From Oceanispirochaeta sp. (lineage in GTDB: Bacteria > Spirochaetota > Spirochaetia > DSM-2461), in the NCBI RefSeq assembly GCF_027859075.1, contig NZ_JAQIBL010000105.1:1-46347 (forward strand): a stretch of 46,347 nucleotides of DNA, given 5' to 3'. This document shows, piece after piece, positions 1 to 46,347 of this stretch (position 1 is the first letter of the stretch; every line of letters starts with the position of its first letter). The notes below the pieces were generated by a model. That model made no database searches. It had not been told where the DNA came from and saw only the letters and a list, made by a program, of their open reading frames with translations. The position numbers and the translations under genes were made by a program.

Positions 1-323
1 ACAATTTTTTCATGACTGTTAATAAGATCAATCATCTCTTCCACTTTTTCTCTGTCAAAATCGGCTATGAAATTCTGGATTCTTACCAGCTCCGAAGACT
101 GATGAACATTGGTTAAATCCTTACCATACAAGAAATCCAGGTACTGCTTGAAATTTATGAAACCAAGTTTTTTTGCAAATTTGGAGATCTTTGATACAGA
201 GCAGCCGCAGAACTCTGCTGCCTGTGTAATCCGTATGGTATCAACAGTTTTACTGTAGGTACTGAGAGTGTCATGTATCCTTTTCTCAAGTGGGTTTAAT
301 GTATTGAAATTAATATTAATCAC
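1..323 (-). CDS. RpiR-type transcriptional regulator, N-terminal part (runs off window)
   Basis: Reading the minus strand from a GTG at 323 gives an open frame to the window edge (about 107 residues). Residues about 25-60 form a helix-turn-helix of the RpiR kind: TITQAAEFCGCSVSKISKFA-like spacing followed by KKLGF and F-KQYLDFLYG. RpiR proteins normally carry a C-terminal SIS sugar-phosphate-sensing domain, which would lie outside the window. An AGGGCAGG-like ribosome site lies about 9 nt before the GTG, and an in-frame TAA lies a little further upstream, so the start cannot be much earlier. The gene diverges from the FAD oxidase/ETF operon and is its likely local regulator, responding to a phosphorylated sugar (inference). 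Confidence 0.72.
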   Translation of the reverse strand, partial: MININFNTLNPLEKRIHDTLSTYSKTVDTIRITQAAEFCGCSVSKISKFAKKLGFINFKQYLDFLYGKDLTNVHQSSELVRIQNFIADFDREKVEEMIDLINSHEKI

Positions 324-393
324 TATAATATTACCTGCCCTAATTTATACAAATAAATTTAACACTCTTCTAGTCAATAGCACAAGCATAATA

Positions 394-445
394 GAAAATT
401 TTCCTATTAATACATCTATAAATATCTTTATTGGAATATTTTCCA
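394..445. promoter_or_regulatory. Candidate operator palindromes between the RpiR gene and the FAD oxidase operon
   Basis: This AT-rich divergent intergenic region has two compact palindromes. GAAAATTTTC is perfect at 394-403. TGGAA-TATT-TTCCA is an inverted repeat with 5-base arms at 432-445. They lie just upstream of the promoter at 455-483 and between the two divergent genes, where an RpiR-type dimer could control both. AT-rich DNA makes short palindromes common, so this is a suggestion only. Confidence 0.3.
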
Positions 446-454
446 TACCATCCC

Positions 455-483
455 TTGACGATTCACAAAAGTACCCATACAAT
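455..483 (+). promoter_or_regulatory. Sigma-70-type promoter for the FAD oxidase/ETF operon
   Basis: A -35 box TTGACG (455-460) and a -10 box TACAAT (478-483) are separated by 17 bases. Each has one mismatch to the bacterial housekeeping consensus. Transcription would start near 490, leaving a leader of about 70 bases before the AGGAGGT ribosome site at 546-552. Confidence 0.55.
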
Positions 484-559
484 TTTCTTAAAGTTAGAAA
501 GTTTTCGAGATTAAATATTTTTTAATTTTCTTTAACAATTCAATCAGGAGGTAAAGTTG

Positions 560-2032
560 TTGAATTCTAAAACAATCTTAGATCAATTAACCGGAATCAT
601 TGCATCAGATCAGATAAACACAAATAAGGAAGATCTGTACGATGCTTCAGCTGACAGGTATAAAAAGTATGCGAAAGCAAGAAAGGTATTGGATGTTCCA
701 GCACCCCTAGCCATTGTCTATCCCAAAAACAAAGAAGAAGTTAGTGAACTTCTGAAATATTGCAACAGCAATGACATCAATGTTATTCCCAGAGGTGGAA
801 AAACAGCAACAGAAGGCGGTCTTGAAAACTGGAAAGAATCGACAATAGTCATTGATGCTCTGCATTTAGATAAGATTATGAAGATCGATCCCTATAATTC
901 CCAGGCAACTGTACAGGCAGGTGTCGCCCTGCAGGATTTGGAAGACGAACTGAGAAAAATCGGCTGCACAACAGGGCACTCACCCCAGTCCAAGCCGGTG
1001 GCAAAATACGGCGGACTGGTAGCCACAAGAAGCATCGGTCAGTTTTCTACACTCTATGGCGGTATCGAAGATATGGTTGTCGGACTGGAGTGTGTTTTTC
1101 CTGATGGCACAATTTCAAAAATCAAAAATGTATCCCGACGTTCCGGTGGGCCTGATATCCGACACATAGCCATCGGTAATGAGGGAACCCTCTGCTATAT
1201 CACAGAAGTTACAATCAAGATCTTTAGACACTATCCTGACAATAATAAGTTTTACGGCTATCTGATTAAAGATGTGGAAACCGGAATCAAGGTACTGCGC
1301 GAAGTCATGGTTAACGGATACAGACCGTCCGTTGCCAGAACCTACTCAGAAGAGGATGCGGCACAGCACTTCTACCATTTCCATGAAAATAAATGTGTTC
1401 TTCTGTTTATGGCCGAAGGTCCCAAAGGCATTGTTGAAGCCACAGGACATGGAATTGATGTAGCGGTTGAAAAATTCAATGAGGGAATCATCAAACAGGT
1501 GGACAGCCAGCTGATCGAAGACTGGTTCAATCACTTGAACTGGTCTCAGAAAGATATTGATGATGAATTCGACGGGATGATTAAAAATGATTCCCACTCC
1601 GGTTTTACGACTGAGATCTCCGCGGATTGGGAAACGATTCCCAAAATCTACAACTCTGTTCTTGCCAGAATCCGAAATGAATTTCATCGGGTTGATGATC
1701 TTACAATGTTGGGTGGTCACTCCTCCCACAGTTATCTGAATGGTACCAATATGTATTTTGTTTATAACTATAAAATACTCTGTGAACCTGAAGATGAACT
1801 GCTCATCTATCATCATCCCCTCCAGAAAATCATTGTGGAAGAGACTTTGAAAGCAGGCGGATCCATGTGTCATCACCACGGTATAGGAAAATACAGAAGT
1901 GAATGGACAAAGGATGAACACGGTTCAGCCTACTACATGCTTGAAAAACTAAAGAAAGCTTTTGATCCCAAGGGAGTTATGAATTTCGGTACTATTTTCC
2001 CGGAAAAAGAAGGATTGAAATATATCCAGTAA
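560..2032 (+). CDS. FAD-linked oxidase (VAO family, alkyl-DHAP synthase/GlcD-like)
   Basis: A protein of about 490 residues with the vanillyl-alcohol-oxidase fold. The FAD-binding half (about residues 50-220) has the PRGGKT loop and a flavin-cradling stretch ending GGIEDMVVG. The C-terminal substrate domain ends with HHHGIGK (about 439-445), the His-rich signature of alkyldihydroxyacetonephosphate synthases, and F-DPKGVMNFG. Relatives oxidise 2-hydroxy acids such as lactate or glycolate, or carry out AGPS chemistry. Placement directly before etfB and etfA makes an ETF-coupled dehydrogenase more likely than an ether-lipid enzyme (inference). Two adjacent TTG codons (557, 560) follow AGGAGGT. 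The second has the more usual 7-base spacing. The substrate is unknown. Confidence 0.85.
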   Translation: MNSKTILDQLTGIIASDQINTNKEDLYDASADRYKKYAKARKVLDVPAPLAIVYPKNKEEVSELLKYCNSNDINVIPRGGKTATEGGLENWKESTIVIDALHLDKIMKIDPYNSQATVQAGVALQDLEDELRKIGCTTGHSPQSKPVAKYGGLVATRSIGQFSTLYGGIEDMVVGLECVFPDGTISKIKNVSRRSGGPDIRHIAIGNEGTLCYITEVTIKIFRHYPDNNKFYGYLIKDVETGIKVLREVMVNGYRPSVARTYSEEDAAQHFYHFHENKCVLLFMAEGPKGIVEATGHGIDVAVEKFNEGIIKQVDSQLIEDWFNHLNWSQKDIDDEFDGMIKNDSHSGFTTEISADWETIPKIYNSVLARIRNEFHRVDDLTMLGGHSSHSYLNGTNMYFVYNYKILCEPEDELLIYHHPLQKIIVEETLKAGGSMCHHHGIGKYRSEWTKDEHGSAYYMLEKLKKAFDPKGVMNFGTIFPEKEGLKYIQ

Positions 2033-2149
2033 AACATATTGAAGCTAAGAGCTAACTGTATTAAACACGTTTTGTCTGCAGTGGATAGAAATTTAAGAAA
2101 TTTTGTTTGCTGGTGATAAATAAATGAAATCAAATTAACTGGAGTAATT

Positions 2150-2401
2150 ATGAAAAAGGAGAATCTTCGACGTTATTTTCAGTTCTTTTTAATTGTACTG
2201 GCTGACAAAAGTTCTGCCCTCATAGGTGCTTCAGTCCTTCTGGGCCTTGTATCAATCATGCCCGTGACATCTTCACCTGTTATGTTCTATGCAGTTATTG
2301 TGCTTCTGGGACTGGCAGGGGTAGTCATTGCAGTAATCTATAAAAGGATGAACAAGCCTGCTGAAGCAAAATTCAAAGCAGAAACGATTCAGGAAGCTTA
2401 A
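2150..2401 (+). CDS. Two-helix membrane microprotein in the ETF operon
   Basis: I do not recognise this 83-residue protein. It has a charged N-terminus (MKKENLRRYF), two hydrophobic segments (about residues 10-38 and 43-64) joined by a short PVTSSPV turn, then a basic and acidic cytoplasmic-looking tail. Its stop codon overlaps the etfB start (TAATG, sharing base 2401), so the two are probably translationally coupled. It sits between the FAD oxidase and the ETF genes. A plausible but unproved role is anchoring the oxidase/ETF pair to the membrane. Confidence 0.65.
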   Translation: MKKENLRRYFQFFLIVLADKSSALIGASVLLGLVSIMPVTSSPVMFYAVIVLLGLAGVVIAVIYKRMNKPAEAKFKAETIQEA

Positions 2402-3195
2402 TGAAAATCATCTGTGTTGTGAAGTTTGTGCCTGATGTGGATAACTTCAGCTATGATCATGAAAATCATATTCTGATTCGTGAAAACAGCAGGATGCTGA
2501 TCAACCCGGATGATGCCTGTGCCATTGGATTCGCTCTTAAAATGAAGAAGAGAAACCCTGAAACTTTTATAGAAGTGCTGACAATGGCACCTCAGTCAAT
2601 CCTTCCGCTTATTGAAGATATTCTGAGAGTAAATGTAGATATCGGAACGGTTATTTCTGACAAGCTCTATGCCGGCAGTGATACCTATGTGACGAGCAGA
2701 ATTCTTAGTCGATATCTTTCCTCGGCGGAATATGACTGTATTCTGACCGGTAGTCATGCTATTGATGGCGATACGTCCCATGTCCCGTCACAGATTGCAT
2801 CACTGCTGGGTTTGAATCAAATGTCCTGGATCTCCCAGATTGAAGAAGAGAGTTTTGATAATTCATACGCCTGTATAGAGGTAGAGAGTGAGAGTTCTGT
2901 AACAGCTTATGAAGTAGATCTACCGGCTGTTCTCAGTCTTACAAGGGAGAGCGGATACAGACTGCCTTATGTTAGGTATAAGAATCTAAACCTGGATGTT
3001 ACAGACAGATTACACTGTTTAAGTAATGAGGATCTGGGTTTTAATGCAAGTGAAGTAGGCTTAAAAGGTTCACTGACAAAGGTAGTCCGAACTTATACGA
3101 AAAAATATCAGGAGAGGAAAAAGCTTGTGGTCGGTACCGATAAGAAAGGAATCGATACTGTTTTTAACTTCCTGAAAGAAAAGAGTTTCATCTGA
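2401..3195 (+). CDS. etfB: Electron transfer flavoprotein beta subunit
   Basis: A 264-residue EtfB-type protein, the usual size. It begins MKIICVVKFVPDV, has the N-PDDACAIGFALKM segment typical of the family, and the nucleotide-binding stretch TGSHAIDGDTSHVPSQIASLLG near residues 120-140. ETFs are heterodimers that accept electrons from acyl-CoA or hydroxyacid dehydrogenases. Some operate in flavin-based bifurcation or confurcation. The gene is coupled to the microprotein upstream and followed after 1 base by etfA. The flavin complement cannot be settled by eye. Confidence 0.92.
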   Translation: MKIICVVKFVPDVDNFSYDHENHILIRENSRMLINPDDACAIGFALKMKKRNPETFIEVLTMAPQSILPLIEDILRVNVDIGTVISDKLYAGSDTYVTSRILSRYLSSAEYDCILTGSHAIDGDTSHVPSQIASLLGLNQMSWISQIEEESFDNSYACIEVESESSVTAYEVDLPAVLSLTRESGYRLPYVRYKNLNLDVTDRLHCLSNEDLGFNASEVGLKGSLTKVVRTYTKKYQERKKLVVGTDKKGIDTVFNFLKEKSFI

Positions 3196-3196
3196 C

Positions 3197-4141
3197 ATGA
3201 AGAGGACTTTGATTTATATAGAGCCTGAGTCTGTGCAGAATGCTGTGGATCTCCTGGGAACAGTCAGGCAGATCTATAGAGATGAACCTTATGAAACATT
3301 TGCTCTGGTGATAAACGGCGACTCTAGCAGCCTGTCTGGAAAATTCAATGTAATTCTTGAAGTTACGGATGAAAATATCAGTGATTTTGATCAGATCGCT
3401 GTTGCCGATATGCTTGTCCATATGCATCAGAAATATGGCTTCAGCAGCATTTTAATTCAGGCCACACAGTGGGGAAGAATGCTGGCACCGAGAGTGGCCA
3501 TGATGCTGGATACGGGTATTGTTGCTGATGTGACTGAAATCTCCCATTCTGACGAAGGGCTTGAACTGGTAAGACCTGCCTACAGCGGCAGAATCATGGC
3601 GGGTATAAAAATAAAAGGCGATGGTCCTGTCATGATGACTGTACGTCCGGGCATCTTTTCTTATGCAGCAACAAATTCAGTAATGACAAGAGTCATTGAA
3701 GCTGAAAAACTGACATACAGAAACGGAGGAATCAGACAGCTTCAGAAGAAAAAGAAAACAATTGAATACGATATAAGTGACAGTAATATTCTTATTTCAG
3801 GTGGGGGTGGTATTTCAAATGATTTTGAAGCATTGGAACCACTGGCACAGGCTCTGGGAGGTCAGGTATCCGCCAGCAGAGCGATTGTAGATAAGGGCAT
3901 TGTTTCCAGAAACTTTCAGGTTGGTCAGTCGGGGAAAACCGTCAGCCCCGGCCTCTATATTGCCCTGGGGATAAATGGAGCGATACAACATGTAGAAGGG
4001 CTTAAGAATGTAAACTACATCATTTCTGTCAACACAAATAAGGATGCACCGATTTGCAGTCTATCGGATATTGTGGTTGAAGGAGATGCAGTCACATTCA
4101 TTAAAGAACTGATCAAAAAAATAAAAATGGAGAATGAATAG
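3197..4141 (+). CDS. etfA: Electron transfer flavoprotein alpha subunit
   Basis: A 314-residue EtfA. The C-terminal FAD domain is clear: SGGGGI near residue 200, ASRAIVDKGIVSRNFQVGQSGK, then V-PGLYIALGINGAIQH-G, matching the canonical ETF-alpha signature. The N-terminal half resembles EtfB, as expected. It would pair with EtfB and take electrons from the FAD oxidase of the same operon (inference). No ETF:quinone oxidoreductase, ferredoxin or NADH-linked partner lies in the window. The end of the gene overlaps the first possible start of the SDR gene. Confidence 0.93.
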   Translation: MKRTLIYIEPESVQNAVDLLGTVRQIYRDEPYETFALVINGDSSSLSGKFNVILEVTDENISDFDQIAVADMLVHMHQKYGFSSILIQATQWGRMLAPRVAMMLDTGIVADVTEISHSDEGLELVRPAYSGRIMAGIKIKGDGPVMMTVRPGIFSYAATNSVMTRVIEAEKLTYRNGGIRQLQKKKKTIEYDISDSNILISGGGGISNDFEALEPLAQALGGQVSASRAIVDKGIVSRNFQVGQSGKTVSPGLYIALGINGAIQHVEGLKNVNYIISVNTNKDAPICSLSDIVVEGDAVTFIKELIKKIKMENE

Positions 4142-4142
4142 A

Positions 4143-4922
4143 ATGAATGTAACAGATTTCAATATGGATTTCTTTTCACTCAAAGGTAAGAATGCCATTG
4201 TCACAGGGGGTAACGGAGGATTGGGACAGGCTTTTTGTACAGCCCTGGCCAAAGCTGGTGCCAATGTACTGGTTCCAAGTCTTGCCGATGATGATGGAAC
4301 GACCCAATCCCTGGTAGAGAGCTGCGGAGTGAAGTACAGATTCCTGGAAGCCGATATCACGAAAGACGGCGAGTGTAAAAGAATCGTAGATGAATGTGTG
4401 AATACCTGGGGCAGCATTGATATTCTTGTAAACTGCGCTGGAATAAGTATTAATATTCAGGATGTCACTCAATATACCCGTAAGGAATGGGATAAAATGG
4501 TTTCTATCAACCTCACGGCAGCCTTTGAAATGATCCATGAGTCCTGTAAGTATATGATCAAGCAGGAAAGTGGTAAAATCATCAACATCGGGTCCCTTTT
4601 CTCGTTCCTCGGCGGCCAGTGGTCACCTGCTTATGCCGCGACGAAACACGGAATCATCGGTCTAACCAAAGCCATGTGTGATGAACTGGGACAATGGAAC
4701 ATACAGGTGAATGCCATTGCTCCCGGTTATTACGCCACTCCTTTGACAGAAATGACACGTAAAGACGAGAAGCGTAACGCTGAAATTCTTTCACATATCC
4801 CTGCCAACAGATGGGGTTATACAGCAGATTTAATGGGTGCAACCATCTTCCTGTCCAGTACAGCATCCAACTATGTCAATGGAACTGTTCTCACCGTCGA
4901 CGGTGGATACATGATGCGATAA
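4143..4922 (+). CDS. SDR-family dehydrogenase, KduD/gluconate 5-dehydrogenase-like
   Basis: A classical short-chain dehydrogenase of about 259 residues. The cofactor loop TGGNGGLG starts at residue 21. NCAG, the catalytic Ser region and Y164-x3-K168 (YAATK) are present. The C-terminal half (NAIAPGYYAT, E-R-AEILSHIPA-RWG, DLMG, YVNG, VDGGY) follows the 2-dehydro-3-deoxygluconate 5-dehydrogenase (KduD) pattern closely. KduD interconverts ketodeoxy sugar acids with NAD(H). An earlier ATG at 4134 overlaps the etfA end, but the GGAG at 4129-4132 is correctly spaced only for the ATG at 4143. The exact substrate is unproved. Confidence 0.85.
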   Translation: MNVTDFNMDFFSLKGKNAIVTGGNGGLGQAFCTALAKAGANVLVPSLADDDGTTQSLVESCGVKYRFLEADITKDGECKRIVDECVNTWGSIDILVNCAGISINIQDVTQYTRKEWDKMVSINLTAAFEMIHESCKYMIKQESGKIINIGSLFSFLGGQWSPAYAATKHGIIGLTKAMCDELGQWNIQVNAIAPGYYATPLTEMTRKDEKRNAEILSHIPANRWGYTADLMGATIFLSSTASNYVNGTVLTVDGGYMMR

Positions 4923-4954
4923 TCAAAAATTAAGAATCAAAGAAGAGACTAAAT

Positions 4955-6391
4955 ATGAAAAACAAATACATCATTGCTATAGACGGAGGAACACAAAGTA
5001 CCAAAGTAGCAATCTTTGATATCCTAGGAACAGAGATCTGTTCCCATACCGTGCAACTGAGACCAATGGACCTTTATGGTGACAGCCGGGCTGAACATCC
5101 AGATGACGACCTCTGGGACAGCCTGAAAGAGGCTTGCCAAAAAGCCTTTTCTAAGTTTCAGGGAGACAAAAATGACATTATAGGTGCCGGTCTCGGATCT
5201 ATCAGATGCTGCCGTGCTCTGCTCAAAGAAGACGGAAATCTGGCAGCGCCTGTTCAAAGCTGGATGGATCTACGTCTGTCCAAACCTTATGAACATGAAG
5301 ACGACAGAGTACGATTTGTGACGACGACAACCGGTTATCTGACACACAGGATGACCGGAGAAACCAAAGATACCAGATCAAACTATGTCGGCCCCTGGCC
5401 GATTGATTCCGCGACCCTGGATTGGTTTGAAGATCGAGAAACCTTTGACTCCTTTACGACACCGAGGGAGATGCTCTTTGACCTGGTGGATCCTTCAACG
5501 GTCCTTGGTAAAGTCAATGAGTCTGCCAGTGAAGCAACGGGAATACCCATGGGGACCCCGGTGGTGGCAACGGCTAATGACAAAGCGGTTGAAGGTCTGG
5601 GGGCCGGGCTTATTAATGACGGTACAGTCCTGGTTTCTCTTGGTACATACATCACTTCCATGATGGTTGGTGAGGAAAACAGGACTGACACAATTTCATA
5701 CTGGAGCAACCCCGGAGCGACTCAGGGAGAATTCCTCTACGAAAGCAATGGTATTCGCAGGGGTATGGCAACAGTGACATGGATTAAAGATCTTCTGGGC
5801 AGCGACATTGTCAGAGAAGCAGAAATGAGAGGAAAGTCTCCTGAAGCATACCTGGAAGAACTGGCTACCGAAGTACCGGTAGGATGCGACGGTCTGTATA
5901 CGGTTCTTCACTGGCTCGCTCGACCCGATCATCTTCATGAGAGAGGGATGATGATTGGGTTCAACGGAACCCACAAAGGGCCTCACATGTTCCGCTCCAT
6001 TCTGGAGGGAATTGCCATGACGATGAAAAACAAGGCACAAGCCATGTGCGATGAACGTGGAATTGAGTTGACCAATATCGTTGTCAGTGGAGGTGGTTCC
6101 AAGGGAGATCTTTTTATGCAGATATTCGCAGATGTTTTCGGCGTACCTGCTCACAGAAATGCTGTCACCGGATCAGCCAGTTTGGGTGCAGCCATCTGCA
6201 CGGCCCTGGCACTAGGCGTCTATAAAGATAGACAGGAAGCCATAGAGCATATGGTACGTCGGAGAGATACTTTTGATCCGATTCCTGAGAATGCAGTGCT
6301 TTATGAAAAAATAAACAAGATGGTATATAAGCACTTAGCCGATCAAAATAATGATCTATTAGAAAAGTCACACACAATTTTCAATAAGTAG
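4955..6391 (+). CDS. FGGY-family carbohydrate kinase
   Basis: A 478-residue kinase of the hexokinase/actin fold. It has the phosphate loop IDGGTQSTKVAIFD at the N-terminus, W-MDLR in the sugar-binding region, catalytic-base Asp209 in ANDKAVEGLGAG, and the adenosine-binding SGGGSKGDLFMQIFADVFG near residue 370. FGGY enzymes phosphorylate sugars or polyols such as xylulose, ribulose, glycerol and erythritol. Specificity cannot be read from sequence alone. It is the last gene of the ETF operon and is followed by a hairpin terminator. It would commit the pathway product to central metabolism (inference). Confidence 0.88.
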   Translation: MKNKYIIAIDGGTQSTKVAIFDILGTEICSHTVQLRPMDLYGDSRAEHPDDDLWDSLKEACQKAFSKFQGDKNDIIGAGLGSIRCCRALLKEDGNLAAPVQSWMDLRLSKPYEHEDDRVRFVTTTTGYLTHRMTGETKDTRSNYVGPWPIDSATLDWFEDRETFDSFTTPREMLFDLVDPSTVLGKVNESASEATGIPMGTPVVATANDKAVEGLGAGLINDGTVLVSLGTYITSMMVGEENRTDTISYWSNPGATQGEFLYESNGIRRGMATVTWIKDLLGSDIVREAEMRGKSPEAYLEELATEVPVGCDGLYTVLHWLARPDHLHERGMMIGFNGTHKGPHMFRSILEGIAMTMKNKAQAMCDERGIELTNIVVSGGGSKGDLFMQIFADVFGVPAHRNAVTGSASLGAAICTALALGVYKDRQEAIEHMVRRRDTFDPIPENAVLYEKINKMVYKHLADQNNDLLEKSHTIFNK

Positions 6392-6406
6392 TCCCATTTA
6401 TACGTG

Positions 6407-6448
6407 AATAACGGCAACAGAACAGCATGTATTTCTGTTGCCGTTATT
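6407..6448 (+). terminator. Hairpin terminator after the FGGY kinase
   Basis: A perfect 16-bp inverted repeat: arms at 6407-6422 and 6433-6448, beginning AATAACGGCAACAG, with a 10-base loop. It starts 15 bases after the kinase stop. The distal arm runs into TATTTATT rather than a pure T-run, so it acts either as an intrinsic terminator or as a 3'-end stabiliser. Confidence 0.7.
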
Positions 6449-6618
6449 TATTCTCAGAATGACAGCCGATGAAAGAAGGATGTTGACTATTCTCTGAAGG
6501 ACAACATTAAATTTCCAGATGACCGGAAAATTCGATAGGCACTGGAGAAAAGAGTCTTCAGGAACTGACTGAGCAATTCCATGTACCCTCCAGGTATCCC
6601 TCGGTAGGAGTTGTCATC

Positions 6619-6780
6619 TTATGAAATGCTGATATCCTCTTCCCGTTTCTTAAACTCTTCATGCTCCCTGCGTTCATCTTCATTCATATGGAATTTTTTA
6701 TACTTCTTACCCGAACCGCAGGGGCACAGATCGTTCCGACCTGCACTTTTTAAACGATTGTGGAAATCTGATTCTTCCAT
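6619..6780 (-). CDS. SEC-C motif microprotein
   Basis: A 53-residue protein. Its core, RNDLCPCGSGKKYKKFH, is the SEC-C zinc-binding motif found at the end of SecA and in many small proteins. The third and fourth metal ligands of classic SEC-C (CH or CC after KKYKK) are here reduced to a single His. The rest is a highly charged helix (E/R/K-rich). An AAGGTG ribosome site precedes the ATG. It lies 62 bases downstream of the aldo/keto reductase on the same strand and may share its transcript. It may act as a chaperone adaptor, but this is unproved. Confidence 0.75.
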   Translation of the reverse strand: MEESDFHNRLKSAGRNDLCPCGSGKKYKKFHMNEDERREHEEFKKREEDISIS

Positions 6781-6842
6781 TAGACACCTTCTTTTCAGGT
6801 AATTATCAATTAATTATACACTATCAGAGAATTATAGAGTGG

Positions 6843-7958
6843 TCATATAATATCTGCATTTCCCCCATTGAGTTTTGCAAGAGTCAATCTTGTTTTTCTC
6901 GGAACATCGATGTCATAGGGGCAGGAAACGGTGCCTGCTTCATCCTTCAGTTTCTGCTCATCCCATTTTTTTTCTTTAAAAATTGAAATGGCTTTCTCCT
7001 TTAATGAAAACCAGGGGGAGAGGCGCAGACGCAGAGCGTAATCTGCAGGATTATGTTCGAGGTAATCGATCATCTGTCGATCCACATATCCTTCAAGTCT
7101 GAAGAGTTCTTTTAGGGAAGGACTGCAATTCCCGCATTGACGGCAAACATATTTTCCAAGCTCGGGAGCCTCGGCTAAAAGAGTCTTCCCTTCGGCAGAA
7201 GTCATGGGACCCTGACATATGGCTTCAACCGCTTCATCAACATGCTGGACGGAGTTCATTCCGCATACTAACACATCCGGATTATTACTCATGGCATAGC
7301 GCATGGCCTGTGTCGGTGATCGATAAAGAAAACCGTCACCCAGTGGTTTCATGGCGGTAATGCCAATATTCTTTTCCCGGGCAAAAGGAAAGATATCTTC
7401 CTGTATTTCAGGCAGATACAAATCTTCGAGATAATTACACCAGATTAAAATCAGATCTATGGGCAGTTTTGTCATTCCCTCGATGTACATAGGAAGGTAA
7501 TGGCTGCTGAGCCCGATGCCGCCGATCAAACCTTCATCCTTTGCCTTTAACATCCCTTCTAATGCACCTTTCGGGGCAAGGATTTTATTCAATTTTTCCT
7601 TGTCGGGTACTCCATGAAAATAGTAAAACTCGATGTGATCTGTTTTAAGATTGGTCAGAGTTGCGTCGATATCACGACGAATATCGTCGGCATTGTCTGC
7701 GCCGCTTTTACTGCAGAGGACAAATTGATCTCTTCGTCCTTCTAAAACTTTGCCAAGTTTTTTTTCAGAAGCACCATCTCCATAACTCCTGGCAGTTTCA
7801 ATATAGTTTCCGCCATAATCCTGAAAACGATTCACAACATTCTCCACTATTTCTGAAGAGATCTCTACCTGATGAAATCCACCAAGAGCAAGCCTGCTGA
7901 CATGATGACCCGTATTGCCAAGTTGTATTTTTGGTAAAATCAATTTCTGTTTTTCCAT
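6843..7958 (-). CDS. Aldo/keto reductase with C-terminal iron-sulfur-type cysteines
   Basis: A 371-residue protein. Residues about 10-265 are an AKR TIM barrel with ALGGFH, the ETARSYGDGASEKKLG catalytic Asp/Tyr region, and GIGLSSH. The last 100 residues carry C-x2-C-x2-C (CRQCGNC) and a later SCPYDIDVPRK. This matches the [4Fe-4S]-type tail of a well-known AKR subgroup, in which the fourth Cys is followed by Pro and a VDIP-like motif. The usual C-x2-C-x2-C-x3-CP spacing is stretched here, so cluster binding is uncertain. GGAGG precedes the ATG. The substrate is unknown. Confidence 0.85.
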   Translation of the reverse strand: MEKQKLILPKIQLGNTGHHVSRLALGGFHQVEISSEIVENVVNRFQDYGGNYIETARSYGDGASEKKLGKVLEGRRDQFVLCSKSGADNADDIRRDIDATLTNLKTDHIEFYYFHGVPDKEKLNKILAPKGALEGMLKAKDEGLIGGIGLSSHYLPMYIEGMTKLPIDLILIWCNYLEDLYLPEIQEDIFPFAREKNIGITAMKPLGDGFLYRSPTQAMRYAMSNNPDVLVCGMNSVQHVDEAVEAICQGPMTSAEGKTLLAEAPELGKYVCRQCGNCSPSLKELFRLEGYVDRQMIDYLEHNPADYALRLRLSPWFSLKEKAISIFKEKKWDEQKLKDEAGTVSCPYDIDVPRKTRLTLAKLNGGNADII

Positions 7959-8482
7959 AAATCCTCCAAGATTTCATCAAATAATTATATATCATTTGAG
8001 CCATTCTGACATCTCTTAGCCCGGACTCACCATTTTTTTTCTTATCTTCTTATCATGCAAGGATGTAATAACATAGGGGGAACGTCTTCCAGCTAGACCT
8101 AAATCAGTAAGGCATCAGGAGCACAGAAGCTTAAAGGACTTGTCTGCGGGGAAATAGATCAGCTGAAATGGATAGTAATTCCGCTTATTCAAAGAGATAA
8201 CTGGTCATAGAGAGTGTAATAGATCCCGACGGATTCTACTCAGAAAATCTGTATTTGGAAATCTGGTCCTCCTCCCCTGCATCATTGCCGATGATGTCAA
8301 GACTATGTAAAAAATTACTTCCCCGATTTCACCAGGAAAAAAGAATAATATAAATTTTTTATATATACCATTCATATTCTATTCATCCATTCAGGAAAAA
8401 CTATATTACAATATCAATAACATGAAATCCTGTAGTTCATACCCTATGTCAAGAATCCGAAAGACCTGCAGGGAGACCGTTT
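7959..8482. other. Gene-free stretch, possible short relic
   Basis: These 524 bases hold no convincing gene. One plus-strand reading around 8108-8207 gives about 33 residues without a stop that look mildly protein-like, ending in WIVIPLIQRDNW, but with no recognisable family. A stretch of A/T-rich DNA near 8330-8420 could carry the promoter of the damaged membrane gene that follows. Confidence 0.4.
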
Positions 8483-9143
8483 ATGAAGAGAAAACCACGT
8501 TTGAGGACTATCATCCAGGTCCTCTTCTTTGGCCTGATCGCCCTGATTGCTGTCAATCATACCCTGGTAGAATCAGGCGAAGGGATTCCCCTTATTGCGG
8601 GGGCCTCCCTTCATGCGGTCTGTCCCTTCGGTGGCGTTGTCAGCCTGTATCAGCTGGCAACAACAGGCACTTTTGTTAAAAAAATTCATGAATCCAGTCT
8701 GGTTCTGATGCTAATCGTCTTTGTTTCAACCCTATTGATGGGGCCTTTATTCTGTGGCTGGATCTGTCCCTTCGGGTCTTTTAAGGAAGGAATCAGGAGG
8801 CTGAGCAAGAAGATTTTCAAGAAAAAATATAACCACTTCATTCCCTACAAGTTTGACCGGATTCTCAGGTATTTACGCTATGTCCTTCTGACCATGATAC
8901 TGGTCCAGACAGCATGCGTCTGTTTATAGCCCTGTATCTGGGCAGACCCTATACTTCCGAAGTTGACACGGCCCTGCCCCAGCCTGCATACAATATTCTC
9001 AAAAAAGAAGCAGGTCTGAATGAAGAGGAACTGAAAGCACTGGAAAAAGAGTTGTGGTTCTGGATTCAGTTCATGCTTCAGAAGCAGAAAATACCGATGA
9101 TCATGATGAAGCGGTTCTTCAGGGAATGCTGGATCAGCTTTAA
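8483..9143 (+). pseudogene. Broken membrane 4Fe-4S-type protein (NosR/YccM-like) relic
   Basis: The first 148 residues (8483-8929) resemble the start of polyferredoxin-type membrane proteins. They have a basic N-terminus, a transmembrane helix, HAVCPFGG, a second helix, CGWICPFGSFKEG, then a third hydrophobic segment that stops abruptly. The cytoplasmic ferredoxin domain of such proteins is missing. The reading then continues in the -1 frame (LYLGRPYTSEV to LKALEKE, about 8935-9050). It shifts again at a GAAAAAG run to a frame that ends LQGMLDQL-stop at 9141-9143. Two frame breaks and a missing domain indicate a pseudogene. Confidence 0.6.
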
Positions 9144-9149
9144 TACGAA

Positions 9150-9177
9150 TCATGCCCGTGACTAGTAACGGGCATGA
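9150..9177. terminator. Palindromic hairpin between converging genes
   Basis: Arms TCATGCCCGT (9150-9159) and ACGGGCATGA (9168-9177) form a perfect 10-bp stem with an 8-base loop. It overlaps the stop codon of the minus-strand UroD-like gene and lies just after the plus-strand relic. There is no T-run on either side, so it may be a bidirectional transcript end or stabiliser rather than a strong intrinsic terminator. Confidence 0.45.
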
Positions 9178-10289
9178 ATTCCATCATAGACCTTAGATTG
9201 CTCTTCAGGACTCTCGCAATAGGTTGTCACAATACATTTCAGTCCATCATGCCTGAGCCTGTCAAAGTAACCCAGTACGGTCTCCGGGTCTCCTACAATC
9301 CTTGTATGAAGAAGTATAGAGCTGTCTGCAAAAGCTTTACCCAGGACAGCCGGATCATTGGGTAGAGGATCTGTTTGATTTCCAACCGCTCCATCCGCCA
9401 TGATCAGAGAAGGAATAGACTTTATCAGATCAGCTCTTCCTGACCAGTTTCCACAAGAATGGAATACTGGACCCTTGAAGCCCTCCGCGGCCCTCAGCAT
9501 TGGCTTAATCGCAAAATCCTTATATGCCTCATCACTGAACATAAGAATGTTGTCATCGCTGAATCCCAGCCCTTCAAAACTGCGGCTGGAAGCAAAGCCG
9601 TGACCCGGACGAACAAGTGAATTCCCGATAAGATTCCGCTGCTTATCTATGAATTCTTTTTCCATCTGGCCTACAGTATTTAAAAGCTCTTTCAAATCAT
9701 CGGGGTTATCAAACATTTCATACATAAAAGCCGTCGAATCCATGAGGTAGGAAGAAACGATATTCAGGGGTGACTGTGTATCTCCCAGGCTGATTGGAAT
9801 TCTCCCTTTTGTCTGATCCAGGAAATATTCAATCATTTCAAGTACCTTTCTGCCCTCTTCACTCTCTGCCACAGTGCTGATACGGTGATCCAGAGCTTCC
9901 CGGGCTGTCATAAAGGGACCTTCTACGGCAGGGGCCTGTCCATCCTTCCAGAGATAAGGAACAGCAAAAGCACTGGAAACAACACCAATACCATACCAGG
10001 GCTCCAAAAAATTGGGGATATCCATTTTAAACGCCATGCTTTTTTTAAGAGCCGCCAGCTGCAGTTCCAAAGACAGAGTCCTGTCTGCACAGGCCCAGGA
10101 AAAAACATCGGGGACCCGGAAACGTCTATAGACAGCAACCCCTTCTGACTTCTCCCAGAATGCACGGCACCCCTCTAAGAGGGAAAATTCATAGTCAGAA
10201 TATTCATCTATATCAAAATCCTGAGGTTTCATAGAGACGACCCTGGTTCCCTGTGAATCGGCAATGGACGTATTGAATTCATCTTTCAT
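9162..10289 (-). CDS. Uroporphyrinogen decarboxylase-like protein with methyltransferase-type zinc site
   Basis: A 375-residue member of the URO-D/MtaA-CmuA superfamily. It has the family's C-terminal barrel features: GPVFHSCGNWSG (HxC) near residue 285, and a late Cys in TTYCESPEEQ near residue 358. In MtaA-type corrinoid:thiol methyltransferases, a His-x-Cys and a later Cys bind the catalytic zinc, so this looks metal-binding rather than a haem-pathway enzyme. No corrinoid protein gene is nearby. It is the last gene of the TRAP operon, separated from dctM by a stem-loop. Its probable job is processing the imported compound; the actual reaction is unknown. Confidence 0.78.
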   Translation of the reverse strand: MKDEFNTSIADSQGTRVVSMKPQDFDIDEYSDYEFSLLEGCRAFWEKSEGVAVYRRFRVPDVFSWACADRTLSLELQLAALKKSMAFKMDIPNFLEPWYGIGVVSSAFAVPYLWKDGQAPAVEGPFMTAREALDHRISTVAESEEGRKVLEMIEYFLDQTKGRIPISLGDTQSPLNIVSSYLMDSTAFMYEMFDNPDDLKELLNTVGQMEKEFIDKQRNLIGNSLVRPGHGFASSRSFEGLGFSDDNILMFSDEAYKDFAIKPMLRAAEGFKGPVFHSCGNWSGRADLIKSIPSLIMADGAVGNQTDPLPNDPAVLGKAFADSSILLHTRIVGDPETVLGYFDRLRHDGLKCIVTTYCESPEEQSKVYDGIHARY

Positions 10290-10316
10290 ATAGTATTTGA
10301 TCTTCCTCTTAATTCA

Positions 10317-10344
10317 ATCTGCAGAGGGTATGCCCCCCGCAGAT
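10317..10344 (-). other. Intercistronic stem-loop between dctM and the UroD-like gene
   Basis: Arms 10317-10328 and 10333-10344 form a 12-bp stem (10 Watson-Crick and 2 G-U pairs when read as minus-strand RNA) capped by a 4-base loop. No T-run follows, so it is probably an mRNA processing or stability element rather than a terminator. Confidence 0.5.
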
Positions 10345-10352
10345 TATATAAT

Positions 10353-11654
10353 TTACCTGGTCGGCATAATCAGATTTGGGATCGCCATGACCGCTTCTGG
10401 GACATAGGTTACGATAATCAGAACAAAAATCATAACAAGATAAAAAGGCAGCATTGTTTTTGCCAGGCGCTCTATTTTAACTCCGGAGATAGCACTACCT
10501 ATAAACAAAGTACCACCCACGGGTGGAGTGATCAGGCCAATCCCAAGGTTGAATACAAGGAGAACACCGAAATGAACCGGGTCCATTCCAAGCTTCAGTA
10601 CCACAGGAAGCAAAATCGGAGAGGCAATCAGAATAATGGACGACATATCCATGATCATTCCCAGGAGCAGAAGCATTATATTGAGCATCATTAAAATCAG
10701 GATTTTACTGGATGTAAGAGAGAGAATAAACTCAGCGACCAGTGCAGGGATTCTGAGATAACTCAGGACCCATCCAAAGGCTGTGGACAGTGCAATCAGA
10801 ATCAAAACTATTGATAGAGTATTGATTGAGCGTTCCAGAATCTTCCAGAAGTTTTTAAGGGGTATTTCTTTATACACGAAGAAGGTGATAAAAAAAGCGT
10901 AAACAACAGCAATCGCTGCAGATTCTGTAGCCGTGAAGACACCACCGACAACACCGACAACGACAATGATGACCGTAAAGAGTCCTAGAATAGAATCTTT
11001 TGAAGCCACAAGAATATTGCGGACTGAAAAGGCATCCCCTTTGGGGTATTGTCTCTTTATGGAGATAAAAAAGCTGTAGATCATCAATGCCACACCCAGG
11101 AATATTCCTGGAATCATACCCGCGAGAAAGAGTCTTCCCACTGAAACACCACCAGCAACCATAGCAAATATAACCATGTTGTGACTTGGCGGAATTAAAA
11201 GTCCCTGAACAGAACTGGCCATCGTAACATTCGTTGAAAATTCCGCATCATATCCCTGCTTTTTCATCATGGGAATCATGATAGAGCCGATGGATGCAGT
11301 ATCCGCTGTTGATGAACCGGAGATACCGCCAAAAAACATGGACGCAAGAATATTGACCATGGCCAATCCGCCGCGCAGCCAGCCAACCAGAGCATTGGAA
11401 AGTGTTATCAATCTGTTTGATATCCCCCCGGCTCCCATGATTTCACCAGCAATTATGAAAAACGGAACTGCCATAAGAGTAAACTTATTGACTCCTCCAA
11501 CCATATTCTGTACCAGTTGCTCTAAAGGAAGCCCCAGATAGAAAATTGTACCTGCGGTGGATATCCCAATGGCAAAGGCAATGGGAAACCTGAAAAAGAT
11601 CATGACAAGAAAAGACCCTACAAGAATAAGGGTGGCAATTGTTTGAGTATCCAT
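10353..11654 (-). CDS. dctM: TRAP transporter large permease (DctM)
   Basis: A 433-residue membrane protein of the normal DctM length, almost entirely hydrophobic with about 12 helices. Typical features are FRFPIAFAIGIS at the N-terminus, PFFIIAGEIMGAGGIS, GSSTADTASIGSIMIPMM, the PPSHN loop, and NLGIGLITPPVGGTLFIGSAISG near the end. It forms the sodium-driven channel with DctQ. Its ATG overlaps the dctQ stop. TRAP systems import carboxylates, sugar acids and some sugars. Confidence 0.95.
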   Translation of the reverse strand: MDTQTIATLILVGSFLVMIFFRFPIAFAIGISTAGTIFYLGLPLEQLVQNMVGGVNKFTLMAVPFFIIAGEIMGAGGISNRLITLSNALVGWLRGGLAMVNILASMFFGGISGSSTADTASIGSIMIPMMKKQGYDAEFSTNVTMASSVQGLLIPPSHNMVIFAMVAGGVSVGRLFLAGMIPGIFLGVALMIYSFFISIKRQYPKGDAFSVRNILVASKDSILGLFTVIIVVVGVVGGVFTATESAAIAVVYAFFITFFVYKEIPLKNFWKILERSINTLSIVLILIALSTAFGWVLSYLRIPALVAEFILSLTSSKILILMMLNIMLLLLGMIMDMSSIILIASPILLPVVLKLGMDPVHFGVLLVFNLGIGLITPPVGGTLFIGSAISGVKIERLAKTMLPFYLVMIFVLIIVTYVPEAVMAIPNLIMPTR

Positions 11655-12214
11655 TAGATCCGGGCTCCTTCTTCAAATACTTCAACTTCTTCAAGAACGG
11701 ACAATTCCGTTTGAATTTTTTCTGTTTTCTCAAGGATACCGAAGAATTCCAGAACCTTTTCCAATGTCATTGAAAAGATAATAATTCCCGCAAGGGGAAC
11801 AGAGAGATATTGCCAGCTTGTGGCTATCCGCAAACCAGTCAATCGACTCAGGCGCATAGCCCAGGTAAACTTAAAACCTACAATGATCATAATGAGCGAA
11901 AATGCCATGACAAATACAGTAGATATTAACTTCAGCCTGTTCACAGCCTTTTCCGAGAGGACCATATCCAAAGCGGTCATTTTCATATGTGCTTCTCTTC
12001 TGAGGGCAAGGCCGGAACTGATCAGGGCCATATAGGTAATACTTATTAAAACAACTTCTTCACCCCAGACAGGATGACTGTGAAGTACATACCTGCCGAA
12101 AACGACATAGGCCGTTATAACAATCGTTACAATAAAGAAGAATTTACAGGCGATCATTGAGATGTTATAGATTGAGTCAAAAAAACTCTTCAAAGCTCTT
12201 TTTCCACTACCCAT
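11654..12214 (-). CDS. dctQ: TRAP transporter small permease (DctQ)
   Basis: 186 residues with four transmembrane segments, the DctQ hallmark. W-EEVVLISITYMALISSGLALRREAHMK matches the family core. The C-terminus is a charged tail that ends in EEGARI. It starts just after the dctP terminator and overlaps dctM by one base, so DctQ and DctM are translationally coupled. Confidence 0.93.
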   Translation of the reverse strand: MGSGKRALKSFFDSIYNISMIACKFFFIVTIVITAYVVFGRYVLHSHPVWGEEVVLISITYMALISSGLALRREAHMKMTALDMVLSEKAVNRLKLISTVFVMAFSLIMIIVGFKFTWAMRLSRLTGLRIATSWQYLSVPLAGIIIFSMTLEKVLEFFGILEKTEKIQTELSVLEEVEVFEEGARI

Positions 12215-12225
12215 TTAATCCTCCT

Positions 12226-12262
12226 AAAAAAAAAGAAAAGCAGAACAGATGTCCTGCTTTTC
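12226..12262 (-). terminator. Intrinsic terminator between dctP and dctQM
   Basis: Read on the minus strand, arms 12251-12262 and 12235-12246 form a 12-bp stem (one G-U pair) with a 4-base loop. It is followed at once by nine U residues (12226-12234). This is a textbook intrinsic terminator placed inside the operon. Partial read-through would give much more DctP than DctQM, as expected for a binding protein. Confidence 0.85.
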
Positions 12263-12288
12263 CATTTCATAATATTTTTAATTTGATA

Positions 12289-13299
12289 TCACTTGGCTTT
12301 AATGGCAGCCATTTCGTCTTCAAGACCGACAATGTATTTGTTTACAACAGATTCTGTTGTAGCCTGCACTTCGGCGATATTTTTAACTTCAATGACAGTC
12401 GCTACTTCTCTGATTTTACTGATCAGCTCTTCGTCCACTCTGGCAGCATTCTTCTTACAGAAGGCCTGTGCAGCAGCGGCAGCTTCCATCAATACATCCT
12501 GCTGAGCCTTAGACATCTCATTCCATACGGCTTCAGACATAAGAACAACACCAGGGCTGTAGGTATGTCCATCCAGAATATAGTAAGGACTGACTTCATA
12601 GAATTTATTACTATAGTAACCTGCGAAGGGCTGTTCTGCTCCATCTACAACACCTGTAGACAGTGAAGAGTAGAGTTCACCCCAGTCAATGGGTGTGGGT
12701 TCGATTCCCAGAGCTTTAACAGTGTCAGTCATGACCTGTGTCTTGGGCACTCTCATTTTTCTTCCTTTAAGATCGGCCATACCAGTCATTGGATCAGAAG
12801 TAAAAAAGTTTCTGGCTCCTTCTTCTGTATAGAAAAGGGCAACCATTTTAGATCCGACTTCCTGTGGTTCTGATAAGTAAGACACTCCAATTTCACTCTC
12901 AAGAACAGACCAGAGGTGAGCTCTGTCCCGAAATGTATAGGGCATGCTGAAAAGGGTTAATTTATTGATATTATAATCGCTCAGTGAATTCGTGTTCCCT
13001 CTGAACATATCAATGGATCCACCACCAACCTGAAGAGCCTGCATAGATTCTTTTTCACTTCCAAGAATACCCGAGGTAAAAACCTGGATTTTCATGGCAC
13101 CGCCGCTCAGTTCTGCGACTTTATCGGCAAAATAATAACCGACATCTGAAAGGGGATGTCCATCGGGGTTCAATTCTGCATAAGTTAATGATAACTCTGC
13201 AATTTCTCCCTCGGCAACTTCCTCGCTCTGTCCATTTGCCCACACCATCGTAGACATGATCATAAGAATAGCTGTGAATAATACAATTCCTTTTCTCAT
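12289..13299 (-). CDS. dctP: TRAP transporter solute-binding protein (DctP)
   Basis: About 336 residues. A signal peptide (MRKGIVLF to VWA) is followed by a DctP-family periplasmic domain: HPLSDVGYYFADKVAEL, G-KESMQALQVGGGSIDMF, GRKMRVPKTQV, a WGELYSSLSTGVVDGAEQP substrate-binding stretch, and EVSPYYILDGHTYSPGVVLMS. An ATG 15 bases upstream (13314) is really the edge of the GGAGGA ribosome site, so the start is placed at 13299. It captures the ligand outside the cytoplasm and delivers it to DctQM. The 21-bp repeats upstream are probably its control site. Confidence 0.92.
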   Translation of the reverse strand: MRKGIVLFTAILMIMSTMVWANGQSEEVAEGEIAELSLTYAELNPDGHPLSDVGYYFADKVAELSGGAMKIQVFTSGILGSEKESMQALQVGGGSIDMFRGNTNSLSDYNINKLTLFSMPYTFRDRAHLWSVLESEIGVSYLSEPQEVGSKMVALFYTEEGARNFFTSDPMTGMADLKGRKMRVPKTQVMTDTVKALGIEPTPIDWGELYSSLSTGVVDGAEQPFAGYYSNKFYEVSPYYILDGHTYSPGVVLMSEAVWNEMSKAQQDVLMEAAAAAQAFCKKNAARVDEELISKIREVATVIEVKNIAEVQATTESVVNKYIVGLEDEMAAIKAK

Positions 13300-13390
13300 A
13301 TAAGAATCCTCCATTTTAATTTATGTCCGAAGACCTTTAAATCCTATAATGGGAATTCCGTATCCACTCTATCGTTTGTCCTGAGATGCT

Positions 13391-13445
13391 ATTGAATTGT
13401 ATGAATCAGCTATGGAATTGTGCTTTAATACTATCCAATTGCACT
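13391..13445. promoter_or_regulatory. Three direct repeats at exact 21-bp spacing, AraC-type operator upstream of dctP
   Basis: The plus strand carries AATTG at 13395-13399, 13416-13420 and 13437-13441: three copies exactly 21 bases (two helical turns) apart. On the transcribed minus strand they read TGCAATTGG, CACAATTCC and TACAATTCA. They lie about 95-140 bases before the dctP start and just after the stop of the AraC-type regulator gene. Two-turn spacing of half-sites is typical of AraC/XylS binding sites, so this is likely where that regulator activates the TRAP genes. Confidence 0.55.
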
Positions 13446-13456
13446 AATTCCATTTT

Positions 13457-15361
13457 TTATGCTTTGTTTTTAGCGTTTTTATATTGGGTTGGTGTCATTC
13501 CTGTTTGCTTCTTAAAAAGAGTACTAAAGGAATTGGGTGTCTGGTATCCTACATCAAAGGCGATTTCCGTCACCGATTTATCCGTTGTATTGAGCAGGTT
13601 TTTTGCCTGATCCATGCGGATGGTTGTGAGGTATTCAGAATAGGAAGAACCGCTGCTTTTTTTAAAAACCGACTTAAAGTAAGATTCACTGATGCAGACA
13701 GCCTCCGCCACATCTTTGACAGAAATGGCTTCAGAGAAATGCAGATTGATGTATTCCTTTGCTTTTATTACCAGAGTTTGAGTTCTGTTTGAATGAGACC
13801 TGGAGACTATGTCAATCATTTCTGACGCTCTTGAAATTAACCACTCCTCCATCTGTGCCTGGCTTCGGATAATGGCCACTTCTGCAAATAGTCTTTTACT
13901 TAGAATCAACAGGGCATCCACCTCCCCTCCTCCGGAGATGGCTGATTCGATCATGGTACCCAGAAGTTCATAGACACGGACTCTTAGAAGATTCTCAGGT
14001 TCTCCTCCATATTGAAGGAGCTTGGAAATATATAACCTCAGCTGCTTCTCCAAATTGTCCTGGTCACCCATCCTGATAGTAGTCAGAAATGCATTTTTCT
14101 CTTTCATTGGATATTCATTTTGAATTTCATGATCCTGAATATCGGCAATATGTATAACCTGGCCACCCTTTATACCATAAGCAAATTCCACAGCATTAAG
14201 GGCTTCATGGTAGGAATTTTTAAGATCTGAAAGACCGCTATAGGAACGGCCAATTCCGATATTTATATAATTATTTGTTTTGATTGATGATTTGACGGTC
14301 TCACAGATTCTTATTGTTTCACTATGACTGTTCTCGGAAGATACATAGAGGCACAGTCCCAGCATGTCTGTTCCAATAGACATTAAAATAAAATTATTTT
14401 TACCGACAATGTTTTCAAGGAGTGAAGAGATTGCTTTGACAGAGGAATCATTGGTGAAGCGAAATATTGTCTGATGTTCATCCCTGTCCTGTTCTCTCAT
14501 GACAATGAATGTATTGATATCACTGGGAATCTGTAGAAGCTCCAGCATTTCCGAAACCTGCTGATGCATATGAACATCGATAGAGAAATCCTGAATGAGA
14601 TCCTCTCTGATATAGGAAACAACCTTCTGCATCCTCTTTCTGCTTTCTTTTATATCCAGGGCCACTCCTGATCCCAGAAAGGAAACACTTCCCAATGATC
14701 CAACGTAATAGATCCACCACTGCTGCAGCAAGGCTCCTAAAAAAAAGGAGAGACCAAAAATCAACTTACCCGTATTATACAAATATACTTTTTTCATACT
14801 GATCTTTTTGTTTTGACTATAAAGATTGACCCTGTGCATTTTATTCACAGAGTCGATTATCAGTACCAACGCCAGAATCATATAGACAATAATTGTGACC
14901 TCTCTTCCATAAAAGGGCGCGGTCATCTGGGGAGTGACGGTATCATAGGCATTAAAGCTGCCGATTGTAAAAATGGGAGCGGAGCCCACTGTAGTCAAAA
15001 CATTGAAGATACAATAGACGGTACCCAGAAACGCTCCCATAACAAAGAGAATCCCAGACCGTTTCTTCTGTTCCTCCTCAGGGCGGGAAAAGTCTGCCAG
15101 AATGACCATGGGAATCGTAATTGTACTGAAAAGCAACGAGCGGATATTATTTATAATCAATGGAATGGGATGAGGACCGGATAATATCTGCAGGGGCCTG
15201 CCAAAGAGAAAGATACAAAATGAGATGAGAAAAATTGTAAAATGCTTCTTCGAACTGGATTGAGATTCTTCAATTAAAGCAAAGTAGAGGAAGTAGATAA
15301 AAAGAAAAAGACCCGAAACAAAGGGACTTATGATATTTCCAACGATTTTCAGTACAGGCAT
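13457..15361 (-). CDS. Membrane-anchored AraC-family regulator (seven-helix N-terminus)
   Basis: 634 residues. Residues 1-240 contain about seven hydrophobic helices. A middle region (about 250-520) resembles the degenerate GGDEF/CdaR-like sensory module seen in YesN-type regulators (IGIGRSYSGLSDLKNSYHEALNAVEFA). The last 100 residues are a full AraC DNA-binding domain: AKEYINLHFSEAISVKDVAE, then VCISESYFKSVFKK and a second helix-turn-helix, TEIAFDVGYQTPNSFSTLFKK. It lies directly upstream of dctP and probably controls the TRAP operon from the membrane, sensing a ligand or the transporter state (inference). Confidence 0.88.
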   Translation of the reverse strand: MPVLKIVGNIISPFVSGLFLFIYFLYFALIEESQSSSKKHFTIFLISFCIFLFGRPLQILSGPHPIPLIINNIRSLLFSTITIPMVILADFSRPEEEQKKRSGILFVMGAFLGTVYCIFNVLTTVGSAPIFTIGSFNAYDTVTPQMTAPFYGREVTIIVYMILALVLIIDSVNKMHRVNLYSQNKKISMKKVYLYNTGKLIFGLSFFLGALLQQWWIYYVGSLGSVSFLGSGVALDIKESRKRMQKVVSYIREDLIQDFSIDVHMHQQVSEMLELLQIPSDINTFIVMREQDRDEHQTIFRFTNDSSVKAISSLLENIVGKNNFILMSIGTDMLGLCLYVSSENSHSETIRICETVKSSIKTNNYINIGIGRSYSGLSDLKNSYHEALNAVEFAYGIKGGQVIHIADIQDHEIQNEYPMKEKNAFLTTIRMGDQDNLEKQLRLYISKLLQYGGEPENLLRVRVYELLGTMIESAISGGGEVDALLILSKRLFAEVAIIRSQAQMEEWLISRASEMIDIVSRSHSNRTQTLVIKAKEYINLHFSEAISVKDVAEAVCISESYFKSVFKKSSGSSYSEYLTTIRMDQAKNLLNTTDKSVTEIAFDVGYQTPNSFSTLFKKQTGMTPTQYKNAKNKA

Positions 15362-15442
15362 AGTGAGGATAATAATAGCATAACAATCTTCAAATTGTCA
15401 TAAAGAACATGACACTAGGAAAAGCCTTTCGTATGAGCTAAT

Positions 15443-15471
15443 AAAAAAAGAGCAGCCCTGGAGCTGCTCTT
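15443..15471 (-). terminator. Intrinsic terminator of the ferritin-like protein gene
   Basis: AAGAGCAGC (15448-15456) pairs with GCTGCTCTT (15463-15471) around a 6-base loop. Read on the minus strand, the stem is followed by seven U residues (15443-15449). It lies 19 bases after the stop of the gene at 15490-16020. Confidence 0.88.
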
Positions 15472-15489
15472 GATAAAAGTGAAAACAGA

Positions 15490-16020
15490 TCAACCCCGGT
15501 TTCGTCCTCTCCCCTGGGATGTCCCAGCGGTGCTGGAAACCTGGCGCTGAAACGCCCGTAGGTGATTCTGGGATGCATTTTTCAACAGAGTAAAGACTTC
15601 GGCCACATCTTCAGGAAGATCCTGTTTCAGGAATTTCTCATACATGGCAATATTATTGATCTCTGCCTGAACGGCAATTTCTGCTGCTTCCCGGAGAGTC
15701 TCGGGCAGAACGATGTGGTCTGCTGTATTGATAATAGGAACACTGATTTGATAATCTTTGTACAGTCCCTCCAGCCAGGAGATATGTGTTTTCTCTGATT
15801 GGGCTATATTCGAATAGGGCCTGGTCAATCCGAACTCTTCCATGAGGGCCTCATATTCGGCCAGAGCCATATGTTCATCTTCCAATGCATATTGCAGCAT
15901 CTCTTTCAGAGAATAATCAGACTGATTTTCTGCACCGGCTGATCCGAAATCACCGGCAAACACCATTCCATTTAAAATGACCAAACCAGCAAATGCTAAT
16001 GATAAAAAATTCTTGTTCAT
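15490..16020 (-). CDS. Secreted ferritin-like protein, DUF2202 type
   Basis: 176 residues. A signal peptide (MNKNFLSLAFAGLVILNGMVFA) is followed by a four-helix ferritin-like domain. Metal-type residues occur in EDEHMALAEYEALMEEFG, a QSEKTHISWLEGLY helix, and AVQAEINNIAMYEKFLKQ. The C-terminus is Arg/Gly-rich (GRGRNRG). The E/H pattern (DEH, E-THI, E-NNIAMYE) fits a di-metal site. DUF2202 proteins are common, but their function is not settled. The gene diverges from the SBF/ACR3-type permease gene and has its own terminator. Confidence 0.8.
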   Translation of the reverse strand: MNKNFLSLAFAGLVILNGMVFAGDFGSAGAENQSDYSLKEMLQYALEDEHMALAEYEALMEEFGLTRPYSNIAQSEKTHISWLEGLYKDYQISVPIINTADHIVLPETLREAAEIAVQAEINNIAMYEKFLKQDLPEDVAEVFTLLKNASQNHLRAFQRQVSSTAGTSQGRGRNRG

Positions 16021-16175
16021 ATTGAACCTCCGTATCTTTGATATTGAAACAATACACAGTAAAAATAAATAAAATATAAACGATATATAGTTATTTATGA
16101 ATATATTGAAAAATGGTCTTGCATCTTGTTTTAAAACATATTATTTTTCATATATATTAATTATGGAGATTTTTA

Positions 16176-17186
16176 ATGATGAAAATTCTTTCTTTCCTGC
16201 AAAAGAATCTCAGTTGGACAGTACCTCTCTTTATGGCCGCCGGATTTTTAACAGGCATTGCTCTCGATGATCCTGATCCCTTAAAAAACATGATACTGCC
16301 CCTCACCTTCCTTATGGTATACCCCATGATGGTGACGATGCAGTTCAAAAAAATATTTGAGGGGGGAGATATAAAAGTACAGCTGGTCACACAGCTTATC
16401 AATTTTGGCCTCATCCCCTTTATTGCCTTCTTCATAGGAAAGGTATTCTTTGCAGACCAACCCTATTTTGCATTGGGATTTCTGCTTGTGTCTCTTTTAC
16501 CGACCTCAGGTATGACCATTTCATGGACAGGAATGTCCAAGGGAAATATGGAAGCCGCTGTTAAGATGACAGTCTTTGGTTTATTGATCGGGTCTCTGCT
16601 GACACCCTTCTATATTCAAACCCTCATGGGAGCAACCATAACCATTCCTGTTGTGAAAATATTCACCCAGATTTTAGTGATTGTTCTATTGCCCATGCTC
16701 CTGGGGAGTCTGACTCAGACCCTTCTCATTAAAAGATATGGCACAGAAAAGTATCAAAAACAGATCAAAAAACGTTTCCCTCCGGTATCATCGCTAGGGG
16801 TTTTACTCATGGTCTTCGTTGCCATGGCTTTAAAGGCAAAATCCATCATGTCTGATCCTGTCTCATTTATATCCCTGATTCCACCGCTCCTTATCCTTTA
16901 TATACTGAATATCCTGATCAGCACCATTATCGGAAAAACATTCTTCAACAGAAGAGACGGTCTTGCCCTGGTGTATGGAACCGTATTGAGGAATCTTTCC
17001 ATCGCTCTGGCCATAGCTATGACATCCTTTGGAAAAGAGGGGTCCCGAATTGCCCTGGTGATTGCATTGGGTTACATCATTCAGATACAGATTTCAGCAT
17101 GGTACGTAAAACTGTCTCCCAGGATCTTCGGTGATCCTGGAGATGAATCAAATGAAAAAAAGATTCTCCAGGAACAGAAAAACTGA
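16176..17186 (+). CDS. Arsenite/bile-acid-sodium symporter superfamily permease (ACR3/SBF-like)
   Basis: 336 residues with about ten transmembrane helices. MVYPMMVTMQFKKI, the LLPTSGMTISWTGMSKGN motif and LALVYGTVLRNLSIALAIA follow the SBF/BASS fold, and the first two resemble the ACR3 arsenite-efflux branch. The usual ACR3 cysteine in helix 4 is not evident, so substrates other than arsenite remain possible. Two adjacent ATG codons (16176, 16179) follow GGAGAT at 16165-16170, and either could start. No ArsR or ArsC gene is adjacent. Confidence 0.75.
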   Translation: MMKILSFLQKNLSWTVPLFMAAGFLTGIALDDPDPLKNMILPLTFLMVYPMMVTMQFKKIFEGGDIKVQLVTQLINFGLIPFIAFFIGKVFFADQPYFALGFLLVSLLPTSGMTISWTGMSKGNMEAAVKMTVFGLLIGSLLTPFYIQTLMGATITIPVVKIFTQILVIVLLPMLLGSLTQTLLIKRYGTEKYQKQIKKRFPPVSSLGVLLMVFVAMALKAKSIMSDPVSFISLIPPLLILYILNILISTIIGKTFFNRRDGLALVYGTVLRNLSIALAIAMTSFGKEGSRIALVIALGYIIQIQISAWYVKLSPRIFGDPGDESNEKKILQEQKN

Positions 17187-17189
17187 GAA

Positions 17190-17504
17190 TCAGGGCAGGT
17201 TTTTATCCAGCTCCGCCTTCAGTGATTCATAGGGATAAGCGCCTTGAAGGCGCATCAACTGTTTGCCTTTATGGAACAGCATGATGGTCGGAATGGACTG
17301 GATGGAGTATCCGGCAGCAAGGGACTGTTTTTTCTCTGTATCGATTTTAACGGCAACAATCCGGCCTTTGTACTCCTTCGCCAGTTGAGCAATGATTGGG
17401 CTTACCATTTTACAGGGACCGCACCAATCGGCATAAAAATCCACCAGAACAGGCAGGTCGCTTGTATTGATCAGATCCTCAAAATTGGGGGGGAAATCAG
17501 ACAT
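17190..17504 (-). CDS. trxA: Thioredoxin
   Basis: 104 residues, the standard thioredoxin length. The active site is WCGPC (Cys28 and Cys31) and the conserved cis-proline loop is SIPT. KIDTEKKQSLAAGYSI matches the family. It reduces protein disulfides in the cytoplasm. AAGGAG precedes the ATG. The gene converges on the permease at 16176 with a gap of only 3 bases. No thioredoxin reductase gene is adjacent. Confidence 0.95.
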   Translation of the reverse strand: MSDFPPNFEDLINTSDLPVLVDFYADWCGPCKMVSPIIAQLAKEYKGRIVAVKIDTEKKQSLAAGYSIQSIPTIMLFHKGKQLMRLQGAYPYESLKAELDKNLP

Positions 17505-17736
17505 ATGAACTCCTTATACCCGTAAAATAAGGGATGGAAAGGACGGGGGCAAGAAAAGAATATAGAAACTTTCCCGGATGGGGACAAATTGCTTATAATG
17601 AAGGCAGGATATTCTTGAATAAAGAGCAGACTGTTTGTGTACACTTGAGTTCTATTGTTCATGTCCCAAACAAACACGGCATCCTCTGGAATGAACAGGG
17701 AGACCTGTTGTAAACTGCCTCCTGTGTGAGGAACCC

Positions 17737-18021
17737 ATGAAAGAAGAAGATTTAGAACGGGTCAGCGGCGTATCCCGCTACCATGAACGCATGTGGATAG
17801 AGAGGGATGATCAGGACAAAATCAAGCAGGTCTATGACGGCGAACTCAAACCCATTGAGACGATGATGCTTTACCGCTCTTTTGAATGTGAAACCCAGGA
17901 GAATGGCTTTCTTTACAAGGGAGAGTTTATCGAACTGGAAAATGCCCGGGAATACGCCCGAAAACGCTCCCAAGGGTATCAACGCCGGAATTACGGACAT
18001 ACCAGAGAGGAGGTACTGTAA
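17737..18021 (+). CDS. Small hypothetical protein (94 residues)
   Basis: I do not recognise the family. The protein is soluble and highly charged (many E, R, K), with a central W-ERDDQDKIKQVYDGELKPIETM stretch and an Arg-rich C-terminus (REYARKRS, YQRRNYG). There is one Cys and no membrane segment. GAGGAA precedes the ATG. Codon usage and uninterrupted reading support a real gene. It is alone, between thioredoxin and the KDG kinase relic. Confidence 0.55.
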   Translation: MKEEDLERVSGVSRYHERMWIERDDQDKIKQVYDGELKPIETMMLYRSFECETQENGFLYKGEFIELENAREYARKRSQGYQRRNYGHTREEVL

Positions 18022-18053
18022 AGACAGCCCCCCCCTCTTATAGAGGAAGGAAA

Positions 18054-18224
18054 CTATCTTTTCACACGGCCTGTTATGCTTCCATTTTTCTGAGCCATCA
18101 CTTCTTCATAACTGGAGTAATTAAAGTCCCCTTAGATGGAATGACAGAGACAGGACGAGGCCACTGCAAATTCCAATGCATCCCTGGGTGAATCTTTAAA
18201 ATCCCCGCTGAGTCCGTAAATCAA
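18054..18224 (-). pseudogene. Relic of a 2-keto-3-deoxygluconate (KDG) kinase, C-terminal end
   Basis: Reading the minus strand from 18224 gives LIYGL, then DALEFAVASSCLCHSI-stop, then GDFNYSSYEEVMAQ and GRVKR-stop (57 codons in all). This is the C-terminal end of PfkB-family KDG kinases: AAGLIYGL, LEFAVAASCLKHSIPGDFN, then S-EEV and SGRVQR. One internal TAA interrupts it, and the rest of the kinase is absent upstream, where an IclR-type reading begins on the opposite strand. The gene is dead. Confidence 0.65.
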
Positions 18225-18225
18225 A

Positions 18226-18681
18226 ATGTCAGACCTGATCCATCCCAACCCCTCCTTCAGCTGGTTGAGAGAGATTGCTGATCCCTATATGAATGAGTTT
18301 CACAATCAGGTGAACGAGACCCTGCATCTGGCGGTGCTTAAGAATGACGAACTCTATTATCTGAATAAGTGGGATACCAGCCGCAGCCTCAGGGTTGTGA
18401 TACAGTCCCGCACAGGAGGGCACGCTCCCCTGCACTGTACAGGCCTGGGAAAGATGCTTCTTGCGGGACAGGAACAAAGTTATCTGGATGAGGTGATTCC
18501 CAAACTCAAATTTGAAGGCTTCACAAAAAATCAAAAAGTCATTGCCGCGATCAGTATTACCGTGCCCCAGGTGCGCCTTACCCCGAAGAGGAAACCAGAA
18601 TTGCTCAATGAAATAAAGGATATAGCCGGAAATATTTCAGATGAGATTCGAGGGAATGAGGGAAACCTGTATCAGAGATGA
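18226..18681 (+). pseudogene. IclR-family regulator relic (effector domain only, internal deletion)
   Basis: 151 residues matching the IclR ligand-binding domain: ETLHLAVLKNDELYYLNK, then RTGGHAPLHCTGLGKMLLAG. The DNA-binding N-terminus is missing. After KFEGFTKN the reading jumps straight to KVIAAISITVPQVR, losing about 40-50 residues that normally lie between, including the GVRCIAAP-like segment. The reading ends with the expected final helix. Without the HTH domain it cannot act as a normal regulator. IclR (KdgR-type) and KDG kinase genes are usual neighbours, so this and the kinase relic are probably remains of one pectin/KDG locus. Confidence 0.65.
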
Positions 18682-18898
18682 TCTGAGTCTCTTTTCAGGC
18701 AGGGTTCCCCTATTTGTGTCTTCTGAGCCTTTGATGCAATATCTCATGAATGGCCTAGTTCAACTCATTTTTAAGGATTGGTTTTTGCACTATCTGTACT
18801 AGGACAGCAGAATGAAAATTTCAAAATTTAAAAAGAGATTTAAGACTCATTCTTCCGAAGAAACTCAATGATCCTGCAGGATAAACCTTGTTTTGACC

Positions 18899-21004
18899 TT
18901 ACAGATACGGGGCAAATCCTTCACAGGCCACGGTCCAGCTCCCATCATCGGGGAATCCCGGAGCATGACCTTCACTGCCGTCCCAGCCGCCCGCCATCAT
19001 TGCCGTTGCCAGAAGGAGCGCTCCATTGCCGGGAAGGTAAAGGGGCAGAGCATCATGTCCCTCCTGCCGGTTATGACCGTTGAAGAGATATAAATTTTTG
19101 GGACCGTCCATCAAAAGAGCATCCACAGCCTCTTTACGTCGGCCCAGTCTGGCCAGAGTCATGGCCATGGATGGGAAATCCCAGCCCCACATTGTTTCCA
19201 TCTGCCAGTGGTCAATGACCGCATCATAACTGTTGGACATGATCTGAGGGTCCACCGTCTGAAGGGGTAGAAATCCGTAAGCCAGCAGCATGGAGGGGTG
19301 ATCGGTTCCATAACGTCCAAAGCTGTCACTACACCGCTCATGGGCGGCATAGCGTTGGTGTTTACCATCCAGAGGACAGCTGCTGAGACCTGCAAGGACC
19401 TCTTCCCATCGGGAGGGAACCGCTTCTCCCAGGCGCGTCTTCCACTCGATGGCCGTTTTCAAACCCCAGCGCCAGTATTCCAGCTCAAAACAGGGATTCA
19501 GAGTCTCTTCGGGGTCATGATTTTCCTGAGCCGGAATAAGGGGAGGCCCCAGAACATACCGCCCTGTGTCTTCATCCCAGATCGCATAATCAGCCATAAA
19601 GGCAGCGGTTTCAAAGACTCTTTCCCCATAGTCTGAAAGTAGCTTTTCAGTAGGATTCAATCTATAAAGCAGCTCTGCAAAAAGAATCATATGGGGCTGC
19701 TGCCAGCAGAGCAGAGTTCCGATCTGAGAGGGGCTGTCCTTGCCAGAAGGATCAGTCATCTTCGGCCAGCGCCCCCCTTTATACCCCTGCTGCACCGCCC
19801 GATCCCGGGCACCCGGAAGTATGTCCTGATACCAGGAGAGGCTCTGCTCGACAAGGCTGGCTCTGTTCCAGAGAAGGCCGTGAAGGGCATGCCAGACATG
19901 CATTTCCAGATGAAATTTTCCGTACCAGCTGTTGCAGGTCAGCCCTGTTTCCGCCGGCGGCAGGGATCCCAAACTCTGAATGGCCAGCAGGTACTGAGAC
20001 AGAATAATCCGCCGTTCCAGTTCAACCGCCCTCTTGTCCCGGCTTCCTTCAAAAGAAACAGCGGCTCCCACAAACCAGAACCGATTCCACCACAGGGCAC
20101 TCGCATCAGCGGTATCCTGGAAGTCCTCTGAGCCCTTCAGAACCCCGGCTCCGGGAGATACAGGAGAGAAGCAGATGGTGAATTCCATGACAGTACGGTC
20201 TGTTGTAAAAACCCAGTGATGATCTGCTTTTTGTACCGGCTGAACATTCCCTTCAGGAGAAAAATCCAGGCTCACAGAATACCTGGATTCGTCCATGATT
20301 CTTTCAATCAGATAGGAAGAAGTTGACCGGCTGTTCAATGTGGAACTGTGGAGACTGTTTTTAGACCAGTCGGATCCCTCCATTTTATGCGAGGCATAGG
20401 GAAATCTGAGATCGAGACCGATTTCACCCTCTGCCAGAAGAGGACTTTCTATGCGTACAGCGATCATATCCTTGTCAGGGTGGCAGACCGTCTCGACCGA
20501 CACGGACTGCCCATCATGATGAAAACGGCTGTGCAGCTGCCCTGTCCAGAGGTCAAGAGTCTGCTCCACCTCTGTAATATGGGACTCCAGAAGATCCTCA
20601 GACGAGGGGCCTCCCGGTGAGTCGGGATGGTCGGTAACAGAATCAAAATACAGACCGATCTTGCCCAGATGAAAACGGTGCGGGTTAACACGCAGACCAT
20701 TGTAGAGTTCTTCCTGCCCCTCCGAATCGGACATGTAACCTACAGTCCTGCCGACGCATTGATACTCTTTAAGACGCAGATCATTATCATTTTCAGGGGC
20801 CTCCGGATAGGAGTGGAGCCCCCATTGGCTCATGGTACAGAGGGGGATTGATCCCGCGGGATGATCGCCGCAGGTCTGCAGGCCGGTAAAATCGGCTGTA
20901 AAGGCAAAATCTCCATTCCCCACGGAAAGGGGAGCCTGGGGATTCCAGCTCCGGCTGACGGGATTATGCCTGCGGACCAGGGCTTCTCTGTCTATTCTGC
21001 TCAT
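18899..21004 (-). CDS. Glycoside hydrolase of the (alpha/alpha)6 type, GH65-like, family unassigned
   Basis: 701 residues with no signal peptide, so cytoplasmic. The N-terminal beta-sandwich-like part begins W-PQAPLSVGNGDFAFTADFTGLQT. A helical catalytic domain (about 330-660) includes SWYGKFHLEMHVWHALHG, GGRWPKMTDPSG, NPCFELEYWRWGL and WGWDFPSMAMTLARLG. This layout resembles (alpha/alpha)6-barrel glycosidases and phosphorylases, but I cannot name the family. The catalytic acid is probably one of the Glu/Asp residues in HLEMH or the later ELEYWRWG. It overlaps the GH43 gene by 4 bases (ATGA) as last gene of the ABC operon. Confidence 0.75.
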   Translation of the reverse strand: MSRIDREALVRRHNPVSRSWNPQAPLSVGNGDFAFTADFTGLQTCGDHPAGSIPLCTMSQWGLHSYPEAPENDNDLRLKEYQCVGRTVGYMSDSEGQEELYNGLRVNPHRFHLGKIGLYFDSVTDHPDSPGGPSSEDLLESHITEVEQTLDLWTGQLHSRFHHDGQSVSVETVCHPDKDMIAVRIESPLLAEGEIGLDLRFPYASHKMEGSDWSKNSLHSSTLNSRSTSSYLIERIMDESRYSVSLDFSPEGNVQPVQKADHHWVFTTDRTVMEFTICFSPVSPGAGVLKGSEDFQDTADASALWWNRFWFVGAAVSFEGSRDKRAVELERRIILSQYLLAIQSLGSLPPAETGLTCNSWYGKFHLEMHVWHALHGLLWNRASLVEQSLSWYQDILPGARDRAVQQGYKGGRWPKMTDPSGKDSPSQIGTLLCWQQPHMILFAELLYRLNPTEKLLSDYGERVFETAAFMADYAIWDEDTGRYVLGPPLIPAQENHDPEETLNPCFELEYWRWGLKTAIEWKTRLGEAVPSRWEEVLAGLSSCPLDGKHQRYAAHERCSDSFGRYGTDHPSMLLAYGFLPLQTVDPQIMSNSYDAVIDHWQMETMWGWDFPSMAMTLARLGRRKEAVDALLMDGPKNLYLFNGHNRQEGHDALPLYLPGNGALLLATAMMAGGWDGSEGHAPGFPDDGSWTVACEGFAPYL

Positions 21005-21942
21005 ACTTTCTCCCTGATGTGTACCGGAATGAGACCATCCGCCGACTCTTTCACTTCCTGAAAAACAAAACGTTCCAAAGGTGTTTTGTTGGGAGTATGA
21101 TAGGTCAGCTGAAGCTTTCCTGAAAAATCTTTGAAGACCATTCCATGTCCTCCATCCAGAGAGATCAGAGGCGTATGATTCTGCCGCCAGGGCCCCGTAA
21201 TGAGGCCGCTGTCAGATACAGCACAGCCCATGGCATAACCCTGCTGCCCCAGACTGGACCAGAGCATCACAAGTCTGCCGTCTGCCTGGAGATGCAGAAA
21301 AGGACCGTCTGTCACCCGGGCATCAGAGAGTCCCGAACCGTCACGCCGTTCCAGTGTTTTCGGCCAGAGAGCAGCAGATGCCTTGAAGAGAAGCTGGAGC
21401 TCCCCCGTGGCATGGCTTAGATCCGAACTCAAAGGCATTGCATAAATCCCACCGTCATGGGCCTGGACCCATTCATGACAAAAGACCATCCAGGGGAATC
21501 CCTGGAGATCGATAAAAAGGGTTCCGTCCAGACACTCCCATCCATCAGGAGTGACCGCGCCGTTTATCAGGGGTTCAAAAGGACCAAGAATTGAATCAGA
21601 GACCAGAATCTGAGTCCCTCTTCTGCAAGAATCGGATGTGAAGGTAGCAAAAAGGTAAAACCGCCCTTGGTAAATATGAAGTTCAGGAGCCCAGAAATCA
21701 TGGGTACCCCAGAATCCACCGGATGGTGAAAAGACCTGATAAGGCCCTTCGAAATTCTCCAGATCTGTACTGGAATAAGCATTAAAACCTACCCCCGGCT
21801 GGTTCCATGGATTCTCGTCGGTGGTTCCGAATAAGTAATATCGATCTTCCGAAATGACTGGAACGATAAAGGGATCGCGTATCTGAAGATTTTTTCTATG
21901 GATCAATGGACCACCCCCTGCTTCCTTTTGAAAAAAAATCAC
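21001..21942 (-). CDS. GH43-family glycoside hydrolase (five-bladed propeller)
   Basis: About 313 residues with no signal peptide. Typical GH43 marks are IRDPFIV (the general-base Asp), FWAPELHIYQGRFYLF, CLDGTLFIDLQGFPWMVF and VTDGPFLH (a catalytic Glu/Asp region). Family members cut arabinosides and xylosides from hemicellulose oligosaccharides. A GTG at 21942 is the longest start. A TTG at 21906, just after AGGGGGTGG, has the better ribosome site and would still keep the whole domain. It follows the binding-protein gene in the operon. Confidence 0.88.
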   Translation of the reverse strand: MIFFQKEAGGGPLIHRKNLQIRDPFIVPVISEDRYYLFGTTDENPWNQPGVGFNAYSSTDLENFEGPYQVFSPSGGFWGTHDFWAPELHIYQGRFYLFATFTSDSCRRGTQILVSDSILGPFEPLINGAVTPDGWECLDGTLFIDLQGFPWMVFCHEWVQAHDGGIYAMPLSSDLSHATGELQLLFKASAALWPKTLERRDGSGLSDARVTDGPFLHLQADGRLVMLWSSLGQQGYAMGCAVSDSGLITGPWRQNHTPLISLDGGHGMVFKDFSGKLQLTYHTPNKTPLERFVFQEVKESADGLIPVHIREKV

Positions 21943-21985
21943 CCTATAAAGGCCAATTAATATTAATTTTGAGCTTTTTAAGAAT

Positions 21986-22015
21986 GCAGGAACAGTAAAT
22001 GAATCCTGTTCCTGC
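21986..22015 (-). other. Stem-loop after the ABC binding-protein gene
   Basis: GCAGGAACAG (21986-21995) and CTGTTCCTGC (22006-22015) form a perfect 10-bp stem with a 10-base loop, 8 bases past the binding-protein stop. No U-run follows on the minus strand. It may protect the 3' end of the binding-protein message or partly stop transcription before the glycosidases. Confidence 0.5.
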
Positions 22016-22022
22016 TGAAGTC

Positions 22023-23303
22023 TTATTTGGAAATCAATCTGAGAAGAAGATCGTGAATTTGCTCACCACCTTCCTTCGGGCTGATCTGACCGAAAGCAAC
22101 TCTCTGATAAATCAGATACAGAGTACTGTTGAACTCGGTATCATTGGGAACATGGTCTGTTTCCATAGAGGAGTGAGGTCCGGCCACGGACATATAATCA
22201 AGAATCTTCTGGTCTGCCTTGCTGGTGGACCCTGCCGCACGGGCGGTGGTAGATGCGGATGATCCTCTGTTGCTTCCCAGAATGAGGGCGGCATCAGGAT
22301 CATTGACCAGAAAGTTGATGAATTTAGCCGTTTCCAGGGCATTCTTTGAATCTTTATTCACGGTGTAGAACTGACTGGGAGCCTGCCACAGGGACTTTGC
22401 AGCAGCGGCACCGGGAAACTCGATAAGATCCAGTTCATCCGTTGTCGCAGCCTGATATCCGCCGAGCTGGCTGGTAAAAAGATAGGCGATTGCCACTTTT
22501 CCTGCAATCAGTGATGAGGTGTCGGCATTGCTTTCGGCATATCCTGATGCAATATCTGCGGGGGGAATCAGACCGCTGTCTCTAAAATCCTTAAACAGCT
22601 CAAGGTATTTCTGCGCGGCTGCCGCTGTGACGCTTGTCGTTTTACTGTCAGCATTAAAAAGAGGAGTACCGTTGAAGCGGGTCCAGTATCCGAAGGGAGT
22701 GGAACTGCTGGACATGACTCCGATATCCTGCATGGGATAAGTACCGGCAGGCAGTTTGGACTTGAGCATAATCAGGTAATCCCGGAACTGGGCATATGTC
22801 ATTGATGTTGCTGGAAGAGAAGCACCAGCTTTTTGGATCATTGTCTTGTTGTAAACCAATGAGGGCATGGTAACCCCGGTGGAAATACCGAGCAGTTTGC
22901 CGCGGATTGTTCCGGAGGCAACGGCACTGGGGTCAATAACAGCGACCTTGATGGCCGAACCGGCATACTGATCCAGGGGAAGAAGAACATCTGCATAGTC
23001 GTAAATATTACCTCCCATCTGAATGATATCGGGTCCGTTGCCACCGGCAAGCTGAGTATCAACTTTTACAAAGTGGTCCCCCGCTCCACCGGAGACCTCG
23101 GGGTTCACCCTGATTCCAGGATTTCGGGATTCATAAAGATCGATGGCTGCCTGGCTGATTGTGACTCTTTCACCGCTGCCCCAGTAGGCCCAGCGGATTA
23201 CAGTTGTTCCATCATCCGCTTTGATACTATCAGATGAGCCTGTTGCGAAGACCATTGCCATTCCTGTTATAAACAGAAACATTGCCAATAAAAACTTTTT
23301 CAT
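22023..23303 (-). CDS. Sugar ABC transporter substrate-binding protein (CUT1)
   Basis: About 426 residues. The signal peptide MKKFLLAMFLFITGMAMVFA is followed by TGSSDS, a style common in spirochaetes, with no lipobox Cys. The mature part is a type-1 binding protein: VIRWAYWGSGERVTISQAAIDLYESRNPGI, GGNGPDIIQMGGNIYDYADVLLPLD, and NKDSKNALETAKFINFLVND. An ATG 12 bases upstream (23315) overlaps the GGAGGAA ribosome site, so the start is at 23303. It works with the two permeases just upstream. The ligand is probably an oligosaccharide that the GH43 and (alpha/alpha)6 enzymes then cut. Confidence 0.92.
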   Translation of the reverse strand: MKKFLLAMFLFITGMAMVFATGSSDSIKADDGTTVIRWAYWGSGERVTISQAAIDLYESRNPGIRVNPEVSGGAGDHFVKVDTQLAGGNGPDIIQMGGNIYDYADVLLPLDQYAGSAIKVAVIDPSAVASGTIRGKLLGISTGVTMPSLVYNKTMIQKAGASLPATSMTYAQFRDYLIMLKSKLPAGTYPMQDIGVMSSSSTPFGYWTRFNGTPLFNADSKTTSVTAAAAQKYLELFKDFRDSGLIPPADIASGYAESNADTSSLIAGKVAIAYLFTSQLGGYQAATTDELDLIEFPGAAAAKSLWQAPSQFYTVNKDSKNALETAKFINFLVNDPDAALILGSNRGSSASTTARAAGSTSKADQKILDYMSVAGPHSSMETDHVPNDTEFNSTLYLIYQRVAFGQISPKEGGEQIHDLLLRLISK

Positions 23304-23334
23304 GATTTCCTCCATATATTCTTCAGGGACATTA

Positions 23335-24177
23335 CTATCCCTTGATTCCAGTAGTGGCTATTCCTCTCACAAAATATTTCTGCAAAGAAAAGAATAGAAT
23401 AAAAGCGGGAAAGAGAGAGAGAACCGACATGGCGAACATGGGTCCCCAGGAAGACATCCCCGATGCATCCAGAAAGAGCCTCAGTCCCATAGGTACGGTA
23501 TATTTATCAGGTGATGTCAGGTAGAGCAGTTGATTAAAAAAATCATCCCAGGTCCATAGAAAAGAGAAGAGAATTGTTGAAATCAACGCCGGAGTCGTCA
23601 AAGGCAGAATGATCCTTGTATAGATTCCGAACTTGTTACATCCATCGATAGTAGCCGATTCATCAATATCCCTGGGAAGCCCGCGGATAAACTGCACCAG
23701 CAAAAAGATAAAGAAGGCATCCGTGGCAAAAAACTTGGGAACCACAATGGGCAGAAATGTATTAATCCAGCCGAAGGTGCGGAACATGATATAACGGGGT
23801 ATTGTTGTGACATGAGCCGGGAGCATCAGGGTTGTCATCATGACCACAAACCACAGTTTTTTCCCGACAAAATTGAGCCTTGCAAATGCATAGGCCGTGA
23901 GAGAACAGAACATGACATTGGCCAGTGCACTGAGAAAACAAATGATAAAACTATTCAGAAAGAAAGTATCAAATCCGACAATTCCAATCCCCAGCCATCC
24001 TTTGGTATAGTTTTCCATGGTGAAGACCTGGGGCATTATTCCCGGATCTGAGAAAATCATATTACTGGGTTTGAAGGAGGCTCCGATGAGCCAGAGGATA
24101 GGATATAACATTCCCAATCCCAGTACGATTATGAATAAATTGGTAGAAAGTCTGTTGATCAGGCTTGGTTTTCTCAT
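23335..24177 (-). CDS. Sugar ABC transporter permease (MalG/LacG type)
   Basis: 280 residues, six transmembrane helices. The MalG-type ATPase-docking loop is present: ESATIDGCNKFGIYTRIILPLTTPALIS (EAA loop), about residues 185-212. It ends with FSLQKYFVRGIATTGIKG, a typical C-terminus. It pairs with the permease at 24183 and the binding protein at 22023. No ATPase gene is present in the operon. Confidence 0.94.
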   Translation of the reverse strand: MRKPSLINRLSTNLFIIVLGLGMLYPILWLIGASFKPSNMIFSDPGIMPQVFTMENYTKGWLGIGIVGFDTFFLNSFIICFLSALANVMFCSLTAYAFARLNFVGKKLWFVVMMTTLMLPAHVTTIPRYIMFRTFGWINTFLPIVVPKFFATDAFFIFLLVQFIRGLPRDIDESATIDGCNKFGIYTRIILPLTTPALISTILFSFLWTWDDFFNQLLYLTSPDKYTVPMGLRLFLDASGMSSWGPMFAMSVLSLFPAFILFFSLQKYFVRGIATTGIKG

Positions 24178-24182
24178 GCTGC

Positions 24183-25097
24183 TTATTCTCCGCTTCCGTA
24201 GGAAACCAGGGAACCTGATGCTTTAAAGGCCAGAGCAGTCAGAACTGCAATGAGTACAAGTAGGCTCCAGGCCATGGCCGCGGCATAGCCCATTTCTGAG
24301 AAACCGAAACCTTTAATATATAAATAAAGACTGTAGAACATCGTGGTATCCAGAGGACCACCGGAACCGCCCGAGACAATATAAGCCTGGGTAAAAGACT
24401 GGAAAGCACTGACCATCTGCATTACAAAGTTAAAGAAAATAATCGGAGAGAGTCCGGGCAGAGTGATCATAAGGAACTGCCGCACCTTACCGGCTCCGTC
24501 AACACTGGAGGCTTCATAGTATTCCTGAGGGATCTGCTGCAATCCTGCCAGAAAAATGATCATCGGTGATCCGAACTGCCAGATAGCCAGCATAATCAGT
24601 GTCATCAGTGAATATTTGGGATTGGATATCCAGGCCGGCAGATCTGTCAGGCCGAATACATTGGCTAAAATAAGGTTCAGAAGTCCGTCACCTGCAAAGA
24701 TCCGTCTCCACAGTACGGCGATAGCGACAGACCCACCCAGAAGTGTCGGAATATAGTACAGGGTTCTGTATAAGGGAATAAGGCGCAGCTTCTTGTTCAT
24801 CAGCATGGCCACGGCCAGAGCAAATATCAGCTTCAGAGGGACTGAAACAAATACATATTTTAAGGTGACAAAGACTGAATTCAGAAAACGTTCATCTCCG
24901 CGGATCTGATCATTTCCTCCAAACATAACAATAAAATTCTGCAGACCGACCCACTCTGGGGGCTGGCGCAGATTATATTTCGTAAATGAAAGGAAAAGAG
25001 AAAAGAACATGGGATACAGTGTCAGAGCAAAGAATCCAATCAGCCAGGGAGTCAGAAAGGCATAGGAAGTGAGGTTCTCGCGTAATTTCCTATTCAT
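24183..25097 (-). CDS. Sugar ABC transporter permease (MalF/UgpA type)
   Basis: 304 residues with six helices and the EAA loop YYEASSVDGAGKVRQFLMITLPGLSPIIFF near residues 195-225. The N-terminus NLTSYAFLTPWLIGFFALTLYPM matches UgpA/MalF-type permeases. It is the first gene of the minus-strand ABC operon, with a 5-base gap to the second permease. Its promoter would lie in the 288-base divergent region shared with the AraC regulator. Confidence 0.94.
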   Translation of the reverse strand: MNRKLRENLTSYAFLTPWLIGFFALTLYPMFFSLFLSFTKYNLRQPPEWVGLQNFIVMFGGNDQIRGDERFLNSVFVTLKYVFVSVPLKLIFALAVAMLMNKKLRLIPLYRTLYYIPTLLGGSVAIAVLWRRIFAGDGLLNLILANVFGLTDLPAWISNPKYSLMTLIMLAIWQFGSPMIIFLAGLQQIPQEYYEASSVDGAGKVRQFLMITLPGLSPIIFFNFVMQMVSAFQSFTQAYIVSGGSGGPLDTTMFYSLYLYIKGFGFSEMGYAAAMAWSLLVLIAVLTALAFKASGSLVSYGSGE

Positions 25098-25172
25098 TCT
25101 TCAATATTTCTCCATATGACTGAATATGCATTTTTTAGATTTGGGCTGTATGGTTTGAAAGTAGACTGATAC

Positions 25173-25188
25173 TTCTCTAATTTTAGAA
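25173..25188. promoter_or_regulatory. Possible operator in the ABC/AraC divergent region
   Basis: The sequence TTCT-N2-AATT-N2-AGAA forms an interrupted palindrome centred near 25180, about 80 bases before the ABC permease start. It is a candidate site for the divergently encoded AraC regulator, but short palindromes are frequent in A/T-rich DNA. Confidence 0.2.
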
Positions 25189-25254
25189 CCGGATATTGAT
25201 AAGTCATAACTTAGGGTACTATGGAAAAAGGTATAAAAGGTTTGCATAAACAAT

Positions 25255-25278
25255 CCATTTTTTTAGCATTTTCGCTCA
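25255..25278 (+). repeat. Inverted-repeat arm, left of the AraC gene
   Basis: This 24-base arm (CCA, seven T, then AGCATTTTCGCTCA) is repeated in reverse complement at 26218-26239. The two arms lie on either side of the AraC gene with no coding role of their own. The match differs only by two T in the T-run. Confidence 0.6.
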
Positions 25279-25385
25279 CGCGTAAAGTTTCCCGAATGAT
25301 GAACCCTTTATTGTTTTTTTCTCTGAGGCTATAGTTCTTATAGAGAGAAAAATCAGAAACTATTCCTGTCCTTAAGGTGGAAAAC

Positions 25386-26186
25386 GTGTCACTTGTGTAT
25401 TGCAATTATGGTCTCAGAGATTACAAAACAAAACCTATCATAATAAATACAAGGGGATATTGGGAATTTCAGCTGACCCTCTCAGGAAACAACAAATTAA
25501 CAAAGCTTGGGAATGAACCGAAAACCTGGAAAGACAATCATAATTTCTGGATTTCCACCCCGGATTCAACACACGGCTGGACATCTACCGATAGAGAGCC
25601 CTCTGAAATTACTGTTTTTCATTTTTCTGAAGTACCCGAATCACTGTCCAGGATTTTTCAGGGACGTAAAACCATTTCCGCTTCAGTCGATCTAAAATCT
25701 CTTGCTTCGATCCTGTTAATGGCAAATGAAATGGCTCCTCAGGTCTTGTCTCCTGGCTATTCCAGTATTCTGGAGTTTGAAATCTGCTGCCGTCAGCTCT
25801 GCATCCTCTTTCTCAGAAATTACGAGGACCGACTGGAAAGCATTCCCTGGAACCACCATATACAGGTCGTCAGTGCCTCCATCGCCTGGTACTGCGCCCA
25901 TATGAATGAAGGAATCGGGATTCAGGAAACTGCTGAAAAGATGGGATACAGTGTCAGCCAGCTGAGAAAAATCTTTATTAAAACCAGAGGGATCGGACCT
26001 AATAAAATATTTGAAAACTGCAGGATGAACCGTGCGAAGGAGCTGATACAGCATGGTACCATGTCAATCATCGACATATCGATGGAATGCGGATACAGCA
26101 ATCAGAGTTCCTTCTCCAGAGCATTCAAAAAATATTATGATCAGACACCGATCAATCTCAAAAAGAACACGATACCCATGTACTAA
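25386..26186 (+). CDS. AraC-family transcriptional regulator
   Basis: About 266 residues. An N-terminal cupin-like sensing domain (about 1-155; RGYWEFQLTLSGNNKLT and WISTPDSTHGWTS) is followed by two helix-turn-helix units: IGIQETAEKMGYSVSQLRKIF and MSIIDISMECGYSNQSSFSRAFKKYY. The start is taken at GTG 25386, five bases after AAGGTGG. A GTG at 25377 overlaps that ribosome site. It diverges from the ABC/glycosidase operon and is its probable activator, sensing a sugar. An inverted repeat lies on both sides of the gene. Confidence 0.9.
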   Translation: MSLVYCNYGLRDYKTKPIIINTRGYWEFQLTLSGNNKLTKLGNEPKTWKDNHNFWISTPDSTHGWTSTDREPSEITVFHFSEVPESLSRIFQGRKTISASVDLKSLASILLMANEMAPQVLSPGYSSILEFEICCRQLCILFLRNYEDRLESIPWNHHIQVVSASIAWYCAHMNEGIGIQETAEKMGYSVSQLRKIFIKTRGIGPNKIFENCRMNRAKELIQHGTMSIIDISMECGYSNQSSFSRAFKKYYDQTPINLKKNTIPMY

Positions 26187-26217
26187 GAGGTTTTCATCGT
26201 TCTGTGAAATAGAAAAA

Positions 26218-26239
26218 TGAGCGAAAATGCTAAAAATGG
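26218..26239 (-). repeat. Inverted-repeat arm, right of the AraC gene
   Basis: This is the reverse complement of the left arm at 25255-25278: 22 bases, with five T instead of seven. It lies in the short convergent spacer between the AraC gene and the hybrid kinase gene. The core AGCATTTTCGCTCA is identical in both arms. Confidence 0.6.
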
Positions 26240-26366
26240 AACTTCCTGGACCTCTTCCAGACTGTAAAGAAACAGTTCAGAAAACAGATCTTCAATCTTT
26301 ACTTCATTCCATGTAAATCGAAAAGCAGATTCCATACCCGAATAACGGTCAACTTCAGTGGTTTTT

Positions 26367-28802
26367 TTATAATTTTTGCTTATCAAGAACTTCATTAACA
26401 GCAGCAATCAATTTTTCTTTATTCAAAGGTTTTGCCAAAATTTTTTTAATTCCTATTTGCCGTATTCTTTCTTCTGATATTTCATTTATATATCCGGTGC
26501 AGAGGATTATCGGGGTGTTTTCCCTCAGCTCCAGAATTGATGCAGCAAGATTCTCTCCTGTAACGTCAGGCATCATCTGATCGGTGATTACAACGTCAAA
26601 GAAATCTGGTTTCTTTGAAAAAATATTTAACGCCTCAAGTGGGTCAGAAGTTCTTGTAACATGACATCCACGCCGTAGGAAAATATTTTCTACCATTTTC
26701 GCGATGGGTTCCTCATCGTCTACAAATAAAATATTTACCTCTCCGGAGGAGATCTCCGTAGATTCCGTACTTTTTTCCTTACTGTCAATATCGTCAGTTA
26801 CATGAAAATATATATTGATGGTGACACCTTCTCCGGTATTACGTTCAAGAGTCAAACCACCTTTATATTTCGATATAATTCCGTGAACTACAGATAGACC
26901 CATTCCTGTTCCTTTCCCTTGAGCCTTTGTTGTGAAAAATGGATCAAAAATTAAATCAATTATATCATCAGGTATCCCTATACCATTGTCTTTTGTACTG
27001 AGTTTGATGTAATCACCAGGTTCTAATTCACCGGTAACAGTATTCAGAGGATTGCTCAGATGGATGTCTGAAAGGCCTATTTGTAAAGTTCCGCCATGTT
27101 CCTCCATGGCATGCCACGAATTTGTGCAAAGATTCATCATAATCTGATGTATTTGGGTCGGGTCGGCAAGAATATAAGAATCACTGTCAATGGATTGCTT
27201 TACCTTGATGTTAGATGGTAAAGACGCCCTGAGAAGTTTGATCGTCTCTTTTATCAGCACTTTGGGTTGAAGTGGTCTGATAATCTGCTCAGTTTCTCGA
27301 CTGAAAGTAAGAATCTGTTGCACCAGACTTGTTGCTCGATCAGAAGCCCTCTGTACCTCTGTGAGATATTCTATAACTTCTGGAGATTTGGCATCAGCCT
27401 TGGCCAGCTCAGTATAGCCAATGATGGCAGACAGAATGTTGTTAAAATCGTGGGCTATTCCACCGGACAGAACTCCCAGAGCCTCCATCTTCTGCGTTTG
27501 TAACAGCTGCTTTTCGAGTTCTTTACGATTTGAAATATTAACAGCTATCGACCTGCTTTCAATAATATTACCGTCAAGATCCTTCACTGATTCAACAGAA
27601 AGACTTACCCAGATTGGTTTTCCATCTGAACTTATCATCTGCAGCTCTTCATCAACTATTGATTCTCCCTGTTTAAACCTTTCTGATATTTCCTTTGCTT
27701 TCTCTTTGCCATTGGGAGACTCCATATAAAGATCCAGAACATTCATTTTCTCTAATACTTCCGCTGTATAACCAAGCATTTTTTGCGCGCCCACATTACA
27801 ACGTTTAACTCTTCCTTCCTTAGCATCAATTGTGAAATATGCAGATGGGGCATTATCAAAAAGTTCCCGGTACTGTTCCTCACTTACTCGTAATTTTTCA
27901 GTTATAGATAAAAGATCCGATGTTTTTTCCTTTATTCTCATTTTCAAAAATAGGGACAGACCAATAAATATAATAATGAAACTGGCCAATCCTCCGATAG
28001 TTTGTTTTAGCCAGGTCGGGGTTCCGTATGGAACTGGTTCTTCGGCAAACCATTTCGCCAAAGATCTATAATAAAAGGATTCGCGGTCGATTTTCATTTT
28101 TACTAGATGTTTATCAAGAGCACTAATAATCAATGGGTTGGAATTTTTTGAAGCAGCAAAATGTAACCGTGTTGGATGAAAAATAATACCTGTTTCCCTA
28201 ATGTTAGACGACATATGAGCAGCTCCATAAAACCTGTTGACAACAGCCGCATCTACTTTTCCTTCTGCCAGTAATTGAAATACTTTGTGATAATCGGGGA
28301 GTAAAACCAGTTCACAATTTAACCCGAACTGCATCAAATGCCCTTTGAGGGCATCAGCCTGAACCGATTGGTTTAATACGGCAACCTTTTTACCAGTAAG
28401 ATCAACTATGGAATTGATTTTTGATTCGTTTCCGGTATAGATCTGAAACCAGTCGGAGAGTACAGGCTCTTTGTTGAAATTCCAGCGATTCCTGCGCGCC
28501 TCGCTAAATGCCACATCAACCATGATGTCTATTTCTGAATTATCCAAGGCTGACAAGCACTCGTCCCAGGTACCCAATTTATATTTAATCTTCCAACCTT
28601 CTACCCGACCAATTTCTTCGATGAGCTCCACAAAAAAACCAGCTGGCTGATTGTCCTTATTCAAAAAAACCTTTGGCTCATTTTCATAGACCCCAACAGT
28701 AATCACAGCAGGTTCAGCGACTAGGGGAGAACAAACAAACATGAAAACCAGCAAGATGGCAGCCATCCACCCGGAATATACATTATTAGTTCGAAAACTC
28801 AT
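26367..28802 (-). CDS. Hybrid sensor histidine kinase with periplasmic binding-protein sensor, PAS and receiver
   Basis: 811 residues, in order: a signal/anchor segment; an SBP_bac_3-type periplasmic domain (about 32-260; VYENEPKVFLNKDNQPAGFFVELIEE); a transmembrane helix (about 275-293); a PAS domain (about 310-430); a HisKA domain with His451 in GGIAHDFNN; an HATPase_c domain with DNGIGIP and GKGTGMGLSVVHG; and a C-terminal receiver with phospho-acceptor Asp741 in VITDQMMPD. It probably senses an amino acid or similar small ligand outside the membrane. No partner regulator is adjacent, so its output is unknown. It converges on the AraC gene. Confidence 0.92.
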   Translation of the reverse strand: MSFRTNNVYSGWMAAILLVFMFVCSPLVAEPAVITVGVYENEPKVFLNKDNQPAGFFVELIEEIGRVEGWKIKYKLGTWDECLSALDNSEIDIMVDVAFSEARRNRWNFNKEPVLSDWFQIYTGNESKINSIVDLTGKKVAVLNQSVQADALKGHLMQFGLNCELVLLPDYHKVFQLLAEGKVDAAVVNRFYGAAHMSSNIRETGIIFHPTRLHFAASKNSNPLIISALDKHLVKMKIDRESFYYRSLAKWFAEEPVPYGTPTWLKQTIGGLASFIIIFIGLSLFLKMRIKEKTSDLLSITEKLRVSEEQYRELFDNAPSAYFTIDAKEGRVKRCNVGAQKMLGYTAEVLEKMNVLDLYMESPNGKEKAKEISERFKQGESIVDEELQMISSDGKPIWVSLSVESVKDLDGNIIESRSIAVNISNRKELEKQLLQTQKMEALGVLSGGIAHDFNNILSAIIGYTELAKADAKSPEVIEYLTEVQRASDRATSLVQQILTFSRETEQIIRPLQPKVLIKETIKLLRASLPSNIKVKQSIDSDSYILADPTQIHQIMMNLCTNSWHAMEEHGGTLQIGLSDIHLSNPLNTVTGELEPGDYIKLSTKDNGIGIPDDIIDLIFDPFFTTKAQGKGTGMGLSVVHGIISKYKGGLTLERNTGEGVTINIYFHVTDDIDSKEKSTESTEISSGEVNILFVDDEEPIAKMVENIFLRRGCHVTRTSDPLEALNIFSKKPDFFDVVITDQMMPDVTGENLAASILELRENTPIILCTGYINEISEERIRQIGIKKILAKPLNKEKLIAAVNEVLDKQKL

Positions 28803-29538
28803 TTTGTTATCTCCTTTGACATAACCTCATCTGACTATTTTCTTATCCAATGATCTTTGTCATCCTGTCTTCATGTCAAAGGACTTTCAATAGAGATAAA
28901 AAACGGTATACCCCATAGAAAAGATTCTTATCTTTCTGAAAAATTGGAGATAAGATTCAGGTTCCTGTTTTTTACTTCCCAGATCTCGGGTCCGGTAAAG
29001 GTCAATCAGAATACCAATTTAAACTTCAGGATTTTTGAAATTCATCATAGGCATTTTTTTCATAATTAAATTGTATGCAAATGAGAAGGATATTACAATC
29101 AGATATAAAAATCTTAATCACTTTGTATCCCAGAGATTGAGGCTTTGTAAGCTGTGAGAACTTCCGCTATAATTCTAAAAAAAGAACACTGATAATTGTC
29201 TTTATACAATCAGAGGTAAGAGAGTGTGTTCCATTTTTCCAATCGTATGGAACTCTCTGACTGATCTGGTGTTTGACAAAATCCCTACACTTCCTTCCTG
29301 GAAATAATCACCAATTGAAAATATCTGAGACTAAATCGTTTGGGTGCATCTGGGGGAGAGGTCAACTGAGGCACTAAAATTATTGAAACAGAAAAATCCA
29401 GTTCATAAAAAAGTTAAATATTCTGATTTTTAGAGCTTATATAAAACGCATTCATTTTGGTGAATTTAGAATTCATCCTTTACAATAATAAACTTGAAAT
29501 AATTCAGTCATCATTTCTATCTATTGTTCGGGGGACTA
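28803..29538. other. Gene-free stretch of 736 bases
   Basis: I find no convincing gene here. It contains the promoter region of the minus-strand kinase at its left end. Near 29220-29260 GTTCCAT and ATGGAAC form a small stem. Otherwise the sequence is A/T-rich with short unrelated open frames. Two TTGACA-like boxes lack matching -10 boxes. Confidence 0.5.
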
Positions 29539-30041
29539 ATGAATAAAAGGTACTGTATACTCTTATTCTGTTTTGCTACTACCATAGGAAACCTTTTATC
29601 TGGCGAAACAATTTTAAATAATGACCATACAACATTATTACCTGTAGATAATGTAATTCCCGGAATAACTAAAGTTGAAGAAATTAATGAACTGGGTAAA
29701 TATGTTCATTTTACAGATGGCAGTGGAAAACTTGTAGAAAGCTATAGACTTGCTGGCAGCACAGTTTATTACGAACAGGGCATTATTACAAAAATAAAGG
29801 GTAATAAAAGTTTTGCCCTTCCTCAACACTGGAGAACACTGGGTTTAAATTGGGATTTGGACACGGCCTCACCGAAGTCGATCTTTTTAGAATCAATATC
29901 CCCGCATTTCCTATCGATATTTCAATAACCCTATGGGGCCATTCTGATTCATTTGATTATGAATCTGGTATTTTGATGGAATTCGTCGGGCGGGACTCAT
30001 CCGCTTGTGGATCCCGGCTGAAAGAAAAGACTCAGAATTAA
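29539..30041 (+). pseudogene. Small secreted protein gene split by a -1 frame change
   Basis: From ATG 29539 (after GGGGGA) a signal peptide MNKRYCILLFCFATTIGNLLSG leads a 129-residue frame that would end at 29926-29928. At 29844-29850 the sequence is T TTA AAT. Reading on in the -1 frame from there gives LGFGHGLTEVDLFRINIP and SITLWGHSDSFDYES, far more protein-like than the zero frame, to 30041. It resembles outer-membrane beta-strand sequence, but I cannot name the family. Either the gene has lost a base or the ribosome shifts at the heptamer. I annotate it as a frameshifted gene of about 167 residues. Confidence 0.5.
29844..29850 (+). other. Slippery heptamer T_TTA_AAT at the frame junction
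   Basis: In the zero frame the codons are GGT TTA AAT, so the seven bases fit the X_XXY_YYZ pattern for -1 ribosomal frameshifting. A shift here enters exactly the downstream frame that looks coding. No clear stimulatory stem-loop is visible directly after it. Confidence 0.4.
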
Positions 30042-30144
30042 ACCTGATAGAAATCTAATATTTTCTTGTGTTTATGCTTTTCTTTATTGGAATAAACTAT
30101 AATGAAAAAGGAATCCTTTAGAATCAAAATTGGAGAATAATCAG

Positions 30145-30624
30145 TTGAAGAAAGATTTTTCAGATCTTATTGCCCTTGGCTGGAGAGAGTGGATATCCTT
30201 TCCTGATTGGGAAGTCAGCAATATCAAAGTCAAAGTGGACACTGGTGCAAGAACATCTTCACTTCATGTGGGAGAACTGGAATATTTTGAAAAGGATTCT
30301 AAAAGCTGGGTCAGTTTTGATATCTATCCCTGGCAGAAGACCTCCAGGGAGAATATTCAGATATCGGCTCCTGTCACTTCGTTCAAATATGTTAAAAGTT
30401 CTTCTGGCTGCCAGGAGAAAAGACCGGTCATCATAGCCAGGCTGATTATTGCCGGGCAGGAAATTATGACAGAACTGACTCTGACCAACAGGTCGACAAT
30501 GGGTTTTAGAATGCTTCTTGGCCGAGGGGCCATAAAAAAACACTTTATGGTCATTCCCGGGAAGTCTTATCTGGGTGGTAAACCCCCAATAGAAATCAGA
30601 AGAAAAAATAGAGGAAGAATCTAG
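30145..30624 (+). CDS. RimB-type ATP-dependent zinc protease (retropepsin-like, RimK-associated)
   Basis: About 159 residues. It carries the KVDTGARTSSLH motif, a pepsin-like Asp-Thr-Gly active site, and NRSTMGFRMLLGRGAI, matching the DUF785/RimB family found beside RimK. Known RimB proteins trim glutamate tails added by RimK to ribosomal protein S6. TTG 30145 is chosen because GGAG at 30132-30135 lies 9 bases before it; the TTG at 30130 overlaps that site. It is followed after 2 bases by the deacylase gene. The trio 30145-32770 looks like one operon. Confidence 0.85.
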   Translation: MKKDFSDLIALGWREWISFPDWEVSNIKVKVDTGARTSSLHVGELEYFEKDSKSWVSFDIYPWQKTSRENIQISAPVTSFKYVKSSSGCQEKRPVIIARLIIAGQEIMTELTLTNRSTMGFRMLLGRGAIKKHFMVIPGKSYLGGKPPIEIRRKNRGRI

Positions 30625-30626
30625 AC

Positions 30627-31589
30627 ATGTCAGTCAGGATAAAAAACTCCAGCTTCGAAATTGCAAATATGATTGTAAAGGCTGGAACAAAAGCAACTGG
30701 AGAATTACCTCTGGTAAAGCTGGTGACAGGAAACCAGATATCCATCCCTCTCTATATATTCAATGGTTCTGAACCAGGGCCGGTACTATGGATTAGTGCG
30801 GCCATTCATGGAGATGAAGTGGCTGGTGTGGAAATAATCAGGCAAGTGATGGAGAAGATAAATCCCAAAAAGCTATGCGGTACATTGATCACAGTACCCA
30901 TTGTCAATGTCCATGGCTTTCTGAACAAAGAAAGGTATCTTCCCGACCGGAGAGATCTCAACAGATCATTCCCGGGTTCACCGAAGGGTTCTCTTGCTGC
31001 AAGAATTGCCCATTTATTTATGACAGAGATCGTCAGCAGATGCGATATGGGTATTGATCTGCATACCGGCTCAAACAACAGATCAAATTACCCCCAGATA
31101 CGTTCGGATCTTGATAATCCGGAGACCAGAAGATTATGTGAAGTATTCGGAGCTCCGGTCATGCTTCATTCAAAGATCCGTGATGGATCTCTCCGGGGTG
31201 CTGCCAGTGAGAAAGGTAAAAAAGTACTTCTTTATGAAGGCGGAGAAGCAAACCGCTTCAATTACGAAGCCATACGCTATGCTGTGAATGGTATCATGAG
31301 GATTCTGACAGACCAGGGAATGACAACTTATTTTACAGATCCTGTTGAGTCTCCCTGCCTGGAAAGCAGGAACAGTTCCTGGCTCAGAGCAAAGAAGAGC
31401 GGCATTGCTATTTTGGGCAGTGAGCTGGGAGAATCTGTCTATAAGGGACAGACACTGGGAATCATACATGACTCTCTTGGAAAGGGGCTGGGACGTATCA
31501 TTGCTCACAGCACTGGTCTGATTATCGGAAGAAATATGCAGTCTCTGGTGAATCAAGGGGATGCAATTTATCACATAGCGGAGGTCTAA
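30627..31589 (+). CDS. Succinylglutamate desuccinylase/aspartoacylase-family zinc hydrolase
   Basis: 320 residues of the AstE/AspA (M14-like) fold. The zinc site is visible as HGDE and DLHTG, with VPIVNVHGFLNKERYLPD-RDLNRSFPG between, and LLYEGGE holds the catalytic Glu. Family members remove acyl groups from amino acids or peptides. Membership in an operon with RimB and RimK suggests an amidohydrolase acting on the same peptide tails or on N-acylated glutamate, but this is inference. It follows RimB by 2 bases and precedes RimK by 5 bases. Confidence 0.88.
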   Translation: MSVRIKNSSFEIANMIVKAGTKATGELPLVKLVTGNQISIPLYIFNGSEPGPVLWISAAIHGDEVAGVEIIRQVMEKINPKKLCGTLITVPIVNVHGFLNKERYLPDRRDLNRSFPGSPKGSLAARIAHLFMTEIVSRCDMGIDLHTGSNNRSNYPQIRSDLDNPETRRLCEVFGAPVMLHSKIRDGSLRGAASEKGKKVLLYEGGEANRFNYEAIRYAVNGIMRILTDQGMTTYFTDPVESPCLESRNSSWLRAKKSGIAILGSELGESVYKGQTLGIIHDSLGKGLGRIIAHSTGLIIGRNMQSLVNQGDAIYHIAEV

Positions 31590-31594
31590 GACTG

Positions 31595-32770
31595 ATGAAA
31601 CTGGCAATATTATCCCGATCACCCCGGTGCTACAGTACTCAAAGATTAAAAATGGCAGCATTGGAACGGGGCCATCAGTGCAAAGTGCTGAACACCCTTA
31701 GGTTTGCTATAGATCTATCAGGAAACTCTCCTGATTTACAATTTCAGGGAAAACCACTTTCTGACTATGATGCCATAATCCCGAGAATTGGAGCATCCAT
31801 AACATATTTCGGTACGGCTGTTGTGAGACAATTCGAACAGATGGATGTATATACTCCCAACACTTCCAACGGAATATCAAATTCCAGAGATAAGCTGAGG
31901 GCCACTCAAATTCTATCCCGCCACGACATAGGAATTCCTGCCACTACATTTGTCAGAGATCAGAAGGATGTCATTTCTGCCATAAAACGAGTGGGGGGTG
32001 CACCCGTTGTTATTAAATTGCTGGAAGGAACACAGGGCATCGGGGTGATTCTGGCCCCGGAACTAAAAGTGGCAGAGGCGATCATAGAAACCCTGCAAAG
32101 TACCCAGCAGAATGTTCTTATTCAGCAGTTTATTTCTGAAAGCCGTGGAAAAGACATAAGAGCTCTGGTTGTAGGAGACCGGGTTGTCGGTGCAATGAGA
32201 AGAAGTGCACAGGGAGATGAATTCAGATCCAATGTGCACAGAGGCGGCTCTGTTGAAGGCATTCAACTGGACCCTCTTTATGAGCAAACCGCCGTGAGAG
32301 CCGCTCAGATCATGGGTCTCAGGGTCGCAGGTGTTGATATGCTTGAAGGCAAGGATGGTCCACTCGTGATGGAAGTCAATTCTTCACCGGGACTGGAAGG
32401 GATTGAAAAAGCGACAGAATTGGATATTGCCGGATCAATCATTGACTATATTGCCAACCAAGTAGCCTTTCCTGAAATTGATGTAAGACAGCGCCTGACC
32501 ATCAGTACAGGTTATGGTGTAGCTGAAATGCTTGTCAAGGAGGATAGTCATCTTGTTGGAAGCACAATTGCACAATCTGGTCTTCGGGATCTGGATATCA
32601 CCGTTCTGACCCTCCACAGGGAAACTGAAGTCATTCCAAATCCGAGAGAAAGCCGTGTCCTTGAAGCCAATGACAAGCTTCTATGCTTTGGCCGGCTTGA
32701 GTCCATGCGCAGTATGATCCCGAAAAGGAAAAATCGGAGACAGAAGGTAAAAAAACTGCCTATAAGTTAA
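31595..32770 (+). CDS. rimK: RimK-family ATP-grasp glutamate ligase with C-terminal RCK_C-like domain
   Basis: 391 residues, about 90 longer than E. coli RimK. The N-terminal 300 residues match RimK: MKLAILSRSPRCYSTQRLKMAA, PRIGASITYFGTAVVRQFE, KLLEGTQGIGV, FRSNVHRGG, and VMEVNSSPGLEGIEKATELD. The extra tail (about 305-375; GYGVAEMLVKEDSHLVGSTI to ANDKLLCFGR) resembles a TrkA_C/RCK_C ligand-binding domain. RimK adds glutamates to the S6 C-terminus, and the tail may let a small ligand control this (inference). It is the last gene of the trio. Confidence 0.9.
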   Translation: MKLAILSRSPRCYSTQRLKMAALERGHQCKVLNTLRFAIDLSGNSPDLQFQGKPLSDYDAIIPRIGASITYFGTAVVRQFEQMDVYTPNTSNGISNSRDKLRATQILSRHDIGIPATTFVRDQKDVISAIKRVGGAPVVIKLLEGTQGIGVILAPELKVAEAIIETLQSTQQNVLIQQFISESRGKDIRALVVGDRVVGAMRRSAQGDEFRSNVHRGGSVEGIQLDPLYEQTAVRAAQIMGLRVAGVDMLEGKDGPLVMEVNSSPGLEGIEKATELDIAGSIIDYIANQVAFPEIDVRQRLTISTGYGVAEMLVKEDSHLVGSTIAQSGLRDLDITVLTLHRETEVIPNPRESRVLEANDKLLCFGRLESMRSMIPKRKNRRQKVKKLPIS

Positions 32771-32876
32771 TGAAAGCGGGTTTATACAGAAAATGATTGT
32801 CAATTCCAAAGTGTTTGGTTCTTATATTCAGGAGCCCCGTCTCGACTATGATGATCATTCTGGGAGGATAGATTTT

Positions 32877-32975
32877 ATGAGTAACCCTTGCCTATTGATA
32901 ATCGATGTACAACTAGGTTTTTCTGTACTGTAAAAACCACAAAAGAGATACTAGACGGTCTATCCTAAGACAGCT
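32877..32975 (+). pseudogene. Isochorismatase-like hydrolase relic
   Basis: A GGGAGG ribosome site precedes ATG 32877, and the reading begins MSNPCLLIIDVQLGFSVL, then stops at 32931-32933. LIIDVQ-GF is the opening of isochorismatase/cysteine-hydrolase proteins. The following bases, read in another frame, give VKTTKEILDGL, which fits the next helix of the same family. Only a fragment remains. Confidence 0.4.
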
Positions 32976-33005
32976 GATTGATTCCCACAGGCCCGGTCCC
33001 GATCC

Positions 33006-34088
33006 TTATTGAAATCCTTTAAGAACCTTTGCCTTCTGTTCCGCTTCTATCGCAATGCGGCTGACTTCAAAGACATGTTCCTGGGGAAGAGCCAGATCTG
33101 TTCCATCCAGGCAGTCTCTAATCAATTGAGCGAAATAGGGAAATCCTGTCTTCCCGGCGGCATTGATCATCTCCTGTCTGGTTCCATTGACCAGGTAAAG
33201 ATTATCGCCGTCACTGCTTACACCGACATTGATATATTTTCTCAACTCGATATAACCCTTTGTACCGAGAATAAAGAGCCTGCCATCCCCCCAGGTACCC
33301 AGTCCCTCAGGTGTGAACCAGTCAAGACGAGTATATCCTGTGGCTCCAGACTCCAGTAGAAGAGTACAATCTCCAAAATCTTCCAGCTCTGGATAATCGG
33401 GATGTTTGTAATTTCCCACTTGACTATGAACAATTTCCGCTGTTTTTGATTTTGTATAGAAGAGCATCTGTTCAAATTGATGAGACCCGATATCACAGAG
33501 GATTCCGCCATACTGTTCCTTATTGAAAAACCAGTCAGGACGAGTCTCAGGAGCCAGGCGATGAGGGGCGATATTCATGATCTGAATAACATCACCAATC
33601 TCACCCTCCTCTATCAGCTGTCCCGCAAGGACGGCACTTTCCACCTGTAAACGTTCCGAGAAGCATATAGACCACTTCAGACCACTTTCAGCGACAGCGC
33701 TTCTGGCTTTTTCCAGTTTGTCGAGTTCCGTAAATCCTGTTTTGTCGGACATATAGTGTTTACCATGACTGAGAGCCTTCAGACCGACCTTCCAGCGCTC
33801 ATTGGGAATGATGGATGAGAGGATCATCATGCTCTCTTTACTTGCATATACATCCTCCTCTGCTTTTGCCATCATCACTTTGGGGAATGATGCTTTAAAA
33901 TTCTTCATCTTTTCCGGATCTTTATCCCAAACCATATCCAGAGTGGCACCAGCTTCAAGCATGTTCTGAACCATTCCGTTTATGTGTCCGTGATCGAGTC
34001 CAATGACTGATATGGGGAATTCCCCTTTTTCACAGGCTTTGGTCGCTGTTTTACAAACAGGTGAATATGTACTTCCATCTTTTGACAT
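33006..34088 (-). CDS. Gfo/Idh/MocA-family oxidoreductase
   Basis: 360 residues. A Rossmann-type N-terminus (about 25-150) includes ISVIGLDHGHINGM and LKALSHGKHYMSDKTGFTELD, matching the K/E-P-like dinucleotide-to-substrate segment of this family. The C-terminal alpha/beta domain includes ILCDIGSHQFEQMLFY and GRLFILGTKGYIELRKY. The usual GxGxxG is replaced by GLDHGH, so cofactor binding may be unusual. The family oxidises sugars and polyols with NAD(P). It diverges from the second UroD-like gene and may act on a related compound. Confidence 0.88.
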   Translation of the reverse strand: MSKDGSTYSPVCKTATKACEKGEFPISVIGLDHGHINGMVQNMLEAGATLDMVWDKDPEKMKNFKASFPKVMMAKAEEDVYASKESMMILSSIIPNERWKVGLKALSHGKHYMSDKTGFTELDKLEKARSAVAESGLKWSICFSERLQVESAVLAGQLIEEGEIGDVIQIMNIAPHRLAPETRPDWFFNKEQYGGILCDIGSHQFEQMLFYTKSKTAEIVHSQVGNYKHPDYPELEDFGDCTLLLESGATGYTRLDWFTPEGLGTWGDGRLFILGTKGYIELRKYINVGVSSDGDNLYLVNGTRQEMINAAGKTGFPYFAQLIRDCLDGTDLALPQEHVFEVSRIAIEAEQKAKVLKGFQ

Positions 34089-34299
34089 TCTATATCCTCT
34101 CTTTTTTTTCGGGTCTGCCCTGGTAGAATCAAAGGTAGAGTATAATTCCTAATATCGTGACAGAGCTAGAATTCTCCTGATTTTTACTGATTTTTCCCTC
34201 TGTTCATCAAAATCATGGTAGAAATTATACAATAACAGATGTAAATCTCTCATTTTGATTTTTCCAGATTCTGTTCATGTTTAAAAAAAGGGGTTCCTA

Positions 34300-34416
34300 A
34301 TGAAATATAAAATAGATTTTGACCTTGAACTATACAAAGCCGGCTTGGGAAATGACTTCGTAAATACTTCAGTATCACTCGATGGTGATTAGATCTGTTA
34401 CGCCTTTCATATTCCC
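34300..34416 (+). other. In-frame 5' extension of the UroD-like gene, interrupted by one TAG
   Basis: An ATG at 34300 follows an AAGGGG ribosome site (spacing about 6) and reads MKYKIDFDLELYKAGLGNDF, then 10 more codons to a TAG at 34390-34392, then 8 codons straight into the frame of the UroD-like gene. The downstream ATG at 34417 has no ribosome site. So the true gene may begin at 34300, with an amber codon at position 31. Confidence 0.5.
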
Positions 34417-35466
34417 ATGGATAAATATTATATGGATTATTCATACCAGAGAAAAGTTCAGGCTGAAGCCAGAGACGTTGTGAACAGTCAGTTGAACCTT
34501 AATCTCATCAGAGACTTCGTCATCGATACGGGGGTTGTTCTGAATGCGTCTCTTTTTGGCGGGAAGCCAAACTATCACTCCAATTCAACACCCGTTCTGG
34601 TCCCTGTCATCAACGACCCATCAGACGTCGCTGCTCTTGCAAAAAGAATCGACTCCCTCTCGGATGAAGCTTTAATGCATGAAGGGATTCTGCAGAAGCA
34701 TCACTGGGAAGCCGCTGAATTCTGGAAAAACAGCGAGGGAAGACCTCTTCAGGCACCGGCCAGTGAGGGAACAAAAGGAATCGCCACGGTATGCGGTCAG
34801 CTCTGTGGTGTAACCAACTTCCTGATGTGGCTAATATTGAATCCCGAAGAAATGAAAGAACTGACATCCCTGGTAGGAAGAACCTTTAAAAGATATATAG
34901 GAGCCTGCCGAGGATTTGAGGGTAAAGAAGATCTGAATCAACTATCTTTCGCATCAGATGTTTCCGGTCTTATGTCACCAGAGTTTTACGATGAGTTCTG
35001 TGCGCCCCATGAAAAAGATCTTTATGAGGAGTTTGCTCCTACGGGAATTCGCTATTATCACTCCGATTCCAATATGAAACAGCATGTGGGTATACTGGAT
35101 AAAATAGGGGTTACCGACGTGAATATAGGCCCCATGATCTCGGTCGCAGAAATCATCTCCCAGGTTCCTGCCATGCGGATTCACGGACAGGTGCCCCCGG
35201 TACGAGTGCTCTGGCAGGGCTCCACTGATCTGGTTGTTGATTCTGTCAGGCAGGATATAAACGATATGACCAGTTCCGGAGCCGACCTCTCTCAGCTTGT
35301 AGTCTGTACAGCCGGATCGGTCAATCCGGGTACTCCCCTGGAAAATATAGAAGCCATGCTCTGGGCAGCGATGGAATTCGGGTTATTAAAAGGAAATGTC
35401 AAAGAGTCCTTGAGCTCCATACCTGTTGATTTTGACAGAAAAGAACATGTGAATCAAATTTCCTGA
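34417..35466 (+). CDS. Uroporphyrinogen decarboxylase-like protein (second copy)
   Basis: 349 residues from ATG 34417. Superfamily features are VCGQLCGVTNFLMWLILNPEEM, ASDVSGLMSPEFYDEF, IRYYHSDSNMKQH (HxD where the other copy has HxC), VTDVNIGPMIS, and a C-terminal TAGSVNPGTPLENIEAM. The HxD and the lack of a late Cys separate it from the zinc-site copy at 9162. It diverges from the Gfo/Idh/MocA gene. The 5' end is uncertain because a better ribosome site lies at an in-frame ATG 117 bases upstream, beyond a TAG. Function is unknown. Confidence 0.75.
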   Translation: MDKYYMDYSYQRKVQAEARDVVNSQLNLNLIRDFVIDTGVVLNASLFGGKPNYHSNSTPVLVPVINDPSDVAALAKRIDSLSDEALMHEGILQKHHWEAAEFWKNSEGRPLQAPASEGTKGIATVCGQLCGVTNFLMWLILNPEEMKELTSLVGRTFKRYIGACRGFEGKEDLNQLSFASDVSGLMSPEFYDEFCAPHEKDLYEEFAPTGIRYYHSDSNMKQHVGILDKIGVTDVNIGPMISVAEIISQVPAMRIHGQVPPVRVLWQGSTDLVVDSVRQDINDMTSSGADLSQLVVCTAGSVNPGTPLENIEAMLWAAMEFGLLKGNVKESLSSIPVDFDRKEHVNQIS

Positions 35467-35772
35467 TTCTCAGTCTCAAGATGGCAATTCAGCCGTTACG
35501 GATCACCCCTTGTTTTCTCCAGGGAGCCTCCCTACCACCGGAGGCATCATAATCTCATTTTTTAATGCAATAGCAGAGTTCCTGAACTGTATATTTAAAT
35601 GTCTTATTGAACCTTGAACCAAAAAATCAAACACCGAGCTATCAATTTTGACCGACAAGATTCCTTTCCCGATCTAGAAAGCTGGGCTTTGATGAATACT
35701 CACTTTACATTCTGGAAGGGTTTAGAGCATCATGAGAAGAAATCTTTTTTATCCGGGTAGGAGATCAATAAC
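35467..35772. other. Intergenic region before the esterase/two-component/ABC operon
   Basis: About 306 bases with no gene. CTTTC-N8-GAAAG near 35670-35687 is a small palindrome. It resembles, but does not match in spacing, the TTTCTA-N6-TAGAAA site before the binding-protein gene at 40458. One plus-strand reading near 35640-35750 is open for about 35 codons without a start or recognisable family. Confidence 0.4.
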
Positions 35773-37308
35773 ATGACCGAAGAGTTTCAAATTGCCCTCA
35801 TATTTCAAGACGGGATGGTTCTACAGAGAGATAAGAAGATCTCCCTATGGGGTTCCGGTCCTGATGATGAGGTGGTCACTGTCAGGATTCAGAACCGTCA
35901 AGCCCGGGCAGTCGTTCAAAAAAAGAAATGGATGGTCATTCTTCCTCCCCTGGAAACATCGGAATCAGAGACCCTGGAACTGTCCTGCGGGAACCGGAGG
36001 ATTGTACTGCAGAATATTGCCGTCGGAGAGGTTTGGATAGCCGGAGGGCAGTCCAACATGGAGTTCTTTGTCCGGTATGATGAAGAGGCTGAAAATATCC
36101 TGCAAAGAGATGAAAACAGAAACATCCGTTTCTTTGACTATCCTGAGCTGGCCTACCCGGGGCAGAGAGAGGAACGGGACTACTCCAGGTACGGAGTCTG
36201 GAGGGTCTGTAATGCCTCTCATCTGGAATACTTCAGTGCGGTCGGTTACCACTTTGCAGACCGGCTTCATCGTGATCTGGGAGTCCCTGTAGGGATTGTC
36301 GGCTGCAACTGGGGCGGAACTCCCGCCTGTGCCTGGATGGATACTGACTACCTTGCAGACAATGACGGGAAAATATGGATTGAAGAGTTCAATAATGCCA
36401 CCGCCGGTCTGGATAGGGAACTCTATCTGGAAAAATACAGATCCGATGCCGGTAATTTCAGAAACGATATCTTCTCCGATAAGAAAGGAGAGGCCTTGAT
36501 GTTCGGGATGTCCCGGGAGGATCAACTGGCTTTTATGGAGTCACCTGACTTTTCCGAAGAGATAAATCCGGGACCCTTTGATAAATGCCGTCCTGGAGGG
36601 CTCTACGAGAGCATGGTCCGTGAAGTCGCACCCTACTCCGCCAGAGGAGTCCTGTGGTATCAGGGAGAGTCGGATGACAAGCATCCTGAGATTTACAGAA
36701 CAGTACTGTCTTCGTTGATCCGATGCTGGAGGGACAGCTGGAATGAGGATCTGCCCTTTCTTTTTGTTCAGCTGGCGCCTTTTAAAGAGTGGCTGAAATG
36801 TTATGGCGAGACATATCCCATCCTCAGGGAGGAGCAGGAACAGGTCGCCGGTCATGTTCAGGATGTCTGGATGGCATCCATCATGGATGCCGGGGAAGAA
36901 TGGGATATTCACCCGCGGAAGAAAAAACCAGTGGGAGAGAGGTTGGCTCTTCTGGCGGAGGGAAAGGTATACGGCAGGGACATTTTATGTGAATCACCTG
37001 TGTTTACGGATTATACCCTGGAACCGGGAAGACTGACATTGAGTTTCTGTCATGCCGAAGGTGGATTGTCAATAAAAGGAGAGAGCCGCCATATTTCTGC
37101 CCTGGAACTTCGTGTTCACGGCGCCGGTCTAGCTAATTTTGAGTCCCGAGTCGAGGGTGACAGCGTCGTCCTGACTCATAAAAGTCTGGTGCCGGAAAAT
37201 CATGTGGAAGTCAGCTTTGCCGGGACTGATTATTGCGAGGTGAATCTTTTCAATGCGGCCGGACTCCCTGCCAGACCCTTCTCAATGACTGCGGGAAAAA
37301 GGGATTAG
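35773..37308 (+). CDS. Sialate O-acetylesterase-like carbohydrate esterase (SGNH hydrolase)
   Basis: 511 residues with no signal peptide. The SGNH nucleophile is Ser94 in GGQSNMEF. GVPVGIVGCNWGGTPACAWM and GVLWYQGESD form the oxyanion and support blocks, and Asp378-x-His380 (DIHP, then K-PVGERLALLA) is the catalytic dyad. Relatives remove acetyl groups from sialic acids or from xylan and other oligosaccharides. In this operon, with an ABC importer and GH3, de-acetylation of an imported acetylated oligosaccharide is likely (inference). It is followed after 4 bases by the sensor kinase. Confidence 0.9.
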   Translation: MTEEFQIALIFQDGMVLQRDKKISLWGSGPDDEVVTVRIQNRQARAVVQKKKWMVILPPLETSESETLELSCGNRRIVLQNIAVGEVWIAGGQSNMEFFVRYDEEAENILQRDENRNIRFFDYPELAYPGQREERDYSRYGVWRVCNASHLEYFSAVGYHFADRLHRDLGVPVGIVGCNWGGTPACAWMDTDYLADNDGKIWIEEFNNATAGLDRELYLEKYRSDAGNFRNDIFSDKKGEALMFGMSREDQLAFMESPDFSEEINPGPFDKCRPGGLYESMVREVAPYSARGVLWYQGESDDKHPEIYRTVLSSLIRCWRDSWNEDLPFLFVQLAPFKEWLKCYGETYPILREEQEQVAGHVQDVWMASIMDAGEEWDIHPRKKKPVGERLALLAEGKVYGRDILCESPVFTDYTLEPGRLTLSFCHAEGGLSIKGESRHISALELRVHGAGLANFESRVEGDSVVLTHKSLVPENHVEVSFAGTDYCEVNLFNAAGLPARPFSMTAGKRD

Positions 37309-37312
37309 TATC

Positions 37313-39706
37313 ATGGATAAGTTTGATATCGAACAGGTCCGGAGTAAACCTTTCCGGCACAACCGGATAGCCGTTCTAGGGGCCGAGATCAACGAGGCCT
37401 ACCAGTCGGAGCTATGGCGGGGCATCGCGGAAGAGGCCGGTCGGTTTTCCAAGGATATCATCTGTTTTCTGGGGTCCCGGGGGAATACAGCCTTCAAGGA
37501 TGAGGAGAAATCCACACCCTTCTACAGACTGGCCCATTCGGGAAATTTCGACGGTATCATCATTATCTCCTCCGCGGTTTCCACCTATCTCGGGCCGGAG
37601 CAGGTCCGTTCTCTCTTCGATTCCAGACCTCTGATTCCGAAAATATCCATAGGATTTCAGCTGGAAGGGGTGGGAAGCGTCTGCGTGGACGGGAGCGATG
37701 CCATGGGGCAGGTAACCGAACACCTGATCACCCGGCATCAGAGAAAGAATTTTGCGCTTATTGCCGGCCCCGAATGGCATCCGGAGTCGGAGCAGAGGCG
37801 TCTGGCTATTCTTCAGAAGCTGGATCAATACGGTTTAAACCTGGACCGGGACCTTCTCATTTTCGGAGGATTTGAAGTCAGTTCCGGGAGAAAATCCGTA
37901 CGGGAACTTCTTGCCAGGGGGAAACCCATAGATACGGTGTTGTGTCTGAATGACCAGATGGCCATGGGGGCGGTTGCCGAACTGACCTCCCTGGGGATCT
38001 CCGTCCCCGATTCTATTGCGGTCTGCGGTTTTGACGGCATTGAAGAGTCTGAATACTGTTCTCCTCCGTTAACTACGGTTGCCCAGCCCCTGTACCAGGT
38101 GGGTGTTACAGCCGTCCAGGAGTTGTACCGCCTGATGGAGGGGCTCCCTCCCCGGGATGTGAAACTCAACTGCAGACCTGTTTACAGACAGTCCTGTTCC
38201 TGCGGATTTGATTCTTCAGGGATGGACATTAAGGACCATACCGAATCGCCGTCAATGGGGGACGACATCCTGGCAGAAACCTTCAATCAGGAGATTATTC
38301 ACTCCTCCTTTACAGAGAAGGGGGGGGAACTGTTTCTTCAGAGCATCGACAGTATCGTCAAGTCTTCCATGTTCAATCACCATAATCTTCCCCTTCTGGA
38401 AGAAGCGATCGGCAGACTTGAAAATGATACTCCCCAGCCCTTTTCCGATTGGCTTCCTGTTTTAAGAACGGCCAGGAAAATCCTCTGGGAGGCTAAAAAC
38501 AGATATCTTATCAGCAGACAGTTCAGAAAAAAATACAGAAGCGACATGTTGAGAAGTGTGAGTACGTCTCTTTCGGGAGTTTTTGAATTTCCAGAATTGT
38601 TTCTTAATCTGGCTGCCGGTTTGAAAAACCTGGGGTTCAATCACGGTTTTCTCGTTATGTATGATGACAGAACTGAGGATAAAAAGCTGAAGTTTCAGCT
38701 GGTGTTCTGTCTGAAAAATGGGGAATTTTGCCGGATGGAGCCCCGGACATTTGATAATTCCGAGGTTCTTCCCGATATCTCCCGGGACCTGGAAACGGAT
38801 GACTGCAAACTCTGGATGTTTACCCCCCTGGTCTTTCAGAAAAAAGCCATCGGCCATATGCTTCTCCCCGGATCCTACCCGGATCCCGAAATTTATGAGA
38901 CTCTGACAAAACAGATTGCCAGTTCTCTGCAGGGAGCCCTGCTTCTGGAACAGGTAAGGACCCATGAGCAGAGTCTTGTTCAGGAAGTACAGAAAAGGAC
39001 CCAGGAACTGACCGAGGCGAACCGCAATCTGATTCAGGAAATCGGTACCAGAATTCGCCTTGAGCAGGAGGTTGTGGATATCTCCAAACACACCATGGAA
39101 AGGATCGGTCAGGATCTCCATGACGATCTTTGTCAGCATTTGGCGGGTGTCTCCCTCCATATCAGTGCTCTCAGGCACAGAGTGGAGAAAAAGTCTCCCG
39201 AAACGGTTCCGACCATCGACTCCATCAACAACCTGCTCAGTGATTCCATCAAACGGGCCAAAGGGATCGTCCGGGGGCTGCTTCCTATCGGAATCTCTGA
39301 AGAAGGGGGTTCCAGAGCCCTTGAGATCCTCTGCCTGGAGATGTCCAGGTCATCGGGTATGAAGATTATCTTTACAGGAAATGATGATTTCCGTCTCCTC
39401 CCGGCGAACAGGGCGATTGAACTCTACAGGATTGTACAGGAAGGGTTGAACAACTCTGTGAAACACTCCCGGGGCAGCATGATTGAGGTGACACTGAATT
39501 CGGAACAGGACGGGGAAGTCCTGAAATTCTCTGCTATAATACAGGACAACGGGATAGGGTTTACCCCTGAAGCCGATGCCGAGGGGATGGGTTTGAAGAT
39601 TATGAAGTACAGGGGAGAACGGGCGGATATCGACCTGGAGATAGAGAGCACCGGGACGGGAACCAGGGTCGTCTGCCGGGGAATACAGAGGATAAGCGAT
39701 GACTAA
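37313..39706 (+). CDS. Cytoplasmic histidine kinase with LacI/PBP1-like sugar sensor
   Basis: 797 residues with no membrane segment. Residues about 18-300 are a LacI-type periplasmic-binding fold without its DNA-binding domain: IAVLGAEIN, VSTYLGPEQVRSL, DAMGQVTEHLI, and CGFDGIEESEYCSPPLTTVAQP. A linker and GAF-like region (about 330-540) and a coiled coil (about 545-590) follow. The HisKA_3-type phosphoacceptor is His603 in QDLHDDLCQHLAG. HATPase motifs are EGLNNSVKHS, DNGIGFTP and GMGLKIM. It should sense a sugar inside the cell and phosphorylate the response regulator, whose start codon overlaps its stop (ATGACTAA). Confidence 0.9.
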   Translation: MDKFDIEQVRSKPFRHNRIAVLGAEINEAYQSELWRGIAEEAGRFSKDIICFLGSRGNTAFKDEEKSTPFYRLAHSGNFDGIIIISSAVSTYLGPEQVRSLFDSRPLIPKISIGFQLEGVGSVCVDGSDAMGQVTEHLITRHQRKNFALIAGPEWHPESEQRRLAILQKLDQYGLNLDRDLLIFGGFEVSSGRKSVRELLARGKPIDTVLCLNDQMAMGAVAELTSLGISVPDSIAVCGFDGIEESEYCSPPLTTVAQPLYQVGVTAVQELYRLMEGLPPRDVKLNCRPVYRQSCSCGFDSSGMDIKDHTESPSMGDDILAETFNQEIIHSSFTEKGGELFLQSIDSIVKSSMFNHHNLPLLEEAIGRLENDTPQPFSDWLPVLRTARKILWEAKNRYLISRQFRKKYRSDMLRSVSTSLSGVFEFPELFLNLAAGLKNLGFNHGFLVMYDDRTEDKKLKFQLVFCLKNGEFCRMEPRTFDNSEVLPDISRDLETDDCKLWMFTPLVFQKKAIGHMLLPGSYPDPEIYETLTKQIASSLQGALLLEQVRTHEQSLVQEVQKRTQELTEANRNLIQEIGTRIRLEQEVVDISKHTMERIGQDLHDDLCQHLAGVSLHISALRHRVEKKSPETVPTIDSINNLLSDSIKRAKGIVRGLLPIGISEEGGSRALEILCLEMSRSSGMKIIFTGNDDFRLLPANRAIELYRIVQEGLNNSVKHSRGSMIEVTLNSEQDGEVLKFSAIIQDNGIGFTPEADAEGMGLKIMKYRGERADIDLEIESTGTGTRVVCRGIQRISDD

Positions 39707-40364
39707 GAAATTTATCATAGTGGATGATCATCCCATTTTCAGACACGGTCTTGTCACTCTGATTCAAACCGATGAGAACTACCATGTTTCCGCCGAGGCC
39801 AGCAGTATAGAAGAAGTATTTGAACTGTTGAAGACATCCTCCCCGGACATCATTATTGTGGACATAACCCTCAACAATCAGAACGGTCTGGACCTGGTAC
39901 AGAAACTGCAGCCTCATGAACCGAAGATCCCGATTCTCGTTGTCTCCATGCATGATGAAGAGGTGTATGCGGAACGGTCCATCCAGAGTGGAGCATTGGG
40001 GTATGTGATGAAGCACTCTCCGCCGGAAGTGATCATGGAAGCCATCGGCACCGTCCTGAAAGGGAAAATCTACCTGTCCGAATCCATACAGAAGAAAATC
40101 GTGGAAGCCCGATTCAGCCAGCCCCAGGGCGGACGTACTCCCATGATAGAAAGCCTCAGTCAGAGGGAAATGGAGATACTCCAGTACATCGGACAGGGCT
40201 TCGGGGCCAGTGAAATTGCCGGGATTCTAACACTGTCGGTCAAAACCATCCACACCTACCGAGATCATCTCAAACAGAAACTGCAGATTGACTCCTCCCA
40301 GGAATTGAGGAAATTTGCTATTAAATGGAATCAGTCCATGATTACCAATCCGGGCTCTAGGTAG
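39699..40364 (+). CDS. NarL/FixJ-type response regulator
   Basis: 221 residues. The receiver domain has Asp55 in IIIVDITLNNQNGL, the conserved Ser/Thr and Lys region VVSMHDEEVYAERSIQSGALGYVMKHS, and a LuxR-type HTH (LSQREMEILQYIGQG, SEIAGILTLSVKTIHTYRDHLKQKL). It overlaps the kinase gene by 8 bases, so the two form a pair. It probably controls the ABC transporter and GH3 genes that begin at 40458, through the palindrome at 40358-40405. Confidence 0.93.
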   Translation: MTKKFIIVDDHPIFRHGLVTLIQTDENYHVSAEASSIEEVFELLKTSSPDIIIVDITLNNQNGLDLVQKLQPHEPKIPILVVSMHDEEVYAERSIQSGALGYVMKHSPPEVIMEAIGTVLKGKIYLSESIQKKIVEARFSQPQGGRTPMIESLSQREMEILQYIGQGFGASEIAGILTLSVKTIHTYRDHLKQKLQIDSSQELRKFAIKWNQSMITNPGSR

Positions 40365-40405
40365 AAATACCTACCCTAAGTTCATACTTTCTACCTCTAT
40401 AGAAA
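40358..40405. promoter_or_regulatory. Candidate response-regulator site: nested TAGAAA/TTTCTA inverted repeats
   Basis: TAGGTA-GAAA-TACCTA is a perfect palindrome at 40358-40373. TTTCTA (40388-40393) and TAGAAA (40400-40405) form a second inverted repeat with a 6-base centre. GGTAGAAA (40360-40367) is also the exact reverse complement of TTTCTACC (40388-40395). The cluster ends at the -35 region of the promoter at 40421, fitting activation by the adjacent NarL-type regulator. Confidence 0.5.
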
Positions 40406-40420
40406 CCATCTTTGTTCATT

Positions 40421-40426
40421 TATAAT
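40421..40426 (+). promoter_or_regulatory. -10 box TATAAT for the binding-protein gene, weak -35
   Basis: A perfect TATAAT lies 31 bases before the binding-protein start codon at 40458. The -35 position (about 40397-40403) holds TATAGA, not TTGACA, so an activator is probably needed. The TTTCTA-N6-TAGAAA repeat overlaps this -35 region. Confidence 0.5.
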
Positions 40427-40457
40427 TCATCCTTATATATTAAAACGGAGGATTTTA

Positions 40458-41759
40458 ATGAAAAAAGCAATGCGTATTATGTATTTATCTGCTCTTTTCT
40501 TTTTGTCTGTGACACTGGTTTTTGCAGCCGGACAGCAGGACAAAAAGGCGGCAAGTGATGATGGTGTCACCTTCTCATGGTGGGCTCTCTCCGGAGGTGG
40601 CGGGGTTGATGATCCCCGTGAACTAGCCAGACAGGAAATGATTGATGAATATGAAGCATCCCACCCCGGTGTTCATATCGAACTGGTCATGCTGGAAAAT
40701 GAAGCATTCAAACAGAAGATTCAGGTCGCCATTCAGGCAGGTAATCCGCCTGATATGTTCCATTCATGGGGCGGCGGTGTCATGATTGAATATGCCAAAT
40801 CCGGAATGCTCAGAGACATTACTGATGCTGTAAATAACGATCTGAGCAAGAGAATCGGTATCGGTACACTGGGTGTTTACGGTGATGCCGGTAAATACTA
40901 TGGCGGACCTTATGATATGGGTGCCGTTGGAATGTGGTACAACAAGGATATCTTCAAAGAAGTCGGTGTAGCCGTTCCCGAAACATGGGATGACCTACTG
41001 AAGATCGTTCCCAAAATTAAGGCTGCCGGATATGTTCCCATCGCCCTGGGCGGCGGCGACAAATGGCCTGCACACTTCTGGTGGGTTTACCTTGCCATGA
41101 GAGTCGGCGGAAAAGAAGCGTTTGATAAAGCCTATAACGGAACCGGTTCTTTTGCGGACGAGCCCTTTGTCAGGGCGGGAGAAAAACTTCTTGAGCTTGT
41201 AAAACTTGATCCCTTCCAGACAGGATACCTGGGGTCCAGCTATGATGATGAAGCGGCTCTGATGGGTAACAAAAAAGCGGCCATGGAGTTGATGGGGCAG
41301 TGGGCACCCGGTGTTCAGGTTGCCAACTCTGTCAATGGTGAAGGCCTTGGTTCTTCTCTTGGATGGTTCTCCTTCCCCGCAGTCGCCGGAGGTGCCGGGA
41401 AACTGACTGATGTCATGGGCGGTGGCGGAGGATATGTTCTGGGTAAGAATGCTCCTGACGAAGCCGTTGATTTCCTGAAATTCCTCCTGAACAAAGAAAA
41501 TAACATAACTCTGTCCAAAGTAGAAGGTTCCATTCCCGTAGTAGCAGGAGCCGAAGTGGCTCTTGAAGGGAATGAAAATGCAGTCAAAATGGTCAAGGCC
41601 ATTGCTTCTGCCGATTACTATCAGCTCTACTACGATCAGTTCCTTCCCCCCGCGGTCGGCGAAGCCGTTAAAGACGCTGTAGCCAATCTTTTTGCCGGCG
41701 TCAGCACTCCCAAAGAGAGTGCCGAAGCCATACAGTCATCATGGGAAGATAACAAATAA
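40458..41759 (+). CDS. Sugar ABC transporter substrate-binding protein (CUT1)
   Basis: 433 residues. A signal peptide (MKKAMRIMYLSALFFLSVTLVFA) is followed by AGQQDKK, the same style as the other binding proteins here. The mature part is a CUT1 binding protein: FSWWALSGGGG, DEYEASHPGV, VAIQAGNPPDMFHSWGGGVM, GMWYNKDIFKEVGVAVPETWDDLL and AVDFLKFLLNKENN. Gly-rich loops (GGGDKW, MGGGGGYV) are typical. GGAGG precedes the ATG. It delivers an oligosaccharide to the two permeases downstream. A strong terminator lies just after it. Confidence 0.93.
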   Translation: MKKAMRIMYLSALFFLSVTLVFAAGQQDKKAASDDGVTFSWWALSGGGGVDDPRELARQEMIDEYEASHPGVHIELVMLENEAFKQKIQVAIQAGNPPDMFHSWGGGVMIEYAKSGMLRDITDAVNNDLSKRIGIGTLGVYGDAGKYYGGPYDMGAVGMWYNKDIFKEVGVAVPETWDDLLKIVPKIKAAGYVPIALGGGDKWPAHFWWVYLAMRVGGKEAFDKAYNGTGSFADEPFVRAGEKLLELVKLDPFQTGYLGSSYDDEAALMGNKKAAMELMGQWAPGVQVANSVNGEGLGSSLGWFSFPAVAGGAGKLTDVMGGGGGYVLGKNAPDEAVDFLKFLLNKENNITLSKVEGSIPVVAGAEVALEGNENAVKMVKAIASADYYQLYYDQFLPPAVGEAVKDAVANLFAGVSTPKESAEAIQSSWEDNK

Positions 41760-41764
41760 TGAGA

Positions 41765-41800
41765 AGAGCAGACAGATCCGTCTGTCTGCTCTCTTTTTTT
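41765..41800 (+). terminator. Intrinsic terminator between the ABC binding-protein and permease genes
   Basis: AGAGCAGACAGA (41765-41776) pairs perfectly with TCTGTCTGCTCT (41781-41792) across a 4-base TCCG loop, matching the stable UNCG type. Seven T follow (41794-41800). It starts 6 bases after the binding-protein stop. It should cap most transcripts, giving excess binding protein over permeases. Confidence 0.9.
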
Positions 41801-41828
41801 CCCCATATTTCACAGAACAGGAAAAAAC

Positions 41829-42722
41829 ATGTCCTCTAAACCCTTGAGTATTCAGGCGAATATCCGGAAAGCAGTTCTCATTGGAGCCCTTCTTGCTCCT
41901 GCTTTGATTCTATTCAATGTCTTTGTTGTCATCCCCGTCTTTCAGGCAGGGTTCTACTCACTTTTCAAATGGAATGGAATCGGTCCGCTTCAAGACTTTA
42001 TTCTTTTTGACAATTTTAAAAAGATTCTGAATGACAGGATTTTCCATATTGCTCTGAAGAACAATTTTAAAGTCATTCTTATTTCACTTTTGATTCAGCT
42101 TCCGCTGGCATTCTGTGTGGCCCTGCTGCTGGGACGTAACAAATTCCGGGGAGAGGCTTTTCTGCGCAGTATTTTCTTTTTCCCCTACATCCTTGCAGAA
42201 ATCGTTTCAGGTATTATCTGGAAATTTATATATAATCCCCAGTTCGGTGTTCCAACCATATTCTCACGCTACTTTCTGGACGGGCATGAAATCGGATTAA
42301 TGGGAGATCCGGAAAAGGCGTTCAGTGCCATCCTTGTGGTCATTATCTGGAAGTATCTCGGATTCCACATGATTCTCTATATTGCAGGATTGCAGGGTGT
42401 TCCCACGTCCCTGGAAGAGGCCGCCACGATTGATGGAGCGAACAGACTGCAGGTCGTCCGCCATGTGATCATTCCCTGTATGAAAAATACCTTTGTCATA
42501 TCCATATTCCTTTCAATCATCGGTGCCTTCAATATCTTTGATGTTGTCTGGGCCCTGGGACAGGGCGGGCCGGTTCACAGTTCCGAGACCCTTGTCACCT
42601 ATCTTTACAATTTCGGATTTAAAAGAATGTCCTTCGGATACGGAAGTGCTGTTGCTGTAACACTGTTCTGCTTCTGCTTCGTATTTAATCTGGTATACCA
42701 GAGAATGGTACGGGAGGACTGA
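41829..42722 (+). CDS. Sugar ABC transporter permease (MalF/UgpA type)
   Basis: 297 residues, six transmembrane helices. The EAA loop LEEAATIDGANRLQVVRHVIIP (near residues 197-218) is the ATPase contact. LIGALLAPALILFNVFVVIPVFQAGFYS is a typical first helix. It is followed after 7 bases by the second permease. It needs a shared ATPase from elsewhere. Confidence 0.94.
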   Translation: MSSKPLSIQANIRKAVLIGALLAPALILFNVFVVIPVFQAGFYSLFKWNGIGPLQDFILFDNFKKILNDRIFHIALKNNFKVILISLLIQLPLAFCVALLLGRNKFRGEAFLRSIFFFPYILAEIVSGIIWKFIYNPQFGVPTIFSRYFLDGHEIGLMGDPEKAFSAILVVIIWKYLGFHMILYIAGLQGVPTSLEEAATIDGANRLQVVRHVIIPCMKNTFVISIFLSIIGAFNIFDVVWALGQGGPVHSSETLVTYLYNFGFKRMSFGYGSAVAVTLFCFCFVFNLVYQRMVRED

Positions 42723-42729
42723 GGTCACA

Positions 42730-43557
42730 ATGAAAAAAAACAAAAACAATACAGTTCAATTGATAATCAGCACCATTGGTGCCGTCATTTTTTTCTTCCC
42801 CGTTTATGCGGTTATTATCGGTAGTTTTAAAACAAACGGGCAGCTAATGAACGATCCCTTCGGCATTCCCAACCCCTTCATTCCGGATGCCTATCTCCTC
42901 ATACTGCTCAAGAGCAGCCAGTTCTGGACGTTCCTGTTCAACTCGGTTTTTATCTCCAGCTCCGTGATTGTATTGACTCTGGCCTCTGCCATGCCTGCTT
43001 CTCTGGCCCTGTCCAGAATCAGATTTCGGGGACAGACATTCATCTATAATTTCTTCCTGATGGGCATGCTGTTTCCCATCACCGTCGCCATTCTTCCTCT
43101 GTATCTGCAGCTCCGCAATTTCGGTCTTCTGGGCACGAGGTTCGGGCTGGATCTGGCCCAGGCGGCATTCAGCCTTCCATTGAGTATTTTCATCTTCACG
43201 GGTTTCTTCCGGGAAGTTCCCAATGAGCTGCAGGATGCTGTTTTCATTGACGGAGGAGGACTGATTACCTTCGGTACCAAAGTGGTTCTGCCCCTTTCTA
43301 CACCGGTTATTTCAACTGTTACGATCATTACACTCATTCAGAGCTGGAATCAGTTTCTCATGCCTCTGCTGGTCCTGGATAATCCGCAGAAATTCACCAT
43401 TCCTCTGGGAGTCATGCAGTTCCAGGGGCAGTTCACAACCAACTGGAATCAAATCATGGCTTTTATATCCATATCTCTACTGCCCATGACCCTGTTCTAT
43501 ATCTTCTTACAGAAATACATCGTTGCCGGACTGACAGCAGGCGCGGTCAAAGGATAA
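42730..43557 (+). CDS. Sugar ABC transporter permease (MalG/LacG type)
   Basis: 275 residues, six helices. The EAA loop LQDAVFIDGGGLITFGTKVVLPLSTP (about 164-189) and the C-terminus LQKYIVAGLTAGAVKG match this subfamily. It is the partner of the permease upstream and is followed after 3 bases by GH3. Confidence 0.94.
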   Translation: MKKNKNNTVQLIISTIGAVIFFFPVYAVIIGSFKTNGQLMNDPFGIPNPFIPDAYLLILLKSSQFWTFLFNSVFISSSVIVLTLASAMPASLALSRIRFRGQTFIYNFFLMGMLFPITVAILPLYLQLRNFGLLGTRFGLDLAQAAFSLPLSIFIFTGFFREVPNELQDAVFIDGGGLITFGTKVVLPLSTPVISTVTIITLIQSWNQFLMPLLVLDNPQKFTIPLGVMQFQGQFTTNWNQIMAFISISLLPMTLFYIFLQKYIVAGLTAGAVKG

Positions 43558-43560
43558 TTT

Positions 43561-45903
43561 ATGCAGATGAGAGATCAAGCCAGAGAATTGGTTGGAAAAA
43601 TGACCCTGGAAGAAAAGATTTCCCAGCTGCACAGTCTATGGCTGAATATCGGCGATGACGGCAAGCTGACCATGAAATCTCTGAATGGATATCATCCTGA
43701 AGTGGGATCTCAAGATCCTTTTGAGTTTATGAAGAACGGAATCGGACAGATTACCCGCCCCCTGGGCAGTCAGGATATAGATCCTGTCACGGCTGTGCGG
43801 GAGCTGAACCGTATCCAGCACTTCCTTGTGAACAACACACGGCTCGGGATTCCGGCCCTCCCCCATGAGGAGTGTCTGGCGGGGCTGATGGCCGGGGGGG
43901 CCACCATATTCCCCGCAGGAATCAACAACGGTTCCACCTGGGATGAGGATCTTATAGAGAGGGTGGGCAGCGCCATCGGAGAAGAGGTTTATTCTGTCGG
44001 TTCCCGTCAGGGACTCTCCCCTGTTCTGGATGTCTGCCGGGATGCCCGCTGGGGCAGGACAGAGGAGACTTTTGGCGAGGACCCCTATCTGGCAGCCATT
44101 CTGGGCAGTGCCTATGTGAGAGGTCTTCAGGATTCAAGGCATCCTGTCATTGCCACGCTCAAGCATTATGCCGGACACTCCTTCAGCGAGGGAGCCCGGA
44201 ATCATGCACCTGTGAGAATCGGCCGGCGTGAGCTCAATGATCTGTTTCTCTTTCCCTTTGAGATGGCTGTGAAGTATGCCAGGGCAGGCTCCATCATGCC
44301 CGCATACCACGACATAGACGGCGAACCCCTCCATCAATCCAAAGAGCTTCTTGGTGATCTGCTGAGGGGAAGGTGGGGATTTGAAGGAATCCTGGTCTCC
44401 GACTACGGCGGGCTGGAGCAGCTTGTTACCGATCACCGGACACAACCGGATAAGGCCCATGCCGCCGCCGCATCTCTCCTGGCGGGGATGGATGTGGAGC
44501 TGCCGGCAAACACCCTCTATCCCGAGGGAATTCCGGAAGCATTGAAACAGGGTCTGATCTCCATAAGCGATGTGGATGAGGCCGTGACCCGGCATCTTAT
44601 CCAGAAAATCAAGGCAGGCTTGTTCAGCAATCCCTATACTGACGAAGCCCTCGTTCTCTCCAGTGTGGCCGAGCATGAGCCTCTGGCTCTGGAAGCGGCG
44701 GAAAAGTCCATGGTTCTGATTAAGAATGACGGAATCCTTCCTCTCAAAGGAGCCGGTAAAATTGCACTGATAGGACCTTTGGCGGACGATACAATGGGTA
44801 TGATGGGGGGGTATTCCTTTCCAATTCATCTCATCATTGCCCATAACAAGGATAAAACGTCACAGATCCAGACTCTGAAGGGAAGCCTGGAGGCCTCCTT
44901 TGACGGAGAGGTTTTGTACGCCAAGGGCTGCGATGTTCTGATAAGCAGACCGGATAAACCTGCCGTATTCCCGGGAGACATTGTGGCTGACGGCAGCATG
45001 CAGACTGATTTTGTCAGCCGGGATACCAGCCGGATCGCAGAAGCTGTTGCAACGGCCAAAAGGGCAGATACGGTTGTGCTGGCCGTGGGTGACCTGGCCG
45101 GTCTTTTTCTCAGCGGCACCGTGGGAGAAGGCTCTGATGTCAGCTCCCTGACCCTGCCGGGGGTTCAGCAGGAACTCATTGATGCCGTACTTGAACTGGG
45201 AAAACCCACCGTGATTGTCGTTTTCAGCGGACGGCCCTACCATCTGGGCAAAGGTTTCAGGAAAGCCGGAGCGGTTCTGCAGGCCTGGCTTCCCGGTCAG
45301 AAGGGGGCGGCTGCGGCTTCTAATGTTCTGCTGGGCAGGACAAATCCCGGCGGAAAACTCCCTGTCTCCATACCAAGATGCGCCGGTGCCATGCCCTATT
45401 TTTACAACCACAAGATGAAGTCGGCAGGAACTCCGATACAGAAAGATTTCGGTGCTGAATACCCCTTCGGCCACGGATGCTCTTATACGAACTTTCTGAT
45501 CGAGTCCTGTGAGCTTACAGAGGACACGGTTCCTGTAGAGGGGAGCATACAAGTTTCTGCTCAAGTAAAAAATATCGGTGATGTCCAGGGGGACGAGGTG
45601 ATTCAGGTTTACACCCGGGATCTTTATGCCCGGTATGTCAGGCCGATTCAGGAGTTGAAGGCATTCCAGCGGATTACACTGGCTCCCGGAGAATCCTGCC
45701 GTGTCAGCTTTAATATTCCTACAGATCTGGTCAGCTACACCATTGATTCCGGAAACCGTATTGTAGAACCGGGAGACCTGGAGATCATGGTGGGCACAAG
45801 CTCCAAGGATATCGTCAGTAAACTACGGGTGACTCTGACAGGTCAACCCAGAATCCTGGGAGAGGACTGGAGGATGAAGTCTCTGGTTACCATCTCAAAA
45901 TAA
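43561..45903 (+). CDS. GH3-family glycoside hydrolase (beta-xylosidase/beta-glucosidase type)
   Basis: 780 residues with no signal peptide, so cytoplasmic. The GH3 N-terminal barrel has RLGIPALPHEECLAGL, RWGRTEETFGEDPYLAAILG, LKHYAGHS, and the nucleophile Asp281 in ILVSDYGG. A GH3 C-terminal domain (about 390-630) and an Fn3-like domain (about 650-750; NIGDVQGDEVIQVYT) follow, the usual beta-glucosidase/xylosidase arrangement. HEECLAG is common in xylosidase-type members. It would finish hydrolysis of the oligosaccharide imported by the preceding ABC transporter. It closes the operon. Confidence 0.93.
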   Translation: MQMRDQARELVGKMTLEEKISQLHSLWLNIGDDGKLTMKSLNGYHPEVGSQDPFEFMKNGIGQITRPLGSQDIDPVTAVRELNRIQHFLVNNTRLGIPALPHEECLAGLMAGGATIFPAGINNGSTWDEDLIERVGSAIGEEVYSVGSRQGLSPVLDVCRDARWGRTEETFGEDPYLAAILGSAYVRGLQDSRHPVIATLKHYAGHSFSEGARNHAPVRIGRRELNDLFLFPFEMAVKYARAGSIMPAYHDIDGEPLHQSKELLGDLLRGRWGFEGILVSDYGGLEQLVTDHRTQPDKAHAAAASLLAGMDVELPANTLYPEGIPEALKQGLISISDVDEAVTRHLIQKIKAGLFSNPYTDEALVLSSVAEHEPLALEAAEKSMVLIKNDGILPLKGAGKIALIGPLADDTMGMMGGYSFPIHLIIAHNKDKTSQIQTLKGSLEASFDGEVLYAKGCDVLISRPDKPAVFPGDIVADGSMQTDFVSRDTSRIAEAVATAKRADTVVLAVGDLAGLFLSGTVGEGSDVSSLTLPGVQQELIDAVLELGKPTVIVVFSGRPYHLGKGFRKAGAVLQAWLPGQKGAAAASNVLLGRTNPGGKLPVSIPRCAGAMPYFYNHKMKSAGTPIQKDFGAEYPFGHGCSYTNFLIESCELTEDTVPVEGSIQVSAQVKNIGDVQGDEVIQVYTRDLYARYVRPIQELKAFQRITLAPGESCRVSFNIPTDLVSYTIDSGNRIVEPGDLEIMVGTSSKDIVSKLRVTLTGQPRILGEDWRMKSLVTISK

Positions 45904-45988
45904 TATACAGGGAGGAGTGCTCCTTTAAACGATGATGAAATCTGTTTGAAGGCCCTCCTCTTTCAATGATCTGATACTGAGACGGGTA

Positions 45989-46171
45989 TCAGAGCGAATC
46001 ATCCTTATTGAAGGATTCCCCTTCCATCAATCCAAATGAAAAAGGGGTCTGACAATACCTATCAACTGATGAATATAACTTCTTTGTGAGCAGGGTTATG
46101 ATATCAAATTCCTTTTCAATTTGAGCAATCTCATAATTTATTTTTTGTGTTGCAGATTTAGCAAGAGACAC
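45989..46171 (-). pseudogene. Truncated HEPN/HepT-like partner of a nucleotidyltransferase
   Basis: A 60-residue reading starts at GTG 46171, overlapping the end of the MNT-type frame. It begins MSLAKSATQKINYEIAQIEKEFDIITLLTKKL, which resembles the first helices of HEPN proteins paired with MNT genes. HEPN toxins are about 110-150 residues and carry an Rx4-6H motif, absent here, so the gene has been cut short. The function is probably lost. The DNA is A/T-richer than the GH3 gene before it. Confidence 0.45.
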
Positions 46172-46347
46172 GTTTTAATACACCATTTTTTAATAGTTCG
46201 CGTGAAAAATCATCGTTATAGTCTAAACCTATCAAATCAAATGGATGAGTCAGTATTTTTAATAATTCACCATATACATGGAAAAACTTATTTTTATCTA
46301 AACCGTTAACAGCTAAATCAATATCAGATAAGAAATTATTATTATTT
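46158..46347 (-). CDS. MNT-type nucleotidyltransferase, C-terminal part (runs off window)
   Basis: The minus-strand frame from the window edge reads NFLSDIDLAVNGLD, then HPFDLIGLDYN and ELLKNGVLKRVSC-stop. SDIDLAV is the catalytic Asp-x-Asp motif of minimal nucleotidyltransferases. In MntA/HepT pairs this enzyme is the antitoxin that modifies and silences the HEPN toxin. The N-terminal GS motif lies outside the window. Its stop overlaps the HEPN-like start. Confidence 0.55.
   Translation of the reverse strand, partial: NNNNFLSDIDLAVNGLDKNKFFHVYGELLKILTHPFDLIGLDYNDDFSRELLKNGVLKRVSC

Follow-up and report, generated by a model that had tools for sequence, protein, structure and literature searches.

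The locus

The window, that is, the whole stretch of DNA that was analysed, consists of 46,347 nucleotides from Oceanispirochaeta sp. (contig NZ_JAQIBL010000105.1). Found there on the forward strand are genes which encode, in turn, a carbohydrate esterase, a histidine kinase, a response regulator, an ABC importer, and a glycoside hydrolase of family GH3 (Table 1). The esterase gene ends 4 nt upstream of the kinase gene, the kinase and regulator genes overlap by 8 nt, and a 93-nt gap separates the regulator from the importer, with GH3 following the latter. The sequence-only reading had placed the kinase in one operon with the esterase, to be followed by the importer and GH3 genes. Both the operon and that gene order stand, with the qualification that the importer and GH3 genes probably form a second transcription unit, as they possess a conserved promoter of their own (40358-40426).

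Upstream of the esterase, at 34417-35466 (+), a URO-D family protein is found along with a divergent Gfo/Idh/MocA-type protein. At 26367-28802 (-) the window also encodes a hybrid kinase consisting of SBP_bac_3 input, PAS, HisKA, and receiver, i.e., a second binding-protein-type sensor kinase, this one of the more usual kind.

Table 1. Features of the kinase locus, in window coordinates.
Feature	Position	Strand	Basis
SGNH/SASA-type carbohydrate acetylesterase, no signal peptide, first gene of kinase operon	35773..37308	+	Pfam SASA 6.7e-15
LacI-sensor histidine kinase, 797 aa, cytoplasmic	37313..39706	+	ORF call, Pfam, hydropathy, AF2, VIA-align
LacI/PurR-type ligand-binding domain, aa ~11-297, no HTH	37343..38203	+	VIA-align, Peripla_BP_3, invariant R162/N213/D241
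SCxC motif (S-C-S-C), aa 294-297, end of ligand domain	38192..38203	+	in 17/17 rows of alignment A2
GAF-fold domain, about aa 424-545	38582..38947	+	AF2 model of segment, Foldseek to 5w10, 3ci6, 3oov
HisKA_3 dimerisation/phosphoacceptor domain, H603 in IGQDLHDDLCQ	39098..39286	+	Pfam HisKA_3 1.9e-10; invariant
HATPase_c domain, N box (N714) and G boxes (DNGIGF, GMGLKIM)	39413..39676	+	Pfam 2.6e-8; alignments
NarL/FixJ-type response regulator (REC and GerE HTH)	39699..40364	+	Response_reg 2.9e-27, GerE 5.9e-15
Distal operator (candidate) TAGGTAGAAATACCTA, TAGG-N8-CCTA palindrome, overlaps regulator stop codon	40358..40373	+	top-ranked dyad, genome-rare
Proximal weaker half-site (candidate), CC 24 bp downstream of palindrome CC	40382..40397	+	alignment of 16 promoters
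-10 element (putative) TATAAT, 63 nt from operator start, no good -35	40421..40426	+	spacing across loci
ABC solute-binding lipoprotein (SBP), xylo-oligosaccharide type	40458..41759	+	SBP_bac_1; nearest solved structures
ABC permease 1	41829..42722	+	60-74% identical homologues beside SBP in related loci
ABC permease 2	42730..43557	+	60-74% identical homologues beside SBP in related loci
GH3 beta-xylosidase type, no signal peptide (cytoplasmic)	43561..45903	+	NCBIfam, nearest solved structure

Architecture of the kinase

Roughly the first 300 residues of the kinase had been read as the ligand domain of a LacI repressor, and structural comparison bears this out. In an AF2 model of the full protein (pLDDT 78, with 17 homologues as input), residues 7-297 superpose by VIA-align on LacI-family repressors, i.e., PurR (1qpz, Z 28.0 over 277 residues) and RbsR (9ny7, Z 27.6), with CcpA as well as PurR among the best structural matches of this domain, while Foldseek matches the N-terminus to an ancestral LacI (9nt4) with a TMt of 0.84. 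Pfam places Peripla_BP_3 at residues 136-295 (1.7e-25, 90.5 bits) and Peripla_BP_1 at residues 23-285. Residues R162, N213, and D241 are invariant in 8 orthologues (alignment A1). These are the equivalents of R197, N246, and D274 of LacI, which we take to be the ligand-contact residues of that protein, with the LacI numbering having been placed on the kinase through alignment to the ancestral LacI chain.

What this sensor lacks, as had likewise been claimed, is the DNA-binding part of a repressor. The LacI HTH profile (PF00356) has no Pfam match in the kinase, and the kinase ORF is absent from the 23 places in the genome that carry a LacI HTH. As an in-frame stop codon lies immediately 5' of the kinase start, such an HTH has not been overlooked by way of a wrongly chosen start.

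Because VIA-align on the full model reached residues 11-297 only, the middle segment was modelled and searched separately. Modelled alone (pLDDT 83), it consists of a helical linker (about residues 316-421) and then a GAF fold, which Foldseek matches to 5w10 (E 1.3e-4, TMt 0.56), 3ci6 (TMt 0.60), and also 3oov. A GAF-like segment, as first proposed, is indeed present in terms of fold, although the Pfam GAF profile yields no match to the kinase at E 0.1, and its sequence is poorly conserved, with a single invariant column in alignment A4.

The C-terminal half carries HisKA_3 (residues 596-658) and HATPase_c (residues 701-788). H603 (in HDDLCQ), N714, D745, and the glycines of the ATP lid are invariant in aligned orthologues, and a motif check finds the kinase motifs intact in 15 held-out homologues as well. 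A 19-aa hydropathy scan, in which the kinase peaks at 1.3 vs. 2.7 for ABC permease 1, reveals neither membrane helix nor signal peptide; by the same measure, the extracytoplasmic sensor and transmembrane segments of periplasmic-sensing sugar two-component systems are not present. The protein thus stands much as it was first described, that is, as a NarL-type kinase without membrane helix, its N-terminus being of the PBP1/LacI fold and its kinase motifs being intact, rather than inactive, in homologues.

Neighbouring genes and regulator

The nearest solved structure to the esterase, which is found directly 5' of the kinase also in loci L122 and L236, is 9h4u, ‘Carbohydrate esterase FI8’ (204 bits). 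For the SBP the nearest are XylA (8xba, 312 bits) and a xylo-oligosaccharide (XOS)-binding protein (3zkk/4c1t, 210 bits), and for GH3 a beta-xylosidase (7zb3, 626 bits), with the NCBIfam beta-xylosidase/alpha-L-arabinosidase model matching the latter at 764 bits, which is under its cut-off of 1050. The specificities which these relatives suggest for SBP, GH3, and esterase point to xylan. Signal peptides are missing from both esterase and GH3, which agrees with a scheme in which acetylated oligosaccharides are imported and then processed inside the cell. With its XOS-type SBP and predicted cytoplasmic beta-xylosidase, the locus is, as judged from gene families, a xylo-oligosaccharide ABC/GH3 utilisation locus.

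In the response regulator, both the VDI phosphoacceptor and the recognition-helix region are conserved in an alignment of orthologous regulators. Phosphotransfer from the kinase to this NarL/FixJ-type protein is predicted, based on the overlap of their genes and on the recurrence of an adjacent regulator among related loci.

Conservation of the module

Kinase orthologues are scattered among members of the class (Spirochaetia), with five further species of the genus yielding none. A full-length kinase profile is matched at E 1e-100 by 38 of 297 genomes, a count which also takes in LacI-PAS-HisKA_3 kinases that are more distant, those of genome G059 among them; a stricter, single-sequence search finds the kinase in 3 of 296 genomes of the phylum. 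A close SBP is seen in 10 of 61 genomes, with 8 of those 10 also possessing a full-length kinase orthologue.

Across 17 first loci and a held-out set, the regulator adjoins the kinase in every case where the contig extends far enough, and the importer is usually beside the kinase, often with GH3. Gene order varies, including SBP-permease-permease-GH3-kinase-regulator (L117), convergent (L118, L232) and divergent (L125) arrangements, and GH3-kinase-regulator (L119, L120). The functional link of kinase, regulator, and importer, usually along with GH3, persists across genomes despite this rearrangement, for which the evidence is strong. Orthologous clusters include GH43, GH67, and GH51 genes, all xylan-related families. 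The SBP of a Sphaerochaeta-like group is of a different family and lacks a clear xylan assignment. In two MAG contigs (L039, L043) the kinase gene is split over two frames, which may reflect sequencing error or instead decay.

A promoter footprint

Upon reading the 93-nt gap 3' of the regulator, the palindrome TAGGTAGAAATACCTA was spotted. Its TAGG-N8-CCTA form ranks first among the palindromic 4-mer dyads, 2936 in all, that occur in 13 upstream regions, where, with up to one mismatch allowed, it is seen in 11; across a control of 60 dinucleotide shuffles the best dyad of any kind reached 7 regions, and TAGG-N8-CCTA itself averaged 1.3. The footprint which precedes the target operon has as its consensus TAGG-N8-CC(T/G)A, a second half-site 24 bp on, and then a -10. 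Of these, the CC of the second half-site (offset 35/36) is found in 16 of 16 aligned promoters, at 1.67 bits vs. a shuffle 95% level of 0.67. The putative -10 was deduced from spacing across loci, most of the promoters inspected (L121, L117, L118, L119, L120, and L153) having a hexamer that resembles a -10 at offset 62-64. In a sigma-70 scan, matches were not in excess of those in shuffles (6 vs. 4.9), and the operon promoter is not listed, as that scan demands a -35. As read from these positions, the arrangement, i.e., tandem candidate dimer sites centred at about -67 and -43 and a -10 without good -35, is the layout of an activator.

The held-out set comprised 20 further loci, less two repeats of earlier ones and less one that ends before the SBP, leaving 17 that were usable, and in 16 of these the site lies upstream of the importer (binomial about 1e-28). 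Eight of the held-out loci are from one genus-like group. As the sampling of one genus could give rise to an artefact, the set was thinned to one locus per genus, with 9 of 10 then displaying the site (3e-16). Within the 4.36-Mb genome, TAGGTAN4TACCTA occurs just once at up to one mismatch, vs. 39 times for a reversed control pattern. For searching the whole genome for a regulon the exact TAGG-N8-CCTA is not long enough, and a longer pattern gave 3 matches. No site was seen before the esterase gene (35467-35772).

Non-homologous importers are likewise preceded by the site when they lie behind the kinase/regulator pair, as in L038, L129, and most held-out loci. Close SBPs have no such site before them in genomes without the kinase (G013, G057) or with a kinase that is unlinked or distant (G007, G012). 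The footprint, therefore, follows the two-component pair rather than the transporter. Outlying kinases (L017/L125, L238) have kept the neighbourhood but display no clear site before the SBP.

That the footprint might be residual coding conservation of the 3' end of the regulator was considered and rejected, as it is found also before GH3 (L119/L120) and GH43 (L125) genes, and is ruled out further by footprints which precede importers located away from the regulator (L117, L118, L232).

Additional sites were noted in passing. In a genome with an outlying kinase orthologue, TAGG-N8-CCTA lies before the GH43 gene (L125:9005-9020). In two related genomes a second site, TAGG-N8-CCGA, is found before another ABC importer (SBP_bac_1) within a GH67/GH51 cluster (L153:1318, L152:16171), which likely represents an extra regulon member. 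A further locus has two operator-like sites, one before the SBP and one directly after the regulator (L237:11209 and 13400).

A family of HTH-less LacI sensors

Fusions of LacI-like domains with HisKA_3 are found across many Spirochaetia genomes, and the window kinase belongs to a wider group of LacI sensors that are HTH-less. Neither this membership nor the candidate operator had been noted in the sequence-only reading. The outputs of its sensor homologues include HisKA_3, HisKA, GGDEF, GGDEF-EAL, HD-GYP, GerE/LuxR, and MCP, as found in Spirochaetota, Clostridia, Chloroflexota, a gammaproteobacterial MAG, and one MAG labelled Muribaculaceae. The genome under study itself encodes a second such sensor, of 736 aa, with a GAF-like middle and GGDEF output (L002:190-2400, contig C309) and with SCGC at the end of the ligand domain.

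That motif, SCxC, appears to be a family mark. Within this genome it is found in 2 of 30 Peripla_BP_3 proteins, exactly the two HTH-less fusions, and in a broader sample it is present in all fusions of at least 450 aa but in 0 of 14 repressor-sized proteins. One held-out orthologue (L235) has TCGC in its place. With the motif trimmed off first, 51 sensors split from 25 repressors at 100/97 support, in a tree that is unrooted and was sampled by similarity to the query. This is consistent with one origin of HTH-less LacI sensors followed by output swapping. A bolder proposal, which taken as a whole must be viewed as distinctly doubtful, is that (S/T)CxC sensors are single-origin, general-purpose cytoplasmic inputs for nearly every bacterial output class and, in addition, that the invariant CxC, located where the ligand domain gives way to the rest of the protein, serves as a second input, dependent on redox state or on metal, which gates the transmission of sugar binding.

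Individual members are of interest in their own right. One LacI-type sensor is fused to an MCP signalling domain (L035:1519-3768), and is possibly a soluble sugar chemoreceptor. Others (L020, L026, L047) combine the LacI sensor with a C-terminal LuxR/GerE HTH, i.e., as a one-component version of the two-protein system of the window. Genome G059 and relatives in its family (f29; L018, L025, L028-L036) display a large, lineage-specific expansion: a single genome encodes 11 or more HTH-less LacI sensors, and several of these are PAS-containing HisKA_3 kinases.

A proposed mechanism and its alternatives

The reading favoured here, and considered probable, is that of a soluble two-component system which reads an imported, xylan-derived sugar and activates its own uptake and hydrolysis operon, with ligand, phosphotransfer, DNA binding, and polarity being what we infer. 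Xylo-oligosaccharides would be taken up by the ABC importer and then, as enzyme families and absent signal peptides suggest, be deacetylated by the esterase and cut by GH3, both in the cytoplasm. Either the product or the imported oligosaccharide would bind the LacI-type domain, of which the fold and contact residues are seen and the ligand is predicted. Closure of its two lobes may then be relayed through GAF and a coiled coil to HisKA_3, altering either autophosphorylation at H603 or phosphatase activity. The regulator would bind the tandem sites before the SBP-permease-permease-GH3 operon, where the footprint is conserved, and presumably would activate a promoter that lacks a good -35. The ligand domain which in LacI relatives frees DNA would here instead drive phosphorylation, and a single intracellular sugar signal would therefore amount to positive feedback on its own uptake. 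Of the links in this chain, ligand identity and polarity are the least certain.

Polarity could, for example, be the opposite, with the apo sensor keeping the kinase on and sugar turning it off or to a phosphatase, or instead with the regulator repressing until dephosphorylated. Bifunctionality is typical of HisKA_3 enzymes that have an HDxxxQ motif, and LacI-family ligands usually lift repression, both of which lend this some appeal, but sites upstream of a -10 without -35 consensus are the usual layout of an activator rather than of a repressor, and opposite polarity is viewed as unlikely. Held to be improbable as well is that the LacI-type domain binds a non-xylan ligand, whether a phosphorylated intermediate, a nucleoside, or a co-regulator, the latter as CcpA binds HPr. 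LacI-family domains do bind also purines and proteins, as the structural matches to PurR and CcpA may call to mind. In families that are unrelated, the kinase, at 36-40% identity, nevertheless repeatedly has xylan-type neighbours, and the equivalents of the LacI contact residues are invariant.

A different question is which protein binds TAGG-N8-CCTA. The genome has further NarL-type regulators and binding by the cognate one is a prediction; the site, however, tracks the kinase/regulator pair rather than the transporter, and a homodimer would suit its two TACCTA halves, which are inverted and are similar to the NarL heptamer, TACYYMT; another binder is viewed as quite improbable. Least credible, and very improbable, is that the LacI domain has no sensory role, having degenerated into a dimerisation module, and that GAF is the real sensor: GAF domains often sense small ligands, but this one is poorly conserved next to invariant LacI ligand residues, and the same LacI domain is retained with many outputs.

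Relation to known systems

With LacI/GalR repressors (PurR, RbsR, CcpA, LacI) the kinase has in common its ligand-domain fold and ligand residues, differing in its absence of HTH or hinge helix, in its kinase output, and in possessing SCxC. NarX/UhpB/DesK-type kinases and NarL/FixJ regulators are of the same families, but there the sensors are membrane ones whereas here a cytoplasmic LacI domain and GAF are found. E. coli XylR, which has a LacI-type xylose-binding domain on an AraC DNA-binding output, likewise represents such a domain on a new output, albeit as a one-component system rather than a phosphorelay. XylFII-LytS of Clostridia and Bacteroides hybrid systems such as BT1754 likewise couple sugar sensing of the PBP type to a histidine kinase that controls sugar use; these, though, sense extracytoplasmic sugar by means of transmembrane kinases, whereas the window kinase is soluble and is predicted to sense inside.

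There is thus precedent both for PBP-type sugar-sensor kinases and for LacI domains with a different output (XylR). What is new is the linkage of the module despite rearranged order, the promoter footprint, and the (S/T)CxC clade of HTH-less LacI sensors. No description of a soluble LacI-domain histidine kinase was found in the openly accessible literature, a scope that makes this weak evidence of novelty. A review of c-di-GMP signalling does list a ‘Periplas_BP’ input on GGDEF proteins, a domain that LacI regulators have too, and treats it as a putative sensor of solutes of which no example has been studied (PMC8846402). The input there is of the same domain type, as also in the LacI-GGDEF paralogue (L002), and it is the output which differs from that of the kinase.

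Significance

In textbook terms, two-component systems sense the outside and LacI domains repress. Here, by contrast, the intracellular ligand reader of a repressor would appear to feed a phosphorelay, and the combination of a predicted ligand class, an overlapping, presumably cognate regulator, and a near-unique candidate operator makes the system directly testable. The wider family suggests that the LacI ligand domain left behind its DNA-binding half to become a general cytosolic sensor, one serving kinases, c-di-GMP enzymes, chemoreceptors, and LuxR regulators. As such domains usually are assumed to be periplasmic, the family matters for annotation, and it is relevant also to the building of intracellular sugar sensors.
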